DNA from: Teretinema zuelzerae
GTDB taxonomy: Bacteria > Spirochaetota > Spirochaetia > Treponematales > Treponemataceae
Length of the DNA: 64,000 nt
NCBI RefSeq assembly: GCF_021021555.1
Contig: NZ_JAINWA010000003.1
Location: 558,001-622,000, forward strand
Direction of reading: 5' to 3'
This document shows, piece by piece, positions 1 to 64,000 of the stretch. Both the position numbers and the translations under genes were made by a program. The notes beneath the pieces were generated by a model. It did no database searches, was not told the DNA's origin, and saw only the letters and a list, made by a program, of their open reading frames with translations. Numbering within the stretch: position 1 is the stretch's first letter; every line of letters begins with the position of its first letter.

Positions 1-3000
1 CCGATCCTCGCGAATATCGGTATAGTCGGGTTTCCAGGTCGAAGCGAGCGACGGTTGCCTGACGGAGGCGATGTCGGGCTCGAAGCCGGCGGGCAATAGA
101 TCAACAATCGCCACGTCCCGGACGGTTTTTCCGTTCGTCGTGCGCAGGCTGATCTTTACGCGCACTTCGTCGCCGGTTTTAATCGAAGTCAGCTTTGCTC
201 CCTTCGCGTCGACGAACTCGCGGAGAATTTCGAGGCCTTCTTTCACCTCGGAAGAAGGCAGGGTTTCGTCGAAGCCGGCGGTCGTCGCCTGATAAAAGAG
301 CGGCTGCTTTCCTCGGTTCTCGATTTCCAGCTCGGCTGCGTTCGGCGGATAGGCGGCGCTGCGCAGAATGTCCCCGGCAAGCTCCAGAGAGGATCGCGCC
401 TTGTCGGCGTCGAGCCAATCGACGGTTACCGAGCCGCTTTCGGCCGAAGGCATCCGATCGAGATAGCTTTCGATCGCCATGAGGGCGTGGTTGGCGGAAA
501 GCGAAGAGGCTTGTTTATGCGAAAGATCCGCCGCGATCGCCTCCAGAAGTTCAGGACCGATGTCTTTCAGACGCGCGGGGAAGTGGCGAGCCGTGATATC
601 AAGATAAACGGACCGGTAGCACAGGGAATCGGCATACAGCGAATCTTCCGGGTTGCGGAGTTCTTTTTTGACTGCGGACAACAGACGGCCCGCTTCGAGA
701 TCCTGCCGGAGAATCGCGGAGGTTCCGGCGAGGAAGAGACCGGCGTATCCTTCGGCAGCGTCCTTGTCGGCCTTCATGTCCTTGCGCAGTTTTTCAATAT
801 ACGGGGTCGCGATGGTGCCGCTCCGCGCGAGCAGATAACAGGCGAACGAACGGTTCGCAAGGGCATACCAGCCGGTATCGCTCGAATTCGCGACCTGAGC
901 TACGCCCCTGAGCGCGGCGTTGTACAGCGTGTCGCTGACGTAGTAGCCGTGGTCCCGCGCATCGATGAGGAAGAGCGTGCAGTAGTTGTTGAGATACAGC
1001 TCCGTCGCAGATTCCGACGTCCACACGCCGATGGTGCCGTCCTCGCGGAGGCGGGACTGCAGAACGGAGACGGCCGCGTCGATCTTCGACCGCGCCTCTT
1101 CCGGATTAAGGCCGAGCTCTTTCACGAGGTTCGGATACAGGAAGGGCCAGGTCGCGCTCGCGATCTGCTCCGAACACATGTACGGATAGTTTTCCAGATA
1201 GAACCACAGTCCTTTCGCGAGACCCGTCGGCAGATACGAAACGCTGGCGTCCCGTACGGCGAATTCGTCGCGCACTCTGCGTTCGAGCTTGACCCGCTCT
1301 GTGCCGCCGCGGACTACTCCGGTAATCACGCTGGTCCGGTAGGGCACCGCAGGCCGTACGCTGAGAGAGGCCGCGGCGCTCGAAGTTTCTCCGGCGCCGG
1401 AGGCGGTAAAGACGATTTCCGCGTTTCCGCAGACGTCGAGGGCTTTGACGCGGAACGAAACGGTCTCGTCCCCGCCTTCGGGAATCGCGAGGTCGAAGGA
1501 CGTTTCTCCTGCGACGGCGAGTCCGGATTCAGGGTGGGCCGTAAGCCGAACCTTCGCTCCGCTTCCCGAACCGTCGACCGTATTCGTAACGGTAACGGAT
1601 ACGCCGAACTCGTCGCCCGGAGCCGCCATGACCGGCATGTTCGGCACGACGACGAAGGGAGCCTTCACGGTGAGTTTCTGCTCAGCTGAACCGATGGTGT
1701 CGCCGGAGACGGCCACCGCCATGACGCGCACGGTGCCGTTGAACCAGTCGGGAACGCGATAGACGAGAGAGCGTGTCTCGGGCCCTGAATCGACGATCCC
1801 CGACCAGTAGGCGACGGGAACGTTCTTTCTGCGCTTGAAGGGATTGAGGTTTCTGCCGAGTTCTTCCGCCATGGCGTCTCCCCCGACCGCGCCGATGGTG
1901 CGCAGGATGTTGAACTCGGGAAGCACGAGATCCATGATCTGCTGAGTGCCCACTTCGAGGGCCCGCTTGCGGAAGAAGAAGGAAAGGGGATCGGGTGTCT
2001 TGTGGCGGCCGACCTGCAGGATGCCTTCGTCGACAGCCATGATCGCGATTTTTCCTGTCGAAGAAGTCGAATAGTCGATTTTCAGGTCCTCGCCGGGGCG
2101 CATGGTCTCGGGCAGTCCGAGCGTAATGCGGTTCGTGCGCTTGTCACGGCTCACGGAGAACGGAACGCTCGCGTAACAGAGCGGACTCATGAAAATTTCA
2201 TCCGAGGAAATCGAACGGGCCCAGGTAACGGTCACATAGGCATTGCCCTCTATCCCCTCGGGAACGAGAATGCTCTGAACGGTCGAGTTTCCCTTCGAAG
2301 AGAACCAGGCGTGGGTATACACCCGGTCGCGCTCGATCGTGATGAGGCCGGATCCCGCGTACGGAGCTTTGATGAACAGTCGCACGTAGTCGCCGTTGCG
2401 GTAATCCGCGCGGTCGAGTTTAACGTCCAGTTCGGCGGTCCTGTCGAGGCTGCGCTGGATATTCTTGCCGCCGATTACCGACCAGGCGATTTTCGCGTAT
2501 TCGAGGCCGTCGACTCCGGAGAGGGTAAGCTCGAAATCTCCCTGTCTGGACGTGGGGATAGCCCATGAAAGGCCGTCGGCGGCGATTTCTACCGGGAAGG
2601 ACTCAACCGGTTCGCTCTTCTTTACCGATTGGTATTTATACTCGCCGTTGGGCTGCTTGACGAGCATGGAAATATATTTTATTTCCGCGATGTTCGCGGT
2701 CAAGCCCTTGACAGCCAGCGCCTTCGCGTCCGGACCGACGGCGATGAGGGAGAGCGTCCGTTCGCTTTCCGCGTTGATATAGCCGAGATCTCCGTCGGCC
2801 TTCCAGCCGACGAGATATTCGAGGGGAGAAATCCAGACGGATTCTTCGGTTCTCACAGAACGGCCGGACTCCTTTTCAAAACCTTCCGCGAAAAAGGTCA
2901 TGCGGTAGGTTGCCTTTTCGAATTTCGCGAGATCTATCGGGAACGAACAGGTTCCGTCAGCGTCGGTTTCGATTAAGCCGAGCGATTCGGTGTAGACTTT

Positions 3001-5571
3001 TCCGTCGTCCCAGGGATCGGAGAAGCGGTACTCTTTCCATGCCGGGAACGACTGAGCGCCGGGCCGCAAGCTGACGCTCGCCTGAACATCGTTGCCGGCG
3101 GCGGCGTTGCCGAAGAGATTTCTCAGCGTCACCCTGCCTTCGATCGCTCCCGGCTTGATCCAGCCGGCGGCGGCGGACGGAGCAAGGCTCGCCCGAATGT
3201 TCAGGGTGTCCGGGAGAAATTCTTCTACCTTTACGGTTTCAGAGCCGAGAAACGCGAGCTTGCGTTTCGATTCGTCGACAAGATGATAGAGGGACACGGT
3301 GTATTCGCCGGTCGGAGCCCAGTCTTCCGTCTTCCATTCGATTTCCTGAAAGCCCGAGGCCGAGGCCGAAAGATTTTTCGTGAACACCTCGGCGCCGTTC
3401 GGATTGACGACGGCGCACACGAGCGGAGTGCGCTCAAGATTGACGCTCCAGTCTCCCGATTTGAGGATCATGCCGATATGCATGGAGTCGCCGGGCCGGT
3501 AGATGCTCCGGTCCGAAAAAAGAAAGGCGTTTATTTTCTTCGGGTCGGTCGCTCCCATGACGCCGCCGGTGTCGAAATTCGACAGATCGAGGCTGCGCCC
3601 GCCGGCGGCATAGGGCATGAACGAAAGGTCTTCTCCCTTGCGCACAACCCAGGCGACCGGCTGCTTTTCGCGCTGAAAGCCGGATACGTCCGCGAACTCG
3701 ACGCGGCCTGAAGCGCCGGTGTTCGCCGTAAGGAGGGCGTTCCCGTTGAGTCCTACGACGGAGACTTCCGCTCCCGAAACCGCTTCGCCCGAGCCGATCG
3801 ACTGCACGAATACGGTATTCGATCCGTCGTAGTTCTTTTTAACATAGAAGCCCAGATCGCTGACCAGGATGAGCCTGCGGTCCTTGAAACGGCGGGTTCT
3901 CTCCGTGTCTCCTTCGGCGGAGAACACGAAGAGGCCGTAGCGGAGATTCTTCGAAGGTATCGAGGAAAGGTAGCGCGAAAAGTCGAAGGAGAACCACGAC
4001 GGGGCGCCGGCCTCGGCGGGAGCAACGGTTGTTTTTTCCGCGTACTGTTCGGTAATATTGTATTCGTTGAAATTATAGTTGTCGAAACTGAAATTGTTGA
4101 AGTCTCCGTTCGACTGCGAAATGAGATGGTTGATGTCGTCCGGCCTGACGCGGCCGATGTTGAATTTAACGCCGCCGACGCCGCGCGAATACAGCGCAAG
4201 CCGCTTGCTTCCAGTCATCGGCACGATAGAGCCTTCCGACAGGATGCGAATTTCGCGGGGGAATTCTTCGACCCGGAAAAGCGATTTACGCTCTCCTTTT
4301 TGCCGATACGAACCGTAGAATTCGAGGCCGTCGTCCACGCGGACGAACACATGGCGTCCTGCCGGAGCTTCGAACGAGAAGCTGTTGACCTCGTTGTTTT
4401 CCAGCGCATTCGGCTGCGGCACGAGTTCGAGAGGTTCCGAAACATCGAGCACTGATTGGGTGACGAGATCGATCATGCCCCAGGAAGAATTCTTTTCGCC
4501 CTTGATGCCGGGAAGATCGGGACGGTCGACGGGCAGAATCCATGCGCGGGTCCGCTTCGCGATTTCCTTCGCGGAAACCGCGCCGTTTCCCGACAAAACG
4601 ATCACTCTCCGGTAGCGTTCCTCCGGAGTTTTCACCAAAGCGGTTTCTATGGAATATATTTCCATGAAGCCGACCATGCCGGGTATGGTCGTACTGGCCT
4701 GAGAGTCCTCCGCGGTTTTATTTCCTCCGAAGGACGAAGCGATGCCTTTCTTCGCGGAGACCGTCATCGTGACGGAGTCGACGGGCATGCCGACCGGTTC
4801 GGAAACGATATACGCGTTCAGCCGGTCCTTGTCGTAGGAAACGCTCGCGCGGTATTCGCGGTTCGCGAGCGTACCCGAGTCGGCCTTCATGTCCGGCTTG
4901 ATGACGATGTTTTTTTCGACTGTTTCAGGATCGAGCGGCCAGTTCGCGCTGACGGTGGCCAGCACCCGCTTCACCTCGGCGTTTTCAGGATCGATATGGA
5001 ATTCGCAGTCGCGGACGGAGATTCTGAATTCTTCGGTCGAGAACTCGACTGTCCGGGTTATTTTAAAGTGATCGGGAAAATAATTCTTGGCGAACTCGAC
5101 TTTGAATGTCTGACCGACAGGCCAATCCTGGTCTGGACGGAAGGACAGCATGCTGTCGCTTACCCAGGTCCAGACTCCCGGGAGATCGGGAGTAAGCGTT
5201 ATGCCGTCTTCGACCGTGTTCCCCTCTTCACCCGCGGGCACGGCGGAGCCGGAAAAAGAGAAATACGCCGCGGGCACCGGATCGTCCCAGTCGGTTCGGG
5301 TATCGGGACCGTCGACCTCGCACGAAATTTCCATCAGTTTCGGCTGTCTCGACTGCCACAGGGAAAAAGCGAAAAAGCCGGCCGCGAGAAAGGCGAGCGC
5401 GGCTGCGATGCCGAAGCCTGCCTTCCGGTTTCGGACCAGAAATTTTCCGGCGGCGCCGAATGCGCGGGAAACGCCGTTTGAAAGAAACCTGATGTAGGGA
5501 GGCGGAGTCCAGGTTCCGAAAACGAGGGACAGGTTGATTTTTTTCCGTTTGTTTTTTTCTGTATCTGACAT
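1..5571 (-). CDS. Alpha-2-macroglobulin family protein (C-terminus cut by window edge)
   Basis: The reading frame is open from the ATG at 5571 to base 1, giving at least 1857 residues; the C-terminus lies outside the window. A hydrophobic stretch at about residues 50-68 should anchor the protein in the inner membrane with the bulk in the periplasm. Repeated beta-sandwich (MG-type) regions are followed by a macroglobulin/thioester region. The thioester motif CSEQ is intact at residues 1466-1469, so the protein should form the internal Cys-Gln thioester that traps proteases after bait cleavage, as in the E. coli YfhM family. That family is often encoded beside penicillin-binding protein 1C, which could lie just past the left edge. 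AAGGA stands 6 nt before the ATG. The adenylate cyclase gene upstream reads the same way, 64 bp away. Confidence 0.93.
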   Translation of the reverse strand, partial: MSDTEKNKRKKINLSLVFGTWTPPPYIRFLSNGVSRAFGAAGKFLVRNRKAGFGIAAALAFLAAGFFAFSLWQSRQPKLMEISCEVDGPDTRTDWDDPVPAAYFSFSGSAVPAGEEGNTVEDGITLTPDLPGVWTWVSDSMLSFRPDQDWPVGQTFKVEFAKNYFPDHFKITRTVEFSTEEFRISVRDCEFHIDPENAEVKRVLATVSANWPLDPETVEKNIVIKPDMKADSGTLANREYRASVSYDKDRLNAYIVSEPVGMPVDSVTMTVSAKKGIASSFGGNKTAEDSQASTTIPGMVGFMEIYSIETALVKTPEERYRRVIVLSGNGAVSAKEIAKRTRAWILPVDRPDLPGIKGEKNSSWGMIDLVTQSVLDVSEPLELVPQPNALENNEVNSFSFEAPAGRHVFVRVDDGLEFYGSYRQKGERKSLFRVEEFPREIRILSEGSIVPMTGSKRLALYSRGVGGVKFNIGRVRPDDINHLISQSNGDFNNFSFDNYNFNEYNITEQYAEKTTVAPAEAGAPSWFSFDFSRYLSSIPSKNLRYGLFVFSAEGDTERTRRFKDRRLILVSDLGFYVKKNYDGSNTVFVQSIGSGEAVSGAEVSVVGLNGNALLTANTGASGRVEFADVSGFQREKQPVAWVVRKGEDLSFMPYAAGGRSLDLSNFDTGGVMGATDPKKINAFLFSDRSIYRPGDSMHIGMILKSGDWSVNLERTPLVCAVVNPNGAEVFTKNLSASASGFQEIEWKTEDWAPTGEYTVSLYHLVDESKRKLAFLGSETVKVEEFLPDTLNIRASLAPSAAAGWIKPGAIEGRVTLRNLFGNAAAGNDVQASVSLRPGAQSFPAWKEYRFSDPWDDGKVYTESLGLIETDADGTCSFPIDLAKFEKATYRMTFFAEGFEKESGRSVRTEESVWISPLEYLVGWKADGDLGYINAESERTLSLIAVGPDAKALAVKGLTANIAEIKYISMLVKQPNGEYKYQSVKKSEPVESFPVEIAADGLSWAIPTSRQGDFELTLSGVDGLEYAKIAWSVIGGKNIQRSLDRTAELDVKLDRADYRNGDYVRLFIKAPYAGSGLITIERDRVYTHAWFSSKGNSTVQSILVPEGIEGNAYVTVTWARSISSDEIFMSPLCYASVPFSVSRDKRTNRITLGLPETMRPGEDLKIDYSTSSTGKIAIMAVDEGILQVGRHKTPDPLSFFFRKRALEVGTQQIMDLVLPEFNILRTIGAVGGDAMAEELGRNLNPFKRRKNVPVAYWSGIVDSGPETRSLVYRVPDWFNGTVRVMAVAVSGDTIGSAEQKLTVKAPFVVVPNMPVMAAPGDEFGVSVTVTNTVDGSGSGAKVRLTAHPESGLAVAGETSFDLAIPEGGDETVSFRVKALDVCGNAEIVFTASGAGETSSAAASLSVRPAVPYRTSVITGVVRGGTERVKLERRVRDEFAVRDASVSYLPTGLAKGLWFYLENYPYMCSEQIASATWPFLYPNLVKELGLNPEEARSKIDAAVSVLQSRLREDGTIGVWTSESATELYLNNYCTLFLIDARDHGYYVSDTLYNAALRGVAQVANSSDTGWYALANRSFACYLLARSGTIATPYIEKLRKDMKADKDAAEGYAGLFLAGTSAILRQDLEAGRLLSAVKKELRNPEDSLYADSLCYRSVYLDITARHFPARLKDIGPELLEAIAADLSHKQASSLSANHALMAIESYLDRMPSAESGSVTVDWLDADKARSSLELAGDILRSAAYPPNAAELEIENRGKQPLFYQATTAGFDETLPSSEVKEGLEILREFVDAKGAKLTSIKTGDEVRVKISLRTTNGKTVRDVAIVDLLPAGFEPDIASVRQPSLASTWKPDYTDIREDR

Positions 5572-5635
5572 AATCATTCCTTTTGAACCATCATAGTATA
5601 CCGTTCGCGGAGGCTGTACAAGAAAAAAGCGCCCC

Positions 5636-7081
5636 TTATTTTGTATGGAAAGTTTCCGTTCCGTCCCACTCGGGAGGAGGAGGATTTTTAATATATGCGG
5701 CCGCCTGCGAGCGGTACCAGGAGAGCGCCTTGTCCTGCGCGGACGGAGGGAGGTCGGACCAGAGTTCCAGGGAGGCTTCGAAGGCGCGGCCCTGGTAGGC
5801 GGCAAGTCCTTTTTCAAAGAGGGAGGCGGAAGCCAGGAGGAGGGGGTCTACCGATCCGGAGGGGCCGAGAACCTCGTAGATGCCGAGCGCCCGGGACTTT
5901 CCCTTGGGCCTGATCCGGCCGAGGCCCCGGAAGCTCCAGTCGGGGACGGCAGAGGCAAGGGCTTCGCCAGAGAGAAAGCGGACGCCGAAAAAGCGGGTGA
6001 GGCCTTCAAGCCGGGAGGCGACGTTGACGACGTCGCCCATGAGGGTATATTCGAGGCGCTCGCTCGAGCCGATGGTTCCGGCGAGAACGCCGCCGATCTC
6101 CGCGCCGAGCGCGACCGCGAAGCCCTCGATCCCGCATTGACGTGCGAGAATCTCAAAATCCGGAATGGCGGCGATGATGCCGTTTCCCGCCTCCAGAACC
6201 CGGCGGGGAAAATCGGGAACGGGAGATGGCGCGTTGAAGATGGCCATAAAGCCGTCGCCGAGAAATTTGTTGATGACGCCGCCGCGCGCGGAAACGATGG
6301 ACTGGCAGCGGGTGAAAAAAGCGTTCAAAAACTGCACGATCTCCACCGGAGACAGGCGCTCCGCCTGGGCAGTGAAGCCGACCAGATCGACGAAGAGAAT
6401 TCCGGCCTCTCGAAGCTCTCCCTGAGCGCGCCCAGAAAGCGACATGAGATGGTCGCGGACGCGCGAATCCACGGCGCGGCCGAACCGGTCGGTCAGGGTT
6501 TGATTGCGCAGCGCGGCGGCGAGAGACGGGACTAGGTCCGCGAGAAAGCGCTGATCGGGCGCGGATAATTCAGCCGGAATGGAAAGGAGCAGGCTTCCCG
6601 AGTATGTGTCTCCCTGAACGATGGGAAGATTGTAATGAAAGAGACGCGTCCCGCTTTGAAAGCGGAGAAGAGCGGCGGATTCTTCGTCCAGGGCGATGAA
6701 ACCCGTACGGGAGAACACTTCCGCGAAACCGGGGTGCTCTATTGCTTCCTCGCGGGAGCTCTGCGGCAGGGTGATCGCGAACGAGTTGTTTCCGCGGTAC
6801 GCGAGGAGCCGCAATTCCGCGTCCGTAAAATAGAGGGAAAGAAGATCCAGAATCCGGGGCAGAATGCTTTCCTGTTCCAGATTGGAGCCGACGACGGAGC
6901 TGATGCGCAGCGTCAGCCTGTTCCGTTTTTCCGCGTCTCCCGCCTGAGTGGCCTGCCTTCGCCACGCCTCGTCGAGGGCCTTGCGCGAGTTCGCGCGCTC
7001 GCGGCGGAGCAACAGGGCGAGCGCGGCGGCCGCGAAAACGGAGAAGCAGAAAAGCAGGGCGAAAATCGATTCCTGGTTCAT
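5636..7081 (-). CDS. Class III adenylate cyclase with N-terminal membrane segment and GAF-like domain
   Basis: The 481-residue protein begins with one membrane segment (about residues 5-25), continues with a GAF-like sensory region (about 60-195) and ends in a class III cyclase homology domain (about 225-405). The catalytic set is complete: metal-binding Asp232 and Asp276, adenine-recognising Lys272 and Asp350, and transition-state Asn353 and Arg357. The Lys/Asp pair favours ATP over GTP, so the product should be cAMP. The C-terminal tail after residue 410 looks like a short helical repeat region. A TG-T-TACAAT box lies 10 nt before the ATG and no Shine-Dalgarno sequence is visible, so the mRNA may be nearly leaderless. 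The ligand of the GAF-like region is unknown. Confidence 0.93.
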   Translation of the reverse strand: MNQESIFALLFCFSVFAAAALALLLRRERANSRKALDEAWRRQATQAGDAEKRNRLTLRISSVVGSNLEQESILPRILDLLSLYFTDAELRLLAYRGNNSFAITLPQSSREEAIEHPGFAEVFSRTGFIALDEESAALLRFQSGTRLFHYNLPIVQGDTYSGSLLLSIPAELSAPDQRFLADLVPSLAAALRNQTLTDRFGRAVDSRVRDHLMSLSGRAQGELREAGILFVDLVGFTAQAERLSPVEIVQFLNAFFTRCQSIVSARGGVINKFLGDGFMAIFNAPSPVPDFPRRVLEAGNGIIAAIPDFEILARQCGIEGFAVALGAEIGGVLAGTIGSSERLEYTLMGDVVNVASRLEGLTRFFGVRFLSGEALASAVPDWSFRGLGRIRPKGKSRALGIYEVLGPSGSVDPLLLASASLFEKGLAAYQGRAFEASLELWSDLPPSAQDKALSWYRSQAAAYIKNPPPPEWDGTETFHTK

Positions 7082-7190
7082 GGTATGAAAGATTGTAACA
7101 CGACAGCCCTGTTTGAACCAGTTTCGGGCGCGGCACAGGAACGCGGGATCAGATCGGCTCGCAGCGGCGTGCGCTTTTTTTTTATTCTTC

Positions 7191-7219
7191 TTTAATAAAC
7201 GGGAGCCTCCCGATATACT
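7191..7219 (+). promoter_or_regulatory. Probable promoter of the ABC-2 exporter operon
   Basis: TATACT at 7214-7219 and a weak -35 (TTTAAT, 7191-7196) are spaced by 17 bp. Only 9 nt separate the -10 box from the ATG at 7229, and no Shine-Dalgarno sequence fits between them. The GGGAG-CCT-CCC hairpin at about 7201-7211 lies inside the spacer. Confidence 0.45.
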
Positions 7220-7228
7220 CTTTCCATT

Positions 7229-8251
7229 ATGGCAATAATCGAAGCAACAGCTCTATCTAAAACGTATCAAAACGCGGTTAAGGAAGCGGGACTGGCCGGA
7301 GCCCTGAAACACTTTATCAAACCGGTATTTACGGAGATTAAGGCTGTAAGCGAGGTACGCCTCTCCATCGAACCGGGAGAAACCGTCGCCTACGTCGGAC
7401 CCAACGGCGCGGGTAAATCGACCACCATCAAAATGCTTACCGGCATCCTCAAGCCCTCGGGCGGACAGATACGGATAAACGGCATGGATCCCTACCGCGA
7501 CCGGCTCGAGAACACGAAACGCATGGGCGTCGTTTTCGGCCAGCGAACCCAATTATGGTGGGACATCCCCGTGTCCGAATCCTTTACCCTGCTGAGAGAC
7601 ATTTACGCCATACCCCCGAACCGCTACAAAGAAAATCTCGCATGGCTTTCCGACATGCTCGGCCTCGGCCCCTTCATGGGCTCTTCCGCCAGAAAACTCT
7701 CGCTCGGCCAGCGCATGAGAGCAGACCTCGCCCTCGCCTTCCTGCACGATCCGGCGGTCGTTTTTCTGGACGAGCCGACTATCGGACTCGACGTCGCCGT
7801 GCGGGAGCGCATCCGCGAATTCTTGAAGCAGATCAACCGTGAGCGCGGAACCACCATACTTCTCACCTCGCACGACCTGGACGACATCCGCGACGTGTGC
7901 GACCGCCTCGTGGTCATAGACCGTGGAACCATAATTTACGACGGCAAGCTCCAGGCTCTTCTGGACCAGTGCGTACGCTGCCGCACCATGCATCTCCGCC
8001 TCGCCTCCGACGGCCGGGACTTCGCGAAAAAAATCGGCAAGCACCCGGACCTCGAGGTAATCGCCTCGGGACCCTGCGAAGCGTCCATCGAATTCGACCG
8101 CTTCGCGCTTTCCGCAAAGGATATCATCAACCTGGCGAATAGCACCGGGGAGGTGGTCGACTTCCGCATCGACGAGCCGGATATCGAGCGCTTCATTAAA
8201 AACGTGTACGAAGGAAAGCTCGATATTTCCGAGAACAGGGGACGGGCATGA
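7229..8251 (+). CDS. ABC-2 type exporter, ATP-binding protein
   Basis: This 340-residue ABC ATPase has all nucleotide-binding motifs: Walker A GPNGAGKST at residues 57-65, signature LSLGQR near 155, Walker B VVFLDEP near 172-178 and the switch histidine in TSHD near 210. An N-terminal extension of about 20 residues before the core and a C-terminal tail of about 90 residues match the drug-exporter ATPase class that pairs with DUF990-type ABC-2 permeases, for example viologen exporters. It is the first gene of a three-gene operon; its stop overlaps the start of the first permease (ATGA). It should energise export from the cytoplasm. The substrate cannot be told from sequence. Confidence 0.93.
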   Translation: MAIIEATALSKTYQNAVKEAGLAGALKHFIKPVFTEIKAVSEVRLSIEPGETVAYVGPNGAGKSTTIKMLTGILKPSGGQIRINGMDPYRDRLENTKRMGVVFGQRTQLWWDIPVSESFTLLRDIYAIPPNRYKENLAWLSDMLGLGPFMGSSARKLSLGQRMRADLALAFLHDPAVVFLDEPTIGLDVAVRERIREFLKQINRERGTTILLTSHDLDDIRDVCDRLVVIDRGTIIYDGKLQALLDQCVRCRTMHLRLASDGRDFAKKIGKHPDLEVIASGPCEASIEFDRFALSAKDIINLANSTGEVVDFRIDEPDIERFIKNVYEGKLDISENRGRA

Positions 8252-9051
8252 AAACGGCCCTGAAAAAATACTGGCGGCACACCGCCCTTGCCATGCAGGA
8301 AACTCTTGCGTACCGGGTTACCTACATCGTCAACATGTTTTCGATGGTGGTGACCTACACGGTCATCTTTTTCGTATGGTCGGCCGTATACGCGGGGAAT
8401 CCCGATCTTGAAGGCTATCAGTGGCAGGAAATGAAAAGCTATCTCATCGTTTCGCTGTTCCTGAGTTCGCTCGTTTCGATGTCCAGCGAGTTCAGGATAT
8501 CCCGGCAGATACGCACGGGGAACATCGCCGTAGAGCTCCTGCGCCCGGCAGACTATCAGAAGGCAAGCCTCGCGATAACGCTGGGGTATTCCATCAGCGA
8601 AGGCGTATTGATCGCCGTCGCCTGCCTTGGATTCGCCCTTGCAACCGGCGCGACGGTCGTCCCCGGCAACGCGCTTGCATGGCTTCTGTTCATCGTATCG
8701 GTTCTGTTATCGATGGCGACCAAATTCCTCATGGTATACGTATTCGGCCTCGCAAGCTTTTGGACGACGAGCCTTATGGGAATAAGCTGGCTCAGGAGAG
8801 GGCTCACCGACTTCTTCTCCGGAGCGCTCATTCCCCTCGCCCTCTTTCCGCCGACCTTGCAGACGGTGACCGACTGGCTTCCCTTCAAGGCGATCGTTTC
8901 CATCCCGGCGAACGTATTTACCGGGCGTCTGCACGGCGAAGCCCTTGCCCGCGATTTTGCCGTCGCCTGCATCTGGATAGCCGCGCTCTGGCTGCTCGGC
9001 AGGTTCGTCTGGAGCAGGGCGATGCGAAAAGTCACGATACAAGGAGGCTGA
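8248..9051 (+). CDS. ABC-2 exporter permease, first of two
   Basis: The 267-residue protein has about six membrane segments and the character of the ABC-2 permeases of the DUF990 group, which work as a heterodimer with a second permease and one ATPase type. Its ATG overlaps the stop codon of the ATPase gene, so the two are probably translationally coupled. A soluble helix rich in charged residues follows the second membrane segment, as expected for contact with the ATPase. Together with its neighbour it should form the membrane channel of an exporter of unknown substrate. Confidence 0.9.
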   Translation: MKTALKKYWRHTALAMQETLAYRVTYIVNMFSMVVTYTVIFFVWSAVYAGNPDLEGYQWQEMKSYLIVSLFLSSLVSMSSEFRISRQIRTGNIAVELLRPADYQKASLAITLGYSISEGVLIAVACLGFALATGATVVPGNALAWLLFIVSVLLSMATKFLMVYVFGLASFWTTSLMGISWLRRGLTDFFSGALIPLALFPPTLQTVTDWLPFKAIVSIPANVFTGRLHGEALARDFAVACIWIAALWLLGRFVWSRAMRKVTIQGG

Positions 9052-9054
9052 GCA

Positions 9055-9864
9055 ATGGACATGCTGACCCGAACGCGGCGCGCGCTTTTTTTGTTTTTCC
9101 GCTTCCTCGCGCAAAACACGAAGATCAAGCTCGAATATAAAGCGGATTCGCTCATCCTGTTCTTTTCAGGAGCGGCCCTTCAAGGAATCGGATTCCTGTT
9201 TCTTTCGGTGCTCTTTACCCGCATACCCTCGATTCAGGGATGGAGCAAATGGGAGATCGTTTTCATGCTCTCCCTCATCTTTTTTTCCGAGGGTCTTGTC
9301 TCCTTCGCTTTCGAAGGCGCCTGGCAGATGGCCTTTCTCATAAACATGGGGGACATGGACCGAATCCTGCTGAGGCCGGTATCGCCGATACTGCAGATAC
9401 TCACCTTTACCATGGGCATTCACGGAATCGGTAATATGGTCATGGGAGCGGTGCTGTTCGTTCTATCCCTGTCCAACACCCTGATCGCCTGGAGCGCGGC
9501 GAAAGCGCTGTTCGTGCCGGTGTTCATTCTCAGCGCATGCGCGATACGCACGGCGATTTCCTTTGCGGCAAACTGCAGCGCGTTCTGGATAAAGGCGATG
9601 AGCAACGCAATACCCCTGATGGTCTTTCAGTTGGCGGATTTCGCCAAGTATCCCGCGTCCATGTTCGGCCGGGCTATAGAAAGCGTTATCATCTTCATCG
9701 TCCCATACGCTTTTATCAGCTACTTCCCCGCGGTGTATCTGTTCGACAAGGCGCCCTGGGGAGCGATCGCCTGGCTTTCACCCCTTGTCGCGCTCTGGCT
9801 TGCCTTCGTCGCGAAAAAGATTTTCTACATCGGCCTTTCTCGATACGAAAGCGCGGGAAACTGA
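9055..9864 (+). CDS. ABC-2 exporter permease, second of two
   Basis: This 269-residue protein has about six membrane segments and is the partner permease of the preceding gene, from which it is separated by 3 bp. AGGAGG lies about 8 nt before the ATG, inside the end of the upstream gene. The two permeases are similar in size and layout but differ in sequence, as in heterodimeric DUF990-type exporters. The operon ends here; a GGDEF gene faces it 24 bp downstream on the other strand. Confidence 0.9.
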   Translation: MDMLTRTRRALFLFFRFLAQNTKIKLEYKADSLILFFSGAALQGIGFLFLSVLFTRIPSIQGWSKWEIVFMLSLIFFSEGLVSFAFEGAWQMAFLINMGDMDRILLRPVSPILQILTFTMGIHGIGNMVMGAVLFVLSLSNTLIAWSAAKALFVPVFILSACAIRTAISFAANCSAFWIKAMSNAIPLMVFQLADFAKYPASMFGRAIESVIIFIVPYAFISYFPAVYLFDKAPWGAIAWLSPLVALWLAFVAKKIFYIGLSRYESAGN

Positions 9865-9888
9865 ACGACTGCCGAAGGCGTACGTCCG

Positions 9889-11505
9889 TCATTCATGGGA
9901 AGCCGTTCCGACGACGCGGTTGCGGCCCTGTTCTTTGGCTTGGTACAGGGCCATGTCCGCCTGATGTATCCATTCTTCCTGGGTCCAGCCTTCGCTCCAG
10001 GTTACGACGCCGAGGCTGATGGTCAGGGATTCGACCGGGAAATCGGAACTGGTTTCCACGAAAAGTCTGAGTTTTTCTGCCGTAAGCAGGGCGTCCTCGT
10101 AACCGGTTTCGGTTAATAGAAGCAGAAATTCCTCGCCGCCCCAGCGGAAGCAGAAGTCGCTCTTGCGGACCTTTGCCTGGAGCAAAGCGGCGAGCTGAAC
10201 CAGCACCTTGTCGCCGGTTAAATGACCGAACCGGTCGTTGATCCGCTTGAAGTGGTCGATATCGACCATGACCAGGGTGGAAGGATTTCCGTATCGCGAC
10301 CAGCGGAAAATCTCGTGTTCAAGCATTTCGGTCAGCTTGTGCCGATTGAAGAATCCGGTGAGCTTGTCCTGGGCCGACAGGCGCTCGAGCTCTCCGTTCA
10401 CCTTGAGCAGCTGATCCTGGATCAGGCTCAGGGTTTCGTACTGAGCGTTTTTTTCCGCAAGCAGAGCCTGCATCTTCTGTTCGATTTCCTTGCGGACGGT
10501 GATGTCCAGCACCGAGGTGACCACGTGGGGTTCGTCGTCTATTACGATGAGGCGGCCGGAGGTAAGACCGACGAAGGAGGCGCCGTCCCGCCGCCTGAAG
10601 GCGAACTCCCGCTGGTCGACCTGGCCTTCCCGGCCGAGTTCTTCCATATACGAAGCGCGGTCTTCCGGCGTAGTCCATAGATCAAGATCGATTATCTTTT
10701 GCCCCAGCGCTTCATTCCTGTCATACCCGGTCAGGTTGACGAGCTCGTTATTGGCGTCGACCAGGAGGGAATCGGACATGCGGGTGATCAGCTCGGCCTG
10801 GGGACCGATGTTGAAAATAAGGCGCAGTTTTTCCTTCTCCAACTGGACATCGCCGTTCAACCGCTGATTAACCAGCAGTATCAATCCGTAGGTCCACAGC
10901 ACGCTGCTGATGATCGGCGCGATAAAATTAAGAAGCGCGATCGGATCTTCCTTGACCTGGGAGTATTCTGAATAGCGCGACGGAAGACTATTTGATAGAA
11001 GGATTATGAACTCGATCAGGCCGAAAATGAAAAAGACGAGGGCCGTAAAATTGGCCGCGCTGGCGAACTGAGGTTTTTTGCGGCGAAACAGATACGCCGC
11101 GGTTGCGAGAGCCAAAAATCCGATAAACGCGTTGAACACCGCCGTTCGGGCGGAAAGATTAGCATCGACGAACAAAAACCAATAGTAACTGATCACGAAC
11201 GAGGCATATATTGCAGAGAGCATTCGCACAGGAACCGGGCGGTCCAGGAATTTTAGAATGCCGACAATGAGAAAAATCTGGCCGAGATACATGAGGGGAT
11301 TTCCGAACATGGCAAGCACGTAAATAGGGGGGAACATCACCGCCAGCATGGTCCAAAAACCAACAGACTGGACGATTACCGCGATCAGCCACCACCCCAT
11401 GCCCCGATACGCCTTGCCGATGCGATATTGGACGATGAGGGCGGCGGTCTGGCAAAGCCACAAAAGCGACGTAACAAACACCAGAGTACCGATATCAAGT
11501 TTCAA
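9889..11505 (-). CDS. Membrane diguanylate cyclase with PAS domain
   Basis: The 538-residue protein has about seven membrane segments in the first 215 residues, a PAS domain at about 225-345, a short coiled coil, and a GGDEF domain at about 375-538. The active-site motif is GGEEF at 456-460. An RxxD inhibitory site (RKSD) sits exactly five residues before it, so the enzyme should make cyclic di-GMP and be inhibited by its product. The start is TTG with AGAGGA five bases upstream. The seven-segment sensor is not one I can name; it may bind a small membrane-soluble ligand. Confidence 0.92.
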   Translation of the reverse strand: MKLDIGTLVFVTSLLWLCQTAALIVQYRIGKAYRGMGWWLIAVIVQSVGFWTMLAVMFPPIYVLAMFGNPLMYLGQIFLIVGILKFLDRPVPVRMLSAIYASFVISYYWFLFVDANLSARTAVFNAFIGFLALATAAYLFRRKKPQFASAANFTALVFFIFGLIEFIILLSNSLPSRYSEYSQVKEDPIALLNFIAPIISSVLWTYGLILLVNQRLNGDVQLEKEKLRLIFNIGPQAELITRMSDSLLVDANNELVNLTGYDRNEALGQKIIDLDLWTTPEDRASYMEELGREGQVDQREFAFRRRDGASFVGLTSGRLIVIDDEPHVVTSVLDITVRKEIEQKMQALLAEKNAQYETLSLIQDQLLKVNGELERLSAQDKLTGFFNRHKLTEMLEHEIFRWSRYGNPSTLVMVDIDHFKRINDRFGHLTGDKVLVQLAALLQAKVRKSDFCFRWGGEEFLLLLTETGYEDALLTAEKLRLFVETSSDFPVESLTISLGVVTWSEGWTQEEWIHQADMALYQAKEQGRNRVVGTASHE

Positions 11506-11628
11506 TTTGTCCTCTATTGCAAATAGTATAGTACATCATGTTCGGCCCCGTAAGAGTACGGAACGGTTTGTTGTCGATTTTTAACAATCCCGTGTACAAT
11601 TTCCGGATTTTGCTTGTAGAATAGTCCT

Positions 11629-12576
11629 ATGAACGATGCACTCGATCAGCGCGCGCTGGAAAGCGTCACCACAATCGGCAGGGAGTTCTATAAGGGAGCC
11701 GTCTTCGGCATCCGGACCTCGGACCGGCCCGAGTTGCTGGAGGACGCGTACGGGCAGGATGTATACCAGATCATCCTGATTACCGAAGGAAGCGTCATTC
11801 TCTCCGACGGGGATGAAAAAACGGCGTTGCTGCCTCCACAGCTCGCCTGCCTGAGCTACGCCAATCCGATGAAAAAGCTCGAAATTGCCGGCGCGAAGGG
11901 ATTCAGCATTTTCTTCATTCCCAAGGTGATTAATTACGGACTGTTCAACAGCTTTCCGCAAGCTGCCGGAGAAGGAAGCGGACAGGACGACGCGCTCCTT
12001 GCCGAACGGCTGCTGATAAAACCGTTCAAACAGGGCGAAATCAGCAATCCCTTCCATATCGCGGTGAACCCCGCGCTCGAGGAGCGGGTAACCGACATGT
12101 ACCGGGGACTCCGCGACCAGTTCAGCCTCCAGCCGAACGAATTCTGGCCCTGCCGGGGCAGATCGTATTTTCTTGAACTTTTGATGCTTCTGCAAAACCT
12201 GTACGCCTTCGAAGGCGATACCGACCTGAAGCTGGCCCTGCCCACCGGCGATGAGCTCGCGGAACAGGCGGTGCGGCAAATGCTCCTTTCCTATTCCGAT
12301 TCGCGCCTGAAATGCAGCTCTCTCCGCGGAGAGACGGGACGGTTCGCTTTTTCCGCGAGGTTCCGCACGGCCGCTGGAATGCCGTGCAAAGAGTATCTGA
12401 AGAGCATTCGGCTGACGGTTGCGGCGAATCTGATGCGGAACACGATGCTCCCGCCGACCGATATCGCCGAGCGCACCGGATACGCAGACCGCGCCCGCTT
12501 CGAACGGGATTTCCGGAAGCGGTTCGGGAAAAAACCGGCCGAGTACCGCGCCGATTTTCCGAACCCCTACGGCTGA
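11629..12576 (+). CDS. AraC family transcriptional regulator
   Basis: The 315-residue protein ends in an AraC-type double helix-turn-helix (about residues 225-310), including the second-helix pattern DIAERTGYADRARFERDFRK and the closing KKPAEYR. The N-terminal 130 residues look like a cupin-type effector domain. No Shine-Dalgarno sequence precedes the ATG. TAGAAT lies 6 nt upstream, and an alternative promoter (TTGTCG, 18 bp, TACAAT at 11595-11600) would leave a 22-nt leader. It faces the sugar symporter gene from the other strand. It may control that gene or others; nothing in the sequence settles the target. Confidence 0.9.
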   Translation: MNDALDQRALESVTTIGREFYKGAVFGIRTSDRPELLEDAYGQDVYQIILITEGSVILSDGDEKTALLPPQLACLSYANPMKKLEIAGAKGFSIFFIPKVINYGLFNSFPQAAGEGSGQDDALLAERLLIKPFKQGEISNPFHIAVNPALEERVTDMYRGLRDQFSLQPNEFWPCRGRSYFLELLMLLQNLYAFEGDTDLKLALPTGDELAEQAVRQMLLSYSDSRLKCSSLRGETGRFAFSARFRTAAGMPCKEYLKSIRLTVAANLMRNTMLPPTDIAERTGYADRARFERDFRKRFGKKPAEYRADFPNPYG

Positions 12577-12626
12577 CGGGCGCGCAAAAGATCCACTCGT
12601 AAGCAGCTCATCGCACAGCACGATCA

Positions 12627-12714
12627 GACTCCTCCCCTGCCGCCTCGTTCGAACGCGGGGGCTCCGCGCGTCCCGATCCCGCGCCGGCCGGCCCTCCCTG
12701 CCTCGATTTTGATT
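12627..12714 (-). repeat. Intergenic repeat, copy C (reverse orientation)
   Basis: Read on the minus strand this element starts TCAAAATCGAGGCAGG, has the core CGCGCGGAGCCCCCGCG, and ends GGCAGGGGAGGAGTC. The same blocks in the same order and spacing (32 and 16 bp between anchors) occur at 32702-32787 and 60758-60843. It begins about 52 nt after the stop codon of the symporter gene, in the convergent gap with the AraC gene. Confidence 0.8.
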
Positions 12715-12766
12715 CCCAGAAAAAACACAAAACAGACTCAGGAGCGGCAGACGCAGGAATACGGCA

Positions 12767-14197
12767 TCAGGTGCGACGCGAGAGCGTGTCCTGGACCTTT
12801 TTTTCGTCGTAGCGAAGGAGGAGGAGGACGCCGGCGACGCAGAAGCCGAGGGCGCAGATTGTGGTGAGCCTGACGCCGAAGACCCCGACGACTTCTCCGT
12901 TCGAGGCGGAGGCCCCGAGCATGACCAGGGAGGGGAGAATCACCGCGCCGATGGATTGGCCCATTTTCGACATGAAGGTGCGGAAGCCGAAAAAGACGCC
13001 TGCCTTGTGCTGGCCGGTTTCTATCGCCCAGGCTTCGGCCATGTCGGAGATCATCGCGTTCGGGAGAATGCCGAAGACGGCCAGGGGTATGGCGGCGAGA
13101 AGCGAGGCGATGAGAGCCTGGACCATGGGGGGAAGCGGCATGATGCCGAAGAGGGATGAAAAGGCGAAGAGCAGGCCGAAGAGGCAAAAGGCGATGATGA
13201 GAAGGCGTCGGCGGCCGACCCTGCGGGCGATGATGTTGACCGGCACATAAAAGAGGAAGCTCACGAGGAACATGACGATGAAGAGGAAGGAGTAGGTTTC
13301 CTTCGGCAAACCGAGCAGGACGGTGACGTAGTACATGAGGCCGTTGTTGATGAAGTACAGGCTTATCCAGTAGGCGAAGTCGGAAAGCGTGAAGATGAAA
13401 AAGTTTTTGTCGGAGATGACGGTTTTAAGAGACGTGAAAAAGCCTTCGTCGCTGGGGACCGATTCGCAGTAGCGTTTTTCGTTTATAAAAATCACCGGCA
13501 GGATCATGAGGACGAAGGAGACGACGCCGAAGGCCACCATGGTGAGCTGGAACGAAGTTTGGGCGCTTTTTCCGGAAAACTGGAACATTCCCTGAAAGAC
13601 GGGAGCCTGGGCTCCGAGCATGGCGCCCACCGCCCAGGTGATGGAAATCATGGTAGAGAGCTGAAGGCGCTCGTCCGGGTCGTGGCCGAGTTCGCTCATC
13701 CAGGCGAAGAATGGCGTGACGTACATGGTCATGAACCAATACAGCAGCGTGATGCAGACGAACAGCCACACGCCGTTCGCAGCGGTGTTCGCATCCGCGC
13801 CGCTGCCGAAGAGGGGCACGAAGCAGAGGACGGCGAAAAGGGCGAAGGGAGCGGCGGCGACTGCCATGAAGGATCGGCGGCGGCCGAGGCGGGACTTCGA
13901 GCGATCGGAGAAGACGGCGATGAGCGGGTCTGTGACGGCGTCGAACACGCGGCCGAACCAGAGGGAGAGGCCGATGACGGTGAGCACGCCGATTACGTAG
14001 CCCTGATGGATCATTTTGGGGTAGAGGGCGGCGCCGTTTTCGCTGAAGGGCAGATAGTACTGGTTGAGAAAATTCGCGGCGCCGTAGCTGCCGAGGGACC
14101 AGCCGAGCTGGCCGAGGGCGTAGACGATCTTCAGGCGGAAGGGAAGCCGTTCGGCTCTTTTGCGGACGCCGGAGGCGGCGATTGTCGTTTCTTTCAT
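12767..14197 (-). CDS. GPH-family sugar:cation symporter (MFS fold)
   Basis: The 476-residue protein has about twelve membrane segments. It carries the signature of glycoside-pentoside-hexuronide symporters: GRVFDAVTDPLIAV after the second segment and the DRSKSRLGRRR loop. Such carriers bring in glycosides or pentosides with sodium or protons. The start at 14197 is chosen because AAAGGAG stands 8 nt upstream and its ATG overlaps the stop of the preceding gene (ATGA). A longer frame from 14368 would add a non-hydrophobic Arg-rich tail inside the upstream gene. It is probably co-translated with the GT-B-like protein, and the substrate may be a glycoside handled by that partner. Confidence 0.92.
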   Translation of the reverse strand: MKETTIAASGVRKRAERLPFRLKIVYALGQLGWSLGSYGAANFLNQYYLPFSENGAALYPKMIHQGYVIGVLTVIGLSLWFGRVFDAVTDPLIAVFSDRSKSRLGRRRSFMAVAAAPFALFAVLCFVPLFGSGADANTAANGVWLFVCITLLYWFMTMYVTPFFAWMSELGHDPDERLQLSTMISITWAVGAMLGAQAPVFQGMFQFSGKSAQTSFQLTMVAFGVVSFVLMILPVIFINEKRYCESVPSDEGFFTSLKTVISDKNFFIFTLSDFAYWISLYFINNGLMYYVTVLLGLPKETYSFLFIVMFLVSFLFYVPVNIIARRVGRRRLLIIAFCLFGLLFAFSSLFGIMPLPPMVQALIASLLAAIPLAVFGILPNAMISDMAEAWAIETGQHKAGVFFGFRTFMSKMGQSIGAVILPSLVMLGASASNGEVVGVFGVRLTTICALGFCVAGVLLLLRYDEKKVQDTLSRRT

Positions 14198-15705
14198 TGA
14201 GAGTCTCCTTTGTATTCGATTCCCGCGGCAAGCGCGACGCATCGGTAGGCGCCGGAATACACGCCGGCTTTGTTCGCGTTCAGGATGGAAGCGTTCATCA
14301 GGGAGAGGGCTTCCGGGTGTTCGAGCAGAACTGAGAGCATCTGCACAGCCTGTTCCGGGGTCGGGCATTCGATGGTTCCGTCGCCTACTTCGGCTGAGCG
14401 GACGGCGCCCCAGGCTTCATGCCCGCCGACGCGGCGGATGTGGAGCTTGGGCACCGGGTAGAACGCGAGTTCGCTCGGCTTGGTGACGAGGATGTCGGAC
14501 GCGCGCATGAGCAGGTTGGTGATGTAGACGGCTGAGAAAATCTCTCTGTTGTGGAACACGTGCATTCCGCGCGCCGGGCCGTCGAGCGCTTCGCGGGCGT
14601 AGGCGGCGGCGTCGTCCCAGTCGCCGTCGTGCAGATACGCTCCGTGGAGCTCCGGCACGTCGCGGAACAAGCCTTCCAAAACGGACTTATGGTCTCCCAC
14701 GTTGATGAAAAGGGCGACCTTTTCCTGTTTCGCGAGCGGAACGAGGCAGCGCAGAAGGGAGGCGTAAAAATCGCCCTGGGCTCCGGCGCCGCCGACGGCG
14801 AGCAGGATGCGCAGGGGCTTGCCCGACGAGAGGCGGTCGATCCGCGCCGCCGTATCGGCTTTGAGGTTCGAGACCAGTTCATGGTCGATGTAGTGTCCCG
14901 TGTGGACAAGAGAGCCTTCCGGCATGGGGGCGAGTATGCTCTTCCCGCACATACCGTTGAGGGTTTTGTAGCCGAACCAGGCCGAGGGGGTCTGGACGGC
15001 GTGAATCGCACCTTCGGAGAGATGGAGGGCCATGGGCCAGTTGTCGGGGACCGCGTTGACGACGCGGGAGATTCCGGCGTGGACGGCGGCCTGGGACGGC
15101 CATACATGGGTCGCGATGAAGGGGATATCGCGCGGCAACAGCGAACAGGGGGTTGCCATGAGCTCGGCGGTTTTCTGGTCGCAGGCATTGTAGGCAAGCT
15201 TGCGGAAGCCTTCCGAGTTGAGGGGCTCCCAATAGAAGCGGTTAAAAAGCGCGGATTTCTGGGAGAGCCGGGATCCGAAGGAATACAGGGCGTTGAGCTT
15301 GCCGATTATTTTACCGCCGGTGGTTTCCTTGAACGAATGAAGATCGAAGAGGTAGGGAGTAAAGCCCATCGAACGGGCGGCGCTCGCCATCGCTATGGCG
15401 ATGCGGTAGTGGCCGAAGCCCATGCGGATGTTTCCGATTACCATAGGCTTTTCGCCCGCCGGGAATTCGAAGGCGGCGGGCGAAGAAGACCCGGCGGCGT
15501 GTGTTCCGCGCGGCTCGACCTTGAGGTTGCGAATCCCGAGCGCGGCGAGTTCAGGGATTTCCTCCGACGAAAGACAGAAGCCGTTCGATCGGTCGTCCCC
15601 GAATTTTTTGAGAAATGCGTTTTTCTGTTTCACCGCCTTGCGGCAGGTAGCTTCACCTATCCTGTTTCCGAAAATGGTGCGCGACCGGTCTCTTGTTTCC
15701 GACAT
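14194..15705 (-). CDS. Uncharacterised GT-B-like protein paired with sugar symporter
   Basis: I do not recognise a named family with certainty. The 503-residue protein is soluble. A Rossmann-like start (MVIGNIRMGFGHYRIAIAM, near residues 88-106) resembles the first strand-loop-helix of GT-B glycosyltransferases such as MurG or lipid glycosyltransferases. A second glycine-rich loop (LLAVGGAGAQGDF, near 290-302) and a late segment with ILVTKPSELAFYPVPK are also typical of a GT-B nucleotide-sugar site. A glycosyltransferase or a phosphorylase-like enzyme acting on the sugar carried by the downstream symporter is an inference. AGGAGG precedes the ATG by 9 nt. It is the first gene of the pair. Confidence 0.75.
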   Translation of the reverse strand: MSETRDRSRTIFGNRIGEATCRKAVKQKNAFLKKFGDDRSNGFCLSSEEIPELAALGIRNLKVEPRGTHAAGSSSPAAFEFPAGEKPMVIGNIRMGFGHYRIAIAMASAARSMGFTPYLFDLHSFKETTGGKIIGKLNALYSFGSRLSQKSALFNRFYWEPLNSEGFRKLAYNACDQKTAELMATPCSLLPRDIPFIATHVWPSQAAVHAGISRVVNAVPDNWPMALHLSEGAIHAVQTPSAWFGYKTLNGMCGKSILAPMPEGSLVHTGHYIDHELVSNLKADTAARIDRLSSGKPLRILLAVGGAGAQGDFYASLLRCLVPLAKQEKVALFINVGDHKSVLEGLFRDVPELHGAYLHDGDWDDAAAYAREALDGPARGMHVFHNREIFSAVYITNLLMRASDILVTKPSELAFYPVPKLHIRRVGGHEAWGAVRSAEVGDGTIECPTPEQAVQMLSVLLEHPEALSLMNASILNANKAGVYSGAYRCVALAAGIEYKGDSQ

Positions 15706-15787
15706 GTCGATGTCCTCCTGGATTTCAGTGTCTCATCGATCGAGGGATTAGCGGAACAGGGTATTTTTACTCTTGCGGAGAGTATAA

Positions 15788-18625
15788 TTACCCGCCGCCG
15801 AGCATGAAGGATACGAGGGCGGACCGGGACGAGGCGCCGGTTTTTTTCAGCAGGGCCGAGACTCGGTTCGATACGGTTCTGGGCGAGCAGCCGAGGTTCG
15901 CGGCGATTTCCTTATCGCCGAGGCCCTGGATCAACAGGGGGACGATGTCCCGGTCGCGGCCGCTGAGCGACAACGAGTCGGCGCGGACCCGCCAATCAAA
16001 GGCCGCATTTCCGGAGGAGGCGTCCGACGAATCCCCGCCGAGCGCCCGCTCGACGCGGGCTTGCAGACGCCGGCTTTCCAGGAGGGAGAGGGACGCGAGC
16101 GATTTGATCTTCGCTTCAAGCTCGTCGACGCTGAAAGGTTTGCCGATGTAGTCGACAGCTCCGCCTTCGAGGCCGGCGAGCCGGTTGCGGGAGTCCGTTC
16201 TGGCGGAAAGAAAAAGAAAGGGAACGGCTGAAAGATCGGGATCCTGCGCGAGGCGGCGGCGGAACTCGAAGCCGTCCATGCCGTCCATCATCACGTCGCA
16301 GAGTATGACCCGTGGACGGAAGCCTCCGGAAAGAAGGGAGAGAGCTTCTTCTCCCGAGCACGCGGAGCGGAACGCAAAAACCGGGCCCAGCATCTCCGCC
16401 AGAAAGGAGACGATGTCGGGGTCGTCGTCGATAAGCAGCACCGATACAGCGTTTTTCGCCGCCGCGCCCGCGAGACCGGAGGCTCCTGCGGGTTGGGCCG
16501 CAGGAGCGGTCCCGGTCGAGCCGGCTGTCACGGGCGAGCCGGCGCCGGAGGAAGTCGCCGCGACTGGCGAGCCTGATGCAATGCCGGCGGCTGAGGAAGT
16601 CGCCGGGACCGGCGAGCGCGCCGCCGGCAAAAAGACGGTGAACAGAGATCCAGCGCCGACCTCGCTCGAGACACGGATTTCGCCCCCGAGAGCGCCGACG
16701 ATTTCCGCGGCGAGGGGAAGGCCGATGCCGAAGCCGGTATGGTCGCGGCAGCTTTCAAGGCCGGCCGCGGCGAAGCGTTCAAAGAGGCGGGGGATGCGCT
16801 CTTCCGGAATGCCCCGGCCGCTGTCGCGGACGGAAAAAAATACGCGCCGATCTTCTGCGGCGTTCCCGGCTGCTTCTTCTATTCCGCAATCGACGACGAT
16901 CGATCCGTCGCGCCTGGTGTATTTGAGAGCGTTCGACAACAGATTCATCGCGGCGGTTTCAAGAAGAACCGGGTCGGTTTCCGCTGCAACAGGCGCGCCG
17001 CTGTTCGCGCAAACGAGGGAGATTCCCCGGCGGGCGGCTTCAGGCGCGAAAAGTGCCGAGCAGTTTTCCGAAAATTGTGAAAGGTTCACCGGACGGAGGG
17101 AGGGGGCGACGGTTCCGGAGTCCAATCTGAGCAGTTCGAGCAAGCCGTCGGCCAGGCGGCGCAGGCGGTCGCAGTTGCGCTGAATAAGCGTAAACACCGG
17201 AGCGTCCCGGGGAACCGCATCGCCGTAGCGGCCTTTCATTATCGCCTCAAGGGGAGCGGCGATGAGGGTGACCGGGGTTCTGAGTTCGTGGGAGCTGGCG
17301 GTGAAAAAGCGGGTTTTCGCCTCGTCGATCGCCTTGAGTTCTTTCGCGATGCGCTCAAGATCCTCCGAACGCCTGCGTTGCCTCGAAAGAGTTCCGGAGA
17401 GCACCCAGAACTGAAACAGAATAAAAACAATCTGGCCGAGCGGCGTGAGAATGGGAGTCGGGATGTAAAAGCGCGAAACCAGAATGTCGTTCACGCCGGC
17501 GGCCGCCAGCAGCAAAAACGAAAAAAGCATGAGGCGGGCGTCCTGCCGTCCGTCCCCGTTCGCGCGGGCGATGAGATATCCGGTAAGGAAAAACTGGAGA
17601 ATCCAGTAGATCTGCACCGGCACGAGGGTGGCGATGAACAGGGGCACGGGAAGTATGAGCGCGCATGCGACCGAGGCGAGGCCGAACACCAGCATGGCGG
17701 CGCGGACTTTTCGCAGGGCATCGCTCGGAAAAAGCCGGGCGAAAAAGGCGGTGTACGCGGGAGCGAGACAGTACAGGGTGAGATATTCGATGCGAACCAG
17801 AACAGTCCAGGGAAGAGAGGGAAACAACAGAGCAAGAGGCTTTTCTCCGGTAGCAAGCTGGCGGAAAAAGAAGCATGCGCAGACGGCGGCGAACAAAAGA
17901 GAGGAAAGATCCGCCGGACGGCTGAAAAACAGGGCCAGATGGTAGAGGGCGATCACGCAGAAAATGCCTGAAATAAAGGCGTCGCGGATGAGGGCGGCGG
18001 AGCGCTCGCGTTCGACGGCCGCCGCAGAACCGATATACACCGGCCCCCAGAGCCCTCCTCCGTTGGAATCTTCGAAATTGGACACCTCGAGAACGATCTC
18101 CAGGCGGCTCTCCTCCGGGGGGAGAAGAACGCGGAGGGGAATCACGCGCGGAACGCTTCCCGCCCGAGCCCCGGAGACCTTGCCGAGCCTGGCGGTTTCA
18201 ACGCCGCCGCAGTAGACGGCCAGAGCGGTTCCGGCCTCCCCTATTTTCAGTGCCAGATCCCCGCGGCGTTCGGGAAGCAGCAAGGTCGTTCTGAATACTC
18301 CCCTGCCGAAGGGACCCGAGCGGAAGGCCGAGCCGTCCGCGCCGGAAAAGTTTCGGGCGTTCCAGTTGAAGGGAATCCGCGCCGGCATCCCGGAGGAATC
18401 CTCATACGAAAAAAGCCAGCCTTCGCCGAGGCGGATAAGCGAATCTGAATCGAAGGAAGCGGAGCGGAGATCAATGACGCCGGGTTCGGCCGATCCGGCT
18501 GGTTCCACGCGGTCTTGCGCCGGTAGAGAACCGAGGCAGGAAGCAAGGGCAAGAGAGAGGAATACTAATGACGCCTGTCCGAGGCGATTACCGGAGAACC
18601 GGCGAACAATGCGTGAAAAAGCCAC
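15788..18625 (-). CDS. Hybrid histidine kinase fused to receiver and LuxR-type DNA-binding domain
   Basis: The 945-residue protein joins a whole two-component pathway in one chain. In order: a hydrophobic N-terminus with a lipobox-like LASC (about residue 30), an extracytoplasmic 7TMR-DISM-type beta-sandwich (about 55-200), seven membrane segments (about 215-410), HisKA with phospho-acceptor His446, an HATPase domain (about 555-665), a low-complexity Ala/Ser/Gly/Pro linker (about 670-720), a receiver with Asp777, and a LuxR-type helix-turn-helix (about 880-940). The start is GTG with GAGGGAGG upstream. A membrane protein with its own DNA-binding domain must act on the chromosome from the membrane. 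The sensed ligand may be a sugar, but this is only family tendency. Confidence 0.92.
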   Translation of the reverse strand: MAFSRIVRRFSGNRLGQASLVFLSLALASCLGSLPAQDRVEPAGSAEPGVIDLRSASFDSDSLIRLGEGWLFSYEDSSGMPARIPFNWNARNFSGADGSAFRSGPFGRGVFRTTLLLPERRGDLALKIGEAGTALAVYCGGVETARLGKVSGARAGSVPRVIPLRVLLPPEESRLEIVLEVSNFEDSNGGGLWGPVYIGSAAAVERERSAALIRDAFISGIFCVIALYHLALFFSRPADLSSLLFAAVCACFFFRQLATGEKPLALLFPSLPWTVLVRIEYLTLYCLAPAYTAFFARLFPSDALRKVRAAMLVFGLASVACALILPVPLFIATLVPVQIYWILQFFLTGYLIARANGDGRQDARLMLFSFLLLAAAGVNDILVSRFYIPTPILTPLGQIVFILFQFWVLSGTLSRQRRRSEDLERIAKELKAIDEAKTRFFTASSHELRTPVTLIAAPLEAIMKGRYGDAVPRDAPVFTLIQRNCDRLRRLADGLLELLRLDSGTVAPSLRPVNLSQFSENCSALFAPEAARRGISLVCANSGAPVAAETDPVLLETAAMNLLSNALKYTRRDGSIVVDCGIEEAAGNAAEDRRVFFSVRDSGRGIPEERIPRLFERFAAAGLESCRDHTGFGIGLPLAAEIVGALGGEIRVSSEVGAGSLFTVFLPAARSPVPATSSAAGIASGSPVAATSSGAGSPVTAGSTGTAPAAQPAGASGLAGAAAKNAVSVLLIDDDPDIVSFLAEMLGPVFAFRSACSGEEALSLLSGGFRPRVILCDVMMDGMDGFEFRRRLAQDPDLSAVPFLFLSARTDSRNRLAGLEGGAVDYIGKPFSVDELEAKIKSLASLSLLESRRLQARVERALGGDSSDASSGNAAFDWRVRADSLSLSGRDRDIVPLLIQGLGDKEIAANLGCSPRTVSNRVSALLKKTGASSRSALVSFMLGGG
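16548..16617 (-). repeat. 45-bp-period repeat inside the kinase linker
   Basis: Two 25-bp blocks starting GAGGAAGTCGCCG, at 16548-16572 and 16593-16617, differ at only two positions and lie 45 bp apart in frame. They encode Ser-Pro-Val-Ala-Ala-Thr-Ser-Ser type linker segments between the kinase core and the receiver. Such a linker can change length by repeat slippage without breaking the frame. Confidence 0.6.
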
Positions 18626-18715
18626 AACAAGCCTCCCTCAAGATGCGATGACTCTACTCTATCATAGTTTCGGATCAGGTCAAAATAAAAGCCGTATAAC
18701 AACTCAAGCCGGATA

Positions 18716-18724
18716 TGCTATACT
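18716..18724 (+). promoter_or_regulatory. Extended -10 box of the GntR-type regulator gene
   Basis: TGCTATACT is an extended -10 element. It ends 9 nt before the ATG at 18734, and there is no Shine-Dalgarno sequence in that gap, so the transcript would start within a few bases of the start codon. Confidence 0.5.
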
Positions 18725-18733
18725 ATTTGTTCA

Positions 18734-19396
18734 ATGATCGAGACGAAAGACACAGCCCTGGACGCACAGCCGGCAGAGCCGGACACCTCTCCCGTATATC
18801 TGCGCATCGCCCTTGACATCGCCCGCCGGATAGCACGGGACGATCTGCATGAGGGAGAAAAAATCTACGGCCGCTCGATTCTTTCCTCCGAATACCGGGT
18901 ATCTCCGGAAACAATACGCAGAGCGCTCAAGCTTCTTTCCGACATGCAGGTAGTCGAGGTAAAGCATAACAGCGGAGCGGTCGTGCTCTCCCGCAGCGCC
19001 GCCAGCGCATATATCGAACGATTCGACGAATACGCCGGAGTCCAGGCGCTCCGGAAGAAACTCAAAAAAACAATGGAAGAACACGCTGTCTTAAGCAAAA
19101 AAATCGTTGAACTCGCCAGCGATATTTCCGGCATGACCTCCAGGGTTGCAGAAGGCAGCCCTTTCAGAAACTATGAGATCGACGTGCCCGGCGGCTCCCC
19201 CGTCTGCGGACAAACCGAGGACGAACTCAATTTCTGGCAGAAAACCGGAGCCACCATCATTGCCGTCCGCCGCGCGGGCCGACTCATACTATCGCCGGGA
19301 CCGTATTTTCGCTTCGAAGCCGAGGACGTCATCGTTTTCATCGGCGACGAACCCTCGATTTTCGGCGTTCAGAGCCTTCTCTCCAGCCCTCAGTAA
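18734..19396 (+). CDS. GntR-type regulator with TrkA_C ligand domain
   Basis: The 220-residue protein has an N-terminal GntR winged helix (about residues 18-85, with SSEYRVSPETIRRALKLLSD), a coiled-coil helix (about 92-130) and a C-terminal TrkA_C (RCK_C) domain (about 140-215) containing the usual EDELNFWQKTGATIIAVRR and FEAEDVIVFIGD segments. TrkA_C domains bind small ligands, often nucleotides. The gene lies directly upstream of an amino-acid ABC transporter, with a palindromic operator at 19509-19522 between them, so it probably represses that operon. The gap after its stop has no strong terminator. Confidence 0.9.
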   Translation: MIETKDTALDAQPAEPDTSPVYLRIALDIARRIARDDLHEGEKIYGRSILSSEYRVSPETIRRALKLLSDMQVVEVKHNSGAVVLSRSAASAYIERFDEYAGVQALRKKLKKTMEEHAVLSKKIVELASDISGMTSRVAEGSPFRNYEIDVPGGSPVCGQTEDELNFWQKTGATIIAVRRAGRLILSPGPYFRFEAEDVIVFIGDEPSIFGVQSLLSSPQ

Positions 19397-19474
19397 TCTT
19401 CGCACGCCCGCAAAATCCATTCCCTCACAAGCCCTCTTTTTGCATCAGGCCCGACAATCATCTTTCTCCATGGG

Positions 19475-19503
19475 TTGACAACTGACAACTTGTTCGTTAT
19501 TTT
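19475..19503 (+). promoter_or_regulatory. Promoter of the amino-acid ABC operon
   Basis: A perfect -35 TTGACA at 19475-19480 and TATTTT at 19498-19503 are spaced by 17 bp. A long leader of about 85 nt follows before the substrate-binding protein gene, which has its own GGAGG. Confidence 0.7.
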
Positions 19504-19508
19504 TAGTA

Positions 19509-19522
19509 TGTCGGTACTGACA
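19509..19522 (+). promoter_or_regulatory. Palindromic operator, likely for the GntR/TrkA_C regulator
   Basis: TGTCGGTACTGACA is symmetrical at 12 of 14 positions and sits at the expected transcription start of the downstream operon. Further copies of the half-site lie nearby: ACTGACAA at 19481-19488 and TGTCAGT at 19544-19550. A repressor bound here would block the promoter at 19475-19503. Confidence 0.6.
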
Positions 19523-19595
19523 ACCTCTGCATTTATTTAAGTATGTCAGTTTAACTCTTTCTATAGACGCCAAGTCTTATTCCTCTGGAGGAAAC

Positions 19596-20366
19596 ATGAA
19601 AATCGTAAAAACTCTCATTACCGGGGCGGCTCTGTTCCTGATTCTTACCCTGCCGGCAGCGGCGGGCGGAAAAAAGGACGCCGCCGACTCCATTTCGTTC
19701 GCCGGCTCGGGCGGATATCCGCCGTTTAATTTCCTTGTGGACGACGGTTCTGTCGACGGATTCGACGTTGACGTCGCACGGGAAATCGCGAAACGTCTCG
19801 GCCTTGAAATGAACTACGTTACCACATCCTGGGACGGCATCATCGAAGGCCTGCGCGCGGGCAGGTACGACGGCATTCTGGGCAGCATGGCCGTTACGGA
19901 GGATCGTTTGAAAGTCGTCGACTTCTCCGATCCCTACTACTACTCGGGCCCCCAGCTCATTGTGCGGAAGGATTCGGGCCTTACGGACATTTCCCGATTC
20001 GGCCCGTCGAATACGGTAGCCCTGGTAACCGGAACGACCTTCGAGAAGGACGCCGCGAACGCGGGGCTGAAGGTGAAGCTCTATGAAGACGACAACCAGA
20101 CCCTGATGGAACTGCTCAACGGACGGGTCGACGCGGTGATGACCGATCGCATCGTCGGACTGAACGCGATAGCCAAGATGAAAAACGGCGGCGACCTTAC
20201 CCTCGCAGGCTCAGTCCTCCGCACCGAATCCATGGGAATCGCTTTCAAGAAAGACAGCGATTTGACGAAACGGGTGAACGCGGTCCTGGCCGAAATGCGG
20301 GCGGACGGAACGCTTAAAGCGATCAGCGAAAAATGGTTCCCCGGCCAAGACATTACGGTAGAGTAA
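19596..20366 (+). CDS. Polar amino-acid ABC transporter, substrate-binding protein
   Basis: The 256-residue protein has a signal peptide (cleavage near residue 22, after LPAAA) and a complete type II periplasmic binding fold, with the typical segments GGYPPFNFLVDDG, GFDVDVAREIAKRLG and SMAVTEDRLKVVDFSDPYYYSG. There is no lipobox cysteine, so it should be free in the periplasm. The Arg that grips the ligand carboxylate is expected after the first of these segments. GGAGG lies 7 nt before the ATG. It is the first gene of a binding protein-permease-ATPase operon. Confidence 0.93.
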   Translation: MKIVKTLITGAALFLILTLPAAAGGKKDAADSISFAGSGGYPPFNFLVDDGSVDGFDVDVAREIAKRLGLEMNYVTTSWDGIIEGLRAGRYDGILGSMAVTEDRLKVVDFSDPYYYSGPQLIVRKDSGLTDISRFGPSNTVALVTGTTFEKDAANAGLKVKLYEDDNQTLMELLNGRVDAVMTDRIVGLNAIAKMKNGGDLTLAGSVLRTESMGIAFKKDSDLTKRVNAVLAEMRADGTLKAISEKWFPGQDITVE

Positions 20367-20375
20367 GGAGCGACC

Positions 20376-21047
20376 ATGGGAGATATTTTTCCATGGGACC
20401 TGGCCGTCATCCCGTCGAAGTTTTTTTTCTTCGCGGAAGCGGCCGGATACACCCTGTTCATTTCGGCTCTGGGAATACTGACCGGCATCGTCAGCGGACT
20501 GATAGTATCCCTGGCCCGGATTTCGCGTTTCAAGCCGGTATCAAAACTCGCCGGCCTCTACATTTTCGTCGTGCGGGGAACCCCGCTCCTGCTGCAGCTG
20601 TTCGTCATCTATTACGGATTGATCGCTCTGGTCACCATCCCGCCGCTTCCCTCGGCGATCATCGCCCTGGGATTTCATAACGGCGCCTACATCGCCGAAA
20701 TTTTCCGCGGAGCGATCCAGTCGATCCATTACGGACAAATGGAAGCGGCGCTGAGCCTGGGAATGACCCGATCGAAGGCGATGGTGCGAATAATTCTTCC
20801 GCAGGCCTTCAAGCGGGCGGTTCCTCCGCTCGGAAATCAATTCATCATCGCGCTGAAGGACAGTTCCCTCGCGAGCACCATCGCGGTGCCGGAACTCCTG
20901 CTGCGCGGCCGCCAATTGGGAGCATCGTCGTTCATGTATATGGAAATGCTCATCATCGTCGGCATCTGGTATCTGCTTATGACGGGAGTATTCAGCTACG
21001 TCATACACAGAATCGAAAACAAACTGAAAGTGAGTGATCGTGGATAA
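20376..21047 (+). CDS. Polar amino-acid ABC transporter, permease
   Basis: The 223-residue protein has about five membrane segments and the HisM/GlnP-type permease pattern. The cytoplasmic loop carries [22 protein letters not shown], which contacts the ATPase. AAGGAG stands about 7 nt upstream of the ATG. It starts 9 bp after the binding protein gene and its end overlaps the ATPase gene by 14 bp, so the three are one operon. Confidence 0.94.
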
Positions 21048-21801
21048 TACAGCTATCGGAAATGAACCCATCCTCAGGATGTCTAAAATACACAAATGGT
21101 TCGGAAAGCTTCATGTCCTCAAGGATGTGAATCTCGACGTGAAAGAAGGCGAAGTGATCGTCATAATCGGCGCCAGCGGTTCGGGGAAGAGCACCTTTCT
21201 GCGGTGCATCAATTTTCTGGAAGAAGCTGAAAAAGGCGTCGTTCAGTTCCGGGGAAAACCGATTCTGAAGAACCGGAATCTCACGGGAATCCGCAAGGAA
21301 ATCGGCATGGTGTTTCAACACTTTAACCTGTTTCCCCACATGAACGTGCTGCACAACGTCATGGAAGGCCCGGTGCACACCAGGCATATGAGTCCCCATG
21401 ACGCAGAAAAGCTCGCCCGCGGACTTCTGGAAAAAGTCGGATTATCCGACAAGGCGAAGGTGTATCCGTCCACCCTCTCGGGAGGGCAAAAACAGCGGGT
21501 CGCGATCGCTCGGGCGCTCGCGATGCAGCCGTCGGTGCTTCTCTTCGACGAACCGACGAGCGCCCTGGATCCCGAGCTGGTGGGAGAGGTCGTGTCGGTC
21601 ATGAAGGACCTCGCGAACGAAGGAATGACCATGATAGTCGTTACTCACGAAATGTGGTTCGCCCGCGAAGCCGCGGACCGCGTAGTGTTCATGGACGAAG
21701 GAACGATAATCGAAGAAGCCCCGCCGGAAAAAATGTTCAGCGAGCCCGAAAACGAGCGCACAAAACAATTCCTGAAACAGATACTCAATTCGTCTGACTA
21801 A
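21034..21801 (+). CDS. Polar amino-acid ABC transporter, ATP-binding protein
   Basis: The 255-residue ATPase has Walker [10 protein letters not shown], the Q-loop in [12 protein letters not shown], signature LSGGQKQR, Walker [14 protein letters not shown] and the H-loop TH. This is the GlnQ/HisP pattern. The first start is GTG at 21034; GTG at 21040 is an equally possible start. Its 3' end overlaps the end of the convergent hydrolase gene by 17 bp. It powers import of a polar amino acid; which one cannot be said. Confidence 0.95.
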
Positions 21802-22735
21802 GAAATTCTCCGAGCTCCCGCGCGTACAGTCCGGGAGCGGTAACGAGGCTTCGTCCGTGGCCCGCGTCGGGAACCAGAAGCAGGCGCTTGACGCCCTGCT
21901 TCGCGGCGAACAGATCTTCCGACATTTTCGGAAGTATGTAGGAGTCGGCCGAGCCGTGAACGAGAAACAGGGGAACGTTCGGCATGCCGCCGGCTTGCTC
22001 TATCGCGCGGATCGGAGAAACCTGCTTCCAGGCGAAGCCGCAGCGGAGCCGGGCGATAGCCGATGAAAGCAGGAGGAAGGGTTCGCGGGGAAGCCCGTAG
22101 CGCGACTTCAGATTCCAGGCGAGCTCGTCCGAAAGATCGGAAAAGGGACAGTCCGCGACGACGAAATCCGGCAAAACCGATGCGCCGCTGCTTGCAACGG
22201 CGCTGTTGCTCGCAACAGCACTCTGCAGGATAACCGTCGCGGCTCCCATGGATTCTCCGTGAGTGCCGATGCGGCCTGAAAAGCCGGGACGGGAGCGTTC
22301 AAAGGCGATGACGGCCGAAAGGTCGTCTTTTTCGAAATAGCCCATGGTCACGCGCTTTCCGCCAGAGTCCCCGCTCGAACGGTTATCGTAGATAATCGCG
22401 TCGAAACCCTGTTCCAGAAACAGCTTCATATACTTGATGCTGCCGGCGAGGCACCACCCGTGGCCGTGGCAGAGAACCACAGTGCCCTTCGGGCTTTCCC
22501 CCGAGCGGACGCGCAAACCCTTGAGTTCGTACCCGTGCGGAGAAGCGATTGATACCGGCTCCTTTTCCAGCCCTTCCCACCAGGAAAGGGAGAAACCGGC
22601 ATAGGCCGCTTCGGCTTCCAGCTCGTTGTGCCAGCGATGGCGCGGCCGGTCGGTCACCTGAAGTGAAAGAACGAAACTCACGCCGAGGACGCACAAAACG
22701 GCCGCTGTCAGAAAATACGCGATCAATACATTCAT
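21785..22735 (-). CDS. Membrane-anchored alpha/beta hydrolase
   Basis: This 316-residue serine hydrolase has one N-terminal membrane segment (about residues 2-22) and an alpha/beta-hydrolase core. The nucleophile elbow is HGESMG, the acid is in HGSADSYI and the histidine in DAGHGRS, so the triad is complete. CHGHGWC marks the oxyanion region. The start at 22735 lies 2 bp after the stop of the DUF4384 gene with GGAG upstream. A frame extending to 22786 would overlap that gene and put polar residues before the membrane segment. It is likely a peptidase- or esterase-like enzyme facing the periplasm; the substrate is unknown. Confidence 0.85.
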
Positions 22736-22737
22736 GC

Positions 22738-23631
22738 TTACTTTTTCTCCGGATAGGTTGAGATAATCATTTCCGCGCGGCTCCACGACGCCTTCTCAGG
22801 CGATGAAAGGGCTGAGTCGAGGGCTTTAACGAAAAAACCGCGGGTGACTGCGGCGAGGCCGGGAGACGCTCCGTTGACCTCCAAAAGCGACGAGAAGGCG
22901 CTGTGCAAGCTTGACTCCTCCGTGCAGGCGATGGCCTCGATGCGGTCGTCTCCCCACGGTTCGGTCGCGACCAGGGCGAAGGTCGACTGAGGCGGCGGAA
23001 TGACGACGGTCTCTCCAGCGCGCACGGCCGACCCCTCGTGGTAGGAATTCGGAAACAGGAGAATAGTGGTTCCGTCGCTCTGATGGTCCAGAAGGATCAG
23101 ATGGCAGTCCCGGTCTGCGGTCACCGCGAATGAAATCGTTTCGCCGCCTACGACCACGGATCTCCCGCTTACGGGAGCGAGACTGAGCGAAAATTCCCGC
23201 GGAATCTTCGCTTCGATTTTTTGAAGATCCTGAACCGAAGAAAGAGAAGCCTCCCAACGCGTCAAAAGGAGCTGCTGTTCGGAACGAGGGTAGCGGACCA
23301 TCACCCAGGCCTTCCAGTTTCTGCCGAGAAGCTCGGTGCCCCGATCGGTGATTTCGCAGGAAAGGAGCGCAAACTCCCGGGGAGGCACGAGGCCTGCCTC
23401 GCGGATCGCCGGCGTAATCCCGATGCGGTTCATCAGCATGGAACGGGCCGCGTCGAACGCCGCGGCCACCGCTTCCTGTTCGGTTCTATAGCCAGACGCC
23501 GACGCCGGTTCGTAGAGATACAGGTCGTCGTCCCGGTGAGGGCTGTCCCACCACCACGGCTGTCCGGCCTGTACTGGAGCAGTATATAGAGCGAGTAGAA
23601 AAACGATCAAGGGAATCGCGCTTTTTTTCAT
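22738..23631 (-). CDS. Secreted DUF4384 domain protein
   Basis: The 297-residue protein has a signal peptide (cleavage after about residue 23, PVQAG). Its first half resembles LPP20/DUF-type domains of surface proteins (about residues 45-140), and its second half matches DUF4384 (about 150-250), with the pattern GETISFAVTADRDCHLILLDHQSDGTTILLFPN. DUF4384 is found in secreted or periplasmic proteins of unknown role. The start at 23631 is chosen because a signal peptide follows and GGGAG precedes. A longer frame running into the tRNA gene is not credible. It forms an operon with the hydrolase. Confidence 0.85.
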   Translation of the reverse strand: MKKSAIPLIVFLLALYTAPVQAGQPWWWDSPHRDDDLYLYEPASASGYRTEQEAVAAAFDAARSMLMNRIGITPAIREAGLVPPREFALLSCEITDRGTELLGRNWKAWVMVRYPRSEQQLLLTRWEASLSSVQDLQKIEAKIPREFSLSLAPVSGRSVVVGGETISFAVTADRDCHLILLDHQSDGTTILLFPNSYHEGSAVRAGETVVIPPPQSTFALVATEPWGDDRIEAIACTEESSLHSAFSSLLEVNGASPGLAAVTRGFFVKALDSALSSPEKASWSRAEMIISTYPEKK

Positions 23632-23723
23632 TGATCTGCATCTCCCGGATTTTTTGTGTGATTCGAGTATACAACGGTTTCGGGGCGAGTTCCATACGCA
23701 AAGCGAAGGGAGAAGTTCGTTCG

Positions 23724-23757
23724 GTTTCTCTATACCTACCGGTAGGTATAGAGAAAC
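23724..23757. repeat. Perfect 34-bp palindrome with TetR-operator-like centre
   Basis: Every base from 23724 to 23757 pairs with its mirror; the centre is TACCTACCGGTAGGTA. No T-run follows on either strand, so it is a poor intrinsic terminator. Centres of the form TACCnaCCGGtnGGTA are common in TetR-family operators. It lies between the DUF4384 gene and tRNA-Val. Confidence 0.75.
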
Positions 23758-23830
23758 ACCGTACAAATTCCCCAACAAGGTCTCGTCCCCGGACTCGCCT
23801 CCCGGATTTCCGGGCATTTGAGCTGAAAAA

Positions 23831-23868
23831 TAAAAAAAAAAGACTGTTTCAAAAGAAACAGTCTTTTT
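23831..23868 (-). terminator. Terminator of tRNA-Val
   Basis: On the minus strand a perfect stem (AGACTGTTTC, loop of four, GAAACAGTCT) is followed by a run of T. It starts 3 nt after the tRNA. The A-run in front of the stem could let it work for plus-strand transcripts as well. Confidence 0.9.
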
Positions 23869-23870
23869 CG

Positions 23871-23944
23871 TGGGCAATACTGGGATCGAACCAGTGACCC
23901 CTACCATGTCAAGGTAATACTCTAACCAGCTGAGCTAATTGCCC
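23871..23944 (-). tRNA. tRNA-Val (anticodon GAC)
   Basis: The 74-nt cloverleaf has the acceptor stem GGGCAAT/ATTGCCC, anticodon loop TTGACAT with anticodon GAC, and T-loop TTCGATC. The discriminator base is A and the 3' CCA is not encoded. It has its own promoter at 23988-24016 and its own terminator, so it is a single-gene transcript. Confidence 0.95.
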
Positions 23945-23987
23945 GGGTCGCGCCGGAAGCCGAATCTCGGCTCCTGAATGCTTGAAC

Positions 23988-24016
23988 ACTATATCCAATC
24001 GCATTTTTTTGGTCAA
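23988..24016 (-). promoter_or_regulatory. Promoter of tRNA-Val
   Basis: On the minus strand TTGACC (24016-24011) and TATAGT (23993-23988) are spaced by exactly 17 bp, upstream of the tRNA by about 43 bp. This is the best consensus promoter in the window. Confidence 0.8.
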
Positions 24017-24035
24017 TACCCCGGGCTTAAAAAAA

Positions 24036-24320
24036 TCACTCCATTGCGGGAACGTCGAACTGGGCGATCCCCTCGCGGGGAAACCGCTCCCGGACCGATG
24101 TTACCGCCTTCCGGGCAGCGGGAAAATCGTCGTCTGAAAGATAGGCGATCAAAATGAAATTAAGCTCGGGCCAGGTGGAGGTTCCCAGTTTTCTGTCGCG
24201 CTCTCCCCTTCCCTGCGCCTGCGGAATGACCGTATACGCAAAGCCGGGAACCGCGAGTTCAAGAGCCTCTTCCAGCTCCTCCCTGACCGACGCGTTCGCA
24301 ATGATTTCAAGCCTGTGCAT
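24036..24320 (-). CDS. PII-like protein linked to RND pump
   Basis: The 94-residue protein resembles the PII/CutA-like ferredoxin fold: a first strand (HRLEIIANASVREELEEAL), a variable middle loop with a conserved GRGERDRKLGT, and a C-terminal strand-helix. A group of PII-like proteins (PII-NG) is known to be encoded with heavy-metal or drug RND pumps. Here its start overlaps the pump gene by 14 bp, and it is the last gene of the efflux operon. A role as a small sensor or adaptor for the pump is an inference. It lacks the classical Tyr-bearing T-loop of GlnB. Confidence 0.7.
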   Translation of the reverse strand: MHRLEIIANASVREELEEALELAVPGFAYTVIPQAQGRGERDRKLGTSTWPELNFILIAYLSDDDFPAARKAVTSVRERFPREGIAQFDVPAME

Positions 24321-27300
24321 GGGAAGCCTCCTGTGCGCCCGCTTTAAAGGCGCGATTGTTTACTATCGAATAGAGCACCGGGATGAAGAACAGAGTGATG
24401 AGTGTCGCCGACGCGAGGCCGCCGAACACCGCCAGCCCGATGGGCTGCATCATCTGGCCGTTCGCCGATGGAAAAAACGCAAGCGGAAACATCCCGAGCA
24501 GGGTCGTCAATGTCGTCATCAGAATCGGCCTGAGGCGCGAAACCGCCGCGTCGACGATGGCCTGCCGCATGGGAACTCCGCGGGAGGCGAGCAGATTCGT
24601 CTGGTCGACGAGAATGATTCCGTTGTTTACCGCGATTCCCACGAGCATGACGAAGCCGAATGCGGTGAACATCGACAGGTTCTGCCCGGTCAGAATGTAT
24701 ATCGCGACTACTCCGATAATCCCCAAAGGAATGGTGAACAGATTGATGAAGGGATCCCGGAACGATTCGTAGGTTCCGGCCATGACGCCGTACACCAGCA
24801 AAATCGCCATGACGATGATGACGAGGAATACCGACCCGGTCTCCCTCACGCTCTTCCACGAGCCCTCCCAGGAAAGAGAAACGCTTTCGGGCAAAATAAG
24901 GGTTTCGTCGATGGCTTGTTTAATCGCTTCTTCTACCTGATCCGCCCGGCTGTCGGACAGAATATCCGCGGTGATATGAATCACCCGCTGCTGATTTTCC
25001 CGGTTGATGCTCACCGGACCGACTCCCTTTTCCAAACGGGCGAAATTCGCTACCGCGATTCTTCCGGAAGTCCCCTGTACGAAGATGCGGTCGAGGTCGG
25101 GAATGCTCGAGCGGTCTTCGTCTTCCAGGACGAGCGTGACCGAATATTCCTTGCCCTCCGATCGATATACCGTCGCCGTAATTCCCTGCACGCTCGCGTT
25201 GATTTCGTTCGCGACCGATGCGACGTTCACGCCGAACGAATACGCCCGATCCCGGTCGATAACCACTTCCACCTGGGGAAGGCCTTCCGTCAAGTCGATG
25301 CTCGCCTCGGAAACCTCGGGGATTTTTTCCTTCATGAGGGAGGCTATGGAGCGGGCTGCCGCCAGGCCGATGTCAAGATCGTCGGTTCTCAGCGCGATGT
25401 CGATGTCCGAGCCGGTCATCTGCCGCATCATTCCGGCGGAGAAACTGAAAGTAACGGACGGATATTCGTCGAAATGAGAGCGGAGCTTTGCCGTAATATC
25501 GTCGGCCGAATCGATCTGTTCGTCGGCGTCGGGAAGCTGCACGGACAGGCTTCCCTTATAAGAAGCGTTTCCGGAAGAAAACCCTCCGCCCGAGCCGACG
25601 CTCGTCACGATGGACTCCCATCCTTTTGTTTCCTCGCGGACTATTGTTTCAAAAGCGCGAAGCACCGCGTCGGTTTCCTCGAGCTTGGTGCCGATTGGAA
25701 GGCTGACGTTCAACGTGATTCCTTCGTCGCGCATATTCGGCATGAGCACGAGATTCAGCTTCGTCGTGAACGCAAGCGAAACCGTCAACAATCCCGCGAC
25801 GACTATCGCCGTAGCTTTGCGGCGGCTCAACAGATGCGACACCGCGCGGCCGTACCACAATCCGAGCTTCGACAGAATTTTTTCGATTGACTCGTCTGCA
25901 GCCTTGAGCACTGGATTCGTCAGCGGTTTTTCTTCCCGGGTCGCCGGCGGAAGAAATTTTCCGGCCAGGACGGGAACCAGGAACATCGCGACGAAGAGGC
26001 TCGAAACGAGGGCGAAGATGATGGTGAAAATAAGATCGGGAATCATCTGGCCGATCATCCCCAGTTCGCTTTGAAAAAGGATGATGGGAATGAACACGCA
26101 AACCGTCGTGAGGTTTCCGGCGACGACTGACGACAGCACTTCCTGCGTTCCCAGAACCGCCGCCACGGAGGCCTTCGTTCCGCGCTCACGGTACTGATGG
26201 ATGTTCTCCAAAACGACGACGGACGAGTCCACCACCATGCCGACGCCGAGAATCAATCCCGTCATGGTCATCATGTTCATGGTGATTCCGGCGAACTTCA
26301 TCGCGAGCAATGTGATGAGTATCGAGAAGGGAATCGAAATTCCCATTATGAGCGTGCTCTTGAGGTTCCGCAGAAACAGCATCAGAACGAGCATCGCGAG
26401 AATCGCTCCCTGCAAAGCCGATTCTATCAGAGAGTTCACCGTGTTGCGAACCTGTTCCGAGTCGTCGGAAATGACGTCGAGGGAGATGCCCGCCGGAAGT
26501 ATTCCGCGAATCTCCTCGAGCTTCGCGTAGACCGCGTCCGCTACGTCCACCGTGTTCGCCGAGCTTTGCTTCGTAATCGACACGTAGACTCCGCTTTCTC
26601 CGTTCACATAGGCGTAGGAGCTTACGTCCCCGTATCCTTCGAACGCGCGGCCCACGTCCCTCAGGCGGACCACGTAGCCGTTCCTCTCCGCCACAATCGT
26701 ATCGTTGATCTCGTCTATGCCGGAAAATTCCCCGACAGTCCTGATGATGTAATTCTTGGAGCCCTCGCCGATCTTTCCGCCGCCGAGCTCCAGGTTCTGC
26801 GTCGCGAGGGCGGAGGCCACCGAGGTCATGGTAAGCTCGTACGCGTCCAGCCGATTCTGAGAAATCTCGACGCGGACGATTTTATCGCGTCCGCCTGACA
26901 CGCTCACGTTCCCGACGCCGGAAGCCTGCAACAGCCGGTCCTCAAGATAATTCTCGGCAATCTCCTTGAGGTCCTCCGGACTCCTGTCGCCCCGGACGGC
27001 GATCTTCATAATCGGCATCATGGAAGAGTCGAACTTCATGATGGTCGGCGTTCCCGCTTCGTCGGGGAGCGCGCCCTTCACCCGGTCGAGCTTGTCGCGC
27101 ACGTCGTTCGACGCGGACTCGAGATCCGTCCCGTAGTCGAACTCGAGCCTGATCATGGAGGATTCCTCGCTCGAGGTCGAGGTGATCGCGTTAAGACCGC
27201 TCACCCCGGAAAGGCTGGTTTCCAGCGGCGAGGTGACGGATTTCTCTACGGACTCGGGGCCCGCCGAATCGTAGCTCGTGGAAACCATGAGCACCGGCAT

Positions 27301-27423
27301 CGTCATCTCGGGCATCAACCCGATGGGAATTCCCGATAAGGTAAAAATGCTCATGATTCCGAGAAGGGCGAATACGATGAGAGAGAGAACCGGGTGTTCA
27401 GATACTTTTCCGGAAAAACTCAT
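24307..27423 (-). CDS. RND efflux pump, HAE1 type
   Basis: This 1038-residue protein has the RND layout: twelve membrane segments split by two large periplasmic loops. The fourth segment has GMVVDSSVVVLENIHQ, so one of the two adjacent proton-relay Asp residues of AcrB is replaced by Ser, as in SwrC-like pumps. FGFVMLVGIAVNNGIILVDQTN marks the second half. It overlaps the adaptor gene (ATGA), and the TolC gene lies upstream, so a complete tripartite exporter is encoded. The HAE1 class exports hydrophobic or amphiphilic compounds; metals are less likely, although the PII-like partner is typical of metal pumps. Confidence 0.95.
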   Translation of the reverse strand: MSFSGKVSEHPVLSLIVFALLGIMSIFTLSGIPIGLMPEMTMPVLMVSTSYDSAGPESVEKSVTSPLETSLSGVSGLNAITSTSSEESSMIRLEFDYGTDLESASNDVRDKLDRVKGALPDEAGTPTIMKFDSSMMPIMKIAVRGDRSPEDLKEIAENYLEDRLLQASGVGNVSVSGGRDKIVRVEISQNRLDAYELTMTSVASALATQNLELGGGKIGEGSKNYIIRTVGEFSGIDEINDTIVAERNGYVVRLRDVGRAFEGYGDVSSYAYVNGESGVYVSITKQSSANTVDVADAVYAKLEEIRGILPAGISLDVISDDSEQVRNTVNSLIESALQGAILAMLVLMLFLRNLKSTLIMGISIPFSILITLLAMKFAGITMNMMTMTGLILGVGMVVDSSVVVLENIHQYRERGTKASVAAVLGTQEVLSSVVAGNLTTVCVFIPIILFQSELGMIGQMIPDLIFTIIFALVSSLFVAMFLVPVLAGKFLPPATREEKPLTNPVLKAADESIEKILSKLGLWYGRAVSHLLSRRKATAIVVAGLLTVSLAFTTKLNLVLMPNMRDEGITLNVSLPIGTKLEETDAVLRAFETIVREETKGWESIVTSVGSGGGFSSGNASYKGSLSVQLPDADEQIDSADDITAKLRSHFDEYPSVTFSFSAGMMRQMTGSDIDIALRTDDLDIGLAAARSIASLMKEKIPEVSEASIDLTEGLPQVEVVIDRDRAYSFGVNVASVANEINASVQGITATVYRSEGKEYSVTLVLEDEDRSSIPDLDRIFVQGTSGRIAVANFARLEKGVGPVSINRENQQRVIHITADILSDSRADQVEEAIKQAIDETLILPESVSLSWEGSWKSVRETGSVFLVIIVMAILLVYGVMAGTYESFRDPFINLFTIPLGIIGVVAIYILTGQNLSMFTAFGFVMLVGIAVNNGIILVDQTNLLASRGVPMRQAIVDAAVSRLRPILMTTLTTLLGMFPLAFFPSANGQMMQPIGLAVFGGLASATLITLFFIPVLYSIVNNRAFKAGAQEASHAQA

Positions 27424-28406
27424 GATTCGCCTCCCAGGGAAGAAGCCGGGTCCCCGATGACTTTTACGGAAGCACCGTCGGAAAGAGAAACGATTCCTTC
27501 AACCGCGACGCGCTCTCCGGCTTCGAGCCCGGAAGCGACGACGGCTCTTCCGTCCACCGTTGCGCCGACGGACACATCCCGCCGCGATACGGTGGAATCG
27601 GCGTTGACCACATAAAGATAGTTTTCGCCTTCCCCGGCAAGGAGGGCGCTTTCGGGGACGACCACCGCGTTTTCGTTCACCGTGGTATAGAGTTTGACCC
27701 GGGCGAACATTCCCGCGTTGATGCGGGCGTCTACCGAATCGAACGCAAGACGGATTTCCTTCGTGCGGGAAACAGAATCAACCAACGGCGAAACAGAGGC
27801 CACAGTCGCGGCGAAGATTTCTCCGGGATAGGCTTCCACTGAAACTTCGGCTTTCAGCCCGTTTTTAAGCATGCCGACGTCGCGCTCGGGAATCCTGGCG
27901 CTCACCTCAAGCCGGCTGATGTCCCCGATCACGGCGACTACGCTCGAAGCCGAAACCGTCGAGCCTGCGGTAAGCGGAAGGGATGTCACGGTGCCGGAAA
28001 TCGGCGCGAGAACCTGGCTGATCGCATAGCTCGCGCCGGGCTTCGACGGATCAATTTCAGCGATCGCGTCTCCCTTGCGAACGAACGATCCCAAACCGGC
28101 CCGCAGAGATACAAGCCTTCCGGCGATGTCTGGATACACCTCTACGGTGTTGTCCGCTTCCACGTCGCCGTTTGTTTCAATATACGAACGCACATCCGCT
28201 ATTTCCGCGGCAACGGCGGTGATCCGGAACGACGACGCTCCGGCGGCCGCCCTCGCTCCTGACGGTCCGGCTCCGGGCCGCGTTCCCGCTGCGGATCCGC
28301 TTCCCGCAGGTCCGCCGGCGGAAGCGCCGCCGTTTTTCGGCATCACGATAACGAGGGCCGCCGCCGCGGCGAATGCCGCGATCAATACGATGTTTTTCAG
28401 TTTCAT
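27420..28406 (-). CDS. RND efflux periplasmic adaptor (membrane fusion protein)
   Basis: The 328-residue protein has an N-terminal signal anchor (about residues 4-22), a Gly/Ala-rich linker, a biotinyl-lipoyl hairpin (about 88-170) and beta-barrel domains typical of HlyD/AcrA adaptors. There is no lipobox. GGGGAGG lies just upstream, and its ATG directly abuts the stop of the TolC gene. It should link the pump to the outer-membrane channel. Confidence 0.92.
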   Translation of the reverse strand: MKLKNIVLIAAFAAAAALVIVMPKNGGASAGGPAGSGSAAGTRPGAGPSGARAAAGASSFRITAVAAEIADVRSYIETNGDVEADNTVEVYPDIAGRLVSLRAGLGSFVRKGDAIAEIDPSKPGASYAISQVLAPISGTVTSLPLTAGSTVSASSVVAVIGDISRLEVSARIPERDVGMLKNGLKAEVSVEAYPGEIFAATVASVSPLVDSVSRTKEIRLAFDSVDARINAGMFARVKLYTTVNENAVVVPESALLAGEGENYLYVVNADSTVSRRDVSVGATVDGRAVVASGLEAGERVAVEGIVSLSDGASVKVIGDPASSLGGES

Positions 28407-29669
28407 TTATTTCCTCCCCAGGGTTCCGAAGGGAACTCCCGATGCGTATTCAAGTTCAAGAACAGCCGCCAGGAGCGCATAAGACTGTTGCTTCAACGAG
28501 GCCTCAGCCTCCTTCAAGGAATCAGCTGACGACTGCAGGCTTAAAAGATCCTTCGCGCCTTTGAGGTACGCTTCCTCCGTCAATTGATAATTCCGCTTTG
28601 CTAGTTCCACGGCGGATGCGCGGGCCGAAAGACTGCTTTTCGATTGGGCGATGCTGCGCAAGAGAGACGAGAGCTCTAGTTCGGCCGAGAGCCGCTCATC
28701 CTCGAGCTGAATTTCAAGATCCGCCTGGGCATCGGCCGCAGTCCTGATCTGCTCCGCCCTGGACGAAAACGGCAGGAACGAATCCAGGGAAAGGGAAACC
28801 GATGCCGTCAAAGAAGCAGACTCGGTCCATTCGGCGCCCGACGACAAAACCCTGCTCGGATTCATAAGCGCCGAAAGCGAAACAGACGGTAGCCGATTCG
28901 TCATAACCGCGCCCTTAAGAGCAGATTCGGCCGCCTTCACGCTGTTTTCGAGCAAGGCGACAGAGGCGGACTGCGCGTCGAGGCCGTCCGCATCGATGTC
29001 CCCGATGCCGAGAGCTTCGTCGAGGCCGCCTTCAAGCGCTATCTCATCTGCAGGGTCGATGCCGATCGCCTGTTTGAATGAATCGAGAGAATTCGCGTAG
29101 CTAGTCTTGGCGGCTTCATAGTCGGGGACGAGAGATTCGAGCTCGACCCGGGCGGAAAGGGCGTCCACCTCGGGAACCAGGCCTGCATTGCGCTTTTCCA
29201 GAGTTTGCTCGTACCGCGCCCGGGCAGTTTCGATAGAGCCTGAAAGGAGTTCAAGATATTCTCGCTGATACAGAAGCGAATAAAAGGTTTTCCTCACCGC
29301 GAGCTCGACGTCGCGAAAAGCCTTTTCGCGCGAAATGCGCCCGGCCTCAAGATCGAGCTTCGTCTGTTCAATATCCGCAAAAAGCGCAGGCGAAAGCGTC
29401 AACGAAGCAGAAGCGGTCACGCCGACGACCTCCGCAGAGTTCGCCGCGTTTTCCGTCCATGAAGCTCCGACGGACGCCGTAGGCAGAAATTCGTTCCATG
29501 AGTTCGCCTCTTTCCGCTCCGCCGCCTGCAGGGAAAGGGCGCTCCGCCTGACCGACGCGTTGTTTTCAAGCGCCGACGCCACCGCGTCCTCAAGGGTCAA
29601 CGTACGTTCCGCGGAAAATAAAACCGCTCCGGCAAACGCGATTGCCGCCGTAAAAATCAGTTTTTTCAA
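28407..29669 (-). CDS. TolC-family outer-membrane efflux protein
   Basis: The 420-residue protein has a signal peptide (cleaved near residue 19) and two TolC-type repeats of long helices rich in Ala, Glu, Ser and Leu, with LTLEDAVASALENNASVRRS at the start of the mature chain. The start codon is TTG, with AGGAGG six bases upstream. That Shine-Dalgarno sequence lies in one arm of a 10-bp stem (29677-29720). It is the first gene of the efflux operon, unlike the common adaptor-first order. Confidence 0.9.
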   Translation of the reverse strand: MKKLIFTAAIAFAGAVLFSAERTLTLEDAVASALENNASVRRSALSLQAAERKEANSWNEFLPTASVGASWTENAANSAEVVGVTASASLTLSPALFADIEQTKLDLEAGRISREKAFRDVELAVRKTFYSLLYQREYLELLSGSIETARARYEQTLEKRNAGLVPEVDALSARVELESLVPDYEAAKTSYANSLDSFKQAIGIDPADEIALEGGLDEALGIGDIDADGLDAQSASVALLENSVKAAESALKGAVMTNRLPSVSLSALMNPSRVLSSGAEWTESASLTASVSLSLDSFLPFSSRAEQIRTAADAQADLEIQLEDERLSAELELSSLLRSIAQSKSSLSARASAVELAKRNYQLTEEAYLKGAKDLLSLQSSADSLKEAEASLKQQSYALLAAVLELEYASGVPFGTLGRK

Positions 29670-29676
29670 CTGAAAC

Positions 29677-29720
29677 CTCCTGTCGTTAGTACGCGGTAAA
29701 CATACCCCGGACGACAGGAG
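29677..29720 (-). promoter_or_regulatory. Hairpin overlapping the TolC ribosome-binding site
   Basis: CTCCTGTCGT pairs perfectly with ACGACAGGAG across a 24-nt loop. On the minus-strand mRNA the 3' arm contains most of the AGGAGG that serves the TTG start at 29669. Folding would hide the ribosome-binding site and could limit translation of the efflux operon. Confidence 0.6.
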
Positions 29721-29794
29721 AACAGAATGAACAGAGCCTGAACGCTGAATAACTTTTTGTTATATACGGGTTTCCGGGCAGGCAGAAAGATTGC

Positions 29795-30529
29795 GTGAAA
29801 AGAGAAGTTCAGTATACTGAAGGAGTGAAAACAAGAATACTTATAATAGAAGACGTCGCCGAACTCGCGGAGCTCGTCAGCCTTTACCTTGAAAAAGAAG
29901 GCATGGAAACCCTGCGTTGCGAATCGGCGGAAGAAGCTCTTGAACGCCTCGACGGATGGAAGCCGGATCTCGTCGTCCTCGATCTGAATCTGCCCGGCAT
30001 GAGCGGCTTCGATTTCCTGAGCCGATACCGCAAGACTAACTCCGGTCCCGTCCTCATCGTCTCTGCGAGAAACGCGGACGAAGACATAATAGAAGGATTA
30101 AGCGGAGGAGCCGACGAGTTCGTCTCGAAACCCTTTTCCCCCCGCGTCCTCGTCGCCCGCGTTCGAGCGATGCTCCGCCGCGCACAGGATTCCGGGACGG
30201 AAGCGCGGAATGCCCGCGAAATCTCATTCGGACCCTTCGTCCTCGATGCCGACGCGTGCATCCTCAAAAAAAACGGAAAACGGATTCCCCTCTCGGCCAA
30301 GGAATTCGACGTGCTCTTCTGCCTCGCATCCTCTCCCGGAAAAGCGCTCTCCCCCGAACTGATCTACCAGACCGCCTGGGACAACGCCTACGGGGATCTA
30401 ACCGCGGTCGCGGTCTACATCCAGCGGCTGAGGAAAAAAATCGAGGACGGAAGCGGGATGCGCTTCATCGAAACGGTGCACGGCAAAGGCTACCGCTTCG
30501 CGCCGGAAGGAGACGGAGAAGAACAATGA
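29795..30529 (+). CDS. OmpR-family response regulator
   Basis: The 244-residue protein has a receiver (phospho-acceptor Asp in VVLDLNLPG, near residue 68) and an OmpR-type winged helix (about 140-235, ending with the typical TVHGKGYRF). The GTG start at 29795 is used. A second GTG at 29825 fits the usual family N-terminus better, but the only Shine-Dalgarno sequence touches it directly. Its stop overlaps the kinase start (ATGA). It is divergent from the RND efflux operon and probably controls it. Confidence 0.92.
   Translation: MKREVQYTEGVKTRILIIEDVAELAELVSLYLEKEGMETLRCESAEEALERLDGWKPDLVVLDLNLPGMSGFDFLSRYRKTNSGPVLIVSARNADEDIIEGLSGGADEFVSKPFSPRVLVARVRAMLRRAQDSGTEARNAREISFGPFVLDADACILKKNGKRIPLSAKEFDVLFCLASSPGKALSPELIYQTAWDNAYGDLTAVAVYIQRLRKKIEDGSGMRFIETVHGKGYRFAPEGDGEEQ
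29808..29821. promoter_or_regulatory. Perfect 14-bp palindrome at the regulator start
   Basis: TTCAGTATACTGAA is a perfect palindrome within the first codons of the response regulator. It could be an operator if translation in fact starts at 29825. OmpR-family proteins usually bind direct repeats, so the binder may be another protein. Confidence 0.4.
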
Positions 30530-31887
30530 AAATACGGACGCAGTTCGCGGCACTTATCATCGGCATCATTCTGGTTCCCTTCTCGATCATGGTGGGAGCC
30601 CTCGTCTTCAGCTGGGCGCGGGAACCGGAAAGAATTCTTATTCCCGGCTATAAGGAAATAAGCGAAATAGCCGGAACCGACATCGATCCGGAGCAATGGA
30701 GGGAGCTTGCGAAGATTCTTGAACGGAGGCCGGCAGCGATCGAGAATCTCGTACTCGGAGCGAACCAGACCATCCTCTATTCCGGCTTTGCGCACTACGA
30801 TGCCGGCCGAACCTTCGGCTACGAGGATTTGTTCAATCTGATGCGGGATACGAGCCATCAATATTTTTATCAGCTCGACCGCCCGACAGAAAAAGGAACC
30901 GACGAAGAAGCTTCGAACTTCCTCGTCGTATCCCGCGTCATGCGGAAGGAACGCCGCCCGCCCGACCATATCACGATTCTGTTCAGGGGAATGTCCCTTG
31001 TCTTTTTTTCCATACTCGCCTTCTCCCTCGCCATGAGCAGCGTAATCGCGAGATCCATCACCAGATCCGTCACCCTCCTGGACGAACACACCCGGCGCAT
31101 CGCCTCCGGCGAGCTCGACCTCGCGCTCGAAGCACGGGGAAGCAATGAAATCACCTCCCTTACCGATTCCTTTAACAGAATGCGGCTTGCCCTCAAGGAC
31201 GCCCAGGTCCGGCGGAACCGATTCATCATGGGAGTCAGCCACGATTTGAAGACTCCGCTCGCCCTCATCAAGGGATACGCCGAAGCCATCTCGGACGGAC
31301 TCGCGGAAGAACCGGCAAGCAGGGCAAAAGCCCTGGAAATCATCGGAACGAAGGTCGCGCAGCTTGAAGGCATGATCGACGACCTCATCGGCTTCGTAAA
31401 GCTCGACTCGGGGGAATGGAGGCAGAATCTCCGCCTCCAGAGCGTCGGCCCCCTTCTCAGGGATTTCGCATCGCGGTTTTCGTCCGACGCGGAGCTTTAC
31501 CACCGCACGGCGCTCGCGGACATCAACATTCCGGACGACATCCGCGTTCCGCTGGACGATCGGCTATTCGTCAGGGCGCTTGAAAATCTTGCCGGCAACG
31601 CCCTCCGCTTTACGGAAGAAGGCGGCACCATACGCATAGACGGACTCGTCTCGAAAGGCCTCGTCAAAATCAGCGTCTCAGACGACGGCATAGGCATTTC
31701 GGCGGAAGACCTTCCCCGCATCTTCGACCTCTTTTATCGCGGCACCGCCTCGCGCAGGGAAGAAGGCATGGGCATGGGGCTCGCGGTAGTGAAGACGGTC
31801 GCGGACTCCCACGGATGGGAAATCCGCGCCGCCTCCGAACCGGCCAAGGGAAGCGTGTTTACGATCGAAATTCCGTACGATGCCTGA
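30526..31887 (+). CDS. Membrane sensor histidine kinase (efflux two-component partner)
   Basis: The 453-residue kinase has a first membrane segment (about residues 8-30), a periplasmic sensor of about 130 residues, a second segment (about 165-185), a HAMP linker, HisKA with His239 in GVSHDLKTP, and an HATPase domain with NALRF, DDGIGI and the G-rich lid EGMGMGLAVV. The start at 30526 overlaps the regulator stop. A longer frame beginning at 30256 inside the regulator gene has no hydrophobic character and is rejected. It likely senses envelope or drug stress. Confidence 0.93.
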   Translation: MKIRTQFAALIIGIILVPFSIMVGALVFSWAREPERILIPGYKEISEIAGTDIDPEQWRELAKILERRPAAIENLVLGANQTILYSGFAHYDAGRTFGYEDLFNLMRDTSHQYFYQLDRPTEKGTDEEASNFLVVSRVMRKERRPPDHITILFRGMSLVFFSILAFSLAMSSVIARSITRSVTLLDEHTRRIASGELDLALEARGSNEITSLTDSFNRMRLALKDAQVRRNRFIMGVSHDLKTPLALIKGYAEAISDGLAEEPASRAKALEIIGTKVAQLEGMIDDLIGFVKLDSGEWRQNLRLQSVGPLLRDFASRFSSDAELYHRTALADINIPDDIRVPLDDRLFVRALENLAGNALRFTEEGGTIRIDGLVSKGLVKISVSDDGIGISAEDLPRIFDLFYRGTASRREEGMGMGLAVVKTVADSHGWEIRAASEPAKGSVFTIEIPYDA

Positions 31888-32046
31888 TCTCCGGATCAAC
31901 ACGCCGGCAAGTTCGCCCTATGCAACAAATCGCTCGCGAATCGCCATCTTTTATTTGCCTTGCGGCGGAAAAACCCGTAGACTAACTATATGCGCTAAAA
32001 TAACGCGCGAAAGCCCAATACCCCAACCGTTAAAAAGGAGAAGAAA

Positions 32047-32433
32047 ATGAGCACAGAACCGAAATTCTACATCTGCAAACACTGCGGAAACCTGGTGGGA
32101 GTCATCCATGAATCAGGCGTGCCGATAGTATGCTGCGGAGAAAACATGACGGAAATCAAGGCGAACACCGTAGACGCCGCCAAGGAAAAACACGTACCGG
32201 TCATCACCGTATCAGGCTCCACCGTCACCGTGGCTGTCGGCTCAGTCGAACACCCCATGACCGCCGAACACTACATCCAGTGGGTCTACATCGAAACCGA
32301 AAAAGGCGGCCAGCGCAAATCCTTCAAGCCCGGCGACAAGCCCGTCGTATCCTTCGCCCTCACCGCCGACGACAAAATGGTTGCGGCCTACGAATACTGC
32401 AATCTCCACGGCCTGTGGAAGGCGACCGTCTAA
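32047..32433 (+). CDS. dfx: Desulfoferrodoxin (two-iron superoxide reductase)
   Basis: The 128-residue protein has both iron sites. Center I (desulforedoxin-like) uses Cys10, Cys13, Cys29 and Cys30. Center II, which reduces superoxide to hydrogen peroxide, uses His49, His69, His75, Cys118 and His121, with the catalytic Glu47-Lys48 pair just before His49. All ligands match the known enzyme. It acts in the cytoplasm of anaerobes and marks the organism as oxygen-sensitive or microaerophilic. AAGGAG precedes the ATG. It is a single gene closed by a strong terminator. Confidence 0.97.
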   Translation: MSTEPKFYICKHCGNLVGVIHESGVPIVCCGENMTEIKANTVDAAKEKHVPVITVSGSTVTVAVGSVEHPMTAEHYIQWVYIETEKGGQRKSFKPGDKPVVSFALTADDKMVAAYEYCNLHGLWKATV

Positions 32434-32453
32434 CAGAAAAAAGGAAAAAGCAG

Positions 32454-32499
32454 ATGCGGGTTTTTCGATTTTCGGGAAACCCGTATTGACTTTTTTTTT
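32454..32499 (+). terminator. Terminator of the superoxide reductase gene
   Basis: A 10-bp stem (ATGCGGGTTT with AAACCCGTAT, one G-U pair) is followed after four bases by nine T. It starts 20 nt after the stop codon. Confidence 0.9.
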
Positions 32500-32514
32500 G
32501 CCCTTTGATAAGTT
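32486..32514 (+). promoter_or_regulatory. Probable promoter of tRNA-Leu
   Basis: TTGACT at 32486-32491 and TAAGTT at 32509-32514 are spaced by 17 bp. The -35 box overlaps the end of the upstream terminator stem, a tight packing of terminator and promoter. Confidence 0.5.
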
Positions 32515-32551
32515 ATCACCGTTGACGGAACGCAAGTTCCTGACGCTGAAT

Positions 32552-32633
32552 GCGGCGATGGTGGAATTGGTAGACACGCTAGCTTGAGGTGCTAGTGGGG
32601 CGACCCATGGAAGTTCAAGTCTTCTTCGCCGCA
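32552..32633 (+). tRNA. tRNA-Leu (anticodon GAG)
   Basis: The 82-nt class II tRNA has the acceptor stem GCGGCGA/TCGCCGC, anticodon loop TTGAGGT inside the stem CTAGC/GCTAG, a long variable arm and T-loop TTCAAGT. The discriminator base is A and CCA is not encoded. Confidence 0.95.
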
Positions 32634-32640
32634 TCCACTT

Positions 32641-32669
32641 AAAAGTCCTTGCTTTGCAAGGACTTTTTT
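32641..32669 (+). terminator. Terminator of tRNA-Leu
   Basis: GTCCTTGC, loop TTT, GCAAGGAC forms a perfect 8-bp stem at 32645-32663, followed by six T. The four A before the stem make it usable from both sides. Confidence 0.9.
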
Positions 32670-32701
32670 ATTTTTTGCCCAAAACCTGCAATCCGGACAA
32701 G

Positions 32702-32787
32702 AATCAAGGCCGAGGCAGGACGCATCACGATCGGCGGAATGCAACGCGCGGAGCCCCCGCGTACGAGAGTCCTTGCAGGGGCGACTC
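32702..32787 (+). repeat. Intergenic repeat, copy A
   Basis: The element starts AATCAAGGCCGAGGCAGGA, has the core ACGCGCGGAGCCCCCGCGT and ends GCAGGGGCGACTC. The core folds into a hairpin with one C-C mismatch. GAGTC and GACTC near the 3' end can form a second stem. It begins about 32 nt after the tRNA-Leu terminator. Confidence 0.8.
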
Positions 32788-32829
32788 CCAGTTCGCCGGC
32801 ATGAGGCGGCGAGACGGATTGCGACCGGC

Positions 32830-33030
32830 TTACTGCAACCCTGTCGTTTTGGAAAGAAACAACTGCAGCTCGAACACGTTGTCCATGGCAAGTACGCGTT
32901 CAAACTTGTTGTAGTCCTTTCCGGACAAAACCGCTACCGGCTTGCCGCGCAAGCGAATTTCGGCCGTCTTGTCCTTTAGTTTCTTGTACGTAAAAGGTTT
33001 CTCGGTAAAGAGGGGATTTGTATCGTTCAT
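32830..33030 (-). CDS. Small Phd/YefM-like protein, no partner toxin
   Basis: This 66-residue protein has AGGAG four bases before its ATG. The stretch TAEIRLRGKPVAVLSGKDYNKFE resembles the core of Phd/YefM antitoxins, which bind DNA through such a segment. No toxin gene is adjacent on the same strand. It may be an orphan or degraded antitoxin, or an unrelated small regulator; the family call is weak. Confidence 0.55.
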   Translation of the reverse strand: MNDTNPLFTEKPFTYKKLKDKTAEIRLRGKPVAVLSGKDYNKFERVLAMDNVFELQLFLSKTTGLQ

Positions 33031-33135
33031 GAGGCTCCTTGTCCCGAATCCGCAGATCGCTCGGCATCGGATTGAGTATACACCGGAAACAGGATTCAGG
33101 CACCGGCCTGGTCTGTCCGTGTTTTCGCTTTTGCT

Positions 33136-33804
33136 TCAATCTGTATTCTTTTTTTCTCCCCGCTGTTCCTTCTTCCAGAGAATCCACGAGTAGAAGCTTG
33201 TAGCGCCGATGAGTACGGCGAGGCCGAAGATCAGGGAGACGAAGCGGGCCGTGGGTGATATGAATACGCCGGCGACAAGAACGAGGCCGACTATCATAAA
33301 GAGGGCGCCGCCGAAACGGTGGGTTTTGGTCCACACCCGTTCGCTTGCGAGCGTCCAGGGGAGCCTGATGCCGAGGGTGTAGTTGTGCCGCACGCGGGGA
33401 AGGTAGTTGCCGATCACGATGAACAGTACGCCGATCGCCGCGGGAACGACGCGCGAGACGTCGGGATTCCAGAGATCGAGAGAGATCGCGATCGTCATCC
33501 AGTAGAGGCCGGCCATCAGGATCGTAACCATCGCCATGATGAGACGGTAGGACGGCCAGTGGCGTTCGTAGTTTTCGGATTTCGGGTCGAGCCGGGGAAT
33601 GACGGCCGCAAGAACGATCATGACGAGCGGAAAGGCCGCGAGCAGGATGGACCAGGGTCGGCTCGCCCAGTTGTCGACCTGGCCCGAAGCGTTCCAGTGG
33701 AAGGGTATGGTTTCCGGAAGCGACGGGCAAATAGCGATCGAGGCCGCGAGCTGAACGATGGAGAGAGCTCCGAGAACCGCAAAAACCGGATCAATCTTTT
33801 TCAT
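33136..33804 (-). CDS. sdpI: SdpI-family membrane immunity-like protein
   Basis: The 222-residue protein has about six membrane segments. The N-terminal half matches DUF1648 (LPETIPFHWNASGQVDNW) and the second half the SdpI domain (GNYLPRVRHNYTLGIRLPW and SERVWTKTHRFGG). In Bacillus, SdpI protects against the SdpC toxin and also sequesters the repressor SdpR at the membrane. No SdpC-like toxin gene is seen here, so this copy may guard against toxins of neighbours or serve only in regulation. Its ATG overlaps the sdpR stop. Confidence 0.92.
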   Translation of the reverse strand: MKKIDPVFAVLGALSIVQLAASIAICPSLPETIPFHWNASGQVDNWASRPWSILLAAFPLVMIVLAAVIPRLDPKSENYERHWPSYRLIMAMVTILMAGLYWMTIAISLDLWNPDVSRVVPAAIGVLFIVIGNYLPRVRHNYTLGIRLPWTLASERVWTKTHRFGGALFMIVGLVLVAGVFISPTARFVSLIFGLAVLIGATSFYSWILWKKEQRGEKKNTD

Positions 33805-34064
33805 TTTACGTCTCCTTTAATCGAGTAAATCCATTCCAGCACATCCTGGAAAACAGTTGTGTTCAGGCTGTACACGCGCTGTTGGCCTGATTTCGCGCAC
33901 TGGACGAGTCCGGCCTCCAGCAGAATGCCGAGGTGATGGCTCATGCTCGCGCCGGTGATCCCGAAGTGCGCGCCTATCTCGCCCGCGTTGAGGTCGCCTT
34001 CGCGCAGAAGTTCGAGCACACGCCTGCGGGTCGGATCGTCGAGGGCTTTAAACAGCTTGTTCAT
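33801..34064 (-). CDS. sdpR: SdpR-family ArsR-type autorepressor
   Basis: The 87-residue protein is a winged-helix repressor of the ArsR class, with ALDDPTRRRVLELLREGDL and the recognition helix region ITGASMSHHLGILLEAGLV. There are no metal-binding cysteines in the usual place, in keeping with SdpR rather than a metal sensor. It is the first gene of the sdpR-sdpI pair. AGGAGG lies about 7 nt before the ATG. An AT-rich inverted repeat upstream is the likely autoregulatory site. Confidence 0.93.
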   Translation of the reverse strand: MNKLFKALDDPTRRRVLELLREGDLNAGEIGAHFGITGASMSHHLGILLEAGLVQCAKSGQQRVYSLNTTVFQDVLEWIYSIKGDVK

Positions 34065-34093
34065 TGTCAGCGCCTCCTGTATTGCGTCTTTAT

Positions 34094-34121
34094 ATTTAGA
34101 AGATAATCTAAATATCTAAAT
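34094..34121 (-). promoter_or_regulatory. Probable SdpR operator
   Basis: ATTTAGA (34094-34100) and TCTAAAT (34107-34113) form an inverted repeat around a 6-bp spacer. A third half-site TCTAAAT follows at 34115-34121. The site lies 30-57 bp upstream of sdpR, where its promoter must be. Confidence 0.6.
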
Positions 34122-34168
34122 AAAACAAGAGATTTTTTCTACTATCAGATTAAATTCCGGATATAAAA

Positions 34169-34200
34169 CGTACGCATTGCCGGTTTAAACCGTACGTATT
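34169..34200 (+). promoter_or_regulatory. Direct repeats upstream of vapB (probable operator)
   Basis: CGTACGCATT (34169-34178) and CGTACGTATT (34191-34200) are direct repeats 22 bp apart, one at the -35 and one at the -10 box. Each contains the palindrome CGTACG. Toxin-antitoxin complexes usually repress their own promoter through such sites. Confidence 0.6.
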
Positions 34201-34205
34201 ATACT
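34177..34205 (+). promoter_or_regulatory. Promoter of vapBC
   Basis: TTGCCG at 34177-34182 and TATACT at 34200-34205 are spaced by 17 bp. Transcription should start close to 34212, at or next to the first ATG (34213) and only about 12 nt before the second ATG (34225). Confidence 0.65.
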
Positions 34206-34224
34206 GATAGAGATGGAGGATTAT

Positions 34225-34458
34225 ATGCAGTATAGCGCTACACGGTTGCGGCAGAACCTTTACGCCATATTGGACAGCGTGCTCGAAAACGGGCAGAGCA
34301 TTGAAATTGAGCGAAAGGGCCATATTCTTCGCATTGTCCCTGAAGAGCGGCGTTCTATCTGGGACCGTTTGGAAGAGCGTAAAATAGTCAAAGGCGACCC
34401 GGAGGATCTGGTTTCAATGGACTGGACCGATACCTGGTCGGGAGTTGCCGAGCCGTGA
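34225..34458 (+). CDS. vapB: VapB-type (Phd-fold) antitoxin
   Basis: The 77-residue protein begins MQYSATRLRQNLYAILDSV, the DNA-binding start of Phd-type antitoxins, and ends in a Trp-rich tail expected to wrap the toxin. The start at 34225 is chosen because GGAGG lies 5-7 nt upstream. The ATG at 34213 is in frame, adds four residues and would give a leaderless mRNA. The stop overlaps the toxin start (GTGA), the usual coupling. Confidence 0.85.
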   Translation: MQYSATRLRQNLYAILDSVLENGQSIEIERKGHILRIVPEERRSIWDRLEERKIVKGDPEDLVSMDWTDTWSGVAEP

Positions 34459-34829
34459 TTTTTATAGATACCCACATCGTCGTCTGGTTGTATCAAAAAG
34501 ACAAGAACCGCTTCTCCGATCTTGCCCTACAGCTGTTGGAAAGCGATGATCTGCGCATTTCGCCTGCCGTTGCGCTCGAGATACAATATCTGTTCGAGAC
34601 AGGACGATTAACCGAGCGCAGCCGGCCGATACTGGCATGGTTGGAGAGAACAATCCAGCTCAAAGAAGATCAAGCCGCTTTCAGCGCCGTAGTAGAAGCG
34701 GCTCTGGACGAATCCTGGACGCGAGACCCGTTCGACCGGCTGATTGTCGCTCACGCGAACCTCTATGGCGCGCCGCTTCTATCCAAAAACCGAACTATCA
34801 GGGAACGATACCGTCATGCCCGCTGGTGA
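34455..34829 (+). CDS. vapC: VapC-type PIN-domain toxin
   Basis: The 124-residue protein has the PIN ribonuclease fold: Asp5 in MIFIDTH, Glu in AVALEIQYL (near 43), and the Asp pair in RDPFDRLIVAHA (near 91-95). The acidic residues that hold the metal are all present, so the enzyme should be active against RNA, most likely tRNA or rRNA as in known VapC toxins. It starts with GTG overlapping the antitoxin stop. Confidence 0.92.
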   Translation: MIFIDTHIVVWLYQKDKNRFSDLALQLLESDDLRISPAVALEIQYLFETGRLTERSRPILAWLERTIQLKEDQAAFSAVVEAALDESWTRDPFDRLIVAHANLYGAPLLSKNRTIRERYRHARW

Positions 34830-34857
34830 CGCGTATCCAGCCGTACCCTTCCCTCTT

Positions 34858-37302
34858 CTATTGCACCATCAGGCCGAGTATGCGCTCGGCGAGTTCCCGC
34901 AGTTCTCCGCAGCGGGACTCGGCCTCCGCGGCGCGGCCTTCGCCCTTCATCGCGAACAATTCGCCGGCGAGGCGGTGCGAGCGGGAATGCAGTTCCTTGA
35001 TCGAACAAGCGGCGGCTTCGGACGGGATGTCTTCGGATTCGCGAAGCAGTCCGCAGAGGCGGCAGGTCTCATGGTCGAATAGGGATTGATCTTCGGCCGT
35101 TCCGGAGATGCGGCTTTCTACGGCGGAAGCCCATGAGCGGTGCTCGATGGCGGCTATCAGGTACGGAATGCGGTTTTTGGGCAGCTCCTTCAGATTTTTC
35201 CATGCAGGAGGGGCCTGCCAGGTTCCCATCCAGCCGGTAAAAGCCGCGGCCGGCATCGGACGGGAGATGGCGTAGCCTTGCGCCAGCTCACATCCCATGC
35301 ACAACAGAATTTCCCCATGAGCCACGGTTTCCACGCCTTCCGCTATCAGATTCCTGCGGAACGCGGCCGCGAGCGCGACGACTCCGTCGAGAATCGCGAT
35401 GTCTTCAGGATCGTCCAGAATATCCCTGATGAAGCTCTGATCGATTTTTATCATCCCCGCCGGAAGCTGTTTCAGATAGAGCAGAGACGAGTATCCGGTG
35501 CCGAAGTCGTCGAGGGCGAAGCCGACCCCGAGAGAGCGGCAGGTTTCCATCAGCGCGGAGACGATGCCGATATCGTCGAGGGCGCTCGTCTCGAGTATCT
35601 CGAGTTCAAGGTCGCCCGGAACGGCGCCGGGGTGGGCGGAGATCAGATCACGAAGCCGCGGCGCGAAATCGGGGTGCTGCAGCTGGAGGGCGCCGACGTT
35701 TACGCTGACGGGGATGCGCAAACCCTCCGCGCGCCAGGCTTCTATCTGGCCGAGAGCGGTGTCGATCACCCATTCTCCGAGCTCTATCGATAAGGGATGG
35801 TTTTCGATGATGGGAAGAAAATCCGACGGAGGCACAAGGCCGAGTTCCGGATGCTGCCAGCGGATGAGAGCCTCGGCTCCGATCAGCGCACCGGTATGCA
35901 TGTTGACTTTGGGCTGGTAATACAGAACGAATTCGCGTGCGGCCAGGGCGTTCTGAATCCGCTTGAGGCTTTCATACCGGCCCCGGACGTTCCGGTCGTG
36001 TTCGGAGTCGAAGATATGGAACCTGTTTTTGCCCGACTGCTTCGCCTGGTACATCGCCTGGTCCGCCTGCCTGAGCAGCTGGTCGGCGTCGACTTCGTCC
36101 CGTTGCGGGAATACCGACACGCCGAGGCTGGCTGATACCCTCAGCGTGATATCGCCGACCGTTACCGGCTGCGCGGCGGCTTCGAGCAGGCGCGTCAGTA
36201 TCGGAAGGCTCGCGTCTATCCCGTTCAGATCGACGAGAACCGCTACGAACTCGTCTCCTCCGAGCCGGGCGAGGGTGTCTCCCTCGCGAAGGGCCTGGGT
36301 CATCCGGGACGCGAGGGCGGCCAGCAGAAGATCGCCGGTTTCGTGGCCGTGCTCGTCGTTGACCGCCTTGAAGCCGTCGAGATCGAGATAGACGATGGCG
36401 ATGTGCAGAGCCCGGCGCGGAGCCTGAGCCATGGCCTGCGTCATCCGGTCGGACAGCAGAAGCCGGTTCGGCAGCCCGGTAAGGGAATCGAAATGGGCTA
36501 TTCTTTCCAGCTGGCTCTGGTATTCCTTGAGCGCGGTGATGTCGGAGAATTGCGCGATATAGTTGCCGGTTTCGCCGGAAGGAGAGCGCACGGAGCTGAT
36601 GGTCAGCAGTTCGCAGAACACCTTTCCGTCCTTGCTTCGGTTCCACACCTCCCCGCTCCAATGTCCCTCTTCCGCAAGGGAACGCCACAGAGCCGCGTAG
36701 AATTCAGCGCCGTGGCGGCCCGATTGCAGCATCCGCGGATTTTTTCCGAGCGCTTCCTCGCGGCTGTACCCGGTAATTTCGGTAAACGCCGGGTTGACCT
36801 CGACGATGACTGCGTTCGAGTCGGTGATCAGGATGCCTTCGCTCGAATGGGTGAACACATTGGCGGCGAGGCGAAGCTCGTCTTCGGCCTTCGCAAGCTT
36901 GCGGTTTACGTCTATCGATTTGAAGATGCGCCCGACGACGGGAGGAAGCCGGTCGATGAGCTCCGTATCCTTGATGAGATAGTCGGCCGCGCCGAGCTTC
37001 ATGATCGATACCGCCAGCTGTTCGTCGCCCTGGCCGGTCATCATGACGAACGGAAGCTCCGAGCCCGAGTCCTTGAGACGCCTGACCAGGTCTTCGCCGG
37101 TCATGTCCGGAAGACGGTAATCGAGAAGCATGAGGGCAGGATTCAGCCGTTCTATCGCGTCGAGGGCGGAGCGTCCGCTGCCGGCGGTTTCTACCAAGTA
37201 TCCCTTCCGCATCAGGGCGCGCGAGGCAAGCTCGCAGAGGCCCTCGTCGTCGTCGACAATGAGAATCCAGTCGATCCGCGAATCTTTGCCGCTAGTCTCC
37301 AT
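34858..37302 (-). CDS. REC-PAS-GGDEF-EAL cyclic-di-GMP enzyme with C-terminal CZB-like domain
   Basis: The 814-residue protein has a receiver (about residues 12-125), a PAS domain (about 140-260), GGDEF (about 280-440; motif GGDEF at 348-352, with an RxxD inhibitory site five residues before) and EAL (about 450-700; EAL at 477-479, with DDFGTG, the KID lysine and AEGVET intact). Both catalytic halves look active. The last 100 residues carry a CZB-like pattern: HRSW, HETCRLCG and HSRSH. CZB domains hold zinc with three His and one Cys and sense zinc or oxidants. The gene is last in an operon with a kinase and a single-domain receiver. Confidence 0.92.
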   Translation of the reverse strand: METSGKDSRIDWILIVDDDEGLCELASRALMRKGYLVETAGSGRSALDAIERLNPALMLLDYRLPDMTGEDLVRRLKDSGSELPFVMMTGQGDEQLAVSIMKLGAADYLIKDTELIDRLPPVVGRIFKSIDVNRKLAKAEDELRLAANVFTHSSEGILITDSNAVIVEVNPAFTEITGYSREEALGKNPRMLQSGRHGAEFYAALWRSLAEEGHWSGEVWNRSKDGKVFCELLTISSVRSPSGETGNYIAQFSDITALKEYQSQLERIAHFDSLTGLPNRLLLSDRMTQAMAQAPRRALHIAIVYLDLDGFKAVNDEHGHETGDLLLAALASRMTQALREGDTLARLGGDEFVAVLVDLNGIDASLPILTRLLEAAAQPVTVGDITLRVSASLGVSVFPQRDEVDADQLLRQADQAMYQAKQSGKNRFHIFDSEHDRNVRGRYESLKRIQNALAAREFVLYYQPKVNMHTGALIGAEALIRWQHPELGLVPPSDFLPIIENHPLSIELGEWVIDTALGQIEAWRAEGLRIPVSVNVGALQLQHPDFAPRLRDLISAHPGAVPGDLELEILETSALDDIGIVSALMETCRSLGVGFALDDFGTGYSSLLYLKQLPAGMIKIDQSFIRDILDDPEDIAILDGVVALAAAFRRNLIAEGVETVAHGEILLCMGCELAQGYAISRPMPAAAFTGWMGTWQAPPAWKNLKELPKNRIPYLIAAIEHRSWASAVESRISGTAEDQSLFDHETCRLCGLLRESEDIPSEAAACSIKELHSRSHRLAGELFAMKGEGRAAEAESRCGELRELAERILGLMVQ

Positions 37303-37334
37303 TATACCCTCTCAATGGCATCGATTGCTCTTCT

Positions 37335-37790
37335 TTATCGGTCGCCATGTACGCCGTTCAAGACGGGAACCTGAACGACCATCAAAAAAAGGCCGAGCTG
37401 GCGAACCGCGTTCACGAATGAATCGTATTCTACGGGCTTGGTTATATAGTTGCTGCATCCCAGGGCATGGCAGTTTTCAACCTCGCGGGGATCGTCCGTC
37501 GTGGTGATCATGACTACCGGCAATTTGCGCAGTTCCGGATGCGTTTTTATCTGCGCGAGCACTTCTGTTCCAGACATCTTCGGCATGCGGATGTCGAGAA
37601 GAAGTATATAGGCTTTGCCCGGTTCGCGATGCGCGCCTTCTCCGCGGCGGAACAGAAAATCGGAAATCTCCTGTCCGTCGCTGAAGCGCAGCACCGGATT
37701 TACGATTCCGGCCCGGGCAAGATTCTTCTTGATAAGATCGGCATGTCCGTCGTCGTCTTCCGCGATCAGAATTACTACTTCCTGATTCAT
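37335..37790 (-). CDS. Single-domain response regulator (Rcp1-like)
   Basis: The protein of about 151 residues is only a receiver, with the acidic pair in AEDDDGHADLI, the phospho-acceptor Asp in LLLDIRMPKMSG and Lys in NYITKPVEY. It has the longer beta4-alpha4 type seen in Rcp1, the partner of phytochrome-like kinases. The start at 37790 is chosen for the GGGGAG 6 nt upstream; a start at 37817 would add nine residues. It lies between a multi-sensor kinase and the REC-GGDEF-EAL gene and could pass phosphate between them. Confidence 0.88.
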   Translation of the reverse strand: MNQEVVILIAEDDDGHADLIKKNLARAGIVNPVLRFSDGQEISDFLFRRGEGAHREPGKAYILLLDIRMPKMSGTEVLAQIKTHPELRKLPVVMITTTDDPREVENCHALGCSNYITKPVEYDSFVNAVRQLGLFLMVVQVPVLNGVHGDR

Positions 37791-37829
37791 TGCATTCTCC
37801 CCGTGTGCTGTTTTCATTTCACCCTTTGA

Positions 37830-40364
37830 TTAATCGCCTTCGTTCTTGCGCGCCGGAGGCAGGGAAACGATGAAAACGCTTCCCGTGCCGAGCTCCGATT
37901 CGGCGCGGATCTCTCCGTACATCCGGCTCAAGGCCTGTCTCGCGATCGTCAGTCCGATGCCCTCGCCTTCAGATGCATCGGGATCGAGCCGGTGGAACAA
38001 TTCGAAGACGTGCTCAAGATGATTCTGCGCGATTCCGACGCCGTTGTCCTCGACGCTGTATGTTGCCCGGTCTCCGGCGATGGTTCCGCTGATGCGAATT
38101 TTCAGCGGCCTGGCGGGATCCCGGTATTTTATGGCGTTGCCGATCAGGTTCGAAAAAACCTGAGTGACCTGCACCGCGTCCGCCCTGCACGGAGGAAGAT
38201 TTTCCACGGTCAATTCGACGCCCAGATCCGCAATGGTGTAGGAGAAGGTTTCGATCAGCCGCTCCATGCAGCGGTTCATGTCGATATTCTCGAACTGCAG
38301 AGAAGCCCTTCCCTGCCGTGAAAGACGAAGCAGCCCTTTCAGAAGCTTATCCATCTGAGCCGCGCTGACCCTGATCCGGTTGATCGAACTTTTCATCTCC
38401 GGAAGTCCGGCGCTCAAGGCCTTTTCGAGCCCGTCCGAGCCGGTTTCCAGCGCGGTTTCAATATCTGCGAGGGAATATTCAAGTTCGCGGCTGTAGCCGT
38501 CGACGTTTACCAGCGGAGACCTGAGATCGTGCGACGCGACGTATACGATCTGCTCGAGCTCTTTATTCTTCGAGTCTATGATCGCCTGTATCCGCTTGGA
38601 TTCGGAAATATCGGTCGTGATGGTCGCGAACCGGTTCTTGCCGGGCGAGACCACCGATACGGCGAAATGCTTGTCCATGGGAGGGAAGTACGTCTCGTAG
38701 TGGTAGGGTTCGCCGGTAACGGCCACGCGGGCGAACTCTTCCAGGTACGGCGGCGCTCCGGCTCCGTACACTTCTGTCGCGAGCCTGCCGACGGCCCGTT
38801 CCTTCTTGATGCCGGTAATGCGGGTGTACGCGTCGTTGCAGCCGATGATGCGATAATCGACCGGGTTGCCGGATTCGTCGAACACGAGCTCATGAAGGAC
38901 GACCATTTCAGCCATCGACGCAAAAAGCGCGGCCAGCTTGGCTTCGCTCTCTTTGAGGGCTTGTTCGGCGATCTTCCTGCCGACGATTTCCCAGGTGACG
39001 TCCGCGAGGAAGGAAACGGTGCGTACGTCTTCGTCGGTGTAGTCGGACGGTTTATTGCCGATTCCGAGAATTGCGACGATCTTTTGATCCTTGATGACCG
39101 GAACGACGAGCTCGCGGACAACCGGCGCATGGCCCTCCGGCAATCCCTTCCGGTGCGGAAGCGAGGCGTAATCGTTATGCACGACCGGTTTGCGTTCGCG
39201 CACGCAGTCTACCCAAACGCCTGCGCGGTCGACGCCGTAGTGCATCCCATGGCCTTCGGTCCGGCAGAATTCCGCGAGCGTGCGGGTTGACCAGGCCTGC
39301 AGAGAAAGAGTCTTCTGGTCCTCTTCGACGAAGTGATAAAAACCTATCGGGCTCGCCGTCAGTTCACTTACTTCGTCGAGGGCCTTCTGCAGCACTTCTT
39401 CAAGCGAGTGGTTCAGGGAATACTCGATCAGGAGGATGCGAAGGTGCAGCATTTTCTCCGATCGTTTGCGCTCGGCGATGTCGATGCCGATGCCGGCGAA
39501 ATACTGTTTTCCGAAAAGGGTCATCGGCGAGGCGGTAAAGTACATCGGGATCTTCGATCCGTCTTTTCTCTGAAGTTCGGCTTCCGCCTCGCCGAAGCCG
39601 GTTTCCATCGTCGTTTTGATGCCGGCAAGGACTGCCTGTTGGCTCTGTTCATCGTCCTTATACCAGTCGAGCAGCGTTTTGCCGGCCATTTCTTCCGCCG
39701 TATAGCCGGTCATCGCCTCGTGCTTCCGGTTCCATCTGACGATGCGCCCCTCGTAATCGTAGAGATACAATAAGCCGGGAACGCTGTCGAACACTGCGTC
39801 GATGAACGCTTTCTCGCGGACGAGATCTTCTTGGGCTCTCTTGCGCGCGGTTATGTCGTGAAAACTGACGAGGCTCGCCCATACCCGGCCGTCGACGTCG
39901 CGGATGGGAGCGCCGAATACCTCAAGCCATGTTTCTGTGCCGTCCGGCCGTTCCACGATCATATCGTCTATGTGCGATGACTCACCGTACATTCCCCGGA
40001 TGATGGGCATTTCTTCCACCGGGTACGGCTCGGCGTTTCCCGGCTTATGTGCGCGGTATACGTCGGAAAGATTGTGCTTCGAGGCGTCGGCCAAAATGCC
40101 CCGACCCAGAAGGCGCTGAGCCGCCTGGTTGGCGATGATCGGTTTTCCGCTCTCGGCTTCTACCATGAATACGCCGCTGGAAAGGTTGTCGAGGAGCGTA
40201 TTGAACAATTCCAGCTGGCGGTTCAGCGCGGACTCTCGTTCGCCGGCTCGCCGTTTTGTCCGCACGAATAATGCCAGCATCGCAGCGATCAAAAAGACGC
40301 ACAGCAAGGCAAGGGCATACAAAAACGCTGTAACGGGAGAACCGTTGAAGCTGTCTATATTCAT
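37830..40364 (-). CDS. Multi-PAS/GAF sensor histidine kinase
   Basis: The 844-residue kinase has one membrane segment near the N-terminus (about residues 12-32), two PAS domains (about 48-170 and 180-300), a GAF domain (about 310-455), a third PAS domain (about 465-590), HisKA with His612 in ASHDLRSP, and an HATPase domain (about 715-840). The kinase core resembles that of bacteriophytochromes, but the GAF domain lacks an obvious chromophore context. It is the first gene of a three-gene signalling operon. Confidence 0.92.
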   Translation of the reverse strand: MNIDSFNGSPVTAFLYALALLCVFLIAAMLALFVRTKRRAGERESALNRQLELFNTLLDNLSSGVFMVEAESGKPIIANQAAQRLLGRGILADASKHNLSDVYRAHKPGNAEPYPVEEMPIIRGMYGESSHIDDMIVERPDGTETWLEVFGAPIRDVDGRVWASLVSFHDITARKRAQEDLVREKAFIDAVFDSVPGLLYLYDYEGRIVRWNRKHEAMTGYTAEEMAGKTLLDWYKDDEQSQQAVLAGIKTTMETGFGEAEAELQRKDGSKIPMYFTASPMTLFGKQYFAGIGIDIAERKRSEKMLHLRILLIEYSLNHSLEEVLQKALDEVSELTASPIGFYHFVEEDQKTLSLQAWSTRTLAEFCRTEGHGMHYGVDRAGVWVDCVRERKPVVHNDYASLPHRKGLPEGHAPVVRELVVPVIKDQKIVAILGIGNKPSDYTDEDVRTVSFLADVTWEIVGRKIAEQALKESEAKLAALFASMAEMVVLHELVFDESGNPVDYRIIGCNDAYTRITGIKKERAVGRLATEVYGAGAPPYLEEFARVAVTGEPYHYETYFPPMDKHFAVSVVSPGKNRFATITTDISESKRIQAIIDSKNKELEQIVYVASHDLRSPLVNVDGYSRELEYSLADIETALETGSDGLEKALSAGLPEMKSSINRIRVSAAQMDKLLKGLLRLSRQGRASLQFENIDMNRCMERLIETFSYTIADLGVELTVENLPPCRADAVQVTQVFSNLIGNAIKYRDPARPLKIRISGTIAGDRATYSVEDNGVGIAQNHLEHVFELFHRLDPDASEGEGIGLTIARQALSRMYGEIRAESELGTGSVFIVSLPPARKNEGD

Positions 40365-40465
40365 TGATTAAAGTATAGGGATTTTTTCACGCTTGTCGAA
40401 CGACATTCGGGGGGGCGAAACTATTTTTTATAGATGATGAGCGAATCTTCGCGCCAGGGATTGCA

Positions 40466-40569
40466 GCGAGTATCCTTGCCGCGAAGCGGGAAGATACTCG
40501 CGGAAAGCCCGGCCGCGCCCTGAAACGGGCGCGGCGGCGTCCTGAACTGTTTGAAGTTATCAGGACGCC
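40466..40569 (-). terminator. Three consecutive hairpins after the lipoprotein gene
   Basis: Stems lie at 40536-40544/40561-40569 (GGCGTCCTG), 40512-40520/40527-40535 (GCCGCGCCC, loop of six) and 40466-40474/40493-40501 (GCGAGTATC). The first begins 9 nt after the stop of the lipoprotein gene. None is followed by a long T-run, so they may protect the 3' end of the mRNA as much as terminate it. The stretch 40365-40578 holds no gene. Confidence 0.6.
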
Positions 40570-40578
40570 GGTTTCAGA

Positions 40579-41298
40579 CTACCAGTCGAGGTTGTCGAGA
40601 TAGATGGTTTCGCTGGAGGCGGAGGCCGCGTCGTTCTTGATCGCGATGATGCTGACTGCGGCGACCTTGGCGACGTCGAAGCCGTCCTCAGTATAGTCGG
40701 ATGGATTTCCGAAAGCATAGCTCACGGCAGTCCATTCGTCCTTCACGGCGACAGGATTTTCCTTGCCCTGGGACTGTTTTCCGTTCGAGTCGCGGAGCAC
40801 GAGCTTGACGGCGGTGAGGGCGCTGGAGGCGGGAATGTTCGCCTTCACCGATACGGTTTTTCCGGTCAGATCAACCGGGGCGGAAACTCCGGCCTTGGCG
40901 AGATCGACTTTAAACGAGAACTGGGCGACGTTCGTGCTGTATTGGTTCTGGAGCACGGTGGCGGTTACCTTGAGGCTCGCCGCGCCTGAGCTTACCGTTG
41001 CGGAATCGGCGCTGAAGGCCATGTCCGAGACTGCCGCGCCGCCGGTAGAAGCGTCGCCCCAGGTTGCGCGGACGTCGCCGGTTTCGGCGGTGAAGCCGTC
41101 CGATGAAAGGGCGGCGATATTCGCGGATTCAAAGTCTACCTTGCCGACCAGCACCGGAGCATCCGGCGTATCAGGGGTTTCCGGTGTTTCAGTTGCGTCG
41201 GGTTCCGACGAATTTCCGGTGTCGCAAGCCGCGAACGGCAGGATGAACAGGGCCGCAACTGCAAACAGCACCGCTCCGTTGATGATTTTCTTTTTCAT
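40579..41298 (-). CDS. Lipoprotein with CBM-like beta-sandwich domain
   Basis: The 239-residue precursor has a lipobox LPFAAC with Cys25, followed by a Thr/Pro/Asp-rich spacer and one beta-sandwich domain (about residues 55-239). Segments such as VDFESANIAALSSDGF, SLKVTATVL and the closing ETIYLDNLDW resemble galactose-binding-like carbohydrate modules. No enzyme domain is present, so it may be a surface carbohydrate-binding protein. AAGGAGAG lies before the ATG at 41298; a longer frame from 41439 puts a polar tail before the signal peptide and is rejected. Confidence 0.85.
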   Translation of the reverse strand: MKKKIINGAVLFAVAALFILPFAACDTGNSSEPDATETPETPDTPDAPVLVGKVDFESANIAALSSDGFTAETGDVRATWGDASTGGAAVSDMAFSADSATVSSGAASLKVTATVLQNQYSTNVAQFSFKVDLAKAGVSAPVDLTGKTVSVKANIPASSALTAVKLVLRDSNGKQSQGKENPVAVKDEWTAVSYAFGNPSDYTEDGFDVAKVAAVSIIAIKNDAASASSETIYLDNLDW

Positions 41299-41402
41299 GT
41301 ATCTCTCCTTCGAAATGTGTGTCCGGGGTTTTCGCCCCGGTTTCCCAGTATAAAAGCGATATCCGGGACCGACAGATTCCCTGGGGAGGGTTTTGACCGG
41401 TA

Positions 41403-42302
41403 CTAAAGGTACTGGCCCGAGGAGAGCATGTTCGAGCAATAGGCGAAGAAGTCGCTGAAATCCTTTTCGTAGAGAGTGTTTTTTTTACAGGCGAAGGTAA
41501 AATCATGGACGATGGAGAAATCCCGTACGTCGATGCGGGCAAGCGCGCCTGAGCGGATCTCCTGTTCGACGGAAATCTCGTACAAAACGGCAATGCCGCA
41601 TCCCCTTCGAACCAAATCCTTCGCCGCGCCGATGCTCCCGATTTCGAGACAGCGGCTGAATGATTTCAGGGATAAATTGCGCGAGCCGAGGAAGTCCTCT
41701 ACGAGCATGCGGCCGCCGCTTCCCTGCTCCCGCGCGATGAAGGTTTCGGAAAGCAGCTCTTCGATCTGCGCGCTCTTCCGCGCGAGAGGATGTTCGGGAG
41801 GGCACACGAACGCCATGGGGGACGAACACAGGGTGCGCGCGGTATAGGAATCGCGGTCGAAGCGGCCCTCGACGCAGAGAAAATCAAGGGTACCGCGGTC
41901 GAGCTCGCGCAGCAGGGCGTCCGTATTATCGACGGCGAGCGACGCCTGCGAGTCGGGATAATCCGCGAGCCATCGGGCGATGAAGCGGGGCATCAGAAAT
42001 TCGCCGATCGTCCGGGTCGCGCCGAAGCGCAGGTCCTTTCGGCTCTGGACGGCAAGCATGCGTTCGCGGGTGCGCCGGGCGTCGGCCTCGACGGATTCAG
42101 CATAGTCCTTCAGGATGCCGGCGGCCTCAGTGGGCCGCACGGTTCGCCCCTTAACCTCGAACAGTTTCACCCCCAGTTCCGCTTCAAGATGCCTGATATG
42201 CTGGGTGACCGCAGGCTGGGTTACGAACAAAGCTTCGGCGCTTCGGGTAAAACTGCGAAGGCGGTACACGGAGAGAAACGTATGAAGCCTGAAATCGATC
42301 AC
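41403..42302 (-). CDS. LysR-family transcriptional regulator
   Basis: The 299-residue protein has an N-terminal LysR winged helix (about residues 5-62, with SFTRSAEALFVTQPAVTQHIRHLEAELGVKLFE) and a periplasmic-binding-like effector domain. The start is GTG with AAGGAG upstream. It is divergent from the YeiH-type permease gene, and the gap holds an inverted repeat over the permease -35 box. LysR-YeiH pairs of this kind are common, and the regulator is expected to control the permease. Confidence 0.94.
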   Translation of the reverse strand: MIDFRLHTFLSVYRLRSFTRSAEALFVTQPAVTQHIRHLEAELGVKLFEVKGRTVRPTEAAGILKDYAESVEADARRTRERMLAVQSRKDLRFGATRTIGEFLMPRFIARWLADYPDSQASLAVDNTDALLRELDRGTLDFLCVEGRFDRDSYTARTLCSSPMAFVCPPEHPLARKSAQIEELLSETFIAREQGSGGRMLVEDFLGSRNLSLKSFSRCLEIGSIGAAKDLVRRGCGIAVLYEISVEQEIRSGALARIDVRDFSIVHDFTFACKKNTLYEKDFSDFFAYCSNMLSSGQYL

Positions 42303-42343
42303 TGGAACGCTCCTTTTTTATCATAAATTATTCTTATGGATAG

Positions 42344-42368
42344 ATAATAATATATAAATTGTTATTAT
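42344..42368 (+). promoter_or_regulatory. Probable LysR-type binding site
   Basis: ATAATAA and TTATTAT form an inverted repeat with an 11-bp spacer, which agrees with LysR-type site spacing. It overlaps the -35 box of the permease promoter and lies 42 bp from the regulator start. Confidence 0.55.
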
Positions 42369-42387
42369 GCATACCGCTCGATATACT
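42359..42387 (+). promoter_or_regulatory. Promoter of the YeiH-type permease gene
   Basis: TTGTTA at 42359-42364 and TATACT at 42382-42387 are spaced by 17 bp. The ATG follows the -10 box by only 8 nt and has no Shine-Dalgarno sequence, which suggests a leaderless mRNA. Confidence 0.65.
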
Positions 42388-42395
42388 GCGAAACC

Positions 42396-43427
42396 ATGAA
42401 ATACATACAAACACGATTCGCGCGCCTTTCGCGCCTCCTTCCGGGGATAGCCCTGTCGTTCGCCGCGGGAATCCCGGCCTGGTTCGCGGGAAAAACCTTT
42501 CCCATAATAGGCGGAGCTGTCTTCGCGATCATTGCGGGGATCATCGCCGCTGCCGCACTGCGGCCTCGGGCGGGCAAGCCCGGCATCGGCTTCGTATCGA
42601 AGAAATTCCTCCAGTGGTCGATTATTCTTCTTGGTTTCGGCATGAACATCGAAACAGTGGTGCGGGTCGGAAGCGGTTCGCTGATCGTTATGGCGTTTAC
42701 GCTGAGCGCATCCTTCGCAACCGCCGCTCTATTCCGGAAAATCCTGAAGATTCCGGGAAAACAAGCGGCGCTGATCGGAATCGGGACCTGCATCTGCGGA
42801 GGCTCGGCTATAGCGGCGGCGGCTCCGGTAATCGGAGCGGACGAACACGATGTCGCTCAATCCATTTCCACCATTTTTCTGTTCAATATCGCCGCAGTAT
42901 TCCTTTTTCCCGCCCTGGGGAGGCTCATCGGCTTGAGCGATTTCGGCTTCGGCCTGTGGGCTGGAACGGCGATCAACGACACCTCGTCCGTGGTCGCGGC
43001 GGCTTCCGCCTGGAGCGAGGCTGCGGGAACCGGGGAAGCCCTCGAATTCGCCGCCATCGTAAAGCTCACCAGAACGCTGTTGATCATTCCGGTGACCGTA
43101 GCTCTTTCGGTCTATATGGGAATACAATCGCGCAAAGGCGGAACGCGGGGGGAATTCAACTTGATGAAGATATTTCCCTGGTTCGTCGTCGGGTTCCTCG
43201 CGGCCGCTCTGACCGCTTCGTTTTCCGGCATCGATCCGGCGATTCTGAAGCAGCTCGAGGGCGCCGGCAAATTCATGATCGTCGTCGCGATGGCGGCGAT
43301 CGGACTTTCCACGGACTTTAAGCGAATCGCGCACAGCGGCTGGAAGCCGATCGCCCTGGGCCTCGCGTGCTGGTTCGCGGTTTCGGCTGTCTCTCTGGCC
43401 GTGCAGGGGTGCAGCGGATATCTGTGA
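42396..43427 (+). CDS. YeiH/UPF0324 family putative anion (sulfate-type) exporter
   Basis: The 343-residue protein has about ten membrane segments and the family marks GIGTCICGGSAIAAAAPVI, WAGTAINDTSSVVAA and KLTRTLLIIPVT. The family is named as putative sulfate exporters, but the function is poorly proven and some members act on sulfonates. Together with the divergent LysR gene it forms the common LysR-YeiH module. Confidence 0.93.
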   Translation: MKYIQTRFARLSRLLPGIALSFAAGIPAWFAGKTFPIIGGAVFAIIAGIIAAAALRPRAGKPGIGFVSKKFLQWSIILLGFGMNIETVVRVGSGSLIVMAFTLSASFATAALFRKILKIPGKQAALIGIGTCICGGSAIAAAAPVIGADEHDVAQSISTIFLFNIAAVFLFPALGRLIGLSDFGFGLWAGTAINDTSSVVAAASAWSEAAGTGEALEFAAIVKLTRTLLIIPVTVALSVYMGIQSRKGGTRGEFNLMKIFPWFVVGFLAAALTASFSGIDPAILKQLEGAGKFMIVVAMAAIGLSTDFKRIAHSGWKPIALGLACWFAVSAVSLAVQGCSGYL

Positions 43428-43492
43428 ACCTGAGGAAAGTCTCATGCCGCGATTTATTTTATTACTATTTCCCTAGCTATTCTGCTCCGTTC

Positions 43493-43501
43493 TGGTATAA
43501 T
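43493..43501 (+). promoter_or_regulatory. Extended -10 box before the SGNH esterase gene
   Basis: TGGTATAAT is a consensus extended -10 element and ends 6 nt before the ATG at 43508. No clear -35 box is seen, as is usual with extended -10 promoters. Confidence 0.6.
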
Positions 43502-43507
43502 GCAGAT

Positions 43508-44791
43508 ATGGTAGCACACACGAAAAAAGAGGCCTGTCGCCGCCTTGCGCTGACGGGTATTTTCACGGCGGCTCTGGGCGTTGCCTCGTTCGCGAGTCCG
43601 AACGGGACGGGCGCCGTACCGGAGGGATATATGGATTCAGCAAAACACTACGAAGCGATGCTCGAGCGGTCTTTGATGTCGGCGGGCAACAACGCGCGCA
43701 TGAAGGCGGCGATCGCGAAGGCGGAACGAGGCGAAGACGTGCATATCGCCTATATCGGCGGTTCCATAACTGAGGGAGGAAACGCGTCCGAACCGGAAAA
43801 GTCGTGGGCCTATCTTTCCTTTAAAGCCTTTCGCGACCGGTATGCGCCGGCTTCGCCCAATACAGTCCATTACGTAAACGCGGGAATGTCGGGAACCCCG
43901 TCCGCGCTCGGCATGATACGCTACGAACGCGACGTCCTCGAGCGGATCGAGAACGGGCCAGACGTGCTGTTCGTAGAGTTCGCCGTGAACGACGGGGACG
44001 ACCCCACCCGGGGAGCGGCCTACGAAAGCCTCGTCCTCAAGGCCCTGAAGACCGAAAATCCGCCGGCGGTCGTTCTCATGTTCAGCGTATTCAAGTCGCG
44101 CTGGAACCTGCAGGACCGCCTCGCACCGATAGGCAGGCTCTACGGCCTTCCGATGATCAGCATCAAGGACGCCCTGGTACCCGAACTCGAAGCGGGCCGA
44201 ATAGCGGAGGACCAGTTCTTCGCCGACATCTACCATCCCGGAGACTGGGGGCACGAGCTGATGGCGGCCTGCGTAAGTCGCTACTTCGACAAGCTCGACG
44301 CCTCGGCCGCGGACTCAGGGATTCCGCTACCGGACGGCATTGCCGTCGGGGACCGCTTCGCCGGTGTGAAGATGATCGACTCGTCTTCCGTGCCGAAGGG
44401 CGTAATAATCGATAGAGGAGCCTTCTCCGCAACCGATGAAAACCTGGGAACCTTCATCTACGACCGGAGCCGCAAAACCTTCCCGGACAACTGGCACAAG
44501 GCCGGGGGCGCCGGTAACCAACCCTTCACGATGACCCTCGCATGCAAGAACCTTTTGATCGTGTACAAGAAAGCCTCCGGAGGATCCCCCTTCGGCCTGG
44601 CAGAAGTTTCCATAGACGGCGAGTTCTACGATGCGTACGACGGCGTCCCTTCAGGCGGATGGAACAACCCGTGGACCTCGGTGCTCATAGACGAAGAAGC
44701 GCCGGCAACGCACACGATCACCGTACGCATGGCCGAGGACTGCGCGGATTCAGCGTTTACGATCCTCGCGTTCGGCTACACGGAAAACTGA
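43508..44791 (+). CDS. Secreted SGNH/GDSL hydrolase with C-terminal beta-sandwich domain
   Basis: The 427-residue protein has a signal peptide-like start (RRLALTGIFTAALGVASFAS) and an SGNH hydrolase core. Block I has GGSIT with the nucleophile Ser86, block II has the Gly in NAGMSGT, block III the Asn in FVEFAVND, and block V has HPGDWGH. The last 130 residues look like a beta-sandwich accessory domain. It is probably a carbohydrate esterase for acetylated polysaccharide. The ATG at 43631 has a strong GGAGGG five bases upstream and would give a form without signal peptide. I prefer 43508 because of the signal peptide and the -10 box. Confidence 0.85.
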   Translation: MVAHTKKEACRRLALTGIFTAALGVASFASPNGTGAVPEGYMDSAKHYEAMLERSLMSAGNNARMKAAIAKAERGEDVHIAYIGGSITEGGNASEPEKSWAYLSFKAFRDRYAPASPNTVHYVNAGMSGTPSALGMIRYERDVLERIENGPDVLFVEFAVNDGDDPTRGAAYESLVLKALKTENPPAVVLMFSVFKSRWNLQDRLAPIGRLYGLPMISIKDALVPELEAGRIAEDQFFADIYHPGDWGHELMAACVSRYFDKLDASAADSGIPLPDGIAVGDRFAGVKMIDSSSVPKGVIIDRGAFSATDENLGTFIYDRSRKTFPDNWHKAGGAGNQPFTMTLACKNLLIVYKKASGGSPFGLAEVSIDGEFYDAYDGVPSGGWNNPWTSVLIDEEAPATHTITVRMAEDCADSAFTILAFGYTEN

Positions 44792-44939
44792 CGAGTCCCT
44801 CCAGGGAAAACAATAGGTAAAAATCCTGATGTACGGCAATCGGTAGTCGGTCAAGAATAGCATGATCGGCATAGCCGACTGATTTTGCGGCGAACGCTTT
44901 TGTGCGCTGCAGCCGCGCATACGTTCTCTGGAGGAAAAA

Positions 44940-46211
44940 ATGGGTTTCAGGAAAACGAATCTCTTTCTCGCGCTGACGATCTCCTTGATCGCGGCCTTCT
45001 CCGCGTCCGCCGCGGACAAGCCGGTCAAGGTGAATTTCTGGCACATCGGAACGGCCGCTACCGACAAGGGCTACTACCAGGGCGTCGCCGACGCGTTCAT
45101 GAAGGCGAATCCGAATGTGACGATCGAAATGACGATTCTCGAAAACGAGGCGTTCAAGAGCAAGCTGACGACCGTCATGCAGTCCGGCAATCCTCCGGAC
45201 ATTTTCCACAGCTGGGGCGGCGGCGTTCTCGCCGAGTACGCGAAGGCGGGACTGCTGCGCGACATAACCAAATTCACCAAGGGAACCGCCTGGGGAAAAT
45301 CGATGGCTCCCGGAGTCTGGGACATTTACGCGTATAATGGAAAGCAGTACGGAGCACCCTTCGACATGGGCGCGATCACCTTCTGGTACAACAAGGATCT
45401 GCTCGCCAAGGTCGGCTATACATCATTCCCCGCCGAATGGTCCGACTTCCTCAACCTCGTTAAAAAACTAAAAGCAGCCGGAATCGTTCCGATCGCCCTC
45501 GGAGGCGGAGACAAATGGCCTGCCATGCACATGTGGACGTATCTTGCTGCCCGCGTCGGCGGCAAGGAAGTTCTCGTGAACGCTGCTCAGGGCAAGGGAA
45601 AGGGTTTCAACGATCCGGCCTTCGTCAAAGCCGGCGAAATGCTTGTGGAGCTCGTCAAGCTCGGCGCCTTCCAGGACGGCTTCCTGGGAGCGACCTATCC
45701 TGACGAAGCGGCCCTCGTAGGTAACGGAGTCGCGGCCATGGAACTGATGGGACAGTGGGCGCCGAACGTCCAGGTCGATTCATCGGTGAGCAAGAAGGGC
45801 ATCGGCGATTCTCTCGCGGCCGCACCTGTTCCCGCTGTCGCCAAAGGCAAGGGAAAGGTTACCGACGTAGTAGGCGGCGGAAACGGAATGGCGGTCGGAA
45901 AGAACGCTCCCGACGCGGCAGTAGAATTCCTCAAGTTCCTTACCAATGTGGAGAACAACGCCGAGTATGCGCGTGTTGCGGGAATCATCCCGACCGTTAA
46001 GGGCGCGGAAGTCGGAATTCCGTCGAACAACGGAAAGATGGTGAAGCAGATCGTCGACAAGACCGAGTTCTTCCAGCTCTATCTCGACCAGTTCTTCTCA
46101 CCCGCGGTAGGCGGCGCGGTCAACGACGCGGTGCAGACCATCCTCGCGGGAACCGCTACGCCGGCCCAGGCCTGCAAAGCGATCCAGTCCACCTTCGAAA
46201 TGGAACAATAA
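44940..46211 (+). CDS. CUT1 sugar ABC transporter, substrate-binding protein
   Basis: The 423-residue protein has a signal peptide (cleavage near ASA at residue 24), no lipobox, and the fold of family 1 sugar-binding proteins, with NPPDIFHSWGGGVLAEYAKAGLL and GAPFDMGAITFWYNKDLL. TGGAGG precedes the ATG. A strong hairpin follows its stop, ahead of the permease genes. The binding substrate is unknown; a xylo- or other oligosaccharide is suggested by the nearby GH8 locus. Confidence 0.93.
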   Translation: MGFRKTNLFLALTISLIAAFSASAADKPVKVNFWHIGTAATDKGYYQGVADAFMKANPNVTIEMTILENEAFKSKLTTVMQSGNPPDIFHSWGGGVLAEYAKAGLLRDITKFTKGTAWGKSMAPGVWDIYAYNGKQYGAPFDMGAITFWYNKDLLAKVGYTSFPAEWSDFLNLVKKLKAAGIVPIALGGGDKWPAMHMWTYLAARVGGKEVLVNAAQGKGKGFNDPAFVKAGEMLVELVKLGAFQDGFLGATYPDEAALVGNGVAAMELMGQWAPNVQVDSSVSKKGIGDSLAAAPVPAVAKGKGKVTDVVGGGNGMAVGKNAPDAAVEFLKFLTNVENNAEYARVAGIIPTVKGAEVGIPSNNGKMVKQIVDKTEFFQLYLDQFFSPAVGGAVNDAVQTILAGTATPAQACKAIQSTFEMEQ

Positions 46212-46219
46212 ACCTGACG

Positions 46220-46246
46220 ACCCGGGACGAGAGTCCCGGGTTTTTC
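46220..46246 (+). terminator. Intra-operon terminator or attenuator
   Basis: ACCCGGGAC, loop GAGA, GTCCCGGGT, then T4C. It stands 9 nt after the binding-protein stop and 25 nt before the permease start. Partial termination here would give more binding protein than permease, as in many sugar ABC operons. Confidence 0.8.
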
Positions 46247-46271
46247 ACTTCATCAACAGGAAACAACCAAC

Positions 46272-47162
46272 ATGACAAAGAAACCAAGCAACATTCCGCT
46301 TTTAACATTCCTGCTTGCTCCGGCTCTGCTGCTCTTTACCCTGTTCGTCGTCATACCGGTTTTCCAGGCGATGTTCTTCAGTCTCTTCAAATGGAACGGG
46401 CTCGGACCTCTCGCCGATTTTCGGGGCTTGAACAATTTCAGGCTTCTCTTTAAAAACGCAGTGTTCCACAAAGCGCTGACGAACAACCTCGTCATCATCG
46501 TCGTGTCGCTCGCCGTGGAAATACCGATCGCACTCTACGCGGCTCTCATCATCAGCAGAAAAGATTTCAAGCTCGCCGTTTTTTTCAGAACCTTCTTTTT
46601 TCTTCCGTACGTTCTTTCGGAGGTAATCGCGGGCTTGCTGTGGCAATTCATCTATCATCCCCAGTACGGTTTGGTAAAGGCGCTATTCGCCTTCTTCGCT
46701 CCCGGAACCGACGCGCCGGCATTGCTCGGCGATCCGCGAACGGTTCTCGGCGCCATCATGGTTGCCGTAATCTGGAAATATTTCGGCTTCCACATGTCCA
46801 TACTTATAGCCGGGCTGCAGGATATTAACGAAGAAGTAAAGGAAGCGGCAAAAATCGACGGGGCCTCGGAGGGCCAGACGACACGTCTGATCATCCTCCC
46901 CCTGCTCAAGCCCACCATTATGATATCCGTCTTTTTTTCAATCATCGGCTCCTTCCAGGTATTCGACGTTATCTGGGCGATGGGCAAGGGAGACCCCGTC
47001 AACGCGGCGGAAACAATGGTCACCTATCTCTATAAATTCGGCATTCAGCGTTTCAACATCGGCTACGGAAGCGCGGTCGCGATCACGATATTCGGGATCT
47101 GCCTGGCTTTCAGCCTCATGTACAACCGGCTTCTCATGAAAAGCGAGGGGGCGAACTCATGA
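46272..47162 (+). CDS. CUT1 sugar ABC transporter, permease 1
   Basis: The 296-residue permease has six membrane segments and the MalF/UgpA-type EAA loop EEVKEAAKIDGASEGQTTRLIILPLLKP. AGGAAA lies about 10 nt before the ATG. Its stop overlaps the next permease (ATGA). Confidence 0.94.
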   Translation: MTKKPSNIPLLTFLLAPALLLFTLFVVIPVFQAMFFSLFKWNGLGPLADFRGLNNFRLLFKNAVFHKALTNNLVIIVVSLAVEIPIALYAALIISRKDFKLAVFFRTFFFLPYVLSEVIAGLLWQFIYHPQYGLVKALFAFFAPGTDAPALLGDPRTVLGAIMVAVIWKYFGFHMSILIAGLQDINEEVKEAAKIDGASEGQTTRLIILPLLKPTIMISVFFSIIGSFQVFDVIWAMGKGDPVNAAETMVTYLYKFGIQRFNIGYGSAVAITIFGICLAFSLMYNRLLMKSEGANS

Positions 47163-48010
47163 CACTAAAATCGGCTTCCATGCAGCGCGCCGTCCTGCGC
47201 CTGGCTCATTACGCGTTTTGTTTTCTTCTTCTGGCCGTCGTGCTGGTGCCGATACACATCGGCGTCTTCGGCGGGTTTAAATCGATGGGCGAGCTCATGA
47301 CCGATCCGCTCGGATTCCCCTCCCCCTTCGACCCGTCGAAGTATCTGGATCTCTTGACCGGCGCGCAGGGCTCGTTCTGGAGGGCTTTGACCAATTCCCT
47401 CGTAATCGCGATGTTCACCGTAGCGCTGACTCTCGCCGTATGCGTCATGGCCGCCTTCGCCCTTGCCCGCATCCAGTTCAGGGGAAACGCGCTGTTCAGG
47501 AATTACTTCATGCTGGGGCTCCTCTTTCCGCTTGCGGTCGCCATCCTTCCCCTCTACCTGCAGATACGTAACATGCATCTGCTCGACAAGTATCTGGGGG
47601 TCATCCTTCCGCAGACGGCATTCCAGATTCCGATGAGCGTCCTGCTGCTCCGCGGCTTTTTCGTCGGAATACCGAAGGACCTGGAGGACGCCTGCGCGAT
47701 CGACGGATACGGGCCGCTCGGCTTTTTGACCAAGATGGTGCTGCCGCTGTCGACCCCGATTCTTTCGACGGTTGCTATCCTCGTGCTGGTAGCGAGCTGG
47801 AACAATTTTTTCCTCCCGCTCCTGATCTTCAACGCCAACATAAAATTCACCCTTCCCATGGGAGTCATGGAATTCCAGGGCCAGCACGCTTCCGAATGGA
47901 ACATGATCCTGGCGTATCTGATTCTCGCGATGATTCCCGCCGTCGCCCTCTTCGTCGCCGGCCAGAAATACATCGTGGCAGGGCTCACCGGAGGCGCGGT
48001 AAAAGGTTGA
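47159..48010 (+). CDS. CUT1 sugar ABC transporter, permease 2
   Basis: The 283-residue permease has six membrane segments and the MalG-type EAA loop KDLEDACAIDGYGPLGFLTKMVLPLSTP. No ATPase gene follows, which is usual for CUT1 systems that share one MsmK-type ATPase elsewhere in the genome. The operon ends with a GC-rich hairpin. Confidence 0.94.
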   Translation: MTLKSASMQRAVLRLAHYAFCFLLLAVVLVPIHIGVFGGFKSMGELMTDPLGFPSPFDPSKYLDLLTGAQGSFWRALTNSLVIAMFTVALTLAVCVMAAFALARIQFRGNALFRNYFMLGLLFPLAVAILPLYLQIRNMHLLDKYLGVILPQTAFQIPMSVLLLRGFFVGIPKDLEDACAIDGYGPLGFLTKMVLPLSTPILSTVAILVLVASWNNFFLPLLIFNANIKFTLPMGVMEFQGQHASEWNMILAYLILAMIPAVALFVAGQKYIVAGLTGGAVKG

Positions 48011-48020
48011 CGTTTCGCCC

Positions 48021-48046
48021 GGCTCCGGCGGATTCGTCCCGGAGCC
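48021..48046 (+). terminator. GC-rich hairpin after the sugar ABC operon
   Basis: GGCTCCGG pairs with CCGGAGCC across a 10-nt loop. No T-run follows, so it is only a possible terminator. Confidence 0.4.
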
Positions 48047-48119
48047 GCCGGCGCGCGGCTTTGCGCAATCGAGCGGATTTTTTCTCCCAACTCGCCGGAA
48101 TCGTGGTATCATTTCGATC

Positions 48120-48776
48120 ATGCCGCGCTCATCGATTATCATCGTCGACGACCACCCCATCTTTTCCAAAGGGCTTGCACAGCTGCTCGGATCGGAAAAC
48201 TTGTACGACGTTTCCGGCACGGCTACCGATTGCGCGGGGGCGCTGGCTCTCGTGCGGGATGCGAATCCCGATCTGGCGATAGTCGATTTGAATCTCGGCG
48301 ACGAGGACGGCATCAACCTCATAAAAGACATTAAGCTCGTCAAGAAAGACATCAAGATACTCGTGCTCTCGATGCATGATGAGCGCTATTACGCGGAACG
48401 GGCGCTTCGCCAGGGAGCGCGCGGCTACATCATGAAGGATGAAAACGTCTCCAACGTGCTCGAAGCGATACGAACCATACTCGCCGGAAAAATATGGCTC
48501 AGCGCGGCCGGCAGGGAACGCCTTTTCGAATACATGAGCAATTGCGATTCGTCGCAAAACGTTGAAAACCGCTTCGCATCGGTCAACAGCCTCTCGAACA
48601 GGCAGCTTCAGATATTCAGAATGATCGGAAAGGGACTGGGGACAGCCGACATCGCGGCGCGGCTGAGTTTAAGCCCGAAGACGGTAGACACCCACAAGGA
48701 GCACATAAAGCTCAAACTGCACTGCAACACCTCCCAGGAGCTGCGGCAGCTCGCCATTGAACGGGGCGGGGACTAG
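48120..48776 (+). CDS. NarL/LuxR-family response regulator (paralog 1)
   Basis: The 218-residue protein has a receiver (Asp in AIVDLNLGDEDG near residue 57) and a LuxR-type helix-turn-helix (about 155-215, with SNRQLQIFRMIGKGLGTADIAARL). A TGG-TATCAT box ends 7 nt before the ATG and no Shine-Dalgarno sequence is seen. It is very similar throughout to the regulator at 50958, and both share the rare NLGDEDG and SMHDER segments. Its TAG stop overlaps the TAG stop of the kinase gene on the other strand. Confidence 0.93.
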   Translation: MPRSSIIIVDDHPIFSKGLAQLLGSENLYDVSGTATDCAGALALVRDANPDLAIVDLNLGDEDGINLIKDIKLVKKDIKILVLSMHDERYYAERALRQGARGYIMKDENVSNVLEAIRTILAGKIWLSAAGRERLFEYMSNCDSSQNVENRFASVNSLSNRQLQIFRMIGKGLGTADIAARLSLSPKTVDTHKEHIKLKLHCNTSQELRQLAIERGGD

Positions 48777-50815
48777 AGAGGAAGGCGGATTTCCACGAGA
48801 GTCCCGTCCTTTGCGGATGAGCGGAACAGATACTGCGCTCCGATCTGATGTGCGCGGTATTCCATAGATTTGAGCCCGATTCCCACATGGGGTTTTTTCT
48901 TCGGCCGGGCGGGAGTGTCTCCGGATATGCCCGTGCCGTTGTCGCGCACGCGAATGGCGAGAGCGCCGTCTTCCAGGCGAACGGAAATATCCACCCGGGT
49001 GGCGCGGGCGTGCTTTACGGTATTGTGAACCGCTTCCTGGATTATCCGGTACAGATTTATCTCCTGCGCATTGGCGAGCCTGATATCAGCGCCGGCTTCC
49101 CAGGAATACCCGCACGCGCAAAGCGTCTGCTTTTGAACCGAGCGGCACAGGCTCGCGACGGCCTCGTTAAGCCCGAGGCTGTCGAGTTCTACGGGAAATG
49201 AATCATGGGCGTACTGGCGGGTGCGGTTGAGCGTTTCGTCTATCATTTCAGAAAGTTCGCCGAGATCGCTTCCGCTGTCGAGGCTTTTGCTGTACATCGA
49301 AATGCCGGCAAGCCGCTGGCAGATATCGTCGTGCAGGTCGAGGCTGAACCGAAGCCGCTCCATCTCGCTGATATGGAGAACCTCTGCTTCGACCTCGAGC
49401 CTTCTCTTCGCCTCCGCCTTGAGCTTCCGGTTGCTTTCAACCAGATCCTTCGTACGCAGAAGCACCTCGCGCTCGAGCTTCCGAGAGCGTTTTTTTTCGT
49501 CTTCCAGAATCATCAAACGCCTTACGGTGTTGGCGATGAAGATGGCCGCGCTGCAGAGGTGGGGGTGCGCATAGTCGTCGATTTCATAAACGATGATGCC
49601 GAGTTCGTCCGTGCCGGAGGTAAGATTATGGATGCTGGCTGAAGCGGGAATTTTTTCATTCTCGCGGAAAGTCGAGCTGAAGAATTCGGCGAGCGTCGTT
49701 CGTTCCCTCCGGTCGGCAAAGGATTTCTCCTCGTTCCTGAACCGCCGGTAAATCAGTTCTATGTCTCCGTTCGTCGCCGTATCGCTTTGGGGAAACAGCA
49801 AAAAGAAAAACGTCTTGACGTCGTTGCTGTTGAGAAAGGCCTGGAGATAGCGCACAAGCTCGTGCATCGAACCGACGGTCGTCAACAGCTGGCCGAACGA
49901 ACTGACGTTCCGCAGATGCTGTTCGGAGAGAAAACTCTGATACTGCACCCGCGACAACACCGCGTCCGGAACTAGGGCCGCGTCGGGCTCGGGCGAACGG
50001 CAGCCGCATGAATTGCGGATGACCGGGACCGAATCGAGTTCGCAGATTTCAGGCGCTTCCTTCTTTTCGATAAGGGCATGAATCGTGCGGACTGCGAGGC
50101 GGCCCAGTTCCTCCAGCGGCTGCTGCACGGTGGTCAGGGCCGGAATTTCGAGGCGGGCCTGGGGAATGTCGTCGAAGCCCGTCACCTTGCACGACTTCCA
50201 CCGGGGATCGGAGGCGCTGCGCAGAACCTTGAGGGCGCCGATCGCCATGCTGTCGTTCGCGGCGACGACGGCGTCGAGGGGCGAATCGGGGTGGGTGGCG
50301 ATATACTCGCGCATGATGTCGATGGCGTATGATTCCCAGAAGCCGCCGTTCCTGACGACTCCCTCGAGGCCGGGAAATTCCGAAGAGCGATTGCAGAGCG
50401 TCTCCCTGAATACCGCCTCGCGGACGCTATTGTCCGGATGGCCGGCCGGTCCGCTGATGAAAAGCAGCTTCCTGCAGCCGTGGAACGCAACCAGGTGATC
50501 CATGATTTGTTCCATCGATTTTCTGTTTCGTATGCTGATGGAGGGGATTCCCTCGAGGTTATTGCCGATCGAGATCCAGGGAGTCGAACCGAAATAATTC
50601 TTGATCGCCGGTATGTCGATGTCGCTCATTTCGGCGAACAAGGCGGATGTAAGGAGCAAGACTCCGTCTACCGGAAGAAATTTTCCCGGAGAGGATAAGC
50701 CGCCCTGCATGCAGAAAAGGTCTATGCCGACCCGGGCGGCTTCGGACCGGATTCCCTTGAAAACGGAGATTTGATATTCCTCGTCCAGATTTTTTAAATA
50801 CAGGCCGACTCGCAT
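48773..50815 (-). CDS. Soluble histidine kinase with LacI-type sugar-binding sensor
   Basis: The 680-residue protein has no membrane segment. Residues 1-270 match the effector domain of LacI/GalR regulators (MRVGLYLKNLDEEYQISVFKGI, DAVVAANDSMAIGALKVL, VTGFDDIPQARLEIPALTTVQQPLEELGRLAVRTI) but lack the LacI DNA-binding helix. A linker with coiled coil follows, then HisKA_3 with His495 in LDLHDDICQRL and an HATPase domain with NTVKHA and DNGTGI. It should sense a cytoplasmic sugar and pass phosphate to NarL-type regulators, two of which flank it. The start may be 50815 or 50833; neither has a strong Shine-Dalgarno sequence. Confidence 0.9.
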   Translation of the reverse strand: MRVGLYLKNLDEEYQISVFKGIRSEAARVGIDLFCMQGGLSSPGKFLPVDGVLLLTSALFAEMSDIDIPAIKNYFGSTPWISIGNNLEGIPSISIRNRKSMEQIMDHLVAFHGCRKLLFISGPAGHPDNSVREAVFRETLCNRSSEFPGLEGVVRNGGFWESYAIDIMREYIATHPDSPLDAVVAANDSMAIGALKVLRSASDPRWKSCKVTGFDDIPQARLEIPALTTVQQPLEELGRLAVRTIHALIEKKEAPEICELDSVPVIRNSCGCRSPEPDAALVPDAVLSRVQYQSFLSEQHLRNVSSFGQLLTTVGSMHELVRYLQAFLNSNDVKTFFFLLFPQSDTATNGDIELIYRRFRNEEKSFADRRERTTLAEFFSSTFRENEKIPASASIHNLTSGTDELGIIVYEIDDYAHPHLCSAAIFIANTVRRLMILEDEKKRSRKLEREVLLRTKDLVESNRKLKAEAKRRLEVEAEVLHISEMERLRFSLDLHDDICQRLAGISMYSKSLDSGSDLGELSEMIDETLNRTRQYAHDSFPVELDSLGLNEAVASLCRSVQKQTLCACGYSWEAGADIRLANAQEINLYRIIQEAVHNTVKHARATRVDISVRLEDGALAIRVRDNGTGISGDTPARPKKKPHVGIGLKSMEYRAHQIGAQYLFRSSAKDGTLVEIRLPL

Positions 50816-50865
50816 ACTACAGGTATATCCCATCTTTCCCGGGGTGTAAACGAAAATAAAGCGGC

Positions 50866-50881
50866 TAGGGAAAATCCCCTA
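50866..50881. promoter_or_regulatory. Near-palindrome in the kinase/regulator divergent gap
   Basis: TAGGGAAAATCCCCTA is symmetrical at 12 of 16 positions, including the outer five on each side. It lies about midway between the divergent kinase (50815) and regulator (50958) starts and could be a shared control site. Confidence 0.35.
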
Positions 50882-50957
50882 CTCCGCCATCGGGTTTTCT
50901 TCGGATATGCAGGGGAACCGAATGAATTTAAAATATAAGCACAGGAGCGCGAATACC

Positions 50958-51632
50958 ATGAACGAGAGTGCGAATGCGGCGAGCGCGACCATCGTCCTGA
51001 TCGAGGACCATCCCATATTCTGCAAGGGCCTGACGCAGCTGATACACGCGAACAAAGAATTCTCGGTCGTGGGCGAAGCCGCGAATTCTCTCGGCGCGGT
51101 CAGACTGGTGGAAGAAAAAAAACCGGATCTCGTTCTCGTGGATCTCAATCTCGGGGACGAAGACGGACTCGAACTGATAAAAAACCTGAAGGCGCTTTTT
51201 CCCGACCTTCTGATGCTCGTTCTTTCGATGCACGACGAGCGGAATTATTCTGAACGGGTTCTGCGCGCGGGAGCCCGCGGCTACATCATGAAGGAAGAGG
51301 CGGGAGACAGAGTCGTGGAAGCGATTAAAACTGTCCTGGCCGGAAAAATCTGGCTCAGCGAATCCGAACGGGAACGCCTGTTCGACTCGCTTTCCGGCGG
51401 AGAAGAGTCGGGGGAGGATCGCGGCGATCAGGATTCGTTAAAAGCGCTTTCGGATCGTCAGCTTCAAATATTCTCTTTGATCGGCAAGGGTCTCGGCACT
51501 CTCGAAATAGCCGCTAAACTGGGAATAAGCACGAAAACGGTCGGCACGCACAAAGAACACATTAAAACAAAAATGAACTGCGCGTCGCTGAAAGAATTGC
51601 GGCAGCTCGCCGTCAGGTTTACGAACCTGTAA
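50958..51632 (+). CDS. NarL/LuxR-family response regulator (paralog 2)
   Basis: The protein of about 224 residues has a receiver (Asp in VLVDLNLGDEDG) and a LuxR-type helix-turn-helix (with SDRQLQIFSLIGKGLGTLEIAAKLGI). It is divergent from the LacI-type kinase. Compared with paralog 1, the linker before the DNA-binding domain is longer and more acidic. AGGAG lies 10 nt before the ATG at 50958; in-frame ATGs at 50922 and 50907 are possible. It is next to the GH8/LplABC operon and is the likely activator of that operon. Confidence 0.9.
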   Translation: MNESANAASATIVLIEDHPIFCKGLTQLIHANKEFSVVGEAANSLGAVRLVEEKKPDLVLVDLNLGDEDGLELIKNLKALFPDLLMLVLSMHDERNYSERVLRAGARGYIMKEEAGDRVVEAIKTVLAGKIWLSESERERLFDSLSGGEESGEDRGDQDSLKALSDRQLQIFSLIGKGLGTLEIAAKLGISTKTVGTHKEHIKTKMNCASLKELRQLAVRFTNL

Positions 51633-51660
51633 GACGGCCGCCGCATTCAGGTCGTTCGTT

Positions 51661-52827
51661 CTACTCCCAGACCCGGTACCTTCCGCTCAGGGCCAGAAAG
51701 GCGAAAAGATACAGGCAATTATCGTAATACCGCCTGTCGCCGGTTCTCAACGGCTCGTTCCAGAATCTTTCGACCCACTCGGCAGCCAGCGCTTTCACGG
51801 GATTCGAATCGCGCAGGGAAAGAGGACCTTCAACCGCGAGGGAAGCCTGGGCGGTGGTAGCAAGAATCGCCACCGGATGAAGCGCGCTCTGATCCAGGGG
51901 CGTGCCGTCCACCTCGTAAATTCTGTACGGATTGTCCTTGTTGACTACGCCGAGCGCGTATTGCAAGCGTTCTACGGCAGAGCGCTGCCCTTCGTCTTTT
52001 TTGCACCATTCATAGTCGAGGCCGATGTTCGCGGCGGTGCGGTAGGCGTCGCTGTAGAACCAGTCGTGCCGGTCCGCCGTCCAGGGGAGCTTCCTGCTCA
52101 TGGGAGAGCCGTCGAACTCCGCGTATTCGGCGTTCATTCCGGAAACCGGATGGCAGGCCTTGCTCAGATATTCCCTGCTGGCCACGGCAGCCTGGGCGAA
52201 AAATTCACGGTCTTCTTCGTACGCCCATTCGGCGAAGCATTCGTAAAAATGCGGCAGATGATACGACGGATCCGTAAAGTCGCTGCCCGGAACGAACAGA
52301 ATCTGCTTGTTGCCGAGATTCCACATCGGCGTTCCGAATCTGCCGCCGCTTCCCTTGTGCAGGCACGCGCGCAGGATCTCCTTCGCCTCATGGGAATACG
52401 CAAAAACGCCTTCGCCGTCGCCCCATCTATGCGACGCGAAGAACAGGGCCAGGGCGAAGTACTCTTCGCCGTCGGGTGCCGGACCGTCGGAATTGCGCAC
52501 GCCGTTCGTAGCGCAGGACCAGGCGAAATAGCCTTCGTTAAAGCCCTCTTCCATGAACATGTAGGTTTTCGACCATTTCCAGATTCTGTCGAATTCTTCC
52601 TTCATATCCAGCTGGACGCACATCATCATGCCGTAGGACATTCCTTCCGTGCGCGCGTCGTGGTTACCCGTATCTTCCAGATAGCCCATGTCGCACCCCG
52701 CTGTGAAATATACTTTGTCCGGACCATAAAAAAATTCGTCGACTATGCATCGTAATCTCTGTTCAATTTCCTTTTCGCTCTTCCCGATCTCCGCGAACAC
52801 GTTGCGATACCTGCGTTCAGTTTTCAT
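51661..52827 (-). CDS. GH8 reducing-end xylose-releasing exo-oligoxylanase (Rex)
   Basis: The 388-residue protein lacks a signal peptide and matches the Rex subgroup of glycoside hydrolase family 8, with the stretch GYLEDTGNHDARTEGMSYGMM carrying the proton donor Glu61. Known enzymes of the group (EC 3.2.1.156) remove xylose from the reducing end of xylo-oligosaccharides in the cytoplasm. Its ATG overlaps the stop of the upstream permease gene, so uptake and hydrolysis are coupled in one operon. Confidence 0.92.
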   Translation of the reverse strand: MKTERRYRNVFAEIGKSEKEIEQRLRCIVDEFFYGPDKVYFTAGCDMGYLEDTGNHDARTEGMSYGMMMCVQLDMKEEFDRIWKWSKTYMFMEEGFNEGYFAWSCATNGVRNSDGPAPDGEEYFALALFFASHRWGDGEGVFAYSHEAKEILRACLHKGSGGRFGTPMWNLGNKQILFVPGSDFTDPSYHLPHFYECFAEWAYEEDREFFAQAAVASREYLSKACHPVSGMNAEYAEFDGSPMSRKLPWTADRHDWFYSDAYRTAANIGLDYEWCKKDEGQRSAVERLQYALGVVNKDNPYRIYEVDGTPLDQSALHPVAILATTAQASLAVEGPLSLRDSNPVKALAAEWVERFWNEPLRTGDRRYYDNCLYLFAFLALSGRYRVWE

Positions 52828-53726
52828 TCCTTCACTCCCCCGATGTTCACGCCGACGACGAAATACCGCTGCATGAACGGATAGATGAATAGTATCGGAG
52901 CCGATGCGATTACGGTTATGGCGGCGCGGATGCTTACCGGCGTTACGAGGCTCGACGTTTTCGCCAGGGCCATGGCGCCTACCTCGCCTGAACTCCGCGC
53001 CTGCGACTGGCTCGACTGCAGATATTCCATGAGCTTGTATTGCAGCGTGTGCAGGTTGACCTTCGAGGAAGCGTAGATGAGCGTATCGAACCAGGAGTTC
53101 CAGGAACCGACAGCCACGAACAGGCCGACCGTCGCGAGCACCGGCATGCTCAGCGGAATGATCATGCTGAAAAAGATTTTCAAGTCCCCGCCGCCGTCCA
53201 TCCTGACTGACTCGATCACGCTTTCCGGGATGGTTTTCAGGTATGTCCTGATGACCAGAAAGTTGAACGCGTTCACCATGCCGGGAATGACATAGACCCA
53301 GAACGAATTGAGAAGGCCGAGATTCTTGATGAGGAAGTAGGTCGGTATGAGGCCTGCGTTGATGTACATGGAAATCACCAGAATCATCGTAAACGGTTTA
53401 CGAAACATGAAATTCGGCCGGGACAGCACATAGGCTATCATCGCGGTCAAAAACACGTTGACGAACATGTTGATCGACGTTCGCGCGACCGAGACGAAAA
53501 ACGCATGGAAAATGGTACCGGTGGAAAAAACCATTTTATAGTTCTGAAGGGTGAAGCGCCGCGGATACAGCGTAACGCCGCCCCGCACAGTGTCCACCGC
53601 CTCGTTGAAGGAAACGGCCACGGTGTTCCAGAACGGATAGAGCATCAGAACGGAGAAGGCGATCATAAAGGCGGTGTTCAGCGAAGTGAAAATCCGCTCC
53701 TCGTAGTGTCTTTTTGACGCGATCAT
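52824..53726 (-). CDS. LplC/YtcP-type oligosaccharide ABC permease
   Basis: The 300-residue permease has six membrane segments and the features of the LplC group: FNEAVDTVRGGVTLYPRRFTLQNYKMVF near the N-terminus and the EAA-like loop PESVIESVRMDGGGDLKIFFSMIIPLSMP. It overlaps its neighbours by ATGA at both ends. Confidence 0.94.
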   Translation of the reverse strand: MIASKRHYEERIFTSLNTAFMIAFSVLMLYPFWNTVAVSFNEAVDTVRGGVTLYPRRFTLQNYKMVFSTGTIFHAFFVSVARTSINMFVNVFLTAMIAYVLSRPNFMFRKPFTMILVISMYINAGLIPTYFLIKNLGLLNSFWVYVIPGMVNAFNFLVIRTYLKTIPESVIESVRMDGGGDLKIFFSMIIPLSMPVLATVGLFVAVGSWNSWFDTLIYASSKVNLHTLQYKLMEYLQSSQSQARSSGEVGAMALAKTSSLVTPVSIRAAITVIASAPILFIYPFMQRYFVVGVNIGGVKE

Positions 53727-54664
53727 ATCAGTCGTTCCTCCCCTGCGCGCTTGGCGAATTCATTCGCGAGGAATATCAGCGAAATATTCACCACATTCTT
53801 GAAAAGACCGGCGGCTGTAGCGAGCGAATAATTCGACCGCTGCAGGCCGTACATCAGCACGTATATGTCTATCGTATCGGAAACATCCTGGACGAGACCG
53901 TTGCGAAGCAGGTATTGCATTTCGAAACCCGCGTCCAGTATATGTCCGACGCTCATAATCAACAAAATGATAATCGTCGGCTTGATGCTCGGCAGCGTGA
54001 TGTGCAGCATCTTTTGCCAACGGTTGCATCCGTCTATCTCGGCCGCTTCGTAGAGGGTCGGATCGATGCCCGAGATCGCCGCCAGATAGATGATGGTGTT
54101 CCATCCCAATTCCTTCCACACGTAGGTTCCCCCGACGACGCCCCAGAAATAGTTCGGCTCGGACAGCCACAGGATGGGTTCGTCGATCAGCTGAAGATAC
54201 ATGAGAAGATTATTGAGCGCCCCGTCTTCCACGGAGAGCATCGTAGAAACCAAACCGGTTACGATAACCCACGACAGGAAGTGGGGAAGATAGGAAACAG
54301 TCTGGACAAGGCGCTTGAAGGAAATATTCTTGAGCTCGTTGAGGAGCAGCGCGAACGCTATCGCGGAAATAAAGCCGAGCGTCGTATTTATCAGGCTCAT
54401 CATTACCGTGTTCCGCACCGTCTGCAGGAATACGGGATCAGAAAAAAGAAATTTGAACCATCTCAGGCCGACCCATTCCTGGTTCAGGAAGGATTTCGCC
54501 GGGCGGAAATTCTGGAAAGCCATAGTCCAGCCCCACAGCGGAACATAAGAAAAAAGGATTACATAAAGAATGATTGGAACCGACATTATCAGCAATTGGC
54601 GTTGCGTCCCCGCGGTTTTGATCAGTTTCTGGATTCGTATCGACGGAATAATGTGCTTTTGCAT
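53723..54664 (-). CDS. LplB-type oligosaccharide ABC permease
   Basis: The 313-residue permease has six membrane segments and the LplB features SYVPLWGWTMAFQNFRPAKSF and the loop DPTLYEAAEIDGCNRWQKMLHITLPSIKP. It is the second gene of the operon, 98 bp after the binding protein. Confidence 0.94.
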   Translation of the reverse strand: MQKHIIPSIRIQKLIKTAGTQRQLLIMSVPIILYVILFSYVPLWGWTMAFQNFRPAKSFLNQEWVGLRWFKFLFSDPVFLQTVRNTVMMSLINTTLGFISAIAFALLLNELKNISFKRLVQTVSYLPHFLSWVIVTGLVSTMLSVEDGALNNLLMYLQLIDEPILWLSEPNYFWGVVGGTYVWKELGWNTIIYLAAISGIDPTLYEAAEIDGCNRWQKMLHITLPSIKPTIIILLIMSVGHILDAGFEMQYLLRNGLVQDVSDTIDIYVLMYGLQRSNYSLATAAGLFKNVVNISLIFLANEFAKRAGEERLI

Positions 54665-54762
54665 GGGACCTCCGGAGTGTATTCCCGCGATAAGATGCGA
54701 GACAGGCTGGCGAAAAAGAAAACCCGTACGGGGAGGAGATTCCCGTACGGGCGGAGATTGGA

Positions 54763-56415
54763 TTACTTGGCGCTCCAGGCGGCAATGCGCTTGGAAACCT
54801 GATCCTGCATATAGGCTTCGTAGATTTCGATTCCGTTGGCCTTCATCTGGGCGGCGTATTCAGCCCAGACGCCTTCGAACTCGGCGGGAGAAGCAAGAAT
54901 AACCTTCGGCAGATACTTGCGCATGGTCTGGTCGCAGCGCTGGAGGGCGATCTGAGCGTCCGATCCGTCGGGAGGATTGGGAAGATTCCAGGTGGGATAC
55001 CAGATGTCGTTCGGCGGAGGATTCTTGTCCATGAGTTCGGCGTTGCTCGTCACGCCGTACGCGGCCCACAGTTCCTTGTCTTCCGGGCGGGCAAGAGCCT
55101 CGCGCTCGGGATAGTAGTTGACCAGGTCGGCCGGATAACCGTCGTTGAACGAACCTTCCCAGGTCGGGAATACGTCGCGAATGAGCAGGGCGCGATTCTG
55201 TTCCTGCCAGGTGACATTATCCCAGTTGGCGCGCTGCTCGGGAGTGCGATAGGGTTCGCCCTTGTCGTTGCGCTGCCAGTCCTCGCCTTCGATGCCCCAT
55301 TCGATGGTGCGCTGAACTTCTTCGCTCATCAGGTCGTTCAGGAATTGCACGATGCGGACGGGATCCTTCGCCTTGACGCTGATGCCGACTCCGCGTCCGA
55401 GATTGGGCACGGGCACGTCGCGGTAGCGGGGCTTGATGTTTTCGTCGAATACGATCGGAAGCGGAGCCATGGTCCGGTTGTATTCGCCGGAATCGCGGAG
55501 GGCGTCGTCGGCTGTCTGGAACTGCCAGCGCTGGTCATGAATGCCGAGCACGCGGCCGGAAGCGATCTTCGCCAGATACTGGTCGTAGTTGTCGGTGAAG
55601 GACGCCTTGTCGACGAAGCCCAGGGCGTTCAGTTCGTTGAGCTTCTTGAACCAGCGCTTGGACATGTCCTGTGTAAAGAAAGTCTTGTACGCATGGGTCT
55701 TGGGATCCACGACGCCGTTTCCGTCGTTCGGATTTCCGGCGAGGAAGTTCGGCGGGTTCCACATGCAGAACGCGTGCCAGTCGTAGGTCAGAATGGTAAA
55801 GGGGATGGTTTTCTGTCCGTTGATGGTCGGATGCTTTTTCGCGTAGTCGATGATCAGATCGAAGTACTGATCCATCGTCTTGATCTTCGGGTATCCGGCT
55901 TCCTTCAGAATTTCCTTCTGGATCCACATGGCGGATGCGCCGTAGTACGGGCTTTGATCCTTGTTCCGGGTGATTCCCCAGTTCGTCAGATAGTAGATGT
56001 GGCCGTCGGGAGAGCGAAGCTTTTCCCATTGATCGCCGAAATGAGCCTTCACGTTCGGAGCGTATTTCTCAACCAGATCCTCGAGGGGGATCAGGGCGCC
56101 GGCATCGATGAACTGGGTTTCGTTGATCTGTATCAGGTCGGGATAATCGCCGCCGGCGATCATGACGCCGCGCTTCTGCGCGATTTCTCCGACGAGGATG
56201 TCCCACTCGAAGGTAACGCCGAGTTTCTCCTGCAGATACTTATACACCTTATTGTCGGCGTTCGGCTGCTGCCGCGCGGCCTCGGTGAATACCGTCAGCG
56301 TGATCGGCTTCTTCTCGCCCGCCGCGGCTGAATCGGCTTTTTTCGCGCAGGAAACGCTTGCCAACGCCAATACGGCGGTTACGCACAGGAGCGTCTTTTG
56401 CAATGTTCTTTTCAT
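54763..56415 (-). CDS. LplA-type oligosaccharide-binding lipoprotein
   Basis: The 550-residue lipoprotein has the lipobox ASVSC (Cys23) followed by an acidic-Ala spacer and a large family 1-type binding fold with VFTEAARQQPNADNKVYKYLQEKLGVTFEWD. Such long binding proteins pair with LplB/LplC permeases and bind oligosaccharides such as aldouronates or xylo-oligosaccharides. AGGAGG precedes the ATG. It is the first gene of the operon ending in GH8, and no dedicated ATPase is present. Confidence 0.93.
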   Translation of the reverse strand: MKRTLQKTLLCVTAVLALASVSCAKKADSAAAGEKKPITLTVFTEAARQQPNADNKVYKYLQEKLGVTFEWDILVGEIAQKRGVMIAGGDYPDLIQINETQFIDAGALIPLEDLVEKYAPNVKAHFGDQWEKLRSPDGHIYYLTNWGITRNKDQSPYYGASAMWIQKEILKEAGYPKIKTMDQYFDLIIDYAKKHPTINGQKTIPFTILTYDWHAFCMWNPPNFLAGNPNDGNGVVDPKTHAYKTFFTQDMSKRWFKKLNELNALGFVDKASFTDNYDQYLAKIASGRVLGIHDQRWQFQTADDALRDSGEYNRTMAPLPIVFDENIKPRYRDVPVPNLGRGVGISVKAKDPVRIVQFLNDLMSEEVQRTIEWGIEGEDWQRNDKGEPYRTPEQRANWDNVTWQEQNRALLIRDVFPTWEGSFNDGYPADLVNYYPEREALARPEDKELWAAYGVTSNAELMDKNPPPNDIWYPTWNLPNPPDGSDAQIALQRCDQTMRKYLPKVILASPAEFEGVWAEYAAQMKANGIEIYEAYMQDQVSKRIAAWSAK

Positions 56416-56474
56416 TTCATCCTCCTTAAAAAACTCAAAAAATCCGTGTATCGGAACAAGGGCTATTTTACGAT

Positions 56475-56503
56475 CGAATATTTCCGCTTCATATCGGATA
56501 TTT
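56475..56503 (-). promoter_or_regulatory. Direct repeats upstream of the LplABC-GH8 operon
   Basis: CGAATATTT (56475-56483) and CGGATATTT (56495-56503) are direct repeats 20 bp apart, about 60-90 bp upstream of the binding-protein start. ATTTTAC also occurs on both sides (56465-56471 and 56500-56506). Two-turn spacing suits a dimeric response regulator. Confidence 0.45.
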
Positions 56504-56672
56504 TACCTATCCTTGATTTTTTCCAACACCTGCGCGTTTTTAGCCGTAGTATATGTATATGGAAACGATGAGGAACGCTTTGCGCATGCGTGTACGGCGT
56601 TTTTCGGCGAAGGCGGCAAAGCCCTCGCCTATCGACAGTAAACAACCGGCAAGGCCGGAAAAGGAGTTTTAT

Positions 56673-57155
56673 ATGGGAAAGAAAATCATCGCATCATGGA
56701 TCATCGGATGCGCGGGCATCGCCTTCCTCGTCGTCATGGCAGGCGGCGCCGGAAAAATACCGGCCTTCATCGATTTGCCAGGCTTCATGATCGCGGCGCT
56801 GCTGCCGTTCGCAACTGCGCTCGCCTTGTTCGGTACGGGAAAAACGGGAACGGCGTTCTCTGCTCCCTTTAAGCAAGCTGCGCTCAAAAGCGAACTGGAA
56901 ACCTCCGCGGCGTTCTTTAAAACACTCATGGGTTTCATCGCCGCGTATTCTACGCTCGCCTTTACCGTCGGCTTCGTCATGATCATGATTTACGCGGCGG
57001 ACGGCGCGAGCACGGGACAGATCGGTGTAAACCTCGCGATCGCCATTCTCAGCTTTTTCTATGCGTCTGTTTGCGCGATTATCGTCGTGCTGCCCCTCTC
57101 GGCCGCCGCGCGGATACGGCTCAGCGAATGCAGAGCCGAGGAAGCCGGCGCATGA
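56673..57155 (+). CDS. MotA-like small membrane protein of unknown function
   Basis: The 160-residue protein has four membrane segments. GKIPAFIDLPGFMIAALLPF resembles the start of MotA, and NLAIAILSFFYASVCAIIVVLPL resembles the last MotA helices, but the large cytoplasmic domain of MotA is missing. AAGGAG lies 7 nt before the ATG at 56673; a longer frame from 56553 starts in the promoter region. Its stop overlaps the ACT protein start (ATGA). The role may be a small ion channel or scaffold; this is a guess from shape. Confidence 0.7.
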   Translation: MGKKIIASWIIGCAGIAFLVVMAGGAGKIPAFIDLPGFMIAALLPFATALALFGTGKTGTAFSAPFKQAALKSELETSAAFFKTLMGFIAAYSTLAFTVGFVMIMIYAADGASTGQIGVNLAIAILSFFYASVCAIIVVLPLSAAARIRLSECRAEEAGA

Positions 57156-57565
57156 GCGGAATCACGGATTTGGAAACCCTGCTCGCCTCCCTCGATCCGG
57201 TGCTCTGCCCGGCTCGCTACGCCTTCCGTTCATGCGGAAAGGAGGAAGCGTCCGCTTTGATGGCCGCGGATGGAAACGATGAAGAGCCGTTCGCCTTCAT
57301 CCGCGAGGAGGAAGGCTGGACAGTCATTCTGCCGCTCGGAGAAAATCATCCTGCGGCTGAAGCCGACTCCGCTTCCGCCGCCGCGATGAAGCGAATCACG
57401 CTCAACGTCCACTCGAGCCTCGAAGCGGTTGGACTGACGGCCCATGTCTCGCGGGTTCTCGCCGGGCGGAACATCAGCGCGAACGTGGTCGCGGGATTTT
57501 ACCACGACCACATATTCGTGCCGGAAGACCGCGCCGAAGAAGCGCTCGCGGCGCTTACAACCTAG
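57152..57565 (+). CDS. ACT-domain protein
   Basis: The 137-residue protein has an N-terminal half with CGKEEASALMAADGNDEEPFAFIREEEGWTVI-type segments and a C-terminal ACT domain (about residues 75-135: SLEAVGLTAHVSRVLAGRNISANVVAGFYHDHIFV). ACT domains bind amino acids. It is translationally coupled to the MotA-like gene. Its 3' end overlaps the convergent CoA-disulfide reductase gene by 11 bp. Confidence 0.85.
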   Translation: MSGITDLETLLASLDPVLCPARYAFRSCGKEEASALMAADGNDEEPFAFIREEEGWTVILPLGENHPAAEADSASAAAMKRITLNVHSSLEAVGLTAHVSRVLAGRNISANVVAGFYHDHIFVPEDRAEEALAALTT

Positions 57566-59567
57566 CCATCATGTCGTGGAGGCCGCCGCCGTTTTCTACG
57601 TTGGTAAAACCCATCTGCGCGAGAACGCGGCGCGCGTAGGCGGAGCGGGCCCCGGAAGCGCAGTAGACGATCACTTCCCTGTCCTTCGCGCCGATCAAGT
57701 CTTCCGCCTTGTAGGGAAGATCGTCAAGCGGCAAACTGGTTGCGCCGGGAACGGCGCCCATGCTGAATTCCTCCCAGGTGCGCACATCGAGAATAAGAGG
57801 GCCCTCGGAAGAAACCTCTCCGGCGTCGCCCGAGCCGTCTTCGCTTCCGGCCGCTTCCGAGCGTTCGTCTTCCACGCTTTTTTTCTCGACCGGAAAGAGT
57901 CCTGCTCCGAGCCGGGCGAACGGCAAAGCCCTCGCATGGCGCTCAAGAGAAATATATCCGCCAGAAAGATTGAATACCCGGTCGAATCCCGCGGCCTTGA
58001 GCATCCGCAGCGACACATGGCCCTTCTGGCCGTCCTCGCTGATCAGGAGGATGGGATGGTCTTTCGGCAGCTGATCGTAGTTCTCCCGCAAAATGTTCTG
58101 GCTCAGATTGTTCGAGCCTTCGAGATGCGCCTTGCGGAACGATAGAGGATCGCGGAGATCGATGACCAGCGGCTCGTTTTCGATCACGAAGGATTCAAGA
58201 TTCTGAGCCAGCACGGACGGGCTGAATCCGCTGCGATGGTTTTCGCCGGCGAAAGCCGCCATGTGAACCGGGCCGTTGGGACTATTGAACGGAGGAGCGT
58301 AGGCAAGATCGAGTTCTTCCAGATCGGAAAGAGCAAGGCCTCCGGCGATCGCCGTCGCGAGCACGTCTATCCGCTTATCCACGCCGACCCGGCCCGCCGC
58401 CTGTGCGCCGAGAATTTTTCCGGATTCTTTTTCGAACACCAGCATCAAGCTCACCTTGGAGGATCCCGGATAATACGAGGTGTGGCTTGCCTTATGGACA
58501 ACCACGGCGTCTGCGTCGAAACCGGCGTCGCGCGCCTGCTTCAGATTAAGGCCCGTGGAACCGGCGACCGCGCCGAAAAGCTTCACAACGGACGTACCGC
58601 TCGCGCCTTTATAGCGCTTGTTTCCGCCGACCGCGTTCTCTCCCGCTATCCGTCCCTGTCGATTCGCGGGGCCGGCGAGCGGAATGCGCGTCTTTCGCCC
58701 GTTCACGCGATTTTCTATTTCAACCATATCGCCGGCGGCGTAGATATTCTCGTCGCTGGTTTGCAGGCGGTCGTCCACCAGAAGGCCTCCGGCCGTTCCG
58801 ATCGCGAGCCCCGCGTCCTGAGCCAGCTTGAGGGTCGGACGAACTCCGACCGAAAGCAGCACCATATCGGCGGGGAGAATGCTTCCGTCGCTGATCTTCA
58901 CACCGTTTTTTTCAATCGCCTGCAAGCCCTTTCCCAGATGCAATGTCACCCCGTAATCGAGGAGCTCCTTCTCCAGAAAGCCCGCCATCTCCGCTTCAAG
59001 GAGGGGCATTATCTGAGGGGCCATCTCGACAAGCTGCACCTGCATGCCCCGTTTTGCCAGGGCCTCCACCATTTCAAGGCCGATAAAGCCGCCGCCTACG
59101 ACGACCGCCGTGCGGGGAGAGTTTTCCTTGATGAAGGAATTGATTTTATCCATATCGTCGAGGGTCCACAGCTGAAACACGTTTTTCCTGTCCACCCCGG
59201 GCAGCGGCGGAACAATGGGGTTTCCGCCCTGGGCCAAAATGAGCGCGTCGTATTTGAAAGTCAGTTTCTTTCCGTTCTTTTTATTGACCGCGCTTACCGA
59301 TTTCGCCGCGCGGTCTATCGCGGACACTTCCGTCGCGGTATGCACGTTCACGCGATACTGATCGTGAAACGTCTCGGGGCTTGCGAGAATCAGATCGGAA
59401 CGGTTTTTCACGTCGCCGCCGATAAAATACGGCAGCCCGCAGTTGGCGAAGGAAACATCGTCCCCTGCTTCCAAAAGGGTTATATCCGCTTCGCCGTCGA
59501 GCCTTCTGGCCCGGGCCGCGGCAGTCGCTCCCGCCGCCACGCCGCCGATGATCAAAATCCGTTTCAT
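57555..59567 (-). CDS. CoA-disulfide-reductase-like flavoenzyme with two rhodanese domains
   Basis: The 670-residue protein has a pyridine nucleotide-disulfide oxidoreductase core (about residues 1-445) with GGVAAGATAAARARR for FAD and active-site Cys43 in ANCGLP, then two rhodanese-like domains. The first (about 465-550) has LLISEDGQKGH where the catalytic loop should be and lacks the cysteine. The second (about 590-670) has YCASGARS with Cys636. Family members reduce CoA disulfide, polysulfide or persulfide using NAD(P)H. AGGAG lies 7 nt before the ATG at 59567; the frame that extends to 59828 crosses the divergent promoter and is rejected. Confidence 0.92.
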   Translation of the reverse strand: MKRILIIGGVAAGATAAARARRLDGEADITLLEAGDDVSFANCGLPYFIGGDVKNRSDLILASPETFHDQYRVNVHTATEVSAIDRAAKSVSAVNKKNGKKLTFKYDALILAQGGNPIVPPLPGVDRKNVFQLWTLDDMDKINSFIKENSPRTAVVVGGGFIGLEMVEALAKRGMQVQLVEMAPQIMPLLEAEMAGFLEKELLDYGVTLHLGKGLQAIEKNGVKISDGSILPADMVLLSVGVRPTLKLAQDAGLAIGTAGGLLVDDRLQTSDENIYAAGDMVEIENRVNGRKTRIPLAGPANRQGRIAGENAVGGNKRYKGASGTSVVKLFGAVAGSTGLNLKQARDAGFDADAVVVHKASHTSYYPGSSKVSLMLVFEKESGKILGAQAAGRVGVDKRIDVLATAIAGGLALSDLEELDLAYAPPFNSPNGPVHMAAFAGENHRSGFSPSVLAQNLESFVIENEPLVIDLRDPLSFRKAHLEGSNNLSQNILRENYDQLPKDHPILLISEDGQKGHVSLRMLKAAGFDRVFNLSGGYISLERHARALPFARLGAGLFPVEKKSVEDERSEAAGSEDGSGDAGEVSSEGPLILDVRTWEEFSMGAVPGATSLPLDDLPYKAEDLIGAKDREVIVYCASGARSAYARRVLAQMGFTNVENGGGLHDMMARL

Positions 59568-59654
59568 GGTGCATCTCCTCTCAATACGTACATCATACGG
59601 AATCATGCGGGGCGCTTCAGTGATAAAGTCACCGCAAAGCGGCGCGCTCTTATT

Positions 59655-59666
59655 GTTTACGCAAAC
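59655..59666. promoter_or_regulatory. LacI-type operator
   Basis: GTTTACGCAAAC is symmetrical at 10 of 12 positions with a central CG, the hallmark of LacI-family sites. It lies 53 bp before the LacI-type gene and 88 bp before the divergent flavoenzyme gene, over a TTGTTT/TGATAA promoter-like pair, so autoregulation is likely. Confidence 0.6.
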
Positions 59667-59718
59667 CGCTTCATGATAAACTGCCGGGCATACACAACCC
59701 GGCAGAGAGGTAAAAATA

Positions 59719-60744
59719 ATGGCTGTTTCAATACGCGACATCGCGAAAAAAGCAAACGTATCCGCCGCGACGGTATCGCTCGTGCTCAACGACTGCGCAG
59801 GAGTCTCGGACGCCACGCGCAAACGCATAAAGGAACTGATCGCGGAGTCAGGCTACGTGCCCAACGCCCGCGCGCGATCCTTCTCCGTCGGCAGGGCCGG
59901 CGTCGTCGCCCTCATCACCCCGCCCTGGCAAGCCGCCCTCTCCGACCCCTATTACACCGAAATGATCCGCGGGGCCCTGGAAGCAGTCCGCGAACGCGAC
60001 CAGCAGCTCATCCTAGAAATCTGCGACCGCCGCTTCACCGAACACAAACTCTGGAAAAGCCTCTTCGACTCGAAAAAAATAGACGGCATGCTCATCGCCA
60101 CGCCCTACCTCGACCAGGACTATCTTCCGGAACTCTATCGCCTGGGCTACCCCGCCCTCCTCATAAACGGCGAACGCCCCGATCTTCCCCTCATGCCCTG
60201 CATCGGCTACGACGACTTCCTCTGCGGCGTGGAGGCAACGAATTTGCTGCTCCAGCTCGGCCATACCCGCATCGCGCACATATCGGGACCGGCGAACCAG
60301 GCTTCCGCCATATACCGGGTGAAAGGGTACCGGCGGGCGCTCGACAACGCCGGCGTCTCGATTCCCGAATCCTACATCGCCGACGGAAACTACATGCCCC
60401 TGGAAGCCAAGGCGGCCCTCATCCCCCTCCTCGAACTTCCCGCCCACCAACGCCCCACCGCCTTCTTCTGCGCGAACGACACCATGGCGGCTTCGGTCGT
60501 CACGGCGCTGCAGGAAAGAGGATTCCGCGTTCCGGACGACTTCTCCGTAATCGGCGTGGACGACAACCGCGTCGCCCGCGAAATCAAGCCCGAACTCACC
60601 ACCTTCCGCCAGGACATCTACAGCCTCTCGCACAAAGCCACCAACATCCTGCTGGACGCCATCGCCTCCAAGGACCCGACCATCCAATCCACCCGACTCC
60701 CCATGGAACTCGTCCAACGTAAATCCTGCGCGAGAAACAGGTAA
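59719..60744 (+). CDS. LacI-family transcriptional regulator
   Basis: The 341-residue protein has the N-terminal LacI helix-turn-helix (SIRDIAKKANVSAATVSLVLND) and hinge (GYVPNARARSFSVGR), then a sugar-binding effector domain with FFCANDTMAASVV and VIGVDDNRVAREIKPELTTFRQD. AGAGAGG precedes the ATG. It lies directly upstream of the GH9 cellulase gene on the same strand and divergent from the flavoenzyme; the cellulase is a plausible target. Confidence 0.94.
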   Translation: MAVSIRDIAKKANVSAATVSLVLNDCAGVSDATRKRIKELIAESGYVPNARARSFSVGRAGVVALITPPWQAALSDPYYTEMIRGALEAVRERDQQLILEICDRRFTEHKLWKSLFDSKKIDGMLIATPYLDQDYLPELYRLGYPALLINGERPDLPLMPCIGYDDFLCGVEATNLLLQLGHTRIAHISGPANQASAIYRVKGYRRALDNAGVSIPESYIADGNYMPLEAKAALIPLLELPAHQRPTAFFCANDTMAASVVTALQERGFRVPDDFSVIGVDDNRVAREIKPELTTFRQDIYSLSHKATNILLDAIASKDPTIQSTRLPMELVQRKSCARNR

Positions 60745-60757
60745 AAAGTTTTCAAGG

Positions 60758-60843
60758 ACTCAAGGCCGAGGCAGAACAGGCCCCGGCCGGCGCGGGCGGG
60801 AAGGCCGGAGCCCCCGGCACGGAGGTCCCTGCAGGGGCGTATC
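60758..60843 (+). repeat. Intergenic repeat, copy B
   Basis: The element starts ACTCAAGGCCGAGGCAG, has the core AGGCCGGAGCCCCCGGCAC and ends CCCTGCAGGGGCG. Its central stem is GCCGG/CCGGC where copies A and C have ACGCG/CGCGT, so both arms changed together. It begins 13 nt after the stop of the LacI-type gene. Confidence 0.8.
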
Positions 60844-60866
60844 GTTTCGTAATTTTTTCTTCTCAA

Positions 60867-60883
60867 AACCCGTAAAGCGGGTT
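60867..60883. promoter_or_regulatory. Short inverted repeat before the GH9 gene
   Basis: AACCCG and CGGGTT flank a 5-bp spacer (TAAAG), 51 bp before the cellulase ATG. It may be an operator or a small leader hairpin. Confidence 0.35.
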
Positions 60884-60933
60884 ACTCTACATTGATTGAA
60901 TCCGGAAACAAACTTCGCTTCAAGGAGACACAA

Positions 60934-63567
60934 ATGGGCAATCGATTGCAGAGGGCGGGACTGCTCGCGTTATTCATCGCGGCTCTCGCGGCGCCCGCGG
61001 CCGCTGAATCGCAGACTATTCAAGTTCCTCCGGGGAAACCCGGCGAACTCGCGTACATCCCCTATCCGGTTACTATAACCGTCGACGGAAACACCTCGGA
61101 GTGGGCAGGAATTCCCGCGTACACCGTCGATACAGGCCCCTACGTTTCCGGCGATACAACGGATAACGGACAGTTCGTCTGGTCCATCTGCGCCGATATG
61201 CGGAATATCTACATCCGCATGGAAATGCCGGACAAGAAAATCATTGCAGGCAGGCACGGACAGAACTTCTGGAACGAGGATTCTTTCGAATTTTACTTCA
61301 ACCTCTCCGGAGATCTGGACGCCGCGGCCTACGGCCAGGGAATCGTGCAGGCGAACATCAACGCGACGAATATCGGCAAGGACGATCCGACCGGACTTTC
61401 CCTCACCGGAGTCCGCTTCATCGAGGAGGGCTACGATGTATCGGGCTACGCGTTCAAAACGGACTCGGGCTGGGGAGTGGAACTGGCAATGAAACTCGAC
61501 AACAATCTCGCTCCCTACCATGGATTCACCATCGGCATGCAGTTTCAGGCGAACGGCGCGACGGCTAAAGACCGCGACTCGAAGCTGATCTGGTCGATCT
61601 ACGATACGGGCGACAACTCCTGGAAAAATCCGAAGCTCTTCGGGACCGGGGTGTTTTATAAACTCGGAAGCGCCGACATTCCCGAACCCTCGCGGAAAAA
61701 CCTTCCCAAAATCGTCGCGAGAAAGAACCAACCGCTGGACAAGCTCCCGAAAGTGCGGGTCAACCAGCTCGGATACCTCCCCAAGGCGGCCAAGTGGGCA
61801 GCGGCGGTCATCGACGCGGCCGAGCCGGTCGACTGGGAGCTCGTCGACTCGAACGGCAAGATCGCCGCGAGCGGCAAAACGATTCCGCTCGGAATCGACT
61901 TGAGCTCGAACGACCCCCTGCATAGAATCGACTTCTCCGCCTTCAAAAAAGAAGGAACCGGCTACGTGCTCAAGGCAGCGGGAGCGGAGAGCTTCCCCTT
62001 CGACATCGCGGCGGATCTCTATCACGGCCTTTCCAAAGACGCGATGCGCTATTTCTATCTCAACCGTTCGGGAATCGCCCTGGACGAATCCCTTGCCGGA
62101 GAGTGGGCCCACGGGCCCTGGTACGCCTCGGACGCGGAAACCAGGCCGTTCTCTGGGAAGGACTCGTTCGGAGTCGAATGGCCGGAGCGCGGCTATGTTT
62201 TGAACGCCTCCAGGGGATGGTTCGACGCGGGAGACTACGGCAAGTACGTCGTGAACGGCGGAATCTCGGTCTGGACCCTTCTCAATATCTACGAACGCAA
62301 TCCGAGTCAGTTCCCCGACGGATCGCTCGGAATTCCCGAGGCGGGAAACAAGATCCCGGACATCCTCGACGAAGCCCGATTCGAGATGGACTTCATGCTC
62401 GGCATGCAGGTTCCCGAAGGCTATGATCAGGCGGGAATGGCGCACCACAAGCTCCATGAACCGGTGTGGTCGCCGATGCCGCACCGGCCGGCCGAACGGA
62501 CGGACGACCGCTTCGCGTTCGCTCCCTCTACCGCGGCGACTCTCAACCTGGCCGCGAGCGCGGCGCAGATGGCCCGCCTGATTAAACCCTTCGACGACGC
62601 CTATTCCGCGCGGTGCCTCGCCGCGGCAGAACGCGCCTGGAAGGCCGCGAAGGAAAACCCCGAGTTCAAATACGGCCGCATTCCGGGAAACGGCGGCGGC
62701 AACTACGACGACTTCAATCTTGAAGACGAATACTACTGGGCGGCCGCCGAGCTGTTCATTACAACGGGAAGCGCCGTCTACAAGGACGAAATCGCGAAGG
62801 CTCTCGGAAGCGACAAGATTCTCGCCGCTCCGATCGGTCCGAACGGACCGATGTACTGGGGCGGAGTCTCGACGCTCGGACACCTCTCGCTCGCCCTCAA
62901 CGGCGATGCAATCGGCGAAGCGGAACGGGCAACAATCGGTTCGTTGATTATTAACGGAGCCGATCGGTATCTCGGACAAATCAGGGACGAAGGATACCTC
63001 GTTCCAATGTTCGAATACGAATGGGGCTCGTCTTCCAGCGTGCTTAATAAAATGATTCTCATGGCCTACGCCTACGACGCGACGGGGACGAAAGAGTATC
63101 TCGACGGATTCGCGATATCGATGGATTATCTTCTGGGGCGCAACGCCCTCTGCAAGAGCTTCGTCGCCGGCTACGGCAAAAATCCCGTCCATTATCCCCA
63201 TCACCGCTTCTGGGCGGACGATCCGGACTCAGGCTATCCGCCGCCCCCTCCGGGAGCGCTTTCAGGCGGTCCCAACGAAAAGGCCAACGACGACGCGACG
63301 TCCTTCATGGTCGCTAAAGTTGCACGATCCAAGCGCTACGCGGACGACATCCGATCCTTTTCGACCAACGAGGTCGCCATCAACTGGAACGCCCCGCTCG
63401 CCTGGGCCGCTTCCTATCTGGACGAACAATACAATCCGGCCTCCGGCATCAAACCTGCCGGCAAGAAAACCGCATTCCCGGCAGCCGGGGCGATCATCGG
63501 AATAATCGGAGCGCTTGCCGCGATCCTTCTCGCAGCCGCCGCCGTCGTTATAAAAAGAAAAAAATGA
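60934..63567 (+). CDS. Membrane-anchored GH9 cellulase with N-terminal CBM9-like domain
   Basis: The 877-residue precursor has a signal peptide (cleavage near residue 22), a CBM9/DOMON-like domain (about residues 35-250, ITVDGNTSEWAGIPAYTVD), a cellulase N-terminal Ig-like domain (about 270-365, LPKVRVNQLGYLPKAAKW) and a GH9 catalytic domain. The DAGD motif at 431-434 includes the general base, and Glu813 in STNEVAINWN is the proton donor. The C-terminus is a membrane helix (about 850-873) ending KRKK, so the enzyme should stay tethered to the cell. AAGGAG lies 7 nt upstream of the ATG. It should cut beta-1,4-glucans. Confidence 0.94.
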   Translation: MGNRLQRAGLLALFIAALAAPAAAESQTIQVPPGKPGELAYIPYPVTITVDGNTSEWAGIPAYTVDTGPYVSGDTTDNGQFVWSICADMRNIYIRMEMPDKKIIAGRHGQNFWNEDSFEFYFNLSGDLDAAAYGQGIVQANINATNIGKDDPTGLSLTGVRFIEEGYDVSGYAFKTDSGWGVELAMKLDNNLAPYHGFTIGMQFQANGATAKDRDSKLIWSIYDTGDNSWKNPKLFGTGVFYKLGSADIPEPSRKNLPKIVARKNQPLDKLPKVRVNQLGYLPKAAKWAAAVIDAAEPVDWELVDSNGKIAASGKTIPLGIDLSSNDPLHRIDFSAFKKEGTGYVLKAAGAESFPFDIAADLYHGLSKDAMRYFYLNRSGIALDESLAGEWAHGPWYASDAETRPFSGKDSFGVEWPERGYVLNASRGWFDAGDYGKYVVNGGISVWTLLNIYERNPSQFPDGSLGIPEAGNKIPDILDEARFEMDFMLGMQVPEGYDQAGMAHHKLHEPVWSPMPHRPAERTDDRFAFAPSTAATLNLAASAAQMARLIKPFDDAYSARCLAAAERAWKAAKENPEFKYGRIPGNGGGNYDDFNLEDEYYWAAAELFITTGSAVYKDEIAKALGSDKILAAPIGPNGPMYWGGVSTLGHLSLALNGDAIGEAERATIGSLIINGADRYLGQIRDEGYLVPMFEYEWGSSSSVLNKMILMAYAYDATGTKEYLDGFAISMDYLLGRNALCKSFVAGYGKNPVHYPHHRFWADDPDSGYPPPPPGALSGGPNEKANDDATSFMVAKVARSKRYADDIRSFSTNEVAINWNAPLAWAASYLDEQYNPASGIKPAGKKTAFPAAGAIIGIIGALAAILLAAAAVVIKRKK

Positions 63568-63573
63568 TTGAAA

Positions 63574-63598
63574 GCCCGGCGCCGTTATAGCGTCGGGC
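63574..63598. terminator. Hairpin between the GH9 gene and the convergent methyltransferase
   Basis: GCCCGGCGC pairs with GCGTCGGGC (one G-U pair) across a 7-nt loop. It starts 7 nt after the cellulase stop. There is no T-run. Confidence 0.5.
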
Positions 63599-63629
63599 GT
63601 ATCTCTGCGAATTTCTGATTCTACTGAGT

Positions 63630-64000
63630 TTATACCCTGAATTTAGACGAGTACACGAAAATTTCCTGGCGGTTGTGGGCCAGCTGGACGCACTGCAGAT
63701 TTTCGAAGCCGATCTGGCCGAGGCGCTTGAGAAAGAACGGGATATCGGAAGCGTATTTCCAGTCGTTCAGCTTCAGGGTCAAAAATCCGCGGCGGACGGC
63801 GAGTTTTTTTCCGTGAATATCGCGGAGCAGGCCGATCACGTGGGAAAGCTCGCCGAGCGCGTCCTTCGGGGGAATGCTCATGTCCATCACGATCCAGTCG
63901 GGATTAACGCCGGAAAGATCCGAAGCCTCGGCGTAGCGCGCGGGTTTACGGACGTGGCGGAAGCCCTTGCGCGCCGCGACCGATTCCGCCATGAACTGGG
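63630..64000 (-). CDS. FtsJ-like RNA 2'-O-methyltransferase (N-terminus outside window)
   Basis: Only the last 123 or so residues are in the window, and the frame stays open at the right edge. VNPDWIVMDMSIPPKDAL carries the Asp of the methyltransferase, FLTLKLNDWK the second Lys, and QLAHNRQEIFVYSS the Glu, which match the FtsJ/RrmJ catalytic set. The C-terminal position of these motifs and the preceding Arg/Lys-rich part agree with RlmM-like 23S rRNA methyltransferases. An ATG at 63992 is in frame but is probably internal. Confidence 0.75.
   Translation of the reverse strand, partial: QFMAESVAARKGFRHVRKPARYAEASDLSGVNPDWIVMDMSIPPKDALGELSHVIGLLRDIHGKKLAVRRGFLTLKLNDWKYASDIPFFLKRLGQIGFENLQCVQLAHNRQEIFVYSSKFRV

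What the first reader, a model, noticed from the sequence alone, without database searches (positions are those of the whole stretch)
23724..23757. Perfect 34-bp palindrome with a TetR-like centre
A palindrome of this length with no loop and no mismatch is rare in chromosomal spacers unless under selection. The centre TACCTACCGGTAGGTA resembles TetR-family operators, but no TetR gene lies in the window. It is also a candidate cruciform or RNA hairpin at the end of a transcript.
Basis: seen in the sequence. Interest (0 to 1): 0.5.

Follow-up and report, generated by a model that had tools for sequence, protein, structure and literature searches.

The report
Dispersed operator of a TetR-family repressor
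The perfect DNA palindrome is one of about 27 copies of what looks like the landing site of a sugar-linked TetR-type repressor encoded elsewhere in the same spirochaete genome; in this genus the site has multiplied across the chromosome, partly inside hairpin-forming repeats.

Summary
The 34-bp palindrome (23724-23757) is real and far beyond chance: arm 17, against at most 13 in 60 simulated windows. It is not a lone spacer feature. Its 16-bp core TACCTACCGGTAGGTA occurs 21 times exactly plus 6 near copies in the 3.6-Mb genome; the reversed-pattern control finds none. One copy lies between the -35 and -10 boxes of a TetR-family gene beside a GH13 amylase. The same core precedes tetR homologues in congeners and other spirochaetes. 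In the genus, eight genomes with a close orthologue carry 2-27 sites; four without carry 0-1.

Best reading: a predicted operator of this autoregulated repressor, whose site set expanded within one genus and includes several glycoside hydrolase genes. Some sites lie at convergent gene ends or inside genes, and the window copy is absent beside both DUF4384 homologues found in congeners, so its local role is uncertain. Long arms were seen in this species only (5 tested). At 12 other loci the core tips a dispersed hairpin repeat; at the window it does not. Binding was not tested. New member of a known kind.

The parts
23724..23757 (.). perfect 34-bp palindrome, 17-nt arms, no loop
23733..23748 (.). 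16-bp core TACCTACCGGTAGGTA, predicted operator of the TetR-family protein of locus L025 (G000:C3, about 0.46 Mb away)
   Evidence: 21 exact and 6 near copies in the genome; one in the tetR promoter
23707..23773 (-). imperfect extension of the hairpin on both sides of the palindrome; approximate limits
   Evidence: minus-strand fold, z -4.7; not a match to the hairpin element model beyond the core
22738..23634 (-). DUF4384 protein gene, nearest gene start, about 90 bp from the palindrome; possible but unproven target
23836..23869 (-). terminator-like hairpin of the tRNA gene
23870..23944 (-). tRNA-Val(gac), upstream neighbour

Best explanation
The core is an operator for one TetR-family repressor encoded about 0.46 Mb away on the same contig (G000:C3, locus L025, next to a GH13 amylase). 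The protein would bind the palindrome and repress its own promoter, where the site fills the spacer of TTGACA-N17-TATACT; an unknown ligand, probably a sugar, would release it. In this genus the site spread: here to 23 places, among them next to GH5, GH3 and GH13 genes. The window copy is one of that set; there it either tunes the DUF4384 gene or is a bound site without strong local effect. Shown here: the copies, the promoter position, conservation, and co-occurrence of sites with the TetR gene. Inferred: binding, repression, ligand, and any effect at the window. I put binding of the core by this protein at about 0.85 and the whole statement lower.
For: 21 exact and 6 near copies of the core, 0 for the reversed pattern. 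One copy fills the promoter spacer directly before the start of a TetR_N protein (E 4e-15) and another precedes the adjacent GH13 gene. Of 41 tetR homologues examined (of 80 fetched), 20 have the core within 2 mismatches in the 200 bp upstream, 17 of the 20 closest among them. In the genus, 8 genomes with a close orthologue hold 27, 27, 20, 16, 14, 10, 7 and 2 sites; G006 with a 33% homologue holds 1, in front of that gene; G001, G004 and G010, with no match, hold 0. The core variant and its flanking bases differ by species and resemble those at the species' own tetR. GH5, GH3 or GH13 genes border several sites, GH3 in three species.
Against: No binding was tested. Several sites are not in promoters: convergent junction after rubrerythrin (L017), after accA (L026), inside a nitrogenase-type gene (L022) and a gene with a sub-threshold radical-SAM match (L018). 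Many neighbours are housekeeping genes. No promoter-like match lies between the window palindrome and DUF4384, and both congeneric homologues of that gene lack the site. G002 has the orthologue but only 2 sites, both at the tetR locus. G004 has one core with 1 mismatch but no orthologue found (77% complete). 18 of the 41 homologues have more than 3 mismatches or none within 5. Another TetR_N gene of this genome has a different but related palindrome (TACCGAACGTTCGGTA) near it, so sister regulators with similar sites exist.
Confidence: 0.72

Rival explanations
1. A dispersed hairpin repeat (REP or MITE-like): the core multiplies as the tip of a structured repeat and need not regulate anything.
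For: 12 of 13 distinct copies of a hairpin element in this genome carry the core at the stem tip; stems vary but pair within each site in this species (6.85 of 12 pairs against 3.92 across sites); flanks of several sites are alike.
Against: In the other four species tested the arms do not pair beyond chance. In other species nearly all element hits lack the core. 11 of the 23 clusters here, the window's among them, are not element hits. Some cores lie inside coding sequence. The core tracks the tetR gene. The model was built in part from core-bearing copies, so the 12 of 13 is biased.
Confidence: 0.12
2. A chromosome-marking or division-linked TetR-family protein in the manner of SlmA or RefZ, with sites scattered for architecture and not for transcription.
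For: Sites at gene ends and inside genes; an 849-kb stretch that holds dnaA has no site, p 0.009 if C3 is circular.
Against: The other large contig shows no such gap (p 0.88). Outside the genus the 47 other relatives searched have 0-2 cores. The test in a second species found no dnaA in the 800 kb read and gave no answer. The protein sits beside an amylase gene in its relatives.
Confidence: 0.06
3. An RNA hairpin in the leader of the DUF4384 transcript or an end-of-transcript signal.
For: Strong fold on both strands, z -4.7 and -4.3; 34-bp palindrome about 90 bp before the gene.
Against: Any perfect palindrome folds. It was not called terminator-like and the tRNA has its own. Across species the core is kept, not the stem.
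Confidence: 0.05

Closest known systems
PaaR operator of Burkholderia cenocepacia (TetR-type; PMC2770484, passages read)
   Same: Overlapping inverted repeat ACCGACCGGTCGGT between -35 and -10, needed for repression; the core here differs from it by two symmetric positions.
   Different: PaaR controls phenylacetate genes in a proteobacterium; here the gene next to the regulator is a GH13 amylase, and up to 27 sites are scattered over a genome.
RefZ of Bacillus subtilis (abstract and outline of PMC6657595) and SlmA of E. coli (search listing only)
   Same: TetR-family proteins with several scattered palindromic sites that are not ordinary promoter operators.
   Different: The L025 protein scores only 43.9 bits on the RefZ model (cut-off 180); it lies beside a sugar gene and has a promoter operator. 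Role in division untested.
REP or MITE-type repeats (known to me from memory)
   Same: Dispersed palindromes, mostly between genes.
   Different: The part that is constant across species is a 16-bp protein-site-like core; stems vary or are missing.

Membership tests
Operator of an autoregulated TetR-family repressor | A TetR-family gene in the same genome with the site in its own promoter | tested here: met
   L025: TTGACA-N17-TATACT filled by the core, TetR_N E 4e-15
Operator of an autoregulated TetR-family repressor | Site conserved upstream of orthologous regulators | tested here: met
   within 2 mismatches in 20 of 41 homologues examined, 17 of the 20 closest
Operator of an autoregulated TetR-family repressor | Sites co-occur with the regulator across species | tested here: met
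   8 genomes with a close orthologue: 2-27 sites; 4 without: 0-1
Operator of an autoregulated TetR-family repressor | The window copy overlaps a promoter | tested here: not met
   no promoter-like match between palindrome and DUF4384 start
Operator of an autoregulated TetR-family repressor | The protein binds the site | not testable with these tools
   needs EMSA, footprinting or DAP-seq
Dispersed hairpin element of the genus (model R1) | The two conserved feet around the hairpin | tested here: not met
   window hit covers only model positions 33-70, 12.9 bits, E 0.56
Intrinsic terminator | Hairpin followed by a T run | tested here: not met
   only the tRNA hairpin at 23836-23869 was called
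SlmA/RefZ-type chromosome marker | Non-random site distribution relative to origin and terminus | tested here: inconclusive
   C3 gap p 0.009, C1 p 0.88; no dnaA in the part of G005 read

The most novel reading that the evidence does not exclude
A local amylase repressor became a chromosome-wide DNA-binding protein within one spirochaete genus. Its operator was multiplied partly by riding on the tips of a dispersed hairpin repeat, and its sites at gene ends and inside genes serve as roadblocks or chromosome marks as well as for repression.
Probability: 0.15. Interest if true: 0.75.

Novelty: new member of a known kind. Interest (0 to 1): 0.45.

Why it matters
It turns an isolated palindrome into a testable regulator-site pair with a natural series: species with 2 and species with 27 sites for orthologues of the same TetR protein. 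That would allow one to follow how a local autorepressor gains a genome-wide set of sites, and whether repeats carry operators to new genes. In the four literature searches made (listings only, the first two showing 15 of 38 and 15 of 294 papers) I saw no description of this regulator; of the four core variants searched as text, only ACCGACCGGTCGGT was found, in two papers on phenylacetate genes.

Tried and rejected
Hairpin-element origin of the window copy: not supported, model R1 matches only the core there. Conserved control of DUF4384: not supported; the gene was found in 3 of 12 genomes of the genus and the other two lack the site. Terminator: not supported. Rfam: over 14 loci three matches reached the gathering score, two tRNAs and a cobalamin riboswitch, none at the sites; over six element loci one match at E 0.76, below its gathering score. 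Test of an origin-proximal gap in a second species: no dnaA hit in 800 kb of G005 C1 and no clear skew, so no answer. PDB sequence search: 219 sequences, those listed nearly all TetR-type regulators, none pointing to a ligand for this protein that I could use. Paper listings on TetR, spirochaetes and amylase held nothing that looked relevant.

Parts of sets used: one search used isolated sites only (20 of 27 in G000, 11 of 16 in G011, 5 of 7 in G007, 4 of 20 in G003, 10 of 26 in G005); its second measure, the best local match of the flanks, separates own from cross only weakly in G000 (17.7 against 14.2, sd 7.1). One search used 41 of the 80 homologues fetched, chosen by me, most of the nearer ones among them. 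Pfam was run on 25 chosen proteins, not on every neighbour. In one search at most 150 candidates per genome were scored (150 of 971 in G000). The neighbours come from a simple longest-ORF rule and include spurious frames. The output was cut, so shared neighbours may be missed; some of its rows are shadow frames of the real gene.

Full report
Observation. The 34-bp perfect palindrome is present at 23724-23757. The second-best perfect palindromes in the window have arms of 8, and the longest arm in 60 simulated windows was 13.

It is a repeated site. The 16-bp core occurs 21 times exactly and 6 times with 1-2 mismatches in the 3.62-Mb genome (G000); the pattern read backwards occurs 0 times. In 800 kb of a congener (G005 C1) the degenerate core with up to 2 mismatches hits one place only, with two neighbouring copies, so there is little background of half-good sites.

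Which protein. In L025 one copy fills the spacer of TTGACA-N17-TATACT directly before the start of a 192-aa protein with a TetR_N domain (E 4e-15). A second copy precedes the next gene, a GH13 amylase. TetR and amylase neighbours with a site close by recur in six congeners' or relatives' loci read here, including G020 of the same family and G048 of the same order. Of 41 homologous tetR genes examined (of 80 fetched), 20 have the core within 2 mismatches in the 200 bp upstream, 3 have 3 mismatches, 11 have 4-5 and 7 have none within 5; among the 20 closest, 17 have it within 2. Several of these named records are the unnamed congeners again (contig lengths agree: SZUA-475 with G005, SZUA-416 with G003, Spiro_10 with G011, SZUA-438 with G002, SZUA-377 with G007, Brucepastera parasyntrophica with G028), so they are not independent. 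Of the 8 TetR_N places in G000 only this one has the core beside it; one other gene has the different palindrome TACCGAACGTTCGGTA near it.

Species pattern. The eight genomes of the genus with a close tetR orthologue hold 27 (G000), 27, 20, 16, 14, 10, 7 and 2 sites. G006, with a 33% homologue, holds one, before that gene. G001, G004 and G010, with no match, hold none; G004 had one hit with 1 mismatch under the first pattern. Completeness of these genomes is 72-99%. The 47 relatives outside the genus had 0-2 hits. Core variants differ by species and resemble the local tetR operator. Tandem copies at 31-48 bp are common.

Where the sites lie. In G000 the 27 sites form 23 clusters. Neighbours include GH5 (L011, start 55 bp away; L021, about 320 bp), GH3 (L013, 182 bp upstream; L021, 8 bp after its stop and 86 bp before a MatE gene), GH13 (L025), the end of a TonB-plug receptor gene (L019; its match L052 in G011 also ends in the site) and an aldose epimerase some 770 bp away (L030). 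But sites also lie at the convergent junction after rubrerythrin (L017), after accA (L026), and inside a nitrogenase-type gene (L022) and a gene with a sub-threshold radical-SAM match (L018). Five site-bordering gene matches besides tetR link G000 to a congener: GH3 to two species, an ABC exporter (35% identity only), tex and prfC. About 1 would be expected by my rough estimate, which no call computed. Alignment of such pairs gave a mixed answer: the core is kept in register at aroA (G003/G005, one copy), at GH3 between G000 and G011, and inside an FtsJ-like gene (G007/G011), but not at prfC, pyrF, ABC-F, nor for G003 at GH3.

The long arms. Beyond the core, arms pair within the same site in G000 (6.85 of 12 against 3.92 across sites) but not clearly in G011 (4.27 against 3.88), G007 (4.40, 3.65), G003 (3.25, 2.92) or G005 (2.40, 3.17). 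Much of this comes from copies at the tip of a hairpin element with feet GGGGGTGGC-GGA and GGA-GCCAGGGGGA. Paired changes support its inner helix (13 cells with a change on both sides against 3.6 in shuffles; the outer three pairs have none); the structure was read from the same sequences. No Rfam match was found for it. In G000, 14 hits include one likely assembly duplicate (98.99% over 2,677 bp, gaps only); by position 12 of the other 13 carry the core. In other species, by position, 0 of 10 (G011), 1 of 8 (G007), 0 of 9 (G003) and 1 of 8 (G005) hits do. The model holds core-bearing copies, which biases the G000 count. The window palindrome does not match the element beyond the core, though its flanks extend the hairpin imperfectly.

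Role at the window. The nearest gene start is DUF4384, about 90 bp away. No promoter-like match lies between them, and the homologues in G009 and G004 (52% and 44% identity) have no site in the DNA read around them. I therefore hold the binding-site reading firmly (about 0.85 for binding) and any regulatory effect here loosely.

Comparison. The core resembles the PaaR operator ACCGACCGGTCGGT, also between -35 and -10 (passages). Scattered sites of a TetR-family protein recall RefZ (abstract and outline) and SlmA (listing), but the distribution tests were split or empty.

Noticed in passing
L089, L091-L095, L061, L016:8787-8896, L235-L243: A dispersed structured element of the genus: GGGGGTGGC-GGA-AAA, a variable stem, then TTT-GGA-GCCAGGGGGAnCCGCG; 0-14 hits per genome, no Rfam match.
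   Followed up: partly
L235, L236, L237 (G011): Copies of that element follow gene ends in the same orientation, 2-3.5 kb apart on one contig, which recalls a cassette-like arrangement.
   Followed up: no
G000:C1:1601500-1604152 (L240) and L011: The end of contig C1 repeats a stretch near its start (98.99%, 27 gaps, 0 mismatches over 2,677 bp): C1 may be circular, or the assembly overlaps itself; dnaA lies on C3.
   Followed up: partly
L030:3771-4010: A tandem array of a 19-bp unit (actttcatg.ctgcacagt) runs right up to a core site.
   Followed up: no
L055:4006 and L062:1428: The core lies inside an FtsJ-like gene of G011 and inside its match in G007, in register, in a stretch where the proteins differ (PTGRY kept).
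   Followed up: partly
G000:C3, from 1692717 round to 552501: An 849-kb stretch that includes dnaA has no site (p 0.009 if C3 is circular).
   Followed up: partly
G000:C1, near 1329650 (L184, L186): A second TetR_N gene has a related but different palindrome, TTACCGAACGTTCGGTAA, shortly before it.
   Followed up: no
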